A stretch of 64,000 bases of DNA from Hygrocybe punicea (Eukaryota > Basidiomycota > Agaricomycetes > Agaricales > Hygrophoraceae). The notes beneath the pieces are model-generated. The model was given only the letters and a program-made list of their open reading frames with translations. It was not told the DNA's origin and did not search any database. Location: contig OY744467.1 of the NCBI GenBank assembly GCA_963556145.1, forward strand, positions 3,782,001 through 3,846,000, in the 5' to 3' direction. The translations under genes and the position numbers were made by a program. Below, one piece after another: positions 1 through 64,000 of the stretch (the stretch's first letter is position 1; each line of letters starts with the position of its first letter).

Positions 1-2905
1 GGGAATAAGAATAGGATGTCTGTTCATCGAGCAGATCCCCGAACATCGCCTGGAGGCGCCGAGATTTGCTAATGAAGCGGAGGACGTGTAGAAAGTACGT
101 CGGTGTGGAGAGGATTCATTTAATAATACCTGCATCTCGTCTGATCTCACGCCTTAGCTTCTCTCACGCGTGATCATGCACTTGGCAATGCAGCAAGTAG
201 TGTTCCACTGTCTCATTATATCGCTGACAGCATGGACAGAGGGGAGAGTCGGCGCGCCGTATTCAATGGAGGTGTTGATTTAATCCGATATGTCCTGTTC
301 GCAGTTGCATAATTATCACCGCGTGTTTCTTCGGTAATGAGGCTGTGGCTCGTCAGTACGTCGATGGTGTGAATCCTGGGTCAATGCCTCGTATGGGCTG
401 TATCCGTGCAGAGTGCGCTGAATTGTGCCAATGCTCTTGCACTCACCTTCGTAGTTTGTCAAGGAAGGCTCCTCGCACCGCTGATTTGCTATGCGGTAGT
501 GGTTTGCGAAGGTCGGCTGGTAGTCTCCCTCGTGATGTTACATTGCCCCCTGCCGCAGCTTTGGCTCTCTTGTCTGCTCACTCGTTCCCCTCGACTCCTT
601 CATGTCCTGGTATCCATCTCATGGTGAGCTCCATATTCCTATGCTTCCGCCTTGTCATCGCCAATCTCTTGTGCACGATATCGAAGATGTGATGTGATGG
701 CACTGGTTTTATCAGTTCTAGAGCCCGGATTGCTGCCTGGTTGTCTGTGTATATTGATGTGGTTGTGACGTTGTGCTCTTCCCTTAATAGTTCCATACCT
801 AGAATCATTCCGACACCCTCTCCTTCATATACCCCGTGCTTCTTCATTGAGCCCAGCCTAGTCGCTTTACTCTTCCACCTTTGCCTTCCTCTCTTGCATA
901 GCGTCACAGCCGCCCCTATCCCTCCATCTATTCCTGAGCCATCTGTATATATATCTTCACGTCTGCATCGTCAGTCCTTTCATCTTCTATTGCCTTCTCC
1001 TTTGTGTCCCTGATGACTGTCTTCGCCCCAAATTCCCATTTAGTTCCTTGTCGTACATTTTGAATCGTCTCCATCTTCCCTGGCTTTATGTCGTATGTCC
1101 AGATGAGATCGTGTAGTGGTGTAGGTGTCTCTTTACACAGCACGCCCTCGTGTTCTTGACAGCTTTTCTAAGCGGGTGTGCTGGGGGTAGTGTCACGAGT
1201 CGTACTGCAGCCCGTTGCCATATTTTGTCTATTAATAGATGTATCAGTAGGACGTCTGTGTGTACATTCAGTACGTCTGTTGCTGTTGTCGATAGTCCTC
1301 CTGTAATCATCATTGTTGCCTTTTGCTGGATCGATGCCAGCTTCCTGACAATGGCTTTCCCTTTATCCGCTCTGTCCTCTTCTGCCCCTGGTCTTCGTTT
1401 CTGCGGGGTGAGGAATACTTCAGCTGCATACAGCATTCTCGGCACTGCGATAGCCATGTATAATTGTCAAATGCACTTAGCTGCTATGCCACCTGCTACC
1501 CTCGACAGCCGGTTGAACTGTAGTATCCAATCCTGTCCCTTCTTGATTGCCGCTGCTCCTTGTTCATGCCATCGTAGTTCACAGTCAATCGTGATCCTCA
1601 GCAATTTTACATTTGTCTTCAATGGTATCACTATATCGTCGATGATGATGGGATTCCTTTCGATTGGAATGCATTTCCTCGGATTATTTGGGTCAACTCG
1701 TGTGCGTCACGACAGGTCCAGTAGTTGGAACTTCTCCATTCCGAATTCACAGTTGTGTTCCCTTGCCCACTGGAAGACTCCCCCCTCTCGTCTCATTATG
1801 TCCCGTATTCCCATGTGTGTCTCATTGAAGTTCTCCCCCACCTTTATGATGTTGGAGTCGTCAATGTATATTATGCTGAATTCCCCTCTTTTTTCATTCA
1901 GCATGTCGAGCTGGCTTGAGTTGTATATTATGTAGCATATCTGTGAGAAGGGGTCTCCTTGATCCAACCCGTTGTCAATATCAAATGGCGTAGAGGTAAA
2001 GTCATCGAATGTAAGCACTGTACATCGTTTCTCCAATCACCGCTCCATCCACTCAGTGATCTCAATCCATATGCCTCGCATTTTTATATCGTGCATTAGC
2101 CGATCGATCGCTGTACTGGGGAAAGCCCCTTTCATGTCCAGCGGGAGTAGTGATGCTACTTTACCTTTCCTCCATGCGTCCTTCACTATTTTGACGAGGT
2201 ATAGTAGGGCATCGGTCGCACTTCATCCTGGCCTCCCGCCAAAGTGGCATGGCGGGATCATGCCTGTCTTTTTGCACATACATACGACATCCTCCATTAC
2301 GCATGCATTCAGGAGCCTTGCATAACCGTTTGACAGCACTATGGGTCTCCATGCTCCCAGCACTGCATAATTCGATTTCCCTGGCTTTTGAGTACCGGCG
2401 TTTCCGTTGCCACCCATTGTTCTGGGTATATCTTGAGTGTGAATGTAGCCTGGAATATTGGGCCCAGGAATGGCACTATCATTTCATGAGCCTGTATGAA
2501 AACCACGTTAGGGATTGTGCCTGCCTTTGTTGCTTTTTTGGGTTTCATTCTTCGGATTGCCCGGTGTATCTGTTCATCAGTGATTAGTTCAAAGTCCCAC
2601 ACGGGTGGGTATTCTGGCTGGGCTGGGACTGAAGTTGTCAGTGGTTTAGCAGGGAAAAATGTTTCATAGAACCATTTGCTTTTCTCCTCATTGCTTACCG
2701 CCTCCCTTGTTTCGCCAGTGGTTGTGCTTGTCTCTTGAAGTGTTGGAATTCTTGCCCTTCCTCCATCAGATGCCGGTCCCGTTACCAATTGGCTCGCCAT
2801 CCACATGCTTGATTTGCTTATGCCCTCTAGCCATTCGACCCAGTGCTCTGTCTTAGTCCACCTGATTTGTTCAGAGAATGCATTTCTCGCTTTCCAGTAT
2901 ACTTC
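1..2905 (-). mobile_element. Degenerate non-LTR retrotransposon (LINE), 3' part
   Basis: This is the 3' portion of a minus-strand LINE whose 5' portion lies at 9659-12905; the fold-back element at 2906-9658 separates them. Reading 9667 then 2905 in minus sense joins the protein across the break (HEEY on one side, YWKAR on the other), which shows the two pieces were one element. The order fits the fungal Tad/I-like layout of APE endonuclease, reverse transcriptase, RNase H and a C-terminal zinc finger. The 3' end is beyond the window, so tail and target duplication cannot be seen. Confidence 0.9.
190..2905 (-). pseudogene. LINE ORF2, RT/RNase H half (broken)
   Basis: Several frames must be combined, so the gene is dead. 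From 2908 down: the RT thumb-side N-terminal region (WKARNAFSEQI), a KPGKSNY...AWRPIVL block and HFGGRPG near 2230-2417, the RT B motif (GLDQGDPFS) and catalytic C motif (YIDD) within 1707-2036, RNase H residues (IYTDNQAAIRALE, RWIPGHEGVEGNE) within 578-907, and a terminal CCHC finger (CCQRYNETVEHYLLHC) near 190-245. It is homologous to the intact ORF2 at 18399-22334. Interruptions are frameshifts and stops spread over the length. Confidence 0.88.
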
Positions 2906-3679
2906 CACTTCAGGCTACCCCCAAACCTGAACAACTAGTTACAACTCACCTCTAGTACTGAACCATCTACATGTTGGTAAAAGTACTGGGCAGCGCTGGG
3001 ACGAAACCATCGTCCCTGGGACGATACGTTGGGACGTCCCATTGTCCCTGGTCCAGTGTATGGGATGGCCCATGGGATGACATTTGGTGTTGTGGGGGTG
3101 TCTGGGGGCATTTGGGACGTCCCTTCTCTAGATATTTAATAGAAACCTCAGGATGATGATAGCATCTAGTTGTAAATTTCAAGGCCTTGTCATGGCCACT
3201 ATGGGTACCATGGGTGCTATAGCATAGTATAAGATTGTACATACTTATTCTTTTGAGCGTCACAGAGCTGATTGTCCTTCAAGGTCAGTGGCAGGGTGTG
3301 GAGATACAGCAGTTGTTTCAACATATAAAGACAGAAGGAGTGGGAGAGGGAGATGTTGGGTAATGAGATGGGAAAGAGGGGGAGGATTGAGGGTGTGCTT
3401 CTAGTAAACCGATCCCTTGTGCATGTGGCAAGCTGAAGCTTGTAGGGGAGTAAGTGAGCAGAGCATGCATGATATACAAAGAAAAGTAGGGCTACATATG
3501 CAGAGGAGGCTGAGCTGAAAATTAAACACGTGTATTATGAAGACCTTTTGATCAGGATATCAGTGGTTATTACATTATGGGCTGTGCATACAATGGCTGA
3601 CTGGGAAGCAGATGCAGAGGAGAGATCTGAAATTAGAGTGTGTCTTGAGGACAGAAGGAGACATCTCACAGAGGCTTTA

Positions 3680-4135
3680 TTGGGACATCCCACAGGCTCG
3701 TCTGGGATGTCCCTGTCGCTGAGGCTTTCGGACATCCCTGTCATCTTGTGGGACATCCCACCAAGGCTTTGAGACATCCCACAGCCTTGTCTGGGACATC
3801 CCTGCCAGTTTGTGGGACATCCCACAGCCTTGTTTGGGACGTCCCTGTCAGCTTGTAGGACGTCCCACCGAGGCTTTGGGATGTCCCACAGCCTTGTCTG
3901 GGATGTCCCTGTCAGCTTGTGGGACGTCCCTGCCAGCTTGTGGGACATCCCAACAAGGCTTTGGGACGTCCCACAGCCTTCTCTGGGATGTCCCTGCCAG
4001 CTTGTGGGACATCCCACCAAGGCTTTGGGATGTCCCACAGCCTTGTCTGGGACGTTCCTGTTAGCTTTTGGGATGTCCCACAGTCAGTTTGTGGGATGTC
4101 CCACAACCTGGTGTGGACATCCCAATGTACACGCT
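3680..4135. repeat. Palindrome array GGGAYRTCCC, left arm
   Basis: I count 21 units of a 10-bp palindrome (GGGACGTCCC and variants) spaced about 21-22 bp apart, separated by alternating spacers such as ACAGCCTTGTCT and TGCCAGCTTGT. The central dinucleotide is CG in 5 units, CA in 9, TG in 7 and TA in none. A regular spacing of about two helical turns puts all sites on one face of DNA, which suggests an array of protein-binding sites, for example for a transposase; that role is inferred. Confidence 0.9.
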
Positions 4136-4280
4136 TGTGGGACTGCCTGCTTGCTCAGCATCTGCTAAGTTATACAATAATAATCATTCCAATCCACATC
4201 TTACATAATTTTAAATAATTTACATTTAGCAACTACTTAAAATAGATATAGCAAATCAAATAATTATTTTACCTAAATAC

Positions 4281-4550
4281 ATGGTATTCTACTTATCAGG
4301 GGAGAGGCAGGGAGGTGGAGGTGGAGGAGAGGACAGGAGAGGGGGCAATGGCAGGGGCAATGGCAGGGGGTGGGCAAGGGGAGAAGGGCAGGAGGTGGAT
4401 GGGAGGTGGATGGGAGGTGGGGGTGGCAGGGGGCAGGAGATAGGCAGGGGAGAAGGGGCAGGTTAGGAAGGGACAGACTAGGAGACAGTCAGGGGGAGAA
4501 TGGAAAAGAGGAGGGAGGAGGGGGAGGGGAAAGGAGGGGAAAAACCAACA
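4281..4550. repeat. G/A-rich tract, left arm
   Basis: Purine-rich low-complexity tract with runs such as AGGGGG, GGTGGAGGTGGAGG and repeated GGCAGGGGCAATGGCA. It has a mirror copy at 7880-8150 on the other strand. It directly precedes the pyrimidine-rich tract, so the GC skew flips sign near 4550. No coding signal. Confidence 0.8.
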
Positions 4551-4554
4551 AAAT

Positions 4555-5345
4555 TACACACCGGTGTTCCCTGGTGTCCACACCCCTCCGCATCCTCGCC
4601 CTTGTCCCCCTCCTCGTCCTCGTCCCCGTCCCTGTCCTCGTCCCCGTCCCCGTTGCCCTCGTCCTCGTCATTTTCGTCCCTGTCCCTGTCCCTGTCCCTG
4701 TCCCCGCTGTCCTCGCTGTCCTCACTGTCCTCGCTGTCCTCGCTGTCCCCGTCCTCGTCGTTGCCGTTGCCGTCGTTGCCGTTGTCGTGGTCCCAGTCCC
4801 CGTCGTTGTCGTTGTCGTCCTCGTCGTCCCTGTTGCCGCCGTCCTTGTTGTCCCGGTCTCTGTTGTCCTCGTCATCCCGTTCCCTTGTCCCGGTCGTCCT
4901 CGTTTCCGTCGTCCGTCATCCGTTGCCCCCGTCCCCGTTCCCGTGCTCGCTGCCCCCGTCGCCATCCTCGTCGTCGTCCCCGTCGTCCCCGTTGCAGTCG
5001 TCCTTGTTGTCCCCGGCTCCGTGGTCATCGTCCCATTCCCCCGTCCCGGTCGTCTTCGTTTCCGTCGTCCGTCGTTCCCGTGCCCGTGCCCGCTGTCCTC
5101 GTCTTCGTTGCCCCTGCTCTTCGTCATCTTCCCGTTGTCGTGGTTCCCATTCCCGTTGCTGTCGTCTTCCCCTTTCGCGCTGTCGTCGCGTTTGTTCATT
5201 TACCCCGTATTCCTCATTCTCGTCGTCCCCGTTCTTGCTGTCGTGGTCGGCCTGGGTTGTCCCCGTTCTGGGCTGTGTCCTCCCTCCTTGTCGCCCGCAT
5301 CTGCATCCGCTTGTTGGCCTTGTTCGCGTTCGTTTGGTGCGAGGG
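4555..5345. repeat. C/T-rich degenerate hexamer tract, left arm
   Basis: About 0.8 kb of degenerate CGTCCC/CGTCCT/GTTGTC hexamers, almost without A on the plus strand, with open frames in all three plus frames. Runs of CCCTGTCCCTGTCCC near 4678-4705 give G-quadruplex potential on the minus strand. The inverted counterpart at 6780-7860 is about 0.3 kb longer. Confidence 0.85.
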
Positions 5346-5739
5346 TGCGGCAAAAAAACCTAAAACTGTTTATTATTAATAATTAGTTAGTAGAATAAAT
5401 GAAAAAGATAAATGGACGACTTACCTGGGGTGCTCTGGCATCCGCACCTGTTGTCGTGTCGTTGTTGAAAACGACAAGTCTTGTTGAACTCGTGCACGAG
5501 ACTTTCAACCGGAATTTGCCAATGTCCCAAACGGGGTCGAGTTGCCATATAGGGAAGGGTGGCTGGATTTTCTTATTATTATTACATGTACTACAACACC
5601 TCAATGGCCAGGGCAAGACCCTGAAGAGATGTAGGTATGATGCACCTACCCCGAGGGGAGTTTATGCATTTTATTTCATTTTATATGTGGAGATATTCAC
5701 CATGCATTTTATGCCTCTGCCAAAATTGGACCCTTAAAC

Positions 5740-6075
5740 AGCTAACTTTGCGAGTACACGTCTGAAAAATCTCAAATTAATTCTAGGAGTGCTAGGTAAG
5801 GTATAAATTGTGTTCCAGACAAGTGCCTGGTAGTTGGTGGTGCAGGGAATGTGTTGTAGCCAAAATATGATGAACTTGTCCCTCACATTCCATTCATGAT
5901 TGTGTGTGCTTATACGGACTTTTGATTGTCTAGCCACAATGCAAAGATCCAACTCCATTTTGGCTACAACACATTCCCTGCACCACCAACTACCAGGCAC
6001 TTGTCTGGAACACAATTTATACCTTACCTAGCACTCCTAGAATTAATTTGAGATTTTTCAGACGTGTACTCGCAA
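5740..6075. repeat. Central hairpin of fold-back element
   Basis: The left arm ends at about 5866 (...CCAAAAT), a 90-nt loop follows (5867-5956), and the complement of the arm starts at 5957 (ATTTTGG...) and runs to the assembly gap. The same loop and arm sequence is repeated after the gap from 6176. Confidence 0.9.
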
Positions 6076-6175
6076 NNNNNNNNNNNNNNNNNNNNNNNNN
6101 NNNNNNNNNNNNNNNNNNNNNNNNNNNNNNNNNNNNNNNNNNNNNNNNNNNNNNNNNNNNNNNNNNNNNNNNNNN
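6076..6175. other. Assembly gap of 100 N
   Basis: Exactly 100 N, the conventional length for a gap of unknown size. Sequence before it (5891-6075) and after it (6176-6361) is the same apart from one base (GCAAAG against GCCAAAG), so the joined contigs overlap. Confidence 0.98.
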
Positions 6176-6779
6176 CATTCATGATTGTGTGTGCTTATAC
6201 GGACTTTTGATTGTCTAGCCACAATGCCAAAGATCCAACTCCATTTTGGCTACAACACATTCCCTGCACCACCAACTACCAGGCACTTGTCTGGAACACA
6301 ATTTATACCTTACCTAGCACTCCTAGAATTAATTTGAGATTTTTCAGACGTGTACTCGCAAAGTTAGCTGTTTAAGGGTCCAATTTTGGCAGAGGCATAA
6401 AATGCATGGTGAATATCTCCACATATAAAATGAAATAAAATGCATAAACTCTTCTCGGGGTAGGTGCATCATACCTACATCTCTTCAGGGTCTTGCCCTG
6501 GCCATTGAGGTGTTGTAGTACATGTAATAATAATAAGAAAATTCAGCCACCCTTCCCTATATGGCAACTCGACCCCGTTTGGGACAGCGGCAAATTCCGG
6601 TTGAAAGTCTCGTGCACGAGTTCAACAAGACTTGTTGCTTTCAACAACGACGCGACAATGGGTGCGGATGCCAGAGCACCCCAGGTAAGTCGTCCATTTA
6701 TCTTTTTCATTTATTCTACTAGCTACTTAAATACTTTTAGGTTTTTTTGCCACACCCTCACGCCAAACGAACGCGAACA

Positions 6780-7860
6780 AAACAAGCGGACGCGGATGCG
6801 GGCGACAAGGAGGGAGGTCACAGCCCAGAACGGGGACAACCCAGGCCCACCACGACAACAAGAACGGGGATGACGAGAATGAGGACGACGGGGTAAACGA
6901 ACGAACACGACCACGGCGCGAAAGGGGAAGACGACGACGGGAACCGGGAACCATGACAACGGGAAGACGACAACGAAGACGAGGATGACGAGTAGGGCAG
7001 CGGGCATGGGGACCGGGACGACGACCGGGAGGGGGAACGGGACGACGAGGACCACGGAGCCCGCGACAACAAGGACGATGGCAACGGGAACGACGAGCAT
7101 GACGGGGACGACGACCAGGACGACGACCAGGACGACGACCAGGACAGTGAGCACGGGAACGGGGACGGGGACAACGGACAACGGAAACGAGGATGACCGG
7201 GACAAGGGAACGGGACAATGAGGACAACGGACCCAGGACAGCAAGGACGACGCAACGGGGACGACGAGGACGACGGGGGCGACGGGGGCGACGAGGACGA
7301 CGGGGACGAGGACGAGGACAAGGACGAGGACAGCGAGCACGGGAACGGGGACAGGGGCAACGGATGACGGAAATGAGGACGACCGGGACGAGGGAACGGG
7401 ATGACGAGGACAACGAGACCGGGACGGCGAGGACAACGGCAACAGGGACGATGAGGACGACAACGACAATGACAACGACGGGGACTGGGACCACAACAAC
7501 GGCAACGACGGCAACGGCAACGATGAGGACGGGGACAGCAAGGACAGCGAGGACAGCGAGGACGGCGGGGACGGGGACGGGGACAGGGACAGGGACGAAA
7601 ACGACGAGGACGAGGGCGACGGGGATGGGGACAACGACGAGGATGGGGATGAGGACGAGGACGAGGATGAGGACAGGGATGAGGACAAGGACGAGGACGA
7701 GGACGACGAGAACGGGGATGGGGACGACGGCGAGGACGGGAACGGGGACGAAAACGACGAACACGAGGACGACGGGGACGGGGACGACGACGACGACGAC
7801 GACGACGACGGGGACGGGGACGAGGACTGGGACAAGGCCGAGGGGTGTAGACACCAGGGA
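6780..7860. repeat. G/A-rich degenerate hexamer tract, right arm
   Basis: Inverted counterpart of 4555-5345, now GGGACG/GACGAC-rich on the plus strand and longer (about 1.08 kb). GGGGACGGGGACGGGGAC near 7566-7590 followed by AGGGACAGGG fits a G-quadruplex. The extra length explains part of the size difference between arms. Confidence 0.85.
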
Positions 7861-7879
7861 ACACCGGTATGTAATTTTG

Positions 7880-8150
7880 TTGGGCCCTCCCTTTCCCTCC
7901 TTTCCCCTCCCCCTCCTCCCTCCTCCTTTCCATTCTCCCCCTGACTGTCTCCTAGTCTGTCCCTTCCTAACCTGCCTCTTCTCCCCTGCCTATCTCCTGC
8001 CCCCTGCCACCCCCACCTCCCATCCACCTCCCATCCACCTCCTGCCCTTCTCCCCTTGCCCACCCCCTGCCATTGCCCCTGCCATTGCCCCCTCTCCTGT
8101 CCTCTCCTCCACCTCCACCTCCCTGCCTCTCCCCTGATAAGTAGAATACC
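7880..8150. repeat. C/T-rich tract, right arm
   Basis: Inverted copy of the 4281-4550 purine tract; pyrimidine-rich on the plus strand, with no coding signal. Adjacent AT-rich sequence (8151-8280) matches 4137-4280 inverted. Confidence 0.8.
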
Positions 8151-8299
8151 ATGTATTTAGGTAAAATAATTATTTGATTTGCTATATCTATTTTAAGTAG
8201 TTGCTAAATGTAAATTATTTAAAATTATGTAAGATGTGGATTGGAATGATTATTATTGTATGACTTAGCAGATGCTGAGCAAGCAGGCAGTCCCACAAG

Positions 8300-8890
8300 C
8301 CTGTACATTGGGATGTCCACACCAGGTTGTGGGACATCCCACAAACTGACTGTGGGACATCCCACAAACTGACTGTGGGACATCCCACAAACTGACTGTG
8401 GGACATCCCAAAAGCTAACAGGGACGTCCCAGACAAGGCTGTGGGACGTCCCAAAGCCTTGTTGGGATGTCCCACAAGCTGGCAGGGACGTCCCACAAGC
8501 TGACAGGGACATCCCAGACACGGCTGTGGGACATCCCAAAGCCTCGGTGGGATGTCCCACAAGCTGGCAGGGACATTCCAGAGAAGGCTGTGGGACGTCC
8601 CAAAGCCTTGTTGGGATGTCCCACAAGCTGGCAGGGACGTCCCACAAGCTGACAGGGACATCCCAGACAAGGCTGTGGGACATCCCAAAGCCTCAGTGGG
8701 ACGTCCTACAAGCTGACAGGGACGTCCCAAACAAGGCTGTGGGATGTCCCACAAACTGGCAGGGATGTCCCAGACAAGGCTGTGGGATGTCCCAAAGCCT
8801 TGGTGGGATGTCCCACAAGATGACAGGGATGTCCGAAAGCCTCAGCGACAGGGACATCCCAGAGGAGCCTGTGGGATGTCCCAATAAAGC
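8300..8890. repeat. Palindrome array GGGAYRTCCC, right arm
   Basis: Inverted counterpart of the left array with 27 units by my count, six more than the left. Centres are CG in 7, CA in 10, TG in 10 and TA in none. Near 8329-8409 a unit with spacer AAACTGACTGTG is repeated three times exactly, a recent local expansion. Confidence 0.9.
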
Positions 8891-9666
8891 CTCTGTGAGA
8901 TGTCTCCTTCTGTCCTCAAGACACACTCTAATTTCAGATCTCTCCTCTGCATCTGCTTCCCAGTCAGCCATTGTATGCACAGCCAATAATGTAATAACCA
9001 CTGATATCCTGATCAAATGCTCTTCATAATACACGTGTTTAATTTTCAGCTCAGCCTCCTCTGCATATGTAGCCCTACTTTTCTTTGTATATCATGCATG
9101 CTCTGCTCACTTACTCCCCTACAAGCTTCAGCTTGCCACATGCACAAGGGATTGGTTTACCAGAAGCACACCCTCAATCCTCCCCCTCTTTCCCATCTCA
9201 TTACCCAACATCTCCCTCTCCCACTCCTTCTGTCTTTATATGTTGAAACAACTGCTGTATCTCCACACCCTGCCACTGACCTTGAAGGACAATCAGCTCT
9301 GTGACGCTCAAAAGAATAAGTATGTACAATCTTATACTATGCTATAGCACCCATGGTACCCATAGTGGCCATGACAAGGCCTTGAAATTTACAACTAGAT
9401 GCTATCATCATCCTGAGGTTTCTATTAAATATCTAGAGAAGGGACGTCCCAAATGCCCCCAGACACCCCCACAACACCAAATGTCATCCCATGGGCCATC
9501 CCATACACTGGACCAGGGACAATGGGACGTCCCAACGTATCGTCCCAGGGACGATGGTTTCGTCCCAGCGCTGCCCAGTACTTTTACCAACATGTAGATG
9601 GTTCAGTACTAGAGGTGAGTTGTAACTAGTTGTTCAGGTTTGGGGGTAGCCTGAAGTGTATTCTTC

Positions 9667-10712
9667 GTGCACAGGGTGGTTGTGGTTCTCGTGATGTCTG
9701 TATACTTTCTTTCCTAGGCTACTCTCGTCCGCACAGCCGTTAGTTCTTCATTCCACCACCGCTTGCTGTACGGAGACAGTTTGGTTGTTGGGATTACATT
9801 CGCTATTGCATATTGTAGTGCACTGTCCAGGTTGGCTAGGGCCTGGTGAAATTTTTCGACACTCTCGATTTCACTTGGTCCCTCTATTCCTGCCAGTTTC
9901 TCCCCCAGTACTTCCCAGAACTTTGTCCAATTGGCCTCCTCATATTTGGGCCTTGGTTTGAATCTGGACCCACGTACCATGATGTCGAGCGTATATGTTA
10001 TTGGGAAATGGTCTGATTTCGCTGGCCTGTCCTCGGGTCGCGTATCGCAAGTTATGAATTGGTCTAGGAGCATGCCAGTGCAGAATACATTGTCCACTCT
10101 TGTCATATTGCCAGTCGCCAGTGCTTGTAGTGTTGGAATCCCTTCCGGTAGTGCCATTCGCATGTTATGTTGCCCGATAAGTTCCAATAGTGTTGTGGCT
10201 GCTTCTAAATTGGCCGTAGTGAATAGGTGGGCATTTCTTTCCTTGTCCCATAGTGGATGGTGTCGGTTGAAGTCCCCCGCCCATATGTATTGTACTGGTC
10301 TGGTGGGTGCATTCCGTGCTGCTTGACTGTTCATATATTCTCCTGGCTTTGTCAGGGTGTCGTCGTTGGTGCAGTCAACATACGCATTGATGATTCGTAT
10401 AGTGCCAAGTGGCCCAATGAGCTGGACCACGGTCAGATCAGTGGCTGGTATAATTATGGGTGACCATGTATTAGAGTTGATCAATTTGCTGACGAGTATT
10501 ACTGATCTTGTCGGGTTGGTACTGTGTGTGTCGTGATGTCGGGGGGGGTATATAACGGTGTAGTATCCATTGGCCCTTGTGAGGCCTTTGAAGTCGAAGT
10601 GGGGCTCTTGTATTAGTATGAATGGGTGTTCTTTCTTTACGGCCTCGAGCATATCCAGCTGGGCTATTAGCAACTTATTTACATTTTGTTGCCATATGGA
10701 TACCTGCTCCAT
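9667..10712 (-). pseudogene. LINE ORF2, APE endonuclease half (broken)
   Basis: Open from 10712 to 9714 (332 aa), then a frameshift near 9718 restores the frame (SLGKKVYRHHENHNHPVHEEY) up to the fold-back insertion. APE/EEP endonuclease signatures are IWQQNVNK near the start, QEPHFD, WAGDFNRHHPLWD, a TRVDNVFC block and SDHFPI; these hold the catalytic E, D-N and D-H residues. In the family it nicks target DNA to prime reverse transcription. The layout matches the intact copy at 18399. Confidence 0.88.
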
Positions 10713-12724
10713 GCGTACAGGTCCTCAATTGACTGTGTGGATGGCATTTCCTGTCTACGTTGGCTTGGTGGCTCTGTGTCCGTCACGTTCGTGGGTGCTT
10801 GTCTCGCTGGCGGGGTGATGATGTATGCTGGACCCGTCAACAGTTCGTCTCCCCATCCTCCTGGTGTGGACGTCGGCCCAGGTTGTGTTCTCCAGATGTT
10901 GTCCAGGGTCTGTTGTGATGTCCTATTGCTACCCTGCCCTCCCTGACTTGCGCCGTGTTGCATTGACAGCGTTCGGAAGCCTGCTCCCCTTGTAAATCCA
11001 TGTCCCGAGTCTTGATTTTGTGCTGTCTTGGGGCCGCCTCAACCCATACTCCATCCCTGTCTGTTTCGAGTCTCTATGTTATATCCACCTTTTAAACTGT
11101 CGTGTGTGCCCCCTTCCCGTGGTCATTGTTCCTGTCTCCGTCCATCATTTCTCCACGCTTGGTCAAAGTTGCCCATTCGAGTGCCACCCTCATCTGCACG
11201 TCCCCATGTCCTGGGTTCATTTGTTGGAAACAGCCTATACTTCGCCTCCATGTTATACTCACTCATTTTCTTTACTCTTTCCTGGAATACCCTGCAGTTC
11301 CAGTCCACTGCACTGTGTCCCGTTTCTTTGCAGTTGATGCATTTGAGGGGTGTCCCTCCTTCCACTGCACAGTTGCGGTCGGATGTGCGATGCATTCCGG
11401 CGCACCTCGCGCATACATTGTGTATCGATTTGCACTCCTTTGCAATGTGTCCGAAGCCTTGACATTTCATACATCGACGTGGCTCTTGTAGTAGCTTCCT
11501 AGTCTGGCATTGTTTCCCTTCGATATACACTCCATATTCCAGAATGTGATTCGCAGTTTCCCGTGACGCAAGACCCAATATGAGAAACGTGTATTGCTGC
11601 CCTTCCACACGCAGATGTGCAGGTTTCAGCCATCTCGCTTCGCATATTGACATCTTCAGCAGTGCGCTATCTTGTTCAATTTTTTCGAGGGCCGCTTGTC
11701 TCTCTGGGTCGAGTGTTGTAGGGACATATTCCACTACTACTTGGCATAGCCCTGCCATCATCACGGACGCCCCGCCAAATTGGGATATGAATTCTTTCAT
11801 GACATCGCTCCTGCACATGTATCATGCTGCCTCCGTGGTGTTCAGTGAGTATATAATCGCGCCCGCCTGGGTACATCGTGCTCCAACGAATGTCATACCA
11901 TCTGGCTTGTCCGCCGCCATAATTCCCATCATGTCTAGTGCGAGCTTAGCCTTTTTGACCAGTTCTCTCTCAGTTAGCATTCCGAGCGTATCGTTCACTG
12001 ATTTTGGGTCTTTCTTGACTATAATCTGTCTGTCGACGATGTCTCCTCTTGAGATGGATGCTGCGTGTTCTGGGGGTATTGGTATGTGCATTCTGGCAGT
12101 GTTGGCGTATGATGTTGGCATTCCATTTCTGTTGTCGAGTTCCCGTGTTTCCCCGTCCTGGGCCGTCTGGAGTTGTAGCGCCACTGCCTTTGCCTCCTCC
12201 AGGCTCGATGTGACGCGATCGACGTCCGCGCGCAACTCCTCCATAGTTTTGGTTATTGACACCGCTGAGTTTCTTAGCGCCAGCTCGCATACCCCCATCT
12301 TGTCTTGTGTTTGCTCCATGCTTTCTGTAACTTGCGCTATCCTTGAGAAGACGGGATCCTCCAATTTGTTACATATTGTCTCAGCAATATTCCCTGCTAC
12401 ATCTTCCGTTCGAATGCTTTCCAGTATGAAGGCTACCGCTCTCAGGACGTTTGTGCATGATCTCGGCATTCTGGTCGTTGCGGCCGCCACTCTTAGTACG
12501 GCAATCGCTAGGGTCTGTGGAGTTATGGGCTCTCCGTTGATGATGTATGCCTCGTGTTCGAGTAGTATTTTTCCCTCCTCTGCATTGTGAACATCTGATG
12601 ATATACTACTTTCCTTGATTACTTCTGCTCTCGTGGGTCTCCGTGTCATATCCATACTGTCTGTATTTTCTGCTGGTCGTATTTGGCTTGGTGTTAGAGT
12701 ACCTGACTTGCCTTTTGGTGGCAT
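10713..12724 (-). pseudogene. LINE ORF1, gag-like with zinc knuckles (broken)
   Basis: Starts MPPKGKSGTLTPSQ at 12724 and runs open to a TGA at 11822-11824; the same frame resumes at once (YMCRSDVMKEF), so one in-frame TGA splits it. Downstream are three cysteine knuckles (CMKCQGFGHIAKEC, CARCAGMHRTSDRNC, CINCKETGHSAVDWNC) within 11123-11500, as in nucleic-acid-binding LINE ORF1 proteins. Further frame changes follow from about 11120 to 10700 in a low-complexity C-terminal tail. It overlaps the start of ORF2, as in the intact copy. Confidence 0.82.
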
Positions 12725-12982
12725 TTCTCTCAGGAACTATGGGATTTTGTTTTGTTTAGCTTGTGTGTGTGTCCTCACAGTACGATGTCCAGTGTTCCCC
12801 AATGAAATAATAGTTTGTGCAATCTATATTTTCCGTTTTTTGTGCACCGGCCACCACTCGATCCATCTGGGGTCCCAGTCGGGGTGCCGCATGGTAGCTA
12901 GTCCAGATAACTGCCTTGTTATCTAATAACAACTGACATAAGATAACTGTATTGTTATCTCATATAACTATCATCACTAGGT

Positions 12983-13544
12983 TCAACCTATAACCCCACT
13001 AGCAAGTGAGTAAGTACTTTGAGTTGAAACAAGGACAAATCCACCCTTGCCGAACAACAAGGTAATTTCCTGATCAAAGTCGCACTCTGGAAACCCTTGG
13101 TGAGGAATTGTTTTTCTAAGAAACACTCCCCATGAACAACATAGGTTGAATCCTTCTTCGGCAATTGACTGGTACAATGCACGTTGCGTCGCTAATATTC
13201 CGAGCTTCCCCCCTGGATTCCTTTACCAAGGTTAGCTGCTTCCACATCTCACTCACCATGTGTGCACCAATGATATGTATCATTTCCATATCACTAATTG
13301 CGAGCTCGATCCGCGTCCTTGTCTTGGCGTTTCTGCTGCGCCATTTCTTCATTGCCTTGGATTCCTCTGATGTTGGATGGGATGCGTCCACCAGGACAGG
13401 GGCCTTTGATTCCACATTGATGTATGTCTCTAACCCAAGATCCCAAAGCATGGCTAACATCCATCTCTTCCACGGCATCCAATTGTTTCCCTTCAATAAC
13501 TCAATCCAGTAGGATCCCAATGTGTACGTGACTTCGTCCATCAT
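12983..13544 (-). pseudogene. Ty1/Copia gag fragment
   Basis: Translation from 13544 (MMDEVTYTLGSYWIELL) has the Copia gag pattern: a tryptophan-rich entry (WMPWKRWMLAML), W..RNAK...I, then IIGAHMVSEMWKQL. A frameshift near 13180 carries the reading into LYQSIAEEGFNL and onward to about 12983, where similarity ends. No protease, integrase or RT follows, so this is a 5' remnant, cut off near the LINE boundary. Confidence 0.72.
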
Positions 13545-13630
13545 AGTCAGCTAGTATATGAGGTGGTAATGCAATGTTCGGAGGTGTGTGATCGTGTTTC
13601 CGTTAAAGCCGTTCAGGGCTCATAACCTAT
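13545..13630 (-). other. Copia leader and primer-binding site
   Basis: Immediately after the LTR (minus sense) comes ATAGGTTATGAGCCCTG, placed like the initiator-Met tRNA primer-binding site of Copia elements and similar to its TGGTATCAGAGCC form. The short leader then leads into gag. Confidence 0.6.
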
Positions 13631-13869
13631 TGGAATATATAGTTGCAGTGGTTGTTGACCGCTAACTTATTTTATGTGGAATGAATTATATTTACCTCTC
13701 TCTGAGAGGGCTTTTATACTGCTAGCTAAACCTACTAGAAGTTTCTTGTGGTGAGTAGAATACATGCTGCGCTTCAGCATTATTCATTGGACAGGTGGGT
13801 TTGAGTTCCGGGGTCATGTGATATGGATTACTAATCCTTTCCGTGACTGTTCGGCCACTATTCCCAACA
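13631..13869 (-). repeat. Copia 5' LTR
   Basis: A 239-bp unit which in minus sense starts TGTTGGGAATAGTGG and ends ATATATTCCA, with TG...CA termini and the Copia-typical TGTTGG start. It is followed directly by a primer-binding-like site and gag. The partner LTR is not in the window; the downstream part has been lost. Confidence 0.7.
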
Positions 13870-13904
13870 TTGATCAGGTATCTATATCATTCTATACCAA
13901 AACA

Positions 13905-14032
13905 TAGTCTCGTCCCCAGACATTCTGAGTACACGTGATATGGCCCGGTGTATCCGATCAGAGTGTCAAATATTTTTGTCACGGTGTAGCTCAGAATGTC
14001 TGGTGTACTTCGATACAGTGGGTGTAGATAAG
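13905..14032. repeat. Left terminal inverted repeat
   Basis: Inverted match to 25570-25688, strongest over 13999-14032 (33 of 34 bases). It lies about 250 bp upstream of the DUF6589 reading frame and probably holds its promoter. Confidence 0.75.
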
Positions 14033-14283
14033 TAATGATGTAATAGTATCATGTAGATAACCTACCTTATCTTTCCAAAGTTATTCCGCTCCCCCTCGCT
14101 TCAGAACACCCTTTGTGCTAGCTGAAGCCCTCTCGGAGCCCTCTGACTACCTCTGAATCAATTATGAAAAGGCCTGGTCCCTTGCAAACACGTCCCTGAC
14201 ATGAGTCTGTCTCCGATCCACACCAGCGCCAGACACAATCTTACCAAGAGTTCCTGGACCGTGCTGGGGATTTATCTCTGAGG
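14033..14283. other. Leader of the DUF6589 gene
   Basis: Non-coding between the TIR and the first recognised DUF6589 frame. A short upstream exon could be hidden here; I could not place one. Confidence 0.4.
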
Positions 14284-16395
14284 GTGCTGGCTGTTCTGGA
14301 TTTCATGGAGACTCAAAACCTGAATTTACCACGGTTTCTGTGGGCTGTGAGCTGGAATGATGATGACTTGATCAAGCATTCTAATGTATGCTTTGCTCGG
14401 ACTGCTCTCATGGTTAGCGACCAGCTACTGGCGATCTTGAAGAACTGGCACTGCCCCCCTCATGCTCATGGTCTGGGAACAAGGACTAAGGCAGCCCGGA
14501 AGGCCATGACTGACTGGGCCCTCAATATGATCTGTGATACAATTGACGAAGAGATACAAACTATCAAGGAAGTGATGTCCCTGCCACTGGAGGACCTGTC
14601 TGAAGAGGCTTTGCTATCTATTTCCTGGGGTAACCTCATCTTGGAGGTCCAGGAACTGGCACCAACTCTGTGGAAACTTTTTCATCACGCCGCATGGACA
14701 GCCAAGCAAGATCTCCACAATACAATGAAAAGTCCTGATGCTGTATGCTCTGCGCTTACCATTCTGATGGCTGAATAAATGTAATCATTCAGGTTATCCT
14801 TACTATGGTCTCTATGTGTTCGCTTTCTCATTCCCATCATCACAACAAGGTCCCGAAGCTCCTGACAATCTACTTCAAGAGTTGTGGTCTTGCAGCAAAA
14901 GCTTTTGATACGCTACATGCTTTGGGCCTCACCATGAGCCAGAAATGGGCTTATGATACTATAGATCAACTTTCTGAACAGGTCCAGAATGACATGCTGG
15001 CCAACATCAACAATTATTGCTGGTTCGGGACACATGACAATATCAACCTACCGTTCAAAGTCTATGAGCAAAGGCTTGAAAATCAAAGCAATTTTGACAG
15101 TGGGACAGCAGCTACTGTTGTTGTCATCAAGGATCCTGCTGCTGCTTGTATATGACCTGACTATGCAACATTCCAGTGCCAATGAGCACTTGGCGCCAAC
15201 AACCCCATTTGCTACAAAGATCTACTCAAGCTGGAGCAAGCTGCCACCCCTTGAGTCTGGCAGCAAGCTGTCTTCCATGTTCTGTCTTTTTTACTTGGCT
15301 CACCTGACTTTGATTTTGCGACGTACAAACACAAGAAGGACAAACGACTCCAGCCTCCTTCTCCCCATCATCAACTCCCAATCAGCCCCACAACACACCA
15401 TAACAGAATATATGTTGAACACTGTTCATATCGAAGAGGCATCTTATGAGGGAAACAATTGTGTCCTCAAAGAATGGTGGTGACAACTTGGATTCACTTC
15501 CGAAGAACAACTCAAGGAGCTTGGTATGAAGTGGGTTCTGGTCTGGGTAGGTGACCAGCTCACAGTTGTGTGCATCCGTGGGCTCCAAAAGTTTTGCTGT
15601 ATGGACCTGAACTTGTTCGAATGACTCTCCTTCATCAAGACAGTCTCTGGCTGGTTTCACGCCCAGATCACTCTGGAGGCGTCATTACATAGCCAATACT
15701 ACGGTTCTCATGGCAGCTTTGGACTCCTACATGCTTTTGATCTTCTGAAGTGGAAAGGACTCCACGCACCTACTGTACAAGGTGATTTTCATTACCAGTT
15801 CCGAGACGCTCTGTACCAGATTGCCGAAGCACACTTCCGAGACCTCTGGTGCAAGGTCAGTGGAGTAGACAATCTAAAAGACTTACGACATCAAAATCAA
15901 TTGGAACTTCACGAAATCGCTGTCAATATTGTGAATGACTATGCTTCTAAGAATGCCTTATGACAAATGGCTGCACAGCGATCTCCAGACGAACTCCAAC
16001 ATCAAACAACCCAATTCCTATGCGACATACTTAATTACCTCAAATTTGATGATGCTATCAAGGTTGGCGATGTTGGTCGCATACAAGATATCCTTCCATG
16101 ACTCCTCTTTCACTTCGCTGGTGGAAAAAACAAGAACTACACTATAGAGATGCTCAAACTGCTTCAGGGATTACAACGAGAGTGGCCAGATGACCTAAAG
16201 TTGGTACTTGTTGTCGATTTTTGCCTTATTGATATTTTCTTCCAGGAGTTTTATTATTCAATATTGCTGGCTGGTGAATACAACGGGAAAACGCGATGGC
16301 TTCCTGCCGATTGACCTGCTGCAAGAGCACAACGTCAAGGATATCAAGGTGTGTTCAATCCTAGGTGCCATATGATTGACATTTTACCCACTGAC
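14284..16395 (+). pseudogene. DUF6589-family protein, 5' part (broken)
   Basis: The product resembles the basidiomycete DUF6589 family: an opening helical region (FMETQNLNLPRFLWAVSW), then HNKVPKLLTIYFKSCGL, the core TMSQKWAYDTIDQLSEQ, RPDYATFQCQ-like and WVLVWVGDQLT blocks, and the conserved tail (AIKVGDVGRIQDILP, LLFHFAGGKNKNYTIEMLKLLQGL). In-frame TGA codons lie at 15153, 15183, 15252, 15481, 15622, 15961 and 16099, each readable as decayed CGA, and the frame shifts near 15430. The family is highly repeated in agaricomycetes; its function is unknown to me. The last intron ends just before the LINE insertion. Confidence 0.75.
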
Positions 16396-16408
16396 AGTAC
16401 AGGTACAC
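16396..16408. repeat. LINE target-site duplication, left copy
   Basis: AGTACAGGTACAC at 16396-16408 recurs after the poly(A) at 22811-22822 (plus the preceding A, which is ambiguous with the tail). The perfect match marks a recent insertion at the start of a DUF6589 exon. Confidence 0.95.
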
Positions 16409-16562
16409 GGAGGTTCTTGTTCCTAAACCGCGTGGCACCCCTACTGGGACCCCGAAAAAGGAGCTCTGCGTATACAGGGCTATAGGCCTGCTATCCACAC
16501 TTCCCCATCCCAAATCTCCCCCTAAGTTTATCCATAAGCCCACCCCTAACAAAATCACAGAG

Positions 16563-18406
16563 ATGAGCCTCCGTAATTGGGCCACCCCCATCGCCGGCAC
16601 CTCGAAATCCAAAAAAGGCAAACAACCGCAAGCCAATACATCAACCCCCCAACCCACCAGAACCACCAGAACCTCGTCCAACATAGAAAACAACATCCCC
16701 AGCATCATTCTGGAAACCACTGAACCGGACACCCTCCAAGAAGCAGTCGACCACCTCCTCACCAACTCCCTCCTCCCCCCCGATCACGACTACAGTATAC
16801 CTACATTCACTGGAATCCTCTGACAACTGGCAGCTTCGGACAGCATTCACACCCTTCCCACAACGGCCACTACCCTCCGATCCATAGCCATAGCCTTAGA
16901 CTCAATAGATTTCGCCGCAAAATCTGACATACTCGCCAACTCCGTCGCCTCCGCCCTCAAATCTCAAACGGATGACATCCACGCATCAATCAAAATAGCT
17001 ATGGCTCCCATTCTAGATAGCATTTCTTCTAAAATCACTGACCTCCAATCTTGCCTTCTAGAAACGAGAGATCAACTCCAACAATCCACGGCGAGCCTCG
17101 TCAAAACCTCCACCTCGATCGAATCCACCACCTCCTCATACAAGGATGCAGTCCTCGCTCAAACTACACGGGCCCCCCTCAGCAACATAGACCCCCATAT
17201 CAAAGTGAAGGAACAACTACAAGCACGGCAAATCCTTCTCGACGTAAACGACTCCCCGGAAACCAAAAAAGCCCTGGACATCAGCCTCTCAAAACTCACG
17301 GAAAAGGCCAATCACGTGCCTAGCTCCACGACACCACCGTCCAACTACAATTCATGGCCACCACGAAGCTCAGAAACGGAGGCATACTACTAGAAGCGAA
17401 TTCCGACCAAATCCCCACCTGGTTACAAGACAACACCCGGCTCACCACATTCCTATCTACCTTCGGTCACGGAGCCTCCGTTAAGAGGCGAACTTACACT
17501 ATCATAGCTTACTTTGTCCCACTCATCTTCGATCCAGACGTGCCCGATCACCTCAGGGAAATTGAGGAAACCAACGAACTCCCCCCGCACTCCATCATCC
17601 GCGCAAACTGGATCAAACCGAAAGAACGTCGCTCAGCAAACCAGACATGCGGTCCCGCCATATTCTCCCTGGACTCACCCGACACCGCTAATCTAGTTCT
17701 TTCCAAAGGTTTCTTTGTATGCCACAAGAGAATCAACACCGGCAAATGCAAAAAGGAACCCCTCCGCTGCCTCCGTTGCCATCAATGGAACCATACCGCA
17801 TCCCGCTGTCCAGCCGACTTCGACACATGCGGCACTTGTGGCAACCAACACAGAACGTCGAACTGTTGCAACAAAAATCAACCCTTCTGTACGCCCTGCA
17901 AACAAAAGGGTCACACCACATGGGACCGTAACTGCCCCTCTTTCCTACTAAAATGCAAAGAAACAGATGCCCGCAACCCCGAAAACTTACTACCTTTCTA
18001 CCCCACAGCCGAGCCATGGACCCAAAACCCCTCTCATCCCTATGCCCCCACACCATCCTCCGTTAACGCCCGACCACCACACACAATTCCGCCCAGACTA
18101 CACTCCCCATTCCCCCTCCCCCTGCTGTCCCCAGCTTCCTGCCACTACTCTCCACCCCCCTCCATCTTCGACCAGCCTCCTCCCCCCTCGATCCGAAATC
18201 GTCGTAACGGATCCAGACCCCCCCTACGCCAATCCACTCTAAATATCACCAACCCGCCTCTCAGCCAAAACACCGCCCCCTCCGCCCCTCTTTCCTGGTT
18301 CGACGACACAACGCCTCTCCCCCCCCTTCCCCCCACCCCCATACCCCCCAACGACATCCACGCAATCAGCATACCTCCTCCCACAGCACCGTCGCCTCAT
18401 GCCTGA
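16563..18406 (+). pseudogene. LINE ORF1, gag-like with zinc knuckles (nearly intact)
   Basis: Starts MSLRNWATPIAGTSK at 16563. One TGA (16821-16823) breaks it, the same frame then continuing to about 17345, where a one-base frameshift leads into the frame that ends at 18406. The C-terminal part holds three CCHC-type knuckles (CLRCHQWNHTASRC, CGTCGNQHRTSNC, CTPCKQKGHTTWDRNC) and a proline-rich tail. Such proteins bind the element RNA. The final TGA overlaps the ORF2 start: ATGCCTGA at 18399-18406 serves both, which suggests stop-restart translation of ORF2. With only two lesions, this copy was disabled recently or moved by help from another copy. Confidence 0.85.
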
Positions 18407-21400
18407 ACAACCTGCTCCGCATCCTGTACACTTAAACATCTGGCAGATTAACCTCAACAAATCAGCGAAAGCACACTGGGACCTCATCAATTCCATGATA
18501 CACACCAAATGCGACCTCCTTCTACTACAAGAACCATACTTCGACTATTACGGCAACACCAAAGCCACCCACAATTGGAGAGTAATCTACCCTTCTGACC
18601 GTCTCACTTCCAACACGCCAGTCCATTCCGTCATCCTAGTCAACGTCAGACTTAACACAAACTCGTGGGAACAAATAAACATCCACGGCTCCAACGACCT
18701 TACGGGCATTCGCGTCAAAGGACCCCTAGGCAACCTCGCCCTCTTCAACATCTACAACGATTGCCTCCATTCCAACACCCTTGATACTCTGCACCTATTC
18801 GCCAGGACACATGAAGCATCCTTACATCGTCGCGAGAACGACCACATGTTTTGGTGTGGCGACTTCAACAGACATCACCCACTCTGGGACGAGGAACGTA
18901 ACCACCATCTTTTCACCGCCAACGCCCTCGCCCAAGCCCGTCACCTCATAGAAGCTACTGCTGACTGTGATATAACGATGGCACTACCTAAGGACCTACC
19001 CACCCTCGAATCCATGGTCACAAAAAACTGGACCAGAACCGATAACGTGTTCTGCACAGCGAAATCCACCCACCTCATTTCCGTCTGCGACACCAAACCA
19101 GAACTTCGGCCCACAGGCACTGACCACATCCCCATCCTAACTGCCATTGCTCTCCCCCCCCAGATAAAAACCAACCCCCCTACACGCAACTTCCGCCTAG
19201 TCAATTGGGACAACTTCAGGGATCAACTCAACACCCACCTGTCTCACCTTCCCCCGCCCACACAAATCACCTCACAGATACAGCTCGACAATGCCATTTC
19301 AGGCCTCACTACGGCCATACAATCATCCATCGAGTTTGCGATTCCCCTTTCGGCCCCCTGTCCCCATTCAAAGCGTTGGTGGACCCCACACCTGAACCAG
19401 CTTAAACGAAACAAAAACAGGCTAAGTCGTCTATCATACAAATTTCGCCTAGACAACACTCACCCAAGCCATAAAGAACATAAAACGGCACGTAATCACT
19501 ATGGTGCCGAAATCCTAAAAGCCAAAGAAAGACACTGGGCCGCATTTCTCGATGACGCTAAGGACCACAACATTTGGACCATAAACAAATGCATATCGAA
19601 TCCCATAAGCGACTACCCCAGAGGAGACGGCGGCAAATCAGCCATCCCCACTTTAGAGTACACCCTCCCAAGCGGCCTGACAGCATACGCCACTTCCAAC
19701 GAGGATAAAAGCCTCGCTATAGCTAAATCATTCTTTCCCCCGCCACCCTCACACTCCTCCGTGCCACCCAATTATAACTACCCTCCCCGCATACCGTTCA
19801 CAGTGGAAATATCCCGTGATCAGATCAAAGAACACATCGGCAAGGTCCAACCCCACAAGGTACCAGGCCCAGACAGCATCCCTAATATCGTACTAAAAGA
19901 ATCAGCCGATCTACTCGTCGATCGCATCCACCCCATCTTCAATGCGATACTCCGCCTCAAAATCTACCACGACCCGTGGAAAGATTCCATCACCAGGGCG
20001 CTACGTAAACCGGGCAAACCCAGATACGATATACCCAAAGCATACCGTCCCATAGTTCTACTCAACACCCTCCCGAAACTGCTGACTTCTATCGCTGCAG
20101 AAATCATCTCCCACATGGTAGATGAACACCATCTCCTGCCTGCCCACCACTTTGGAGGTCGACCGGGCCACACCACGACAGACTCGATGCACGTTCTAAT
20201 TCACCGCATCAAACACGCCTGGCGCAACAAACGAGTCGCGGCAATCCTATTTGTAGATATCGAATGTGCCTTCCCCAACGCAGTAACGGACCGACTACTC
20301 CACAACATGCGCAAGAGAAAGATACCCGAACATCTTGTCTGTCTAGTCGGCAACCTCCTCAAGGATCACACCACGCGCCTCACCTTCGACGACTACATCT
20401 CCGACCCTATCCTCCTCGCCAATGGCATAGGACAAGGGGACCCGATTTCGATTATTATATACCTCTTCTACAACGCTGACCTAATCGAAATCCCCACAGG
20501 TCGCCAGGAACTGGCAGTAGCCTTCGTCGACGATGTAGCTTACTACGTAGAGGGCAAGGACTTCGCTGAAACCAACCAAATCCTCAAGAAGCTCATGTCG
20601 AAACCTGGGGGAGCATATTCATGGTCCAAAGAGCACAATTCCAAATTCGAAATCAGCAAATTCGCACTAATAGACTTTTCACAGCGCACCGATACGCCAA
20701 GACCACCACTAATCCTAAACAACACAGCCATCTCGCCAGTCAAGTCTCACCGCTTCCTCGGCATCATCTTGGACCAGCACCTTCGCTGGCACGAACAACG
20801 GGAAAATGCCATCGCGAAGACTACCAAATGGCTACACCTCTTCCGAAGAATCGCACGTCCCAAATCCGGCATACCCAGAAAACTCATGCGTCAACTTTAC
20901 ACCTCAGTGGCAATCCCAAAGATGATATATGCCGCAGACGTTTGGTACACACTGGTACATAGAATCGCCAATAACGCTCACAGACACGGGTCAGTAAGAG
21001 CGATGCGGGAACTAACCAAGACCCAACACATAGCATCGATACCCATCACTGGGGCCCTCAGAACGACACCCAACGACCTCCTCGACCTCCACGCCGGCCT
21101 GCTCCCTGTAGACCTCCTCATGCACAAAGCATGCCACAGATCAATCATCCGACTATCGACATTACCTATCTCACACCCGCTTCACAACCCACTTAGAAAA
21201 TGCGCCAGACACTTAGTCGCCAAACACAGATCCCCACTCCACACTCTCACCCACCTCTTTGACATCAACCCTGACCACATAGAACCCATCCGTTTCCCCA
21301 CTTCCTCCTCCCATCACCCCCCAGCCTTCAATGCAATTATCCCCCCTTCCAGAGAAGAATCCATCACATTCCACAACATCGATGACGCCGACATCAAGAT

Positions 21401-22334
21401 ATACTCTGATGGCTCGACCCTCGACGATGGCGTAGGGGCAGCAGCTGTACTGTACCGCACTGGAAGATCCCGGCCTAAAGTCCTCCATTACCACCTGGGC
21501 TCCAGCACGGACCACCACAATGTCGAAGCAGAAAACGTAGCCAGCCTACTTGCCCTACAGTTGCTTAGCCGCGAATCTCGTTTACGCTCCACCTCCATAT
21601 ACATCGACTGTCAGCCCACCATAAACGCGCTAATCACACCCTACACGAAATCCGGGCAACACATCCTCGACACCTCCCGTGCCCTCGCGCGGCGCCTGGT
21701 CGACACTAATCAACACCTCACCATCACTCTCAGATGGATCTCGGGGCACGAAGGGGTAGTTGGGAATGAGAGAGCCGACTCCGAAGCTAAGAAAGCAGCG
21801 AGAAACGACCCCAGTCCACGTCGTACATTACCGGTCGCCCTCCGCAGCGGCACCCTCCCTTCTAACACATCGGCCATCAAACTCACATTCAGCAGACACC
21901 TCACAAACCTCTGGCGTGAGGAATGGCACCAGTCACCACGCTTCGTACGCTTCTCCCGCATTGACCCTGACTTCCCTTTACGCAATTTCCTTAAATCCGC
22001 TGACAATCTAACACGACCGCAGACAAGCCTCCTCACCCAGCTACGCACTAACCACATCCCCCTTAATGCTTACCTACACAGAATCAACAGATCCGACACC
22101 AACGCCTGCCCCAAATGCGAAATGGCCATCGAGACCGTCCAGCACTTCCTCTTCGAATGTCCTGCCTACTTCCACGCGCGGCACAAGCTCACCAACACAC
22201 TCAGGAACCAAGCCTGTTCTCTCTCACACCTCCTCAACGACCCCAGAGGCATTCAAGAACTCATCAAATTCATACGAAGCACAGGACGATTAAAAGCCTC
22301 ATTCGGTGACCTCACCTCCCCCATGCTCACATAA
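18399..22334 (+). CDS. LINE ORF2: endonuclease, reverse transcriptase, RNase H
   Basis: 1311 aa, uninterrupted. Domains: APE endonuclease at about 8-250 (QEPYFD, WCGDFNRHHPLWD, TDHIPI), reverse transcriptase at about 480-750 with the A motif FVDIECAFPN, B motif GIGQGDPIS and C motif AFVDDVAYY (FVDD in place of the usual YxDD), RNase H at about 1000-1130 (YSDGSTLDDG, EAENVASLLAL, YIDCQ, GHEGVVGNERADSEA) and a C-terminal CCHC finger (CPKCEMAIETVQHFLFEC). It nicks target DNA and copies its own RNA at the nick. The start overlaps the ORF1 stop. All catalytic residues appear present, so the enzyme may be active. Confidence 0.95.
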   Translation: MPEQPAPHPVHLNIWQINLNKSAKAHWDLINSMIHTKCDLLLLQEPYFDYYGNTKATHNWRVIYPSDRLTSNTPVHSVILVNVRLNTNSWEQINIHGSNDLTGIRVKGPLGNLALFNIYNDCLHSNTLDTLHLFARTHEASLHRRENDHMFWCGDFNRHHPLWDEERNHHLFTANALAQARHLIEATADCDITMALPKDLPTLESMVTKNWTRTDNVFCTAKSTHLISVCDTKPELRPTGTDHIPILTAIALPPQIKTNPPTRNFRLVNWDNFRDQLNTHLSHLPPPTQITSQIQLDNAISGLTTAIQSSIEFAIPLSAPCPHSKRWWTPHLNQLKRNKNRLSRLSYKFRLDNTHPSHKEHKTARNHYGAEILKAKERHWAAFLDDAKDHNIWTINKCISNPISDYPRGDGGKSAIPTLEYTLPSGLTAYATSNEDKSLAIAKSFFPPPPSHSSVPPNYNYPPRIPFTVEISRDQIKEHIGKVQPHKVPGPDSIPNIVLKESADLLVDRIHPIFNAILRLKIYHDPWKDSITRALRKPGKPRYDIPKAYRPIVLLNTLPKLLTSIAAEIISHMVDEHHLLPAHHFGGRPGHTTTDSMHVLIHRIKHAWRNKRVAAILFVDIECAFPNAVTDRLLHNMRKRKIPEHLVCLVGNLLKDHTTRLTFDDYISDPILLANGIGQGDPISIIIYLFYNADLIEIPTGRQELAVAFVDDVAYYVEGKDFAETNQILKKLMSKPGGAYSWSKEHNSKFEISKFALIDFSQRTDTPRPPLILNNTAISPVKSHRFLGIILDQHLRWHEQRENAIAKTTKWLHLFRRIARPKSGIPRKLMRQLYTSVAIPKMIYAADVWYTLVHRIANNAHRHGSVRAMRELTKTQHIASIPITGALRTTPNDLLDLHAGLLPVDLLMHKACHRSIIRLSTLPISHPLHNPLRKCARHLVAKHRSPLHTLTHLFDINPDHIEPIRFPTSSSHHPPAFNAIIPPSREESITFHNIDDADIKIYSDGSTLDDGVGAAAVLYRTGRSRPKVLHYHLGSSTDHHNVEAENVASLLALQLLSRESRLRSTSIYIDCQPTINALITPYTKSGQHILDTSRALARRLVDTNQHLTITLRWISGHEGVVGNERADSEAKKAARNDPSPRRTLPVALRSGTLPSNTSAIKLTFSRHLTNLWREEWHQSPRFVRFSRIDPDFPLRNFLKSADNLTRPQTSLLTQLRTNHIPLNAYLHRINRSDTNACPKCEMAIETVQHFLFECPAYFHARHKLTNTLRNQACSLSHLLNDPRGIQELIKFIRSTGRLKASFGDLTSPMLT

Positions 22335-22810
22335 CTAACACACTCTTACACAGCATACCTCTCTCTCCCCGCTCGTCCACGTTGGGACATCTCCCTGTCA
22401 CACGCACGCTTAACAAAATCGCAATAAGCACCCGACCCACCGCCCGCATAACCTCTCACCCTCGACCACTCACCCGGCTATCCTTTCTTTTTTTTACTTT
22501 TCTCCCTGTGACAGCCCCCTCCGTGCATGTCTGCCCAGGCGGCCGAGCACTTAGCTCGTCTAGACCACCTGTACTCCACCACCCCGCTCTAGACATTGGG
22601 CCCCCTCACACGTCAGGTCAGGCGTTTAAAACAGCATGGACATGCTGGGACCATGGGGGACTTATTCCGTCATGGTTGCACTCGCAAACCAGAGGCACAG
22701 GTTCCGGGAAGGCTCTCGTATTTGTATATACTCTTGCCCATGTACGTAAGGTCCGACATAGGGCTCGCCCTGAGGGACAATAATATGACTTAAAAAAAAA
22801 AAAAAAAAAA
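22335..22810 (+). other. LINE 3' untranslated region and A-tail
   Basis: Non-coding 3' region ending in a tail of about 19 A at 22792-22810. The stretch is C-rich and shows no gene. Confidence 0.85.
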
Positions 22811-22822
22811 GTACAGGTACAC

Positions 22823-23178
22823 CTTTGCTACAACCGGACCTTTTGCTGATTGGGAGTACATTGGAAAGATATAAGCATCAATTCCATGTCAGCGCAAAGT
22901 TAAGAATCATGTTGAAGACGAAATCAATCACTTCCATCGAGGTAAATCACACACATCGCCTGACAAAGAACTTGATGTACGGCGACTACAAGAGTCCTAC
23001 AATTCATCTGAAGTTCATGTTTATAAACCGGGGCAGAAACTGGATGGGAAGGAGAGGTGTGTGGACATAGAAGGCTTAGGTTCTGATGCAACGAAGCTAT
23101 GCTGCACCATTGAGAACTGGTGAGCAAATCAAGTAACAGAGTGGTCCTTGGAGGAGGACTGGACAATGTATTGAATTC
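22823..23178 (+). pseudogene. DUF6589-family protein, 3' part (broken)
   Basis: Continues the frame broken by the LINE: FATTGPFADWEYIGKI, then a TAA, then NHFHRGKSHTSPDKELDV and VHVYKPGQKLDGKERC with DIEGLGSDATKL, the typical C-terminal end of DUF6589 proteins. A further TGA follows TGG near 23121, again readable as CGA. The frame ends near 23176, about 190 bp from the convergent RecQ stop. Confidence 0.72.
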
Positions 23179-23368
23179 TATTCATGCACTGCTTTAAAAC
23201 AACAGTGTTTTTTTACTTCGAAAAGCTACATTGAATGTATGGATACGGGGGAAGAAACTGAGGACTAGGATTCGGCAAGAAGACATTGGGGATGGAGCAG
23301 GGTGGTTGTATTGGTCTGAGCACAGGCTGGTTCAACGCTCTTGCCGCATTTCACTGTGCTGTTGCCAC

Positions 23369-25484
23369 TCACGATTGTGCCAGCTGTTCTTCGTACCGCT
23401 TCTTCTGATTTTCTTCGGTGACCTTCGCCTTCTTTGCCCTTCTCTCCACCTTCTGCCATTCATTTTCATCATTCCACTCTTCGTCAATCGGTGCAATTAC
23501 CTCAAGGATTGCTTGGGCATATTTATCCAACCATATCCAGCTTGGAAGATCCTCTTGGATGTCGGCTAGTGTTTTGAGATATGCTCGGCTCGCCAACTTC
23601 GTCAAAATGTTATCGGGGAGGATGCTTTCGATATCAAAGGTACAGTCGAGGAAGTCTCTATTCCAAATTTTATTCCGCCATTCAATAAGCACTTGGCAGC
23701 ACTTTTCCAGACATTTGGCACGACATGAACCTAAGCCGCAAGGGTGCTTCATTGTTGTTCGAGGTGCAGACGGTTGCTGTTCGTGGTCGGGGGTGCCCAC
23801 TGTCATTTGTACATTGTCATCGTGAACTTGAGGCGCTGTTCTGGAGTTCAAACAGTGAATAAATGTAAGGGACCCTTGCCTGTTCTTCGACAGACAGCTC
23901 ATTTGGATGCTCTTTGGCCTTCTTTAGGACACACAAGTTGCAACAAGGGACGATAAGCGCCGGTCCACCATCAGGTCCTTGAAAGTATGCCTTCTCCACA
24001 GCATGGTGACAATCAACAATTGGTGCCTCGACCCATTTACGCATACCACCCTTGACCTTCTTGGTATAGCATATATCGGCACTATGTGTGTTGGTATCTG
24101 CAGATTCATCATTCTGGTCTGCTGCATTGTCGTCGTCTTGTCCACTATTTTGGTTCTTGTTATTGTCTTTGCGAAGTTGATAGACTGATGGTTCGACTAG
24201 TAAAATTGCCTGTCCTGGATCACCATTTCGTCTAACTCGGCCATAACGCTGCACCCAAACTGAGAGTGATGATGGGACCATAAATCCTACAACCTGAGCA
24301 ATGTCCGGTATATCCATACCCTATAGGGGTGTCATTAGTGACATTAAGGCATTGGATATGATGCATACCATGCCAGCAGCCTCAGTTGCACATAAAATTG
24401 ATGTCTTTCCATCTCTAAAGTCTCTCATTGCCTTGCGTTTTGCGCGATTTGAATGCCCTGCATGCATAAAATTGACCTGGGACGTGAGCTCAGGAGGCAA
24501 CAAACTTTTGAGGTGTTTTGAAGTTTTGTATGCGAGATCGCAACTATTGACAAAGATGATCGTGTGCACAAGGGAAGCACCAGAAAGGTGCTCATTGATT
24601 GTGAAATTGATTGCATCGAGGTCAGTTGCAGCACCACACATCCAACAAACAATCGGTGTAATGTTTGGCCAGTTGTTACCCAAATTGACCATGTGTGTCC
24701 TCTTCACATTAAAACAGAGCGATTGCTGCACGTCAGAAAGAATATGAGGTGGTAATGTTGCCGACACAGCTAGGAATGGGACCGAGACGGGGAAAAGCGA
24801 TCGTAGCTTGCCAAGCTCAGAGAATTTTTTGCAGAACTTGTCACCCCAGTGGGAAATGCAATGAGATTCGTCGAAGACTGCACTGACAAACTTTTTTGTG
24901 AAGTTGGGTGACCGGAACAGTGAAGAGAATCTCGGATGTTCGAGACACATCTCTGGAGACATTACAAGGACTTGAAATTGGTCATTCTGGATGTCCTGAA
25001 GGGTTGAATGTCAGTGCTAGGGAAAAAACACTAGATTGGGATGCACTTTGTGAAGTTGAGTGTTATAATTGTATGCATTGACAGCCGTTGCGGTAAGGCC
25101 CATTTCCTGGAACTTTTGAGCCTGGGTATGATTGTTACAAGCTAATACCACACCGGGGAGGATTCAACTTACTCGTTCCACCTCCAGCTCATTTAAAGGA
25201 GATATAATCAAGACCTTTTTGGTTTTGGTCCTGTCCACAAGCAAGGGCATGACAAACGGCATCGTTTTGCCGGCACCCGTCCCTGCAATCACAATACAGT
25301 CGAGTCCCAGTAAAATCGCTTCGGTAATGTCTATCTGCCATTTGTGAGGAATTTTTCCGGGGCATGCTTGCTTGAATTTGTCGATGACGGCATTGCGCGT
25401 CACTTCCGAGTTGTATTTTCTGGTAAGAAAGGCGGCAGAACGTTCTGTTTGAAGGATGGAAGGCGTTCCACTTTCGGAATCCAT
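23369..25484 (-). CDS. RecQ-type DNA helicase in TIR element
   Basis: About 680 aa in at least five exons: 25484-25173, 25121-25032, 24995-24369, 24320 to about 23860, and the last ending at 23369. The first three exons are exact multiples of three and introns are short. Motifs: Walker A AGTGAGKT, DESH box (RecQ form of DEAH), AVSATLPP (motif III), TIIFVNS (IV), ATEAAGMGMDIPDI (V) and QRYGRVRRNGDPG (VI, arginine finger kept). Cysteines after motif VI (DCHHAV...PCCNLC) resemble the RecQ zinc-binding subdomain. No HRDC domain is evident. RecQ enzymes unwind DNA 3' to 5'. The last splice is uncertain: the simplest junction meets a TGA near 23817. Unlike its DUF6589 partner, it is not littered with stops. 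Confidence 0.82.
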
Positions 25485-25569
25485 GAAGGAAGGGGTGGAA
25501 GGGTCAAAAAAGCACTCGGGGTGGGGGCAGTATGGAGGACTTGTGCACTAGTTATCTCATTACATAAGT

Positions 25570-25688
25570 CTTATCTACACCCACTGTATCAAAGTACACC
25601 AGACTATCGAGGGAGGAGCACTGCAAGAAAATTTGACACTCCGACCCGGACATCTCGGTCCGACTTCATAGTCAGGCTTGCGAGACTA
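25570..25688. repeat. Right terminal inverted repeat
   Basis: Inverted counterpart of 13905-14032 (33 of 34 over the inner block). It starts 86 bp upstream of the RecQ start codon, so it probably serves as its promoter region. Confidence 0.75.
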
Positions 25689-25750
25689 ACCTGTTTTGCC
25701 GATGTCGCGTCATCCTTTTCGCCAGCAATTAGTCTATTTAAGTTCACTTA

Positions 25751-25775
25751 CACAGCGTAAAGACCCAAAATACGA
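25751..25775. repeat. CACTA left TIR
   Basis: CACAGCGTAAAGACCCAAAA matches the complement of 41891-41915 with a few mismatches; CAC is the family-typical end. Confidence 0.85.
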
Positions 25776-26294
25776 CAGCGGCATATTCCGGTCGAATTAT
25801 GATAATCTACGTAGATATGCTGAGAATGTCCTTGGAATGTGTCTGTGATCATATTGACGTACCTTTATCCCAATATGATGACCATCTGATGCCCATTCAA
25901 CCAAAAATGACATGACAATCTACAAAAATATGCCAGATGAGATACCTTGCCACAGCTACTGGCTGCCCACTTCGCCAGGGCTTGTAGAAGCTGGAATCCG
26001 AGTGCCAGGCAAAGACCGCAGCACCTAAGTTCACCAGGCCAGCTACTGAAAACCTGTCCAGTACAGATAATATGATAGATTACAGCCTCTCCGTAGTTTA
26101 CCACCCCTTGAAAAGGTCTAACCGTGACCGGTAAACATGACAGCCTTCGTTGACTTTTATACTCATTGCTTTGTCTGTTTTACAGCCTTGTAAATCCTTG
26201 AAAAAACATATATTCTCATATACATACAGACCAATTATTACACATCACAGCCGGAAAGCGAACAACAGGAAAAGTTAGAGCTCATCACCAGATG

Positions 26295-28065
26295 TCATAG
26301 CCTACTTCCTTGCCTTGCACCTTGGTTTGATGCCTTTCCCCCCCTTGCCGACGTCGTCTTCTTCTTCTCGGGCTTCAGCATCTTGGATTCCACCTCCAAC
26401 GGTTTGCTAGGGCCTCCACTCTCATCTTCGCTAGAAAGGCTGCTCCAGCTGTCCACCAGATCATGCTGGTGCAAATCTGGAAGTGCGTCGGTCATAGCAG
26501 AACTGTCCTCGGTCTCCAGGCATTGAGGGTAGTTTTCATGATTTGACGTAGAAGCAGCAGTTTCTTTGTCAGTCTTTTCGAAGTTGATCTCAGGGGCAGG
26601 CTGTGTCGTGCGACAACGCCGTTTCTGTCGCATTGCGAGAATATCATTGAGATCATTGTGTTCTTCTACCGTAGGATCAGTTGGAGCTTGAACTTCCACC
26701 TTGCAGGTGCCTCGCCATAATCCAGGAACTTGCCTGAATAAAGTGTGTGAGTGAGTAGTCAGAGCGATGCTGATTGACTCACGTGTCCCACCACTTCAAG
26801 GTATCGACACACCATTCATCCATCGGATTGGTCTCGAATAGCCTCACGATGTCGTAGAAAAGCTTTTTTGCGTTGAAATCTCTGTCCAAGGTCGACCAAG
26901 TGCCACTGGAGCTGACCATGAATCGTGCCTGAGGGAGGGTCAGTCAATGTACTTCCTTGGATTATTTGCGTACCTGAACTATCGCGTAAGCTATCATGTT
27001 TGCTGTGACGTTGGTTAGTCAATGCATCTTCGCCTTCGGCGGCTTTGTTGATCTGCAATCATTCAGCGACAAGGCGGATGCAGGGCCAGTAAATATGTGA
27101 CGATAGACCTACACGAGATGTCAAAATTGATTAGACTGTGATTATTGGCGACTCACACGGACTAACAGATAACCACGTAGAAAACCTTTATTGGGTTTGG
27201 CCGGATCGTACATCGATTCATCGTAAAGGAAACTGGGCAATTCAAGGCTGGTAATCCTCAAAGAGCCATCCTTTATCCTTTTAATAATTGTACTACAGAA
27301 AAATCAGAGAGATTGGCATTGGAGTATATTCTGGTGAACTTACTTGGGATCATGGTCGAAGTCCTTTAGGTAGTGTATAGGGCAAAGAAACCTTGCTGTC
27401 ATTGGGTGATTTAATCCCCTGACAGTTTTCCCTTGATCTTTTGTGATCGGCGGTAAGACTTGTGAAGTGGGATCCTTGCACATGTACGGAATTCCGTTCA
27501 TTCTCAAGCTTGAAGTATCATCTGCGCGAGCATTATTTGCCGCTGTAACGATCTTGAGTGGAGTTGTAGGCACATAGTCAGTTTTTAGGAAGGTTTCAAC
27601 ACATATATGCGTACCTTTGCAATAAATTTTTGCCTCACGCCAGGGTTCTGATGTAGACTTGCAGTCACTTCAGCAAGATCAGGTACCATCTGTGAGAACT
27701 GCTCGTAGATGCGTAGAAAGTAGTCGTGGTCGCTTTTCCCGCAGTGCTTGATGAGTGCAATACATCACAAATTCAAAAGGACTACATACGAATTATTCAC
27801 CGCATCTGCTGCTGATCTTTCACTTATTTTCATCCCAGCCTCAAGAACCGCTGTCAAATCTATGAAAGTGTCAATGCTCACTGCAAGCCAACGAGCCGCC
27901 TGTGTGTATTTCTCCATGGGGTCTGAGTCGGCGTCTGAGTCGTTTCTGTAATGTTGTCTATCATCCCAACTGTCCTCAGGTTCTCATATCGTAGAACACT
28001 GACCTGTCTCTCTTGCGTGATGCATCTGCTTTACCCAGGCTATCGATGAGGATTTGTACGGTCAT
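26295..28065 (-). CDS. DUF6698-family protein
   Basis: Many-exon gene read from ATG at 28065 (MTVQILIDSLGKADASRKRDR) to the stop at 26295. Recognisable blocks of the basidiomycete DUF6698 family: a helical start (WLAVSIDTFIDLTAVLEAG), RGLNHPMTARFLCPI with HYLKDFDHDP (27340-27430), LPSFLYDES and KGFLRGYLLVR (27180-27260), then FMVSSSGTWSTLDRDFNAK (near 26880) and DEWCVDTLKWWDTW (near 26800). The C-terminal exon is acidic and then lysine/arginine-rich (KKKTTSARGGKASNQGARQ), as for a nuclear protein. No enzyme motif is known to me; the family is abundant in repeats. It lies wholly inside the CACTA element. Exon joins are approximate. Confidence 0.75.
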
Positions 28066-28492
28066 GGAGGTCGAGAATAAAGTTTTATATTAATAAAAAC
28101 GTGATTGCAGAAAGAAAAATGATGATGTCATCGAATGTTAAGCATATGTATTCTATTTACGTGGATTGCGAACCATTACATGCATTACAAGTAACTAAAA
28201 GAATCTGTAAAAAAAACAAGGAAGTACAAGCACCTCTGTAACTGCAAAAATACTCACTGCAAAGAACTAGATCTCATTAATTATTGCCGGGTTGTTTCCC
28301 GCATTGCAAGTCTTGGCATTTCCCCTCGGAGTCCTGGTCAGTGAGTCAACGTCAGCTAGAAATAAATTTTATGACATTCTTACAATTCTTCATCTGATTC
28401 AGGTTCAGTTGTGCTTCCAGTGTGACTCCGTGCGGTGTTAAATCTGTGGCGAAGGTCAGGTGATATGGCACGGTGCTGGGTCGATGGAATTG
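28066..28492. other. Non-coding spacer in CACTA element
   Basis: AT-rich stretch between the DUF6698 gene and the small ORF; it probably holds the DUF6698 promoter. I see no gene. Confidence 0.5.
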
Positions 28493-28747
28493 TCAATTCA
28501 AAGGTCTAGGATGGCATTCTTTAAGTGTAAGACCATCGTTAAAATAGAAAGCAATACGTACAACAGGTCCTGAACGGCAAGGGACAAATGTAAAACGGAA
28601 AGTTTGGGAGAACACAGATATGAAATCGTGGCCAGCCGGTAACTCAATAACAAAGGTGTTGTCCCTGGTTCCATCGCCTACAAAATGCATTTGTGTTGTT
28701 TGCGTTGGCATGGTGGTGGTTTGTGGAAAAGGCCCTTCGGACATCAC
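28493..28747 (-). CDS. Small uncharacterised protein in CACTA element
   Basis: 84-aa frame starting MMSEGPFPQTTTMPTQ. A plausible intron (GTACGT...AAAG, about 28509-28556) would give a product of roughly 70 aa ending GPVNAILDL. It has a threonine-rich start and an aromatic core (FISVFSQTFRFTFV). It is divergent from the coiled-coil gene with 78 bp between the start codons, a shared promoter region with TATATAC near 28811. I do not recognise it. Confidence 0.45.
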   Translation of the reverse strand: MMSEGPFPQTTTMPTQTTQMHFVGDGTRDNTFVIELPAGHDFISVFSQTFRFTFVPCRSGPVVRIAFYFNDGLTLKECHPRPLN

Positions 28748-28825
28748 CGACTGATGAACTTCTTAAGTATCTGCTGCAGTGACATTAATTAAAGTTGTCA
28801 GAGGTATCAATATATACTGCACCTT

Positions 28826-30671
28826 ATGATTACGAGGCCATCGTCGGAATACCTGCTCTTCATTCACAGCATGAATATTGATCCCTCACTGAGCATACCT
28901 CCCGAGCCTGGAGTCTTGCAACTGCGACAATTCCGGCAGGATATGGGTGTGGTAATACCAGCTGGCACTTCTGCACAACCCTATTCACAAGGATTCGACG
29001 TGCCGTTTGTTATACCATCCGAAAATGCTGGAAATGAATCAGTGCCTACAATCCCATGCCTGCCCGGCCCTGTCAGCTCAATTTATCAAATGGCAGCAGG
29101 AGGCAAGCTCAGCAAAGAACATGTTGTGCGCGAATTTGGTCGGATCGAGACAAATGTACAAGGGCTTTCTTACGAACTGCAAATAATTCAAAACGAGAAC
29201 AAAATGTTGAAAAGCTCGATTGCACGTACCCAGGGAGAGATGGAACAGCGATTTGAGAGGCTTGAGAAGAAATATGATGAACGTTTAGCAGCTCTTGCGG
29301 CTGCCACCAAGTTGCGAGCCAGAGTTGCTACTAGCGGTGGAGACTCTTCAGAGAGCGACGAATCTGATGGAGAACCCACCTTGGAAGAGCAAAAGATTGC
29401 AAATGCTAGGCGTGAGGCAGAACAAAGCGTCTTAGCATCGAATCACGCAAAAATAAAGGTACTTACCAGGATCACTTGACAAACAGATAATTGATTATGA
29501 CCTGTTATGCAGCAACTTACAAATGTTATGTATTGCAAGTTCTTGGGTGTCTCGAAGCTCAGTGAAAAGAGCGACCTACCTATCATTGTTGAAGACTTCG
29601 ATGGTAACGCCATACCATTTGTTCAAGGTTCCTCTGAAATCTGTCAGGTCCGGTTTTTCTGGGACAAGCCATATAAGGACCCACACAATCACAAAGCGAT
29701 TATGACAGTCACCTCATTCGCAAAGTCGCATGGAAGAGAATATGTTTCCGAGGCTGGGGAATTTCTTGACGTGATCAAACAAGGCGACCTGGAATCAAGA
29801 TTTGTGGTTAAATATCAGGCGCTGCAGAAGATCTTTCGTGGTACGACCGGGAAAAAATCGACAAGACCTGGTGGAGAACTTACCAAAAATATGAGGGATA
29901 ACCACGCTCGTGGAGTGAGTGGTGTCAAGGGTAGTTGACATAGGAAGCAAATACTGACTCTTATATGCAGAAACTTGAGATGCGCAAACAGAAACGAAAC
30001 ACCCTTCCAGCTGACTCCGAATGGCATGCTGCAAAATACAATGCAGCTTTCACGATCCAACAGATGTCTGATGATGAGGATACTTACAATGAAGATGGAA
30101 CCATTTTGCGAGGTGTCTACACATCACGCGCACCAAATAGTCGCGCTGAAATCGTAAGTAATTCTTGATATGTTCTCTAAAAAGCATTCTCACACCTGTA
30201 TTAGGTCAACCAATTGTTCAACGAGATCGACCAAGTCATAGATGTGCAGTCATCGGGACAGTTCACCACTTGAGGGGGCCCGTAAAAGATCAGCCGCCCC
30301 CGATAACGAAAACATTCAACGGCCGTGCCCGCAGACGGATGGTTGACCTGGATTGGCTTAAAGAAAATCCAACACTTGATGTCCACACTCGCATTGCCGA
30401 CAATGGGAAAGCTTGGGGTGATTCAAACGATCCTGAAGACATTGAAGCACAGATCAAACAAGCGAAGAGTGATAAAGCTGAATTGAGAGATAAACGAAAG
30501 AAGACTACAGGGGCTGGTAGTGAACAGGAATCCAAGCATGCAAAGAAGAGAAGCAAGAAGGCAAAGGGGAAGGGAAAGGGAAAGGGAAAGGGGAAAGGGA
30601 AGGGAAAGGTGGTAGAACAAGGTAATGGCAGTGCAGGTGGTGAGGGGGAGGATGAGGACTTCTATGACTAA
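28826..30671 (+). CDS. Coiled-coil protein in CACTA element
   Basis: Exons about 28826-29458, 29513-29915, 29971-30155 and 30205-30671. The first exon has a coiled-coil segment (about residues 85-170: YELQIIQNENKMLKSS, RFERLEKKYDERLAAL) and a serine/acidic stretch (GGDSSESDESDGEPTLEE). The middle part (FFWDKPYKDPHNHKAI) is unknown to me. The end is very lysine-rich, with (GKGK)n repeats, then acidic (EGEDEDFYD). The reading frame changes near 30265 (VNQLFNEIDQVID, then GPVKDQPPPITKTF), so there is a lesion or an intron I cannot place. Its stop overlaps that of the transposase gene on the other strand. Confidence 0.6.
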
Positions 30672-33600
30672 AAAGTGTCAGCATCGTTGTCGAGGTCCTC
30701 AAATGATTCATCAGGCTCCGCTCCATTCTGCACAATTTTGTCAGGCTCGCAAATAATAGCTGTTTAATTAAAAAAACATACTTGATCAAATGATATTGTG
30801 ATCCAAATATTGCATTGAGACCGTGAAAGATATGCTGGTATAAGGGCGAGAGGGCAACTGATCGCTTTGGCTGGAATGCACTCAGGTGAACGAAATTCAC
30901 CCGCAGGAGAAACATAGATTCCCAAGACAGCGGAGCTGTATATACAAGTGATAATATTGCTGGTAGGAATAGAAAGAGGATAATGGCACGTACAACATAT
31001 CCCAAGGAAGAAATGGAATAGACTCATCGGAGCAGAGTCTTCAATAGCACATACATGTGGCAGTTTGTTAGCATTCGGGACATGGATAGCGAAGAGCTCT
31101 TCAATCTGGACAGGTACTCGGCTGCCGTCCTGTTCAATAAACGCGAACTTGTCGAGCTTGCTTCTTTTGTTTGAGGCGGCTCCATAGCAAAGGCCATCCT
31201 TGCGGATATAAGGTAAACGTCTTGCAACTTGAGATCCCATAAAAACGACCCCATCCTCAAAGGAAAGTTTGCGCCGAAGGGAGAGTTCAGGCCAAAGATT
31301 GTGACAATATGTGAATAAGAGGGAGTAGAGATCTGGATCTTGAGTACTGTGGTCGGGTAAGGAGAGCTGGTGGAGATTGACAGGTTTGGGGAGTCGTTTA
31401 GGGAGAGAAACCAAGTCGACAGATGCTTCACTCTGAAATATTGCAATTTGGGTCATCATTGAACCTCGCGAGGCTTCAGCCTTGATGATATGTTCAACCA
31501 TGTTGCGCTCATGTGGCGATGCATCAGGAGGAAGGATGAGAAGGAGTTCATATATCAGGTGGGTTTGGATCCAATTTCGAAGCATCGTGAGTTCCATCTG
31601 CCCGCCGTCATGCCCATTGTGATTGATCTTCTCCATCATTCCATTGAAGCATTCAAAGGCAAAGAGCCACCACCCATAGACTGGTCCAAAACACTTCAAC
31701 ATGTCGATAAAGTGCATAGAAAGATGGTGACTTATTGTTGGTTTAACCCCCAGGGCTAGTAGACGGCGGCAGTAGTTTTCGAAATAAGCTTGCGCAGCCC
31801 GTGCTTGAGCCATGGAAATTTTTCTGGTTGTGAACATACGGACGCTAGCACATAGGAGAAGAATCGCATCATAGAGAGATCTGCATTTATGAGAGTGCAT
31901 GGTTTTGATGACCTCAGTCGCAGACACCGGAGGCTCGGTGTCAGGAATATCATCATGCTTGTCCCTCCACGCCAACCACAGTACGACAGGTGAAACTGTG
32001 AGTAGCCGGCGCCATTCATCCGCCTTCTTGAGGGATTGATTTGTGCCAAGCTGGAATATATCTTAATACGCCATTAAAATTATTATGAATGCAGACTCAC
32101 ATTTTTGGGAAGCCTGGTGACATGACTGGGCCACGAAATCGAGTTAATGGCATCTTCAAAGCGTTGTTTTGATGAGTTGACTCCGTCAGCACCCGGAAAC
32201 ATGTGGGCATTGAAAAGAACAAACATGAACAAAAAAGCGACAATACCTAGAATATTTAAACATTAAATGCTAGTAGATAATGAAGAAATACACTTACCGA
32301 GGAACATTGCGTGCATGAAATTGAGCACTGTCTGGCGGGAAGGCTGCCATCCTGGCACCCAGCCCATTGCACAGAAATGAACGCCATGGTTCTCAAGAAT
32401 ATTCTTGCATCGTGTTGGCGGGGCACCTTTGGAGTAGAACTTTTGCTTTAGCATTTCAAAATCATTCCTATATACGAATGCTGTTATAAAAAAATTCAAT
32501 ATGAGCCTTACAATTGCTTCAACGGTCAAAGACTTACAGTAAGGATCATAGCCTTGCGGTCTTTCAGCGTCAAGAAGGACACATCGGCACCATATGCACA
32601 GATGGATGTCATGACTGTGAGCAGTGGTTCCTGATATTTTGCGTGCAGCTGGAGTGTCGCAGTTGTCGCATATAATGTCGACATAAACTTCCTCTTTGAC
32701 AAGCTCAGTGTCCGTTTCATTGTATATCTCCATTTCTATGCCATTTTTTAGTGCTCACACATCTCGAATGACCGGCTCCATGCAATTATTAAGTTGCTGG
32801 GTGTTCGGTTCAGCCGGCCCAGGTGAGATAAATGGAACGAACGTGTTCACTTGCAAAAACCGTTGATCTCGAAGTAAGTCTGCTATTGTGCCATAGATAG
32901 GACCTGTCAAGTGTGGGCGACCTTCAAGGGTGCCAAACCTAGATTAATATGAGCAAGATATGTAGTGAGATGAAGGAAAAGATAATGCACCAGTCGATGT
33001 TCAATACTAGATGTAAGCCGAAGTGGAAGTCTGTTAGTTTCCATTCTGTGCCTTCGCTGATGGCAGTATCATGAATAGTGCCATAATTTCCAACTTCTCA
33101 TTTGATTCCTGTTCTCAGTTCATGCCAGACCTCGCCGTCGTGCATATCAGTCATCACAAATTCCTCGTCTTCATTCTGATTGCTGGGTGTATTTCTGCTG
33201 TCATGAATAAGCTTGCAGAAACCTTTGCGACGGACCATGCGACGCATCCAGTCCAGAAGGGAGACATGGGGAACAATCTTGATTGGAACACGTTTGGGTT
33301 GGCCCTTCTTATCCTTTTCAACAGTGTAGACAAGACCAGAGCAGTCAGGAACAGAACACAGAGGACTCGACAACTCAAGCAGCTCTTTGGGGCTGTGATG
33401 TTTCCAGCACTGTGGACAGACTGCATACTGGGCTATCCATTGGTCGGGATCAATCCCCATGCGCCTCTTAGCGCTGAGTAGAGTACGGACGGGATGAGGG
33501 TGTATAGGGAGAGCACCAGCTGCATCAAGAGCATTGAGGGTCCAGTTGAGGTTGTCAGTAGTTTGCTTGACGGGCATGTTGCCAACAACATTGTTTAAGA

Positions 33601-34090
33601 TGGCCTGAAGATACGCAATTTGGACACAAGAGGGTTCATTGTCGGAATATGCTCTTGGTGCGATTGCTGGGCCTTCGTCAAGTCCTTCGAGCAAGTCTAG
33701 ACCGGCATCAGGAAATTCCACCTCTCTGTAAATGGTATCAGAGGGCAGCGCCGCAGTATTAGCCTGTCTTGCAATAACCAGCCGCGGGTCCGGGGTTGCA
33801 TCCAGTGAGTCTGGGTCAATATCCATGCCTTCGTTCCAGTGGTCGTCGCGATCATGATCTCCAGAACCAAGTCTATTGTCTACTTGACTTGAAGTCGCAC
33901 CAGAACCAGAGGAGGCTGCAGCGGTCGCAGCAGGCTGGTGGGTCACCTCAGTTCCTGGGCCATAGCGTCTAAGATGTTTCCTTGCGAGCTTAGGATTGAT
34001 CTTTCGTAACAAAAGCGGTTTCTTGGAGCATTTGGTGCAGAGACACGAGATATCGGGCGCCAGGGTTGATGACAGGGAGGTGGTGGGCAC
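30668..34090 (-). CDS. Tnp2-type CACTA transposase
   Basis: Starts MPTTSLSSTLAPDIS at 34090. An N-terminal CxC-type zinc motif (CLCTKC) is followed by an acidic linker, then a C..C-H-C...C block (CPQCWKHHSPKELLEL, CSVPDC). The core follows across short introns: FHFGLHLVLNIDWFG, EGRPHLTGPIYGT, PAARKISGTTAHSHDIHLC, HFCAMGWVPGWQP, FMHAMFLG, then PTISHHLSMHFIDMLKCFGPVYGWWLFAFECFNG near 31650. These are the Tnp2/Plavaka-like blocks of agaricomycete transposases. The last exons (SFDQ, PDKIVQNGAEPDESFED) end at TAG 30668-30670. I see no clear premature stop, although the hAT-type insertion sits only 80 bp upstream of the start. Confidence 0.82.
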
Positions 34091-34414
34091 AGAAGTGTTT
34101 ACCAGGTGAATGCCAGGACGCGCTTAGATTACAGGTCACGTTATGGAAAAATCGCTAAGTCCTCACGCCAAGTAGTGCTACCGAAGTTCAGTTCAGTCCA
34201 GTTCAGACCCATTTTGGCTGAACTCTGAACTGAACTCCGGGTTCAGTTCAGGATTTTACGTGAACTGAACCTGAACCGCTGTGAACCGTTCGGATTTTTT
34301 TTTCCGAGCCTGAACCGAGTTCATGAACGGTTCGGTTCGGACACTTAATTTTCGTATTATCACGCATTTTACCAAAAGAAATTACAATATATTACTGTAG
34401 CTATCTAATCTATC

Positions 34415-36067
34415 TGTTACATTTTTCAACTCCGCAACTCCGATTCCGACTCCACTACCCACAATGACGATTCCACTTTACCATACCTTCCTTTTTCGTT
34501 CCCCTTTACCTTTTGTCTTCTTTTGGACATTGTTGTTTATTCTTGTCCTTGTTCTCTTTTCTTCCTTTCTTCTTCTAGAACAATCCAGACCGACCATGGA
34601 CACATCCCCACGTTACCTTGCTGTACCCGAATAGTCTCCTTGCCGACGGACATCATCGCTATTGTCTTTTCCCTCGCCCTGACATATTGTTGACTTCATC
34701 CCACGACAAACCGATTCACAATGGCTGTACTCCCGACACAGCTCATTACCATAATTGTTATTGGCAGCATTGCCATCACCTTCCTGATCGGTTTCTACTT
34801 TGTTATGATCTATCTTTGGCATCGGCATCGAAACCCTTCCGCCATTGATACTTCTGACTTCCACCTCAACAATATCTCGACACGTAATTGACAATTGCCA
34901 TTCCTGGATATATGGTTTCCACTTTCGTATTCTGTGCCTACCATTATCCTCCCTGACGATCCGACGACATTCCTCACCTGCACGCATGCCCTGGACAATC
35001 CTCGATCACGGGACATTTCACTGTTCTCTCTAATCCGACCATTGCCGAAGCACATTCTTTTGGACTTCGACCACAGACCATACGACTTCCCAAACAGTGA
35101 ACCAACCCCTATTGCATATTGTTCGCACAACACCACTTCAATGCAGTACCCGACGACTTGTTCCCACAGCTTGTCACTCATGCCATGACTCGAAACCTGG
35201 ACCCACATTCATTTAACCTTTTCCATCTATAACCTTGATATCTCCCACACTCGTTTACAATGATACCCTTTCTTGGACGAATACCGACATCAAGTGGACC
35301 TTCTTGTTCCACAAACAGGACAAGACATCGCTCCTCGATACGTCATCAACACAGACATCATCATCCGGTACAGCTTGTGCTGTTCACATGTCTGGCCTCG
35401 ACCAGCCCACTGTCCTAGTTGGTTTTTTCCTTTATACATTCCTTCATTTTCTTTCATACCGACCTTGCCGTTACATCCACACCACCTCAAGACACTCTCA
35501 TCACCAACCCCACACTGGACGATACCAATCTTCGACCTGACCATGCAACGCACTTGCCAGACTGCACACTTGCCTGTTACAGCAAGTGTAGACCCCGAAT
35601 AGGCAATTCTGCACATCACATGATCCGATGACAAATCATCCGAGTCATCCGGACCCCCTCTATTCCTCAATGACACCCGGGCCTCCAGTTGGATCGCGAG
35701 AACATCGACATGAGGACGCCTCATGTACGCCTCATGGTGAACACATGGTAGAGTTGGACATGTTGTAGCTTCATGGTTGTATTTCTATTTACCTCCCCTC
35801 AAGACCAGTCACTATATATACTGTTCTTGTTGTTGGTTCGGACTTTTTCTTCTTTTCCTTTCCTTACGTTTAGTCTGGTTCTTGGGGCAGACTCATCTTG
35901 TTTTGGGTAACCCCCACGGCTCGCAATGACACTAGACCTTGACCCCCCCTGTTAGCAGTGTTGTCTTAGCTGTAAGCAACAATGAAAGCTGCTGTTCTCC
36001 CCTCTGGAAGCCGATCCCCTGTTAAGTTGATTGTTGCCGGAGCCCGCTGCAGAAGCGATCCGTAACA
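34415..36067 (+). repeat. 5' LTR
   Basis: 1653 bp, TGTTACATTTTTCAAC to GATCCGTAACA. A TATATATA box near 35811 is a candidate promoter. By eye it differs from the 3' LTR at five positions, each a CpG here and TpG or CpA there. Confidence 0.93.
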
Positions 36068-39000
36068 AAAGACTAAACGTTTCCCAACTCCCCCAACATT
36101 CAACTTTCGACATGAACGAACGAACCCCCTCCTCTCTCCCGAATCTCTCCCTCGTCCTCCCCTACACCCTCTCCCTCTCCTCCTCCTCTCGACTTTATTC
36201 ATCCCTCAACCCTGACCCCACACGAATGGACGAACGAATGATGCTAGCCTGTTACTGACGCAGACCGGAAATCTGTTGATGTTCACTAGCCACCCGAACC
36301 CTGAATGATTGTTGAATACTCCGAATGGTCAACCTCAAGACTGCCGCCCTGCGAATTATTTATGGTTTATCCATAATAATTGCTCAAGCCCAATCCTGGA
36401 ACCCAAATCATAATAAACCCCTGACTAACGTCACCACTGTCATTCCACTACTTCAATACGATAATTATGACATGAAATGATGCAATGGACAAGACCTGTC
36501 ATTGCCCCAGATGCAGAAGGACACTGCTAGACAAACCAATCGCCTTAGGTATCCCACCTTCATGATTCAAATATGTTTTGGTTGTACCAGACATATTATG
36601 ACTCCCTCTCCCTGGACGAACCGAAAATCACTGAACCCTTCAAACCGACTTCCTACTCTTCCTTCAACCTCCTCCCCCCCCATCTCCTCACCAAATGCAG
36701 AAAGCCCAGAGAAAGCCAGTACGCATACGAAACCCTGATTCCTGAAATGACCTGTACATGTGACAAAGAGAAGTGGTTGATCTTAGTAGTCTGTTGGAAC
36801 AGATGAAAGGGGACCCTCTTTGTTTGACATGGACAAATGAACCACCAAGACTACAATGATTGTCATGAACGGAACACATATGAAATACCACTCCTTACCA
36901 ATTTGGATAGCGCGGATCGGCATATCAGGTGATATCCCGCTACACACCCTCTTTTTCTGGAACTTTGATCCCCGATCATACATACGAATCCACGAGGCAA
37001 CCAAGACTCTGGTACATGGACCGATCACTGGAAACTCCGACATGATGCTGACAATGAGGCATGGTAATTACCGAAGATGGAAAACTTCTTTAAACCACCC
37101 ACCTGTCGTCACCCTGGCCAACCTCTGTCCCCCAGACCATCCGTACCCGTGGCCTGCCCGTCGCTGGTGGCAGTGTGATCTTGCCTGGTTCCCCCTCAAC
37201 CGACCTGACGACTGGGTCGACTACATCAGCTGGAACGATCCTCGCATTCCTCACCTCGTCTTCCTTCCACGATCCATGACACCGGTCCTTGACGAACTAC
37301 ACCGTCTCCTGGGTGGTCTACGGATCACTGAGCAAAGAAATTGCCGAAGCCAATTCCTCCTCCAGCGTCTCCAATACATTTTGGACGAGGAACTTCCTCA
37401 TCATCGATTTGTTGTTCGCATCCCCGCTCCTCGTCTTGCACCCATACCCCAGAATCATTGTGACACACGTATCGTCCAGCATCCTCGACACCGTCCCCAC
37501 CGTCGACATCGACAATGAGTCTCGACGTACCCTTTATCTTCGATGATCTGGACAATGAGCTATATTTTGGTGCAGTGAATATTTGCGGTGAAGAACATCC
37601 GACTCCCCCCATTGATGACTTTGATGCGTACATGGACAGTCTCACTGATCTTCCGACACCCCCTCGAAAAGTAACCCACCGACTGCACATAGAGATGGAT
37701 GATGAATACCGAGCATGGTTGTATTCTCCACCTCTTGTCTCGCTCCAAACCCAGTCACGTCGCCGCTCTCCACTTCTTCCCCAATCCCAGAAAAAGAAAC
37801 TCGACCGTGCACACCGTTCTGACAGCCATAACATGCAGAACAAATGCTCGAGACATGGGATCAAAGAACCTGATTATCATCGTCATGCCTTATTTCATGC
37901 AATGCATGAGCGTATGGTGAAGGGGAAGGAGAATGACATCCATGGATTGGATTGGAGATTGATGTTGTTTGTGAAAGGATACACCCCCGTCATGTATGAT
38001 TCATAGAATGGACTTTCCCTTGTATGTAAACGACCTCGACATTATTTACACCAACGAAAACACCCAGAAGAAGAAACAGAATACCCAGAAACAGAAGAGA
38101 AGAAACAGAAATGGAATGGACAGATGGAACATGACCATAGAGAAACATGTAGCAGGTTCTCTCACCAGCTATACAAATAAGAGACGAAGCAGCAGGTTCT
38201 CTCACCAGCTATATAAATAAGAGATGAATATCCGAAATGATATAAAATCTACAATCCCCAGACGCATGCATGATTGCTATAAGCCGTAGAACAAACCTTG
38301 ATGTCTATGGACACCAGAACTGAACCAGAAGGATACTGGTTATCAAACCAATGACCTCCGATCCCACATAGGAAAGGAACCCGATGTGCTGCTGACCAGT
38401 ATGGCAGTAAATGCACCAGAAAAAGAAACAGTGAAGAATGAATCCCCATCCGAAATCCTTTGCCAATGTATGACTTGGAACTGGCAACTCTTTCACCTTC
38501 CTTATCCCGAATTCCCAAACATCTTCCGACCGACACCAATCCCTGTTGCATTCATGGAATATGAAGAAATCTCGCACACCATTTGAGTGTAGGAAATCCA
38601 CGATCAGTCAACAACACCGATATCTGAAACGATATAAATCTATGCCCATTCAAATGTCCGTAATGACTATAAACTTCTGACACCCAGAACTTCCTGACAT
38701 CCAGAGCTCCCTCATCCCAAAAATGCCGACCACCTAATTCTCTTCAAACCGACAACCCTCACTGAACACCTTGAACCCGACAACCTTTACATCCTTTCAA
38801 ACCCGACACCCTTGACGACTTAATGACAATGAGATGAAACAACGACCCCTGATTATCGACAATGACAAAATATGACAAAAAATGATTGGACGAACCCGAA
38901 TATAATTCCTTTTAACCCTTGTAACTCAGTAACGTCTTCATGATTTAATGACCTTTGGACTGACATTTTTTCCTTCATCGTGTCTTTATTTTCTTGCCGA

Positions 39001-39117
39001 CCTTGATCATGTCGTTAAACTGTCTGTTCTTTCCTTGTAATTTTTTCCTTGTTCTTTGTTTCCCTTGTTCTTTATTCTTCCGGTTAATCGGGACGATTCC
39101 CCTTGTTCTGGGGGTAT
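36068..39117 (+). other. Interior of the LTR element
   Basis: Two adjoining frames, 36856-37518 and 37515-38006 (overlapping by four bases), are tryptophan/proline-rich and match no gag or pol motif known to me; they may be decayed gag or chance frames. Near 38140-38220 two copies of GCAGGTTCTCTCACCAGCTA, each followed by ATACAAATAAGAG or ATATAAATAAGAG, form a short direct repeat. The remainder shows nothing coding. Confidence 0.6.
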
Positions 39118-40770
39118 TGTTACATTTTTCAACTCCGCAACTCCGATTCCGACTCCACTACCCACAATGATGATTCCACTTTACCATACCTTCCTTTTTC
39201 GTTCCCCTTTACCTTTTGTCTTCTTTTGGACATTGTTGTTTATTCTTGTCCTTGTTCTCTTTTCTTCCTTTCTTCTTCTAGAACAATCCAGACCGACCAT
39301 GGACACATCCCCACGTTACCTTGCTGTACCCGAATAGTCTCCTTGCCGACGGACATCATCACTATTGTCTTTTCCCTCGCCCTGACATATTGTTGACTTC
39401 ATCCCACGACAAACTGATTCACAATGGCTGTACTCCCGACACAGCTCATTACCATAATTGTTATTGGCAGCATTGCCATCACCTTCCTGATCGGTTTCTA
39501 CTTTGTTATGATCTATCTTTGGCATCGGCATCGAAACCCTTCCGCCATTGATACTTCTGACTTCCACCTCAACAATATCTCGACACGTAATTGACAATTG
39601 CCATTCCTGGATATATGGTTTCCACTTTCGTATTCTGTGCCTACCATTATCCTCCCTGACGATCCGACGACATTCCTCACCTGCACGCATGCCCTGGACA
39701 ATCCTCGATCATGGGACATTTCACTGTTCTCTCTAATCCGACCATTGCTGAAGCACATTCTTTTGGACTTCGACCACAGACCATACGACTTCCCAAACAG
39801 TGAACCAACCCCTATTGCATATTGTTCGCACAACACCACTTCAATGCAGTACCCGACGACTTGTTCCCACAGCTTGTCACTCATGCCATGACTCGAAACC
39901 TGGACCCACATTCATTTAACCTTTTCCATCTATAACCTTGATATCTCCCACACTCGTTTACAATGATACCCTTTCTTGGACGAATACCGACATCAAGTGG
40001 ACCTTCTTGTTCCACAAACAGGACAAGACATCGCTCCTCGATACGTCATCAACACAGACATCATCATCCGGTACAGCTTGTGCTGTTCACATGTCTGGCC
40101 TCGACCAGCCCACTGTCCTAGTTGGTTTTTTCCTTTATACATTCCTTCATTTTCTTTCATACCGACCTTGCCGTTACATCCACACCACCTCAAGACACTC
40201 TCATCACCAACCCCACACTGGACGATACCAATCTTCGACCTGACCATGCAACGCACTTGCCAGACTGCACACTTGCCTGTTACAGCAAGTGTAGACCCCG
40301 AATAGGCAATTCTGCACATCACATGATCCGATGACAAATCATCCGAGTCATCCGGACCCCCTCTATTCCTCAATGACACCCGGGCCTCCAGTTGGATCGC
40401 GAGAACATCGACATGAGGACGCCTCATGTACGCCTCATGGTGAACACATGGTAGAGTTGGACATGTTGTAGCTTCATGGTTGTATTTCTATTTACCTCCC
40501 CTCAAGACCAGTCACTATATATACTGTTCTTGTTGTTGGTTCGGACTTTTTCTTCTTTTCCTTTCCTTACGTTTAGTCTGGTTCTTGGGGCAGACTCATC
40601 TTGTTTTGGGTAACCCCCACGGCTCGCAATGACACTAGACCTTGACCCCCCCTGTTAGCAGTGTTGTCTTAGCTGTAAGCAACAATGAAAGCTGCTGTTC
40701 TCCCCTCTGGAAGCCGATCCCCTGTTAAGTTGATTGTTGCCGGAGCCCGCTGCAGAAGCGATCCGTAACA
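39118..40770 (+). repeat. 3' LTR
   Basis: 1653 bp and nearly identical to the 5' LTR. The five differences I see (near 39172, 39360, 39416, 39710 and 39749) are CpG to TpG/CpA changes. Confidence 0.93.
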
Positions 40771-41757
40771 CTATCGTGGTTTTTTTCTGCAACCCATACC
40801 CATACCCGTTGCCACGGGTATGGGATTGTGGGGGTTAATCCGCAGGTCCTCAGATGTGACCGGGTGGTGTTGGGCACACCACCATCCTCCCGGTTACCTC
40901 GCGGTTGCAGCGCCGACGTCAATTGACAGGGTGGTGCACATCCGCGAGGTACATTGGTGGTGGGATGCGCGGTGGCCTTCGTCACAGTCGCGCTCGTGGT
41001 TGTGGTCGCTGTGGTTGTTGTGGTGGTCGTTGTTGATGTTGTTGTTGTTGTTGTTGTCGTATTTGGAGGGCCGTGGGTTGTCGTTGTCGTAGTGGTGGTG
41101 GTGGCCACCGTTGTCACCATTGTCCTCGCCGCCTGTCGTCCTCGTCGGGTGTAGTGGTTGTGTTGTTGGTACTGTCGTCATCGTTTGTGTAATGAGTAGC
41201 TAAGAAAAAAAACAAAAAAAAACAAACTTACTGCAACGGGGGGTGGGTGCACCACCCTCCCGCTGCCCTTCTCCCCATGTCCCATCGTTGTCTGTTGTCA
41301 TTGTTGCCATTGTCCATTGTCGTTGTTGCCGTTGTCCGTTGTCGTTGTTGCCATTCTCGTTGTTGTTGTCGCCGTTGCTGTTGGTGGTTGAGAGTAAACT
41401 GTCATTGACTTATTAATAAAACAAATGATAATAAATTACTTGCGTTCGAGGGTGATTTGTTGGGGTGTTGTCGTGGCTGAGAGTCTGAGACTAAATTTTG
41501 GTGACTAAAAACAGAAATTTGCCGAAATCGGCATGTGAGTACAACTTTCGTGTGAGCAAAATATACATGCCTGCGGACATCGGTTCAGCAGTTCTGAACC
41601 GCTTGTGAACCGTTTAAACAATGAGGGGGTTGCCTGAACCCCGAACTGGACCCGGGGTTCAGTTCAGCCCAAGGTGCTGGACTGAACCGAACTTCCGGTT
41701 CGGTTTGGAGTTCGAACCGGGTTCGGATCGGTTCTGAACCGAACTTTGGCAGCACTA
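40771..41757. repeat. Right part of the hAT-type element
   Basis: Contains (GTT)n and GTC/GTG-rich low complexity at 40990-41140, an A-rich run at 41200-41225, a second GTTGTC-rich stretch at 41280-41390 and the subterminal GTTCAG/GGTTCGG cluster at 41575-41745. Frames here are by-products of the triplet repeats. Confidence 0.75.
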
Positions 41758-41890
41758 ACGCCAAGTTGTATTACGAGCAAATTTTGGTAACCTACAGAGA
41801 CTACAAAAATATGCTATCGATACATTTCCAATCCGTCATATCCTCATCACGTTCCGGTCAAATTTTGGAAGGTATGGGAATTTGACGAAA

Positions 41891-41915
41891 TTGTATTTTG
41901 ACACTTTACGCTGTG
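41891..41915. repeat. CACTA right TIR
   Basis: Complement of the left TIR (ends ACTTTACGCTGTG), followed by TTA, the 3-bp target duplication. Confidence 0.85.
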
Positions 41916-41918
41916 TTA

Positions 41919-43188
41919 CAAAGCTCGTAGCTCTACTCGCAAACACGATGCTATACTTGTTTAGTGGGCCAGTGCTGCGCATGGCATGAACGAGTTCTTT
42001 TTTTCCCCTCTCTACTTCCATGACGACATAAACAATTGTATAAAGCATGTTACATATGGTATAAGATATATATCATATGTTGTATACTGCCAATTGTTCT
42101 AATAAGCCCATCTTTCACCTCAGCAACATGAAAAGTAGAAAAACTGAACTACATAGAGTGTCTTGAGTGTTCATCAACCTCCTCTATTACTGTCATGTCT
42201 TCTGTGCTGTATCATTATATAATATGCTCAGCCATAAAAGAAATGTTGAGGAAGCAATAGGTCAACTGTCAAATACAACTGTCTCCTAAACATTATGATA
42301 ATAATTGACTTCCCTTCTCCAGGACCTTGTATGCTGTGCAACAGATGATAACATGAAGACAGCTGTGCTTGGTAATTGGGCTAATGTTACATATGGCATG
42401 AACAAAGTCTTTCTTCTTTTATTGAACTTTTGTTTGTATGATTATTATGAACATCGTAATTTTGCTTGAAATATATAATTAGCATATAAGATAATGTATA
42501 TATACAGCAATGTCACATTGAATTTTATGTTTTAAGTAAAAATATCAGTATATTATCTGAGTTAAGCTCATTTCTACTTATATGGCTGATATTTCCATAT
42601 ATAGTAATAGTGGTCACATGTGACTATGACTCCTGTGATTAGCTCAAAATTTAGCATATATCATGTAAAATTACCTTATATAGTTAGACTGGTCACATGT
42701 GACTGTCACCATTGCGATCAGTAAAAAATTTGCTATATAATATCAGAAATTGCCTTATATGGTTAGATTGGTCACATGTGACTGTCACACCTTGCCCGAA
42801 ATGGTTATATTAGTCAGCAGTTCAATTTTCAGCTGATTCCGATAAGAATTGAAGTCAGTATGAATATTTTGAATATAATTTGAAGGTAATGTGTCTTTTC
42901 TGAGGCAACCCATATTTGGATGCTTATGTAAGCTTGTCCACACATGGCCCCAACATGGTGTTATTTTCTGGTATCAGAAGTAGAATCATATCTCTTGCCC
43001 AAAAAAATTTTGTCTATAGGCGATCAACTTTATTAATTAATTAATTACGAATCCTCACTGAACCAGGTCTGATAAAGAACGAGTCTTTTAATAAATTAAA
43101 AGAACTCGTAATTGAGTGCCTTTGTACTTATTTGTACACCAGCCATCGCAATTTTCTCAGGCTTCACTTGAAGTTTTCGTGGTTCAAA
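41919..43188. other. AT-rich intergenic region before CSF1
   Basis: No gene seen over 1.27 kb. It marks the border between the transposon island and the gene block, and the proximal part presumably carries the CSF1 promoter. Confidence 0.7.
42611..42790. repeat. Three 80-bp repeats with GTCACATGTGAC
   Basis: TGGTCACATGTGACT occurs at 42611, 42690 and 42770, a period of 80 bp; the intervening sequence (ACCTTATATAGTTAGACT and similar) is also repeated with drift. The core palindrome contains the E-box CACATGTG. Confidence 0.85.
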
Positions 43189-46100
43189 ATGCCCAACTTT
43201 TTGCTACTTGTTGCATGTGTATCCATCACGCTTTCTCTGGTCCTTTACCTCTTCTATTGGAATCGTTTCGTTGCGTACATTGCTGGCTTGATCATTCGTT
43301 TGATGTATTGGAACGATGCTGATTCAAGCATATGGGTGGAAATTGGTACGCATACCAGATATTATATTTCCTTATTGAAACATATCCAGGTTCTATCCAT
43401 TTCTCTCTACTGGCCGGGAGGATTCTTCTCAAGGATATTCGGTATCACTCTAGTAACCAGACAATCACAGTGATCAAAGGACAGATAACTTGGAGATATT
43501 GGATTCGGAAACCAACAATTGAACAGGATATCAATCAGGCTCGTACGTTTGTGTCTCTGAGAGCCGGTAATCCCCTACCCAGTTCATGGTATCCTTCCCA
43601 GAAAATCCAGCCCTTCGCGTCCGCAAATGTCGTGTTCAGGTATCTGTTCAAGGCCTTGAAGTCTTTTTATATAATAGGACAGCGTCTTATGACAACTTCG
43701 TTTCACAAATACAACTCAATGATCTCGCGTCTCCTGCGTTTCGATCGCAGAAAGGCGAGCCGGAATGCGCCACATCACATAGTTCTTCGCAAAAATCCTC
43801 ACCACTCCCAGGTGCCTTGCACATGCCATTTTATTTGTCTGAGTTGACGAGCCCAAGTTCAGCCTCGGTTTCCCCTCCCCCGCAATCCTTGCTTCCCGGA
43901 TCATCTGGAAGGGAAGCTATTATCCAGACGTTCATGTCTTGGATTAGGCGTCAATTACCGACTTTGGATCCCAAAGACCTTTTACCCGTTGGCATCGAAA
44001 TTACACAGGGTGCAATAATATGTGGTAATCTGTCAACTCCCAATTTGCTTATCGCCGAATTCCAAAGGGCTGAGGGCACGTTTGGAATCGTGCAGGTTTG
44101 CAGGTTTCCTCAAGGATTACCTCTTATTTACCTCTTATTTACGCCAAGTCTTTGTAGTCCAGGTCCAAGCACGACCTATACAAACAGATTCTCAGTATGG
44201 AGTTTCGACATGCCTTGGTGCGATATACGCCAAACGAAGATTACCGAGCCTCCATGACTACCATTGGAGAAATAGTCGATGGACAGATGAAATCATCCTC
44301 GTTCGTCTGTTGTGCTATGGATCTATGCAAATTTACCGACAACTTATCATTTAGGTCCAATTTACAGCGGTTGCCATACCTATCGTTTCCCACATTCATC
44401 AAGCTATGGAAACGCCTTGGATTATATTCACTGATCCAGAGGCGCTCCGGCGTTTGTGGGATGACGCTGCTCATGCCCACGCGAACTCGTGAAGAATCGG
44501 AAAATATCATCCACGGAGAGATCCCAATCGGTGACGATACCTCTGCTCTCGAGTACGCTGTAGAGCGCAAAATTTTCGAGACACCTGTGTTAGACATTTC
44601 GTACTATGCAGACGTTGTAGGAGACGTACCTCCTTTTAAAGATCAGGCCGGGTCCATAGGACTAGAGCCATTTGATGTCGGAAATGGAGACCTACCCCCT
44701 GAATGGGGTGTCGACATAGTGGTCAGAGGCGGGTTTCTGCGCTATGGTCCGTGGGCCGACCGTCAACGGTAAGCCGACATCCCTGGTCCTCTCTAGCTCT
44801 GTGGCCTAAATGATGGACAGGCTGGAGCTGCAAAGGGCTTTTTTCCCTCCTCCATATCAAGATGTCGAGCCAGCACCATTTCTTAGATCCGGGGACAAAA
44901 GAGTCTGGACATGTTTTAAAGTGTTTGTTGAACTTCGGGATGATACTATACTACGTGTTCCATTTCGAGAAGCATCGAAAGTGAGATATACCGTTTCGCG
45001 GTTTTTTTGTGCTCATCAGCGGTATGCTAGAATTGGCAATGGGATGGTGAAGTTGACTTCTATCACCTACGAAAGCGAGAGCCTGCTTCCATTCATATTA
45101 CAGCTGGAGACAGCTCGTCGTTCAGCTACATCATGCCGTTGGTGGCGGGTTCGATGGGGTATGAACCACTTCTAGAAGTCCATCTAGACACCATTGCGGT
45201 CACCTCAAGTTTGAACGACATACGATTGGTAACTGCTGAATCGTGTCGGGTATGTGAATTCTCAGTTGTATTCGTCTCGACTCATCCATTGCCTTACAGG
45301 TCAGTGGTATCCTCCGTTCTCCTTTGAAATGGAATATTGAACGTGAATGGACATTTTCGGTGTCCCTTCGACAACCCGTCCTGTATTTGATTCGGGATCA
45401 CATTAACATGTTCACTGACCTTTCGAGAGACTGGACGTCTGGTCCGCCAACTGATTACCATCGATTTGTTCCTATGGTATATATGATTCAGCTCGACATG
45501 CATCACTTCGAGATTTTTCTGTACGCTAATGACCATAATATTATTGACAAACCAGTCATAAAGGATGAAAACGGTAAGATCTCTTACTCCTGTCCCCCGC
45601 AGTAACTTTTTATATATCAATGAATAGCTCTATTCGCCCTTCGAGGGGCCCATTTTCGACATCAAACTCAGATTCCGGCGAATAAGTTTCGACCGGAGAC
45701 TACCATGATTCCGTTTTATGTTGAGGCTCCTGACGTATCACTCACTCTGTCGTTACCGCGATGGAATACGCATGCGCTCCACGCTCCAATACAAGGCAAC
45801 AGCATCTGCAAGGCAGGCTTTTTTCGTCTTGATGGCTCATTTCGCTATTTCTCCGACGTCCGTGAAGACAATGTGGACCATCTCACGCTGGATTTCTCAG
45901 TTTGTTGCTTTATTTTGCACCTATGCCAATCTCACGACTTAAAATAGGCTCGCGACGTTGTATTCAAGGCGCTTGGGTGGTCGATCAGATACTTTATGGT
46001 CCTTCGGGACAATTACTTAGGGTCTTTTACCCACTTCTCAACTTTGTATGAATACCTGGATAAACGAAGGAAGGGCCTGCCTGTTGGGGATCCTATCATC

Positions 46101-49100
46101 GAAAAGTATAGGCCTGGTAAAGTAAGTCTTGAAATACCAAGCTGGATTGTATCTGAATCACAGCAGGCGAACATGCTTCAAGCGGATCTTGGACTATCCC
46201 TTGCAAATGGATTACTGATTCTACCTGCGGGACTCCCAGGATACGAGGCATCAAATTCTGGCAGAGTCGGTGATAATATCGGTGCTTGTATTTCAATCCT
46301 CATTCCCGAACTGCAAGTCCAACTTCGGCTACACGATTATTTCATGGGTAAGTACTTGATGCTGAAGGCCGGATGCAGGTTGATGAATGGAAAATCCAGA
46401 AATGTCATTAAATATTGACTCTGCGTCTGGGCGTATTGATCAATCTCATCCTGAGGAACTGTCGCACGCACATTCTGGGAATTTCAGCTTAAAGGAGACC
46501 ATTTTGATTGATGGCAAGACGATCTAGTCGCACCGTGAAAATTCTCATAACCTTTAATCTAGGCATCGATATCACTGCAAACAGGTTGTTTGGACCCCAG
46601 CCACGCACAGCAACTTATGTGTGCATTTGGGCAGTTCACATTGGCCATGTCAAAACTCTCCTGCTGCCTTCTGCCGGCAGAATGCTTCTGGCCACATACA
46701 ATGCTTTCCGCCTCAACTTCACAGATCCTTTAAATGCGCCATCGCCTGATTACATTCCAGTCGTCGACCCAGATAGTGAGTGAATAATGCTTTAGGGCAG
46801 GAGCAAACCTTACCTCCCCCTCCCCCTCCCCCTCCCCCTCCCCCTCCCCCTCCTTTCGATGTTCACACAGTTACATTCGTCAAGTGTTCGGTTGCGGCCC
46901 TTGACGCTACCTGGCAAGCAGGACATGCAGCTTTAGAGATATCATTTTCACGGGGTTTGAAGTTCGAAAGTAATAATTTAGGTGGCAAGTTTCATCAAAC
47001 AGTTGCTAGCTTGCGACTGCCTCATGCCTCGGTGAAAATGTATCTATCCGCCGATACTCAACATCCCACATGGGTGGAGGCTGCCGAGTTCTTGACAGAT
47101 GCCTATCTCGACATCTATTCCTCTCCTTCAGAGGGGATGGACAAGGCACACACACAATCAGAATTTGTTCGAACACAAGATGCACCGACAGGTCGGGCTG
47201 AACGAATATTTGACAGCTTAGCATTTAGTAAGTAATTGATGAGTGTCTCCATTCGCTATCTGACCGCAATAATAGGACGCCCTCTTCACATGAATGGTTT
47301 GTTCTTGCCTCAACCGCAACTATTCTATCCCGCAGTTCTTGGCGAGGTAGTCTCCAGGTCCACGTCTCTCTTTTCGCCAACTGTACGAACATCATCCAGA
47401 CTACATCCCCGGTCGCTAATTTCACATTCATCCGAATCTGAAGGCGGTGAAGGCGTTTCCGAGGCACGTCGTGATGCTTATTTAGCGTAAGGAATATCCT
47501 CAAACCTCATACATCCATCATCAATCGTAACCAACGTGATCTCCACTTCAGAAAGACACGATCAACAGCACCAATGGTTCCATCGGTAGATGACGATAAC
47601 CAGAGCATGTCCAGTGGAGACGAATCAGATGATGAGGATTTGACGGACGCTTGCATTTCAGAGAACGAGTGGTCGGATTTCGTACAAGGTAGGTGTCACA
47701 AGACTCACTTGAGAATGACAACGTAATCGGGCACCAGACACTTACGGAGATGGTTGGTCATCGCTCTTGGTACGGTACTCTCATTCAACGAGGCAGTACA
47801 AGGCCCCATTTCTTGCAGTCCCTTCACAATGGGATGGAACACCCTTTCTTCTCACCCGGGTATGTCAGGATCAAGCCGCATGAGTCCACTCTTTCCTAAC
47901 TGATGAATGACAGGATTGCGGATATTCGACTCCCATAATGGGACGGTTACGTTCAACAGATGCCAGGGGAAATATCTTGGCCACTAACTCAATAATCCGT
48001 CATTTTGGAGGTGGAACGTCTTCGATAGTGTGCCGCCTCCAGTCTCGCCAAGGTCTCGAGCTGAGAGTAACACCTCTCGTCCTACCTGTGGCAACTATTT
48101 TTGCAGAGGATATTAGTACGAGTGTGAGTATTGACTTTCCGGCTCCTTTGGGTTCTGGAAATGATGGGGATATGGTTTATAGCTCCTCAGTCCTGAACTG
48201 TCTTTAGATGCTATCGTAGAGGCTTATCTCAGCAACCTTTCAGATACTCCAAAACAATCCATTACTTTTCAGGTTGCCCTCTCATCTGTGCGGATTCGTA
48301 TCCTTCACTACGTTCCCATCATAGTGGAAGATGGCCCATTATGTTTGCCGGTGGTCTCTGAACATTGTCAGCACGACGTAACTGCTACAATCGACATCGT
48401 TTCCGACAGCTGTCGCCTGGTCTGGTCCAGCACGGATAGGAACTCATCTTCATATGCCAATATGACCTTGTGCACTTCGTTTCATGGCGCGTCAGTAAAC
48501 CTAGACATAGCCTCTGACAAGCGACAAGGCGCAAACTTGGAGGCTAATGTTTTTCGGTTAGATATTGATCAATTGCGAAGTAGATTTCTCTCCGACAAAC
48601 TCGACATAACGTGCGATGCCATTTGTATGGAGCTAGACCATAGGGGTCCAGAAATCATCACCGTCACCAGCATAACTCTTGCTCGAAAACAACGGGACTT
48701 GTTGCGCATATACAAAAAATTTATGGCAGATGCTGCTGTGTTCAAGGGAAATATGATTTACAATATTTTGAAGTCTTCCAGCCACAAGGCCATTGTCGAT
48801 CCGCTCTCAACAATTCAACCTTCGTATCTCGTACAGAGCGGTCGTCCACACCAGCTTCGCACAGACGACACCTTCAGGTTCTTATTCCACCTTCGTAACT
48901 GTCTATGGCATCTGGACGACTGCGAGCGTCGGGATTTTTTCTCATCGAAGAATTACACGGCGTCGGTTACTGCGGAAGATGCAGTGCCATTGTTGGAGTC
49001 TCGGCTGATAAGTTTAACATTGGACAAGGACTCTTCCAAGATCACTGATATGGCTGCGCTGGGGATATCATTTCCGTATCACCAAACTTCCATGGACCGG

Positions 49101-52100
49101 CAACCATCAAAGAGCTCTCCCAATTTTGCAGTGTCGATACATTTGAAAATGATCAAGCTTTTGGTCAGGGATCCACCGGGTGGATCATCTACGCAACTGA
49201 TTTTGGCACCATTGATTGTTGCTGCTTGTCTTCAAACTCTCGAGTGGCTGCCTTCGCCTCCTCCTCAGGTTACGCTCTCTCAAACATCACTGCGCGACCA
49301 AGAACGATCGAAAATTCAACGGATAATCGCTTCAATCTCTGTGATGGACGTCGACTGGATTGTTTCCCCCCATCTGATGCCCTTTGCGCAGCAAATATTG
49401 CGTGTGCGCCGACACTACTGTAATTCAAACAGCTCCGAAGGATGCTCAATAGCAGACGATGAAAGTGTCATGTCGAAGGCTGTCGAGACGACGTCGTTTC
49501 ATGTCACATCTTCATTATCTCGCCTCCACATCCAAGCAGCTGCTGAAAACTTGATTTTCGAGTTCAGAGTGTCAAACGCGCGATCAGCATCCACCTTGTT
49601 GTTAAGGCCGGCTCTGGGTTCTCAAAGTCAACGCGACCAAACAGCAAACGTTTCAGTACTGTTCGATGAAATCTTTCTTCGAGCGTGTTCGCCTGGTGAT
49701 TCCACCAAACACAACGAGCACGACATCCTTGCATCTCTTGTTTTCAATGGAGGGACAGCCAATGCTGTCCTGCGACAGGAACTATCGTCGAATGCCATAG
49801 TGCGGGTTGTGCTGACAACAGAAAACCTGCGTTTCAATGTCCCACGCAGCGCCCTCCGCCTTTACCGGTTTATTGAAGAATGGAGAGAAGACTTTCTCCC
49901 CGGTATCGAAACGACGATGAGGGCATTACTCTCAGAGATTCAGATGGCCCCAGCCCAGACGCTTTCACCATCTCCTCGTTCAATGCAACGCCCACCCATA
50001 TTTCAAGTTCACGCGTCTATCACAACCTTCGGAATCGCCTTACAAGTTATGCATGGTACTTGGCTTTCATGGGACGTGTATGGTACGGCGGTGTTCCTAC
50101 GATCATCAACTACACCGGCATGTACTGGTGACTTTGTACAACACTTCGGATTGCAATTAGCCTCACAAACTTTCAGTATCTCGTCGAAGGCAGGCACCTC
50201 ACACCACGCGGCTCCAAGTACTCGAATGAAGCTCAATCTACCGACGCTCTCAGCCTCAGGACTGTATCGTGGATCGCGCATTCAAATCATTTCTTTGGTG
50301 GACTTTTTCCAAGTTAAAGTAAAACCTTCACACTGGGACACCCTTCTGGTTGTACAACAGAAATTTGGACAGGACTTCAATGACCTCATGACCTTAGTAG
50401 AGGAAACACGTCACCGTCAGCGATCTATCTCATTCACCAGGCCTCCACCGCCACGAAAATCGTTGAAGTATTGTGGATCTTTGAAGATGAGAGGATTTCG
50501 CATTGGCATGGAAGGAATCTCCTCCGTAATATACTTGGAGTGCAAAGATATCCGTGGCGGTGTCGAACAAGATGCTCACCGCATATGGAATATCCAGTTC
50601 TCTGACCTGGGCCTCTCCTTGACTCCTCGCGCCACAATCACCTCACAAGATTTCGGTACACGCAGAAGTCATCGTTCAGCCTTTGTGATTATCGATTTCC
50701 ACACAAGCGCCGGAACCCGATGTTCTCGCATATCTGACAGCGAACTCCTTCACATATCGGTGACGAAAATCCATGCTGTCATGCAACCTAGTTCCATCGG
50801 AGAAGTGGGCGATTTCATTGACCAAATGCAGGTATGTCCACTCTCCTACTTACCCGACCCACGGCCAAAATTTGTTCATGTTGTTATTGCTTTCAGTGTG
50901 AGGTCTTCGACCGGAAAGAGCAAAGAGTCCTTGAACTCGCGGCTTTCAAAGAGAAGACGAAGAGCGTCATGAGGACATTTGAGATCAATGTCAAGGATAC
51001 CACACTCGAAGAAATCAACCCGACATGGTTTAGTAATTACATCATAAACCTCTCTGTCCGAAATATCGGCGTAGCATTCCCCCTTACCCTGAATCAAGAT
51101 CTCCAATTGCCACAATGGGAAAATCGAGACTCCAGCGCAGTCCGTGCATTCCTATTCTCAATCAAATCAATCGATTTTGATACTCAACGCGACGAAGGTG
51201 GTCAAGCAGTGATGAAGAGATTTTCTTTCCAATTTGTGGCTCGGTAACTTTTGGCCTTATTGGTTGTGAAACACCAACTGATCCCAGGCAGGTTCAGGCA
51301 GTCTGTTCCGGCTGATTTTTCAGGGGAAAACCATCAGACCAGGAATCGTCTGGTTTATCCAGAGATGACTGCACGAATGCGATCCAACCGGTCACCTACT
51401 TCACGGCAAATTAGGATCGGAGCAAATGTAAACGGTTTCATGTTGGACCTGGATTCGACTGTTCCCGATTACATCTTCTCCTTGATTGATGTCTATCATC
51501 AAGGTCAAGAACGTGTGGCTAGATTAACTGCCACTCTTCCTCGCAATTCGCCCATTGTTGGCTCCAAAATTCGAGTTGAAACAATGGATGCGCCCAAGCA
51601 ATACGCCATGTTGACCTCGTCCAACGTCCTCGCTTCGCTGACCTTTCTCAGTGGTAAAGTTCGCGTGTACAGCGGTGCCGCATCAGCTTTGTCGAAAGCA
51701 TGGTTCCAATCACATACTGTTCGCGAACCTCCAGATGAGGAATTTGGAGCCGAGATTTTTAACTTGCCCGTTGTCTCTGTTTGGAGCGAATACCGTGCCG
51801 CCTTTACTTCACACAACATTGGTAGTGGCGATGAGGCGAAGCCGACCATATTGATGTTCAAGAGTACGGTACATTCCAGTCAGAACTCATTGAGGCCAAT
51901 CTTGCTACCGTTCCTTACTGAGCTGGTCAGCCAAATCGACGCGCGCATGCGAAGAATGAGTTCGCGAAACGAACCCTTTCAATTGAAGAGCGACCAACGG
52001 CTCCCTTCAATAGTTGGGAGTGATGGCAATCCTATCGGCGATGCGGTGTTCAGCATGCAGATTAGCTTCAGCCTGCGTATAGATCAATCAAGACTGGAAT

Positions 52101-54325
52101 TGACATGTCAACCAGACGTAAATGTTATCGCGGGCCTCCACTGGGATAGTGGAGGATTCGTCGTCAATGTTTCTCCTGGTGCACAAAAGGTTACATTTTC
52201 GGGGAGTGTGGGCGGCCTCACAGTGGGGCTGAAACACGGCTTCTTGAGCGAAGACTGTGTGCGACTGGATGCTCGCAATTTAACGTTCTCCATGACTTTC
52301 GCAAGAATGGAATTTGAGGCTGGCCATCCGATCTCTTCTGTCTCCGTTGTTCTGGACACCGAGTTCTCTGGAGGAGTCCAGTTTTCTCGTCTGCAAGACA
52401 TTCTCTGCTTCAAAGCAGTATGGTTGGATCGTATTCCCATTTTCACTGGGCAAGATGGCGTGGTCCTCAAATCGCCAACGAAATTTACATCTGCAGTCTC
52501 AACAAAGGCTCGGTTTACTACTGCATTCCTGCTGCGGATCCGCCGAATCAAGCTTGACGTCGACCTCGGCCAATCGATCAGTGCGCTAACACTTGACCTT
52601 CGAAATGCCCTTGTGAGGACTAGATTGACAGCAGGACTCAACGAGGTTGCTTTGTCCGTTGCAGATGTTTCGGTAATCGGCAAAGGAAATGTGACAGGAA
52701 ATGTCAGACTGCCGAACTTCGTCTTTCAAACCATCCGCAGGAAGGAAAGCAAGGCTTTCGACGCTGTTGGGCAGCCAAAACTGCTGGAACTCACTATGAC
52801 CAGTGGCCCACTCGATGTTATGCTGGAATCTGACCACCAAAGACTCTTACAATATCAGTCAGCTTTGCTACGAATCTACTCAAGAAGACTTTATTTACTG
52901 TTCCTATTTAGTGCCGAACCGCTGGAAGTTGAGGTATTCGACGATTGGTCAATGATTTCACCACAACTTCAAGTAGAAGATCAATCTCTGCGTTTATCCT
53001 TCGTTGTTTCCGGTGCAGAAATCGTTGCCGCCGCAACCGTCGGCACCGTCCCTAAACTCCTACTTTACGCAAACAAGTTCAAGGCTAATCTTGATGTTCA
53101 ACGGGAAGGCGCAAGCCGTGAATCCCAAACGTTCCGAGTGACACGATCACCCAAGCCAGATAATCCTCTCTCTGCTGTCGCACATGCAATGTTGCACTCG
53201 GCGAGAAATCGATTCAAAGAAGCTGAGGCAGGCCTGTCATGCGTGATTCAACAACACCTGAGTTTCCGCCTGAATCTATTGCGTTTAGCAGTCTTCCCAA
53301 GAACAATGGCTGACCCAGAGATTGCCCAATTTGTCGGTCGCGATGTTCATGCTCGCTTGGATCGCCTTGTGGACGCAGATGCACGGCCGGCAAAAAGAGA
53401 CCTTCTTTTGTCAATCTCATCCGTGATTATCTCGAAGTACAGCCAACTCAGCCATACCGGTGTAGGGACGACCACAATCCCCGACGGTACGATGTGGTTA
53501 ACACTGCTTTTGGAGAATGCCTCGGAGGCCACCATAGTTGGCCTGCCTTCAATGCATATGCACATGTCTAGCCACCAAACTATCGCAGAGTCGACGAAGA
53601 TTCTTCTCTATGATTTTCATAGTCAATTCATCCGCAGGGAGGGTATGAGAGATCAAGACATCTATATCACGCTAAATATGTCGCTGTACTCTTGGCTTAC
53701 CCTCCTTCGGAAGAACCTCTCGAGGGAGATGGATCAGGTGCAAACCACGGCAGACAATCGAACAAGCATGGGGCCGTCTATCTCTTTGACACGCAAGAAG
53801 GTTCCAGACCCACCGCAGCTAGCAGACAGTATCGTCCCAATATTCCAAATTTCGAACAATCCATCGGCTTCAACAACACTAGCTCCCGTGAAAGCTAGCA
53901 GTTTGGAACGTTCCAAATCCGCTTCACCAACGTACACTTCCTTCCATGACGGACCGCAAGACCGATACTTGAAATCCGCGTCACTGTCCAAGTCTGCGGG
54001 GACCTTACTACCACCGCAGGTTCCTTTCCCGACATTAACTGCGGCAACAACAGCGTCGTCCATCTTCACTGGTGAAAGTAGTGGGTCGAGGATTACCTAT
54101 CGACCCCGTCATAGGCACATCGAGCGGTTGACCATGAGGCAACTGGGTGAAGCTACGCCAGATGTCATGCACCCATTCTTTATGAAGAAGGCCGGATTCA
54201 ACTTGGAGGATTCGCTTCCCCAATATGTGCACGAGTATGTGACGTTGCCGCTCGAGGAGATTATGGAGATTTTATTGAAGTTGTATAGCAAGCAACTGCA
54301 CACAGATAAGTATGGCTCAACGTAG
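43189..54325 (+). CDS. CSF1: Csf1/BLTP1-type bridge-like lipid transfer protein
   Basis: Very large multi-exon gene, roughly 3,300-3,400 aa. It starts with a membrane anchor (MPNFLLLVACVSITLSLVLY), then SIHFSLLAGRILLKDIRYHS with ITWRYWIRKP, the chorein-like N-terminal module. Csf1-specific blocks follow: VFLYNRTASYDNF, GGFLRYGPWADRQR, YANDHNIIDKPV. Large exons at 48288-50820 and 51287-54325 hold the repeated beta modules that form the lipid groove. The C-terminus (MKKAGFNLEDSLPQYVHEYV) is the conserved end. Known homologues (yeast Csf1, animal BLTP1/Tweek) bridge the ER to other membranes and move phospholipid. First intron 43346-43389. Frames appear intact, so the gene is judged functional. 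Confidence 0.88.
46776..46870 (+). repeat. CSF1 intron with (CCCCCT)n
   Basis: A 95-nt intron runs from GTGAGT to CACACAG; it contains about six CCCCCT hexamers (46816-46854) just upstream of the acceptor, so the microsatellite forms the polypyrimidine tract. Length change here could affect splicing. Confidence 0.65.
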
Positions 54326-54439
54326 AGACATTCAAGATAATAATATACACATTTCAGGCGTAATTATGCAACATTGTGTAATAGTGTCGTACTTGCATCT
54401 TGTCACGGTATTAGAATGCGTAAAGATGATGCATTTGTT

Positions 54440-55508
54440 TCATTTTCCTGTTGCACCGCCCGCGCCCACATTAAATACGCTAAGCAATGCGAAACAACCA
54501 TATAAAAGCCCAACGGGGTATGCTACAAGGAGTCGCTGATCCGACATCCGGAGAACAGCAACAAAGATTCCGGAAGCGGCGTATGTGCACCAGATGATTG
54601 AAAGCATGGAGAGCAAGAATCCAATCAGGCCACTGTGGCGAACAAAAACAACACATTTTCAGCACGAGTTGAAGTAGAGAAGAGGATAGGATGCCTGACT
54701 TTAGAGTTATCATGACGCTAATGGCACCTACGCCTACCATAGGCAACAAACAGTAACCGAGTACAGAAGTGACGCGGTAAGCGTCTATGCCTTGCTCGGA
54801 CATAAGGTTCAGCAGGGTGTAAATGGATGCAGACCCGAGGAGGCCAACACCGTAGATGTACCCGAACTGCGTTTTACCGGACTGCAGTCACCCAGGTGTA
54901 AGAACGCGAAACGGCAGGGCAAAGGTAGCGTTGCACAAGACAATGATGACTTACTAGGAGCAGGAACGTTCCGAAACAGAGGACGAAAAGGAGCGGGCCT
55001 GCCAGATCGGCATCATCCATGATATGTTCATCGATCCGGCACCAAGGATTCAGGACAGTCAACGACTTGGCGCGGATGTGAGAAAAGTTGATCCCTAGTT
55101 CTATTGTTTTATCATGATGTTATAGGGCGAGTTGTATATAGATATTGAGGGTGTCACAGACAGATGTTACAACGGTTCGGTGATAGTTGATACGGCAGCT
55201 TCACCTTCTAACAATGGTGGCTCCCCCTCGAATCCCCCTGTGCCAAAGGCAGTCCACCATCCGCCTGCTGGCTGAATGTTTCCGCCGTAACCAGGGGGTA
55301 CTGCATGTTGGGAGATTGGACCTTGCGCTCCAACATTCCCTTCCAGGCTAGAGCGCGAGCCTGGATAGAAAGTGTTGCGGTCGGTGCTCGTAGGTGGCGC
55401 GAAAAACTGCAAGGGGACAGGTTGGGAAGGGCCTGATTGGGGTGGTTGGGCGTAGTATTGGGCATGCGATGAGGAGGCGCCATAAGGGTTGCTGGATTCT
55501 TGCCACAT
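54440..55508 (-). CDS. YIP1: Yip1-family Golgi/ER membrane protein
   Basis: Four exons (55508-55205, 55100-54955, 54881-54700, 54632-54440) sum to 825 nt, 274 aa plus stop. The N-terminal 100 residues are proline, glutamine and glycine-rich ([15 protein letters not shown]). Then comes the family signature [19 protein letters not shown] and five hydrophobic segments, including [52 protein letters not shown] and [17 protein letters not shown]. Yip1 proteins bind Ypt/Rab GTPases and act in ER-to-Golgi vesicle formation. It converges with CSF1 (114 bp between stops) and diverges from NSA2, with about 240 bp between them. Confidence 0.93.
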
Positions 55509-55748
55509 GAGGCCTGAGGAGGGAGGGTTTTTCAAGTCGGGACAGGGACGTGGCGAAAGACGCACGCTTTGACGCTGTTTATTCGTATTTGTTATCCAAG
55601 TCTTTGGCAAACATCCACCATGGTGCACAAATTTTTTCAGTTTGGCCTTTGCGAAGGAATGCTGACAAGGTCTGCTATGACAGCCCCAGGTCAATGCGTG
55701 CAATAAATATCAGGGAAATTTTTTATTCTTATTCTCGTTCGCTTGCAG

Positions 55749-56708
55749 AACGAGTACATCGAGGAACACATCAAGCGACACGGGCGACGGTTAGATCATT
55801 ATGAACGAAAGTCCGTCTTCGCACATTGTCGACCGTGCATTTTAACATGTATCCTTCAGACGGAAACGTGAAGCACGCGCAGTGCACAGCGCGTCTGCGA
55901 CGGCACAGAAAGCATTTGGTTTAAGAGCGAAGCTGTTGCATGCAAAACGCCATTCTGACAAAGTACAGCTCAAGAAGACGCTCAAGGCACACGACGAACG
56001 CAACGTGAAGCAGGCGGCGGACTCGAGTGTGCCAGAGGGTGCACTGCCGACGTACCTGCTTGACCGGGAGGGGCAGAAGGACGCGAAGGCGCTCTCGTCG
56101 GCAATCAAGCAGAAACGGAAGGATAAGGTTGCGAAGTACGCTGTCCCGCTGCCGCGAGTGCGGGGGATCGCGGAGGATGAGATGTTCAAGGTTGTGAAGA
56201 CGGGGAAGAGCAAGAGCAAGTCGTGGAAACGGATGGTGACCAAGGCGACATTTGTGGGGGAGGCGTTCACGAGAAAGCCTGTCAAGATGGAGAGATTTAT
56301 ACGACCGATGGCGCTACGGTACAAAAAGGCAAATGTGACGCATCGTAAGTGGCGAACAATAACTATCTTTTTGTCCTTTTTTTTGTTTTGTTTTTTGAGT
56401 AATGTCCTGATGTTGTGTGCATCAGCGGACTTGAAGGCGACTTTTCAGTTACAGATTCTTGGGGTGAAGAAGAATCCACAGTCACCGATGTACACACAAC
56501 TTGGGGTCATGACGAAGGGAACGGTGATTGAGGTGAATGTTTCCGAGCTGGGGATGGTGACGACTGGGGGGAAAGTGGTGTTTGGAAAGTATGCTCAAAT
56601 CACGAATAACCCAGAGAATGACGGTTGTATTAACGCTGTGCTGCGTATGTCTTTTTTCTCGTTGTATTTTACAATGGCATACTGACTTTGGGGATTTTAG
56701 TTGTATAA
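55749..56708 (+). CDS. NSA2: Nsa2-family 60S ribosome biogenesis factor (first codons not found)
   Basis: Exons 55749-55810, 55860-56344, 56426-56644 and 56701-56708 total 774 nt, 257 aa from [20 protein letters not shown] to the end VLLV; homologues add only about three residues (MPQ) before this. Signatures are [52 protein letters not shown] and [18 protein letters not shown] (eS8-like beta-barrel part). Nsa2 acts in nucleolar maturation of pre-60S particles near the peptidyl transferase centre. The acceptor at 55748 implies a tiny first exon; CCCCAG/GT at 55684-55691 would fit the splice, but the preceding ATG (55677) is out of phase. Confidence 0.9.
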
Positions 56709-56878
56709 TATAACTGGATATCGCCCGCGGTTGAGAAGGTCATTGGGTGGTGGATGATCATCAGATAGCGAAGTTTAAGTAGTTACCAGACCGCACCGGA
56801 ATCGATTGGCTGTGCAGACACGTGAAGCCGCAGTAAGCTCAGGCTCCGAGTCGAACTTGAAAGTTAACGCTAACCGCC

Positions 56879-58091
56879 GTGTCCTCGTCCTCGACTGCCA
56901 TGAAGCTTATTGTGATATTGACCTTTGTCGCCTCTTTGGCTGTGTCGTTATTGATAATCGTACCTCTCACTGGAATTCTTGTGCGGTTCAGGGCCAACTA
57001 CAATCCAAAAGGATTGCGACTTGATTCTGAGGGGGTTGTGCAACCGCCACACACTGGCCCCGTTGTGTCATTCCTGGGCATGTTTTTAAGGGTGTATAGG
57101 ATTGAGGTGGGTTGTCGATGAGAGAGGGAGAGATTGAAAGCGAGCTGATTAGGGGATTTACAGGGATGGGCTGGACTGTACAAGGGATTCAGTGGGTGGA
57201 TGATGATGGTCATATACCGCGCATGTATCTGACAACTGAAGCGACGAATTGACAGTGCCGACATTCCTGTCGACTGTGGTGATTATCGCGGTGATGTTGG
57301 TAGCGTTGGGGACACTCCGATCACGACATGGCCCGTACAACCCACCGAACAGTGGAGTGTTGGGGACGTTATTTTATGGGATCTTTATGATGCTTATATC
57401 ACTTCCTGTTGTGATTGTGACATACCGGTGAGTGAACAGAGTAAAGCAAAGATTATTATGGGATGATGAAACAGGGAGATTGCAGAGCGATTACGACGCC
57501 GCAGCGACTCGGGTACCTGATGCCGATGAAAACGCTGCGTGTACTGCTTACTCCCAGTGAGCGGCGACGGCCGTGGATACTGTACGCGACGCCTGGGCTT
57601 ATGGCAGCGCAAGTGACGCACATCGGGTACGCTGTGCTGGTTGTGGGTACTGCGCGGCGAATCATACTGCCGGACCTGCCGGAGATGCGAATACCCAAGG
57701 CGGAAGACATAACTGTGTTGCGGGCGACGATATTTTTTGGTCTGCTGGTGGTGAGCACGATTGTGTTGACGCCGTTGGAGGTGATTGCTACCCGGCTTGC
57801 GATCCAACGGAACCACGGTGTTGTGGATATGGATATGGGTGGGGACGATGAAGAGAGGGAAGAGTATGGCGAGGGTGGACCAGAGGAGGTGATTGGGTGA
57901 GTGCCAGTGCAATATTGAGTGAAATAATAATTAATTATTAATATTGGGAGGGTAGGCTGAGAAGCGAGGAGGACCCGTACGTGGGACTGATCGACTGTGG
58001 GAAAAGGATCGTTGGCGAGGAAGGGTGGACGGCGTTGTACCGGGGCTGGTGGGTGACCATGTTGGGTGCACTCGGGGGATCGTTTTCGTGA
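56879..58091 (+). CDS. Mitochondrial carrier family protein
   Basis: Five exons (56879-57106, 57164-57191, 57256-57427, 57486-57896, 57956-58091) sum to 975 nt, 324 aa. It starts MSSSSTAMKLIVILTFVASL, with a hydrophobic helix. Carrier hallmarks are GWAGLYKGFMPTF (end of repeat 1), a repeat with PLEVIATRLAIQRN (the PxExxxxR signature) and EEGWTALYRGWWVTML near the C-terminus. Other helices are VVIIAVMLVALGTL and YGIFMMLISLPVVIVTY. The first and second repeats lack a clear PxDxxxxR motif, so it is a divergent member, possibly an outer-membrane type; the substrate is unknown. An acidic loop (DDEEREEYGEGG) lies before the last exon. NSA2 ends 170 bp upstream. Confidence 0.8.
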
Positions 58092-58183
58092 TCGGGGCCG
58101 AGGTGTCCGAGGGTCCGCGGCTTATCACACGTGACGTAGCCGTCTTTGACGTGTCTCGCATATAATATTTAATATTACTGTCC

Positions 58184-59451
58184 ATGAATGAGGACCAGGA
58201 GCAGAGCCAACACCACTGCCAACACCATTGCCGCCATTGCCACAACTGCAAGCTCGTCATGGCCGTCAGCGACAGCGACCATCGCAAACGTCGCCGAAAC
58301 CGTACAACCCAGTCCTGTCTAAACTGTCACTCCTCAAAACGCATGTGCGACAGAAAACGTCCTTGTGGTCGCTGCACCCAGCTCGGTCTCGTACGTCCTC
58401 CAGCAATGCCTCCGCTCACCCGCTCACCCGCTCACCCGCTCACCCTCTCCCAGACAGGTCTTTGCGTGTACGAGGTCGACGATCCGTCCCAGCGATCAGA
58501 CACCCTGGACGAGACATCTCGTCTCAGGAAACGTGTCGCAGAACTCGAAGGCGTCGTTCGCGAGGCATGTCCATTCACCCAACATCACACACGCGCACTC
58601 ACCTCCTCTCCAGCTAAAGAACAAACCCCACCCACGATGGGTCCACTCCGGCAAAGATAAACTCCACTGGCATTCTCGCTCTTCCACCATCTCCGAATCG
58701 CCCTCGTCTCACGATAGCACCGTCGTCAACACACATCCTGCGCTCACCCCAGACCAGTCGTCTCCCCACTTCAGCCTCCCATCCCCCCTCACCGACCCCT
58801 CCTCCTCCCCTTCTCTCATGACTCCCCCAGAAGACTTTTCACAACCCCTGATCGCAATCGCGGGTGCTCAGCACGACCTACACTCCTTCGATATCTCATC
58901 CCTATTTTTGCCCTATCCCGCATTCATCTCCTGCGACGACAGCACCCAACCAGACCCCGCGCAGAACTTCCGTGACGATCTCCCAATCCACTGCGGTTGC
59001 ATCAACGAGCAGATCTACTACAACGTTCTTTTCGAGCTCTCTCTTGGCCTTCAGAAGGCCGCTGACATTCTCGGCTGTGCTACAAACCACCATCTCGGAA
59101 TACGCTGCACTCTTCAGCAAAAGATCCTCGATCTCGGCAACTGTGCAACGTAGGTCTTGCTCCTCTTCCTCCATCTCAAGTTCCTAAATTCCGCCCTCCG
59201 ATGACAGAACCACTCTAAAATCCTTGGCAGCTCCCCGAGATGACTTGGCCCTCTATCTCGACGACCGTCCCCGCCTGCAGGGCCTGACTGCACCCATCCT
59301 ACAACCACAACACCAGCCTCCGTCACACACGACGATCCCAGCGTCCTCTATCTCCCCACAGTCCCTCCACACTCCATGGGACCTCATACCGGGCGTCTCC
59401 GACTCGTCCGACGACTCTTTCCTGTCCTGGGATCCACAGCACTGCTCATAA
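58184..59451 (+). CDS. Zn2Cys6 (fungal binuclear cluster) transcription factor
   Basis: Exons 58184-58390, 58454-58564, 58614-59149 and 59208-59451 sum to 1098 nt, 365 aa. A His/Cys-rich start (HHCQHHCRHCHNC) and basic stretch (RKRRRNRT) precede the cluster CLNCHSSKRMCDRKRPC then GRCTQLGLTGLC; the sixth cysteine comes only after the first splice. A short coiled coil (SRLRKRVAELEGVVRE) would dimerise it. The rest is Ser/Pro-rich, with a conserved-looking HCGCINEQIYYNVLFEL block. The second intron (58565-58613) starts GC, needed to keep the frame open. Target genes unknown. The gene starts 92 bp after the carrier gene. Confidence 0.87.
58391..58453 (+). repeat. Tandem CCGCTCAC in transcription-factor intron 1
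   Basis: The intron holds four tandem CGCTCACC units just before the acceptor (58411-58445). CTCAC resembles a fungal branch-point core, so the intron offers several in a row. Confidence 0.6.
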
Positions 59452-59765
59452 CGTTCTATCCCTCCACCTGTGTTGCAATTCAGAAATTTAATACAAGCCT
59501 TACATCCCGTGCATAACGCACCGTTGTATTACTGTCACCGCTAGACGGCGCTACGTACGCCACATCCATACAATAGAGCTTTATTTTCCCCACTTCCTGA
59601 GATCCCTGCCAAGCTGAACGCTGATCGTCATGTATATTTGGCATGGACATCTCCATTAAACGTTAAACGTTAAACCCTTGTAGAAATACCACTGTGTATC
59701 GACAAGGGATTTTTATTAGTGTGCTGACTCATCCTTCAGCTCTCTTCTACTAACCAAAACACGGT
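59452..59765. promoter_or_regulatory. Intergenic region with GTTAAAC repeats upstream of U2AF1
   Basis: 314 bp without a gene. At 59657-59678 CATTAAACGTTAAACGTTAAAC gives three overlapping TTAAACG units, about 95 bp before the U2AF1 start codon, a candidate control element. Confidence 0.4.
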
Positions 59766-60699
59766 ATGGCGTCCCACCTAGTGAGTCACTCCTCCTCCAC
59801 ACGCACCCCGTCGTTGTGCTGAACAGCGACACCAGGCAAATATCTTTGGCACGGAGCAAGACCGTGTCAACTGCTCATTCTACTACAAAGTAACTCCTTT
59901 ATCACAGCGTATCTAGTTTTCTCAATTTTTTGGAAACAGATCGGTGCCTGCCGCCACGGTGACCGCTGCTCGCGCAAGCACATCCGACCCCCCTTCTCTC
60001 AGACAATCCTCCTCCCCAATGTCTATCACAATCCCGCCCACGACCCTGTCTGCAAACAGACAGAGCGCGAGCTGCAGGAGGGCTTCGACGCGGTCTACGA
60101 GGATCTCTACTGCGAGCTCGCAAAATTCGGACATCTCCTCGAACTGCATGTGCGTCCACCCGTCACCGACGGAGTCTTTCGTCTTTCATTCTTATTTTTC
60201 GCTACTTTAAAACCGTCTGGCAGGTGTGCGATAACGTGGGCGATCATCTCATTGGAAACGTATATGCACGCTTCGAGTGGGAGACAGAAGCCCAAGCTGC
60301 CGTAGACAACCTCAACAACCGCTGGTACGCCGGTAAGTACATTATGCTCTTTGGTGTTTTTTTTTTGTTGGCCAACACATTTTCCCTCAAGGCAGACCGT
60401 TATATGCCGAGCTCTCCCCCGTGACCGACTTCCGCGAGGCCTGCTGCCGCCAAAACGAGAATGGCGAGTGCAACCGTGGGGGCTTCTGCAACTTCATGCA
60501 CCTGCGCCTCGCTTCAAAGGAGCTCGTCTCGTCCCTCCGCGTCGGGCAACGCCTCGACAGGCGACTCAACCCACCCAAGGCAGAGGGTGGCGGTGGCGGG
60601 TGGGAGCCTTCTAAAAGGGAGGCAGGCCGCGGCCGCAGTGCCAGCCCGGGCCGAATGGGCGCGTCGACGACGGGTGAAGACCGATGGACAAGGAAGTAG
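59766..60699 (+). CDS. U2AF1: U2AF small subunit (U2 snRNP auxiliary factor)
   Basis: Five exons (59766-59780, 59836-59889, 59940-60149, 60224-60332, 60392-60699) total 696 nt, 231 aa. Order: N-terminal CCCH finger ([20 protein letters not shown]), a UHM/RRM-like domain (ILLPNVYHNP to NNRWYAGRPLYAELSP, with YARFEWETEAQAA), a second CCCH finger (CCRQNENGECNRGGFCNFMH) and a glycine/arginine/serine tail (RGRSASPGR). The family binds the AG of 3' splice sites with U2AF65 in the nucleus. The first exon is only 15 nt (MASHL). The stop is 59 bp from the stop of convergent ALG14. Confidence 0.95.
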
Positions 60700-60758
60700 A
60701 TGGGAAGACTTCTATTACATAGTCTATTACAACTGATTGTTAACTAAATAAAAAACCC

Positions 60759-61670
60759 TCAAACCAACCAACCACGATATTCTGCAGTCCCATGGTCGTC
60801 GAGCAACAAGGGCCATTGCACCACGAATCTACAACAACCAGAAATGAAAAATGAGTGGTATCATCATGACACACGAAGCATGGGAAGACACGACTTGCCG
60901 GTCAACAAATGGGCAGAGCAACTTTCCTGAAAGGGACAGCGATCGGACACGCGCGAAAGATTCCACGTAAATGAGAGTGGGCGACGGGAAGCCCAGGAAC
61001 TGCGTAGCTTCAAGGATGAGTGTAATGTCGGCCACGAATTCAGGGTGGACACACTCTGTTCAGATATACGGCCCCGCAAAGCGCAATGCATGTCCCCGGT
61101 CCATTGAGGATGAGCACATCTGCAAAGGAGGCGCGAGGGAGTGCCCATGAACGAAGATGAGGCACGAGCATCACTTGATAGATACAGAACCAGAGAGAGA
61201 AAAGGGTCGTCGGGATCGCCATGAGGAGCGACTGGTGCACCCGTCGTGCACGTGGAATGGTCAGTAGGCGGTACTGCTATAGTTTAGGGGAAGTGGTTCA
61301 GAAAGTGCGGAGATGACCGGAATTACCTGTTCTGACGATGATTGGGGTGCTTTAAGTTCCTCCAAGGCTATGGCCTTGTCAGCGCTGAGGGTATCCCCCT
61401 CGCTCAGAACATATGTTCGCGGAGAATATCGATTAAAATCGAGTGAAGAGATAAGCGTTAAAGCTTCGCTCGTGTGACCACCTAAGATCAGACATGCCTG
61501 TTCAGCTTGTTAGTTGGCAGGCTGGAAGTGCGCTTGCCTGATCCCAGAAAAATGGCCAGACTGCAAGTTGACCACTTCTTCCTGAGTTTAGGTTGGTGCC
61601 TAGGTACGATGAAGTACAAGCGGATGAGGAACAGAGCCAGAACAACCATGCACGGCAGTGTTGTGCCCAT
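60759..61670 (-). CDS. ALG14: Alg14, UDP-GlcNAc transferase membrane subunit
   Basis: Five exons (61670-61538, 61481-61327, 61273-61055, 60999-60899, 60828-60759) sum to 678 nt, 225 aa plus stop. The N-terminal anchor (MVVLALFLIRLYFIV) precedes the nucleotide-sugar loop LAIFLGSGGHTSEALTL; then TYVLSEGDTLSADKA, ADVLILNGPGTC, LIYVESFARVRSLSLSGK and the end FVVQWPLLLDDHGTAEYRG. Alg14 recruits catalytic Alg13 to the ER for the second GlcNAc of dolichol-linked oligosaccharide. The first and fourth introns begin GC (GCAAGC, GCAAGT); both are required for the frame. Length fits the family. Confidence 0.92.
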
Positions 61671-63490
61671 CTATAGTCGAAAATGTGCTGACCAGTTCTG
61701 TTATTGCACAAGAAGTGAGTTTTGCGAAGTGAGCCGCGAGCAGAAAATACAAACGGAGGCTTTTGGTGCTGTTTTGCTGCAATGCCCAACCAAATAAATA
61801 CCAGAAAAATTGTAGGACACTGTTGACATGTTACACAACAAATGCTACTGCAATGTCAAGGCTTTTTATGTAAAAATAGAGTCAATATTAATTAAATTTG
61901 ATAAATTTGTTGAAATCTGCACTTTCTTTGGCATTAGAATTGTTATTCTGCTTATTCCTTATTCGTGTTGTAAAATGACTCATTGCAGGTACACAATAAA
62001 TTTTCAGTACTTTATTTAATGGAAGAAAAATGATGTTTCTGGTCATTTGGAAAAAATGCCACACCAAAATATGCTTTCTTAACTTACCTGTAACCATTTA
62101 TCACTCTTCTTTACCTTTCATTATAGCTGCTGTATTCTAACTTCTGTATCCTGCCTTTCCAGCACCATGAATGATTTAAAGCAGAATACCAAGCATTTCC
62201 AGTGTTTTGTATTTGATTTTTCTTGAGCAGAGATGTAGTCTAATCTCTTTAAAGTATAGATGTGAATTGTAGTATAGGACCTAGAGAAAACATCAAATAT
62301 TTTAAAAATATCAACATACTGCAGCTTGCTCGGTAACTTGTACAATGTGGGATGTTGACTATATCTTCACAATAATGGCATATGAAATTCTCAAAAAATG
62401 CCTCATGTTTTCTATTAACCTTACACAACTACCTTTACTCTGGAGGGATTTTATTTAGAACAAATTAGGTGCCAAAAATTCTTTGTCAAACCAGACAGCA
62501 TAAGGTTTTCAGCAATTCATGGATTTGGTAAATTTGTCTTCATATACTACTCAATAAATTTCCAGGACTTTCTACATATCTCTCCACATGATGTACAACA
62601 AGTCCTCCTGCAAAGGCAAAGCATTTTGAGTTCAACTGGACTTGGTATTAATTTACTGACAACATTGTATGAATATTCAACCATGATTCTAATTTAGCTT
62701 GAAATCCTTAGCCTTTGTAGGCAAAGTTGTAGCAGGATATGTGAAGAACCTCTTACAATTTTATAGGAATTTATTTAGTTGTATGCCATGCAAAGTCTGA
62801 ACCCCAGGTAAAAGCAATTATTTTTTAATTATTTTTTTAATTATTTTTTTTCTACAACAAACACCAGTATCAGCAGGAGACTGATGAGGATTTTTTGCAA
62901 TCAAATAATACGCAGATATCCAGTCACATTTTGAAACTGGTTATCTCACTTGTGAAAATATTGCAGAAAATAATATTATCTAAAAGTGGTATTCATACAG
63001 AAAATAGTGCATACAGAAAATACAATTATTTAGGCCTTTATTGTTTTCATTATTGTGAACATGTATTCAGAAAAGAGAAAATGATTCAAATATTTAGAAT
63101 TTCTAGACCAATATCTATGGCTTTTATTGTGAGGGCAGAATTTCACTGAATTTAAAGTTTACTTTATTGTAGTCTAATCATGCCTGATGTTATGGGTTCA
63201 AGACTCATACAGACTGCACTCACCCCCCCATGATCAAGAGCCCTTGTGCCTCTCCTAAGTCTCCTTTCCTTAAGTTTCACCCCAGGGTTTCCACTCCTTT
63301 TCCCAGGTTGTGGTTTCACTCCATTTTTCCTCATTCACTCTGGAGGAGACATCTCCTCCTGAGTATGTCCTTCCTCTATTTTTGTTCAACAAACTGCCAT
63401 CCTGGAGCTCATGTCGGCCATTCCTTTCGGAACCATCAGCGAGAATGATACCATTAATCACCAGGCTTTTGGGGCCTATTGCTGGATGCT
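61671..63490. other. AT-rich region without recognised gene
   Basis: Short frames only and low GC, clearly different from the gene block. TTTTTTAATTATTTTTTTAATTA near 62820 is a simple repeat. No transposon protein is visible; it could be part of a non-coding element tied to the hairpin that follows. Confidence 0.6.
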
Positions 63491-63494
63491 CAAC

Positions 63495-63945
63495 AGCTAG
63501 TGTTTTGAAGTCCAGTTGTGCAGTCTGTAACAGTCTTTTGCAAATTTGACATGTATTTTACATATTTGAAGGGTAAAAAATAAGATATTGACCTTGAAAC
63601 TTTTGTCATGAGAAGCTGAAGTTATATTGGTTGATAATGTCTATTGTTCCTGAATGATTTCAAGCATCAAATATCCAAGAGAAATGCATTCATTCTAGCA
63701 GTTGCTACATTGTCCACATTTTTGCCCTTTTGTAGCAACTGCTAGAATGAATGCATTTCTCTTGGATATTTGATGCTTGAAATCATTCAGGAACAATAGA
63801 CATTATCAACCAATATAACTTCAGCTTCTCATGACAAAAGTTTCAAGGTCAATATCTTATTTTTTACCCTTCAAATATGTAAAATACATGTCAAATTTGC
63901 AAAAGACTGTTACAGACCACACAACTGCACTTCAAAACACTATTG
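63495..63945. repeat. Long inverted repeat (hairpin)
   Basis: Arms of about 215 bp (63495-63709 and 63731-63945) are near-perfect complements around a 21-nt loop. The inner edge is CTAGCAGTTGCTACA and the outer edge is near AGTGTTTTGAAGT. The outermost 40 bp have several mismatches. It resembles a fold-back MITE; no flanking duplication is evident. Confidence 0.9.
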
Positions 63946-64000
63946 ACAGCTACAACAACATACAGAGGGGTGGATCCAACCATTCAAATGCACTCAATCG

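Follow-up and report, generated by a model that had tools for sequence, protein, structure and literature searches.

A decayed element pairing DUF6589 with a RecQ-like helicase in Hygrocybe punicea, probably an AcademH-type DNA transposon

Introduction

The transposase of AcademH DNA transposons has D,D,D/E catalytic residues and an RNase H-like fold. Among other DNA transposons, Kolobok targets TTAA, and Helitrons make no target-site duplication (TSD). AcademH is reportedly treated as part of the Academ superfamily by Kojima in 2020 (Mobile DNA 11:15). Excerpts of PMC10045372 state that AcademH makes TSDs of 9 or 10 bp, and that AcademX, of the same superfamily, has a nuclease in place of the helicase and TSDs of 3-4 bp. 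AcademH is reported from fungi and is called low-copy in a portion of PMC10799480; it is also cited in PMC8290104, PMC12210899 and PMC9970103. KDZ and Plavaka are basidiomycete transposons with accessory genes, according to sections of PMC12730594, which give TSD lengths of 8 bp for Zisupton and 2-3 bp for Plavaka.

The window analysed here is a stretch of 64,000 nt of Hygrocybe punicea DNA in which a first-pass annotation had proposed a two-gene DNA transposon. Recurrent gene pairing, coinciding borders, 9-bp TSDs and unoccupied sites all support that proposal, and the element is very probably a decayed cut-and-paste transposon of the AcademH type, with DUF6589 as transposase and a RecQ helicase beside it.

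Results

Borders and organisation of the window element

The inverted repeats that had been reported around the gene pair are real, and the borders proposed for them, 13905..25688, are correct to the base (Table 1). The inner pair of repeat blocks is 35 nt long and 97% complementary, the second pair 21 nt and 86%. Both outer ends, at 13905 and 25688, have the same sequence, TAGTCTCG. In a search with the right end as query, 10 of the 38 non-self matches reach query base 209-210 (25688/25689 in the window) and then end; the others comprise one that overshoots to base 213, 12 that lie entirely in the flank and 15 internal pieces. Three of the 10 have identical flanks and are therefore counted as a single insertion. 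The left border starts exactly at 13905 in two other copies, and at 13909 in the closest relative. Thus the borders of other copies coincide with those in the window, at 10 places on the right and exactly in two copies on the left. When the window flanks ACCAAAACA and ACCTGTTTT were compared, no TSD was found.

Table 1. Positions of features of the element within the window
Feature	Position	Strand	Remarks
Left terminal region	13905..14044	+	terminus TAGTCTCG; two subterminal blocks of the inverted repeats, 13958-13978 and 13998-14032
DUF6589 pseudogene (putative DDE transposase)	14200..23174	+	approximate start; LINE-interrupted; TGA stops, frameshift
Presumed catalytic codons of DUF6589	D 15036-15038, D 15553-15555, E 16325-16327	+	still present, read from letters
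LINE TSD copies	16397-16408 and 22811-22822		GTACAGGTACAC, 12 bp
Nested LINE	16409..22810	+	poly-A end; inside DUF6589 gene; 12-bp TSD
LINE zinc-knuckle ORF	17324-18403	+	within LINE
LINE endonuclease/RT/RNase H ORF	18243-22334	+	1363 aa; within LINE
RecQ-like SF2 helicase gene	23369..25484	-	several exons; core exons open
Right terminal region	25559..25688	-	terminus TAGTCTCG read inwards; blocks 25570-25604 and 25624-25644

The two genes converge, as had been noted, with stop codons about 195 bp apart. The statement that the repeats enclose exactly two genes has to be corrected, given that a LINE of 6.4 kb is also present, inside the DUF6589 gene; L041, a relative 95% identical to the window copy, does not have it. 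Many in-frame TGA codons and a frame shift make the DUF6589 gene a pseudogene, and with the later LINE insertion they indicate that the window copy is dead.

Target-site duplications and unoccupied sites

An exact 9-bp TSD adjoins matching YAG termini at 10 of the 21 loci fetched, and none was found with such termini at the other 11. In a set of 22 sequences, an exact TSD next to TAG...CTA termini was present at 9 bp in eight and at 7 bp in three, with none at 8, 10, 11 or 12 bp. Two further loci with 9-bp TSDs, L023 and L035, have CAGGCTCC termini; a 10-bp candidate in L023 was discarded as an internal palindrome. The derivative at C2:2049874-2053303 is flanked by GTCTTGACT twice, and the TSD of the copy at C7:5729553 reads AATGGCACG/AATGGCATG. 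When the termini were left free in a looser scan, 9 bp did not stand out, the pairs at lengths of 6 to 12 bp numbering 51, 20, 7, 6, 1, 0 and 0. Inverted repeats bracket the gene pair at 13 of the 21 fetched loci, as in the window, and were not found in that position at eight.

The empty sites expected of a mobile element are present. Related sequence that spans the junction without the element was found for five of ten insertions tested, and the two such sites that were read letter by letter have a single copy of the 9 bp. Excision scars of 8-9 extra bases, considered at C1:8791784 and C34:4495838, were rejected, since each site has a single TSD copy.

A recurrent pair of genes

The scored candidates of the searches gave at least 70 DUF6589 loci in the genome from which the window comes (92 Mb). 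At 57 of 70 a RecQ-like gene lies within 12 kb, as against about 1.4 pairs expected by chance. The pair is convergent in 54 cases and has the same orientation in three, so that the recurrent association anticipated from the window is found in this genome. No RecQ match was found within 12 kb of 13 of the 70 DUF6589 loci, and 20 of 76 RecQ clusters are without a DUF6589 partner; these counts of missing partners are soft, because the searches took scored candidates only. Distances between DUF6589 copies are closely correlated with those between their RecQ neighbours (r = 0.96 in 22 pairs; none of 9999 permutations as high), and nearest neighbours agree in 21 of the 22 pairs. Where dS approaches or exceeds 1, as it does in six comparisons, omega is 0.03-0.18 for both genes.

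The DUF6589 protein

The DUF6589 protein is likely to be the AcademH transposase, and it has conserved D, D and E residues. D107 and D277 (L006 frame numbering) are invariant across 13 aligned copies with identity down to 19%, and the exon-3 E was found in 41 of 42 sequence entries. Counted by distinct locus this is 32 of 33, and these loci had themselves supplied six of the seeds for the search. The lineages at the far end, in the same genome, have 19-27% identity to the first sequence. A Pfam scan of 13 copies returned DUF6589 as the sole transposase-relevant match, plus one stray weak match. The Pfam model starts downstream of the first conserved aspartate, and this is partly why DUF6589 has gone unrecognised as a transposase. 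A PDB sequence search with the DUF6589 alignment matched no solved structure up to E = 1, and of 56 pattern matches in a search for relatives in viral contigs none was confirmed.

The RecQ-like helicase

The RecQ core in the window matches TIGR00614 with E = 7.5e-24, below the curated cut-off of the model. The contrast previously drawn between an open RecQ gene and a DUF6589 gene broken by TGA codons holds as an observation. As evidence of selection it does not hold, because the RecQ core has an omega of 0.77 between the window and L041; selection is not supported as its cause, and the open RecQ frame in the window bears no trace of selection since its last split. The DUF6589 exons have a slight excess of CGA codons over RecQ in three of five intact pairs and none in the other two, which explains little.

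Discussion

The mobile unit has terminal inverted repeats starting with YAG, here TAGTCTCG, as its bounds, and two convergent genes lie between them. The DUF6589 protein, as a putative D,D,E transposase, may bind these repeats and excise the element, then join it to the target through strand cuts 9 bp apart, which would produce the 9-bp TSD. The RecQ-like helicase may act with the DUF6589 protein at the ends or in the joint repair.

It is improbable, although less so than the other alternatives, that the DUF6589-RecQ unit forms a superfamily of its own that is AcademH-like only in layout and TSD length. The helicase would then be obligatory, the two genes would have diverged together to less than 20% identity, and DUF6589 would be a new DDE branch outside Academ. 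The low identity between DUF6589 lineages is in line with this, as is the fact that the likeness to AcademH was drawn from description. To our knowledge, no other described superfamily has a helicase, terminal repeats and a 9-bp TSD. Against a separate superfamily, these three features jointly fit the account of AcademH given in the excerpts of PMC10045372.

An assignment to AcademH leaves the role of RecQ to be considered, and the first-pass annotation had allowed for either a helper or a passenger. That RecQ is a host gene captured by the element, lying between the repeats with no part in transposition, seems a slightly poorer prospect than a new superfamily. The loci without a RecQ match suggest that an arrangement lacking RecQ is possible, and some copies, such as the derivative at C2:2049874-2053303, retain RecQ with most of DUF6589 gone. 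Against a passenger stand the convergent orientation of 54 of 57 neighbours, the parallel course of the two trees over deep lineages, and a RecQ omega as low as that of DUF6589 in the old comparisons. The lockstep divergence and the similar purifying selection indicate a standing partner, so the sequences favour RecQ as a helper. The helper-or-passenger question is thereby answered toward the helper.

A KolobokH or another helicase-bearing DNA transposon, Helitrons included, is very unlikely. According to the portion of PMC10799480, KolobokH, a DNA transposon, and Helitrons encode helicases too, but the TSDs here are 9 bp of varied sequence instead of TTAA, and the helicase is RecQ-like (TIGR00614). 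Least credible of all is a segmental duplication or a chance neighbourhood without any transposon, which the missing TSD of the window copy and the 4739 bp shared at 98.8% by L032 and the C40 copy, without terminal repeats, might suggest, but which the border at 25688 common to 10 other places and the 9-bp TSDs oppose and the unoccupied sites already contradict.

The AcademH reading gives DUF6589, still listed among proteins whose function is unknown, a likely job as the AcademH transposase. For annotation, many RecQ-like genes in a genome of this kind would be transposon genes rather than host repair genes. The family has at least 70 loci that fall into several deep lineages, and it offers both unoccupied sites and open frames, which makes it good material for studying the role of RecQ in cut-and-paste transposition.

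Among known systems, KDZ and Plavaka differ in that Pfam places the DUF6589 copies in none of its transposase families and the TSDs here are 9 bp long. The RecQ-like helicase and the 9-bp TSDs set the unit apart from AcademX. With AcademH it shares terminal inverted repeats, a putative transposase with a helicase, and the 9-bp TSD, as compared by description. It departs from the excerpted accounts of AcademH in number, since the DUF6589 loci of this single genome come to at least 70 against a low-copy family (PMC10799480), and in its exact TSDs, which are all 9 bp with none at 10 bp, against 9 or 10 bp (PMC10045372). Taken together, the element appears to be of a kind already described, AcademH; what is new is DUF6589 as the likely transposase, the copy number and the strength of the pairing.

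Results

Borders and content of the element

The borders of the window element (Table) are those of a mobile unit. Its right end, searched against the window's own genome (92.2 Mb, 42 contigs), gave 38 non-self matches, of which 10 end at 25688 or one base past it, one overshoots by four bases, 12 cover the flank alone and 15 are internal pieces. At the left end, two other copies have an identical start at 13905, and that of L041, the closest relative of the window copy, lies four bases later. The left flank contains a high-copy repeat (window 13705-13869), the edge of which is 35 bp outside the element.

The first-pass annotation described an element of exactly two genes, and in doing so omitted a 6.4-kb LINE. 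The alignment of L041 (95% identical) to the window reaches 16408 and resumes at 22812; because it skips the LINE, which is absent from L041, the LINE must have entered the transposon afterwards.

Features of the window (strand as read; empty cells, nothing reported)
Feature	Position	Strand	Remarks
Transposon copy	13905-25688		TAGTCTCG at termini
Inner inverted-repeat blocks			35 nt, 97%; 21 nt, 86%
DUF6589 gene	in element	+	tail to tail with RecQ-like gene
RecQ-like helicase gene	in element	-	convergent with DUF6589 gene
LINE, 6.4 kb	16409-22810		inside DUF6589 gene; zinc-knuckle ORF; endonuclease/RT/RNase H ORF; poly-A end; 12-bp TSD GTACAGGTACAC
LINE endonuclease ORF (Exo_endo_phos_2)	9717-10724	-	adjoins element
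Long open frames (two) of 929 and 1025 aa	48183-50969, 51248-54322	+	no Pfam match
Ribosomal protein S8e family gene	55846-56682	+	

Recurrence and joint evolution of the gene pair

The suggestion, made from this one copy, that DUF6589 and RecQ travel together is borne out. At least 103 matches to the DUF6589 family and at least 91 to the window RecQ core clustered into at least 70 and 76 loci, respectively. Among the best candidates scored, 57 of the 70 DUF6589 loci lie no more than 12 kb from a RecQ match, where about 1.4 neighbouring pairs would be expected by chance according to our own arithmetic; 54 of these pairs are convergent and three share the same orientation. Among the same candidates, 13 DUF6589 loci had no RecQ match within 12 kb, and 20 of the 76 RecQ loci were without a DUF6589 partner. 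One RecQ partner is common to two DUF6589 clusters, and one cluster covers two neighbouring elements.

RecQ behaves as a partner of DUF6589. Across the window pair and those of 21 other loci (22 in all), the distances for one gene track those for the other (r = 0.96, 229 comparisons); none of 9999 permutations was as high, and the nearest neighbour is identical for both genes in 21 pairs. Where dS was close to 1 or higher (six comparisons), omega was 0.03-0.11 in the DUF6589 segments and 0.08-0.18 in those of RecQ, rough values given that such dS is near saturation. Five recent comparisons (dS below 0.3) gave 0.13-0.77 and 0.12-0.77, respectively. This is the pattern of two genes that transposition maintains and that are released once inserted. 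Since the window RecQ has an omega of 0.77 against L041, its open frame does not point to use by the host.

The window copy and L041 show 244 differences, 217 of them transitions and 137 of the CpG to TpG/CpA type. CpG is the more depleted in the DUF6589 portion (0.45; RecQ portion, 0.70), and the TGA stops are what CpG decay would yield from CGA codons.

Termini and target-site duplications

From 48 compact convergent pairs, 21 were taken as 10-kb loci (the first 20 on the list and L041), and inverted repeats flank the gene pair in 13. With the termini set to TAG...CTA, exact 9-bp duplications were found in 8 of 22 sequences (the loci and the window) and 7-bp duplications in three, with none at 8, 10, 11 or 12 bp. 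Exact 9-bp duplications also adjoin CAGGCTCCTACC termini at L023 and L035, which brings the total to 10 of the 21 loci; beside matching termini, none was found in the other 11 or at the window copy. In the window's subfamily, two more copies carry a 9-bp duplication, which is exact in the first and differs at one position (C/T) in the second. A scan without fixed termini did not favour 9 bp (51, 20, 7, 6, 1, 0 and 0 pairs for lengths of 6 to 12 bp), and a 10-bp candidate from the looser scan proved to be an internal palindrome.

Junction queries, each made of 100 bases of left flank up to and including the 9 bp, followed by 100 bases of right flank, were searched in the same genome for the ten insertions with exact duplication. 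Element-free matches across the junction (88-99%) were obtained for five (L021, L023, L024, L038 and L039), with a single 9-bp copy at each of the two unoccupied sites read by letters. The element ends and the duplication length are therefore fixed for those insertions.

At the window copy (13890-13904 and 25689-25703) and at a 1.33-kb derivative, the flanks are without a duplication. When joined, they form inverted repeats, CAAAACA-ACC-TGTTTTG with 7-bp arms and TTGGTG-caacgt-CACCAA with 6-bp arms, which were noticed post hoc and arise in 0.5% and 2.2% of random pairs, respectively. One guess is that an inversion after insertion left the duplication inverted.

An internally deleted derivative occurs three times, on contigs C7 (1105144-1106519 and 6778207-6779593) and C41 (1571765-1573144), left ends being inferred; it has both termini and part of RecQ with one inverted piece, with no DUF6589 match. 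Because the flanks are identical in all three, they go back to a single insertion that was copied as part of a larger repeat. A 3.4-kb derivative (C2:2049874-2053303) has both termini and an exact 9-bp duplication, with the RecQ region retained and DUF6589 mostly lost. Locus L032 (2698-7433) and a copy on contig C40 (L042, L004, L043) have 4739 bp in common at 98.8% identity, a core that starts inside DUF6589 and ends inside RecQ, without terminal repeats.

Discussion

Conserved residues point to DUF6589 as the likely transposase. Numbered as in locus L006, D107 and D277 (G/N-D-Q/L setting) are invariant across an alignment of 13 copies, the most distant of which shares 19% identity with the first, and D423 and D450 likewise. 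An E in the next exon (DLLQEHN, DLNIEHL or DWVQEFH) was found in 41 of 42 entries, with K in the exception; nine entries are loci fetched twice, leaving 32 of 33 distinct loci by our own count, the seeds were drawn from the scanned loci themselves, and the L014 entry scores barely higher than the shuffled maximum (37 versus 35). D107, D277 and the E are considered likely to be catalytic, with D423 and D450 as further candidates. The Pfam DUF6589 match starts at residue 166, downstream of D107.

Uncharacterised animal proteins may carry motifs like these. Among the papers searched for the two terms, none mentions 'DUF6589', and 'PF20231' occurs in one unrelated optics paper alone.

Among Academ transposons, PMC10045372 gives target-site duplications of 9 or 10 bp for AcademH and 3 or 4 bp for AcademX, and relates these lengths to a helicase and a nuclease. 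In the features compared, namely terminal inverted repeats, a helicase and 9-bp duplications, the copies of this genome agree with AcademH. The DUF6589-RecQ copies are thus very probably AcademH elements, an already known kind.
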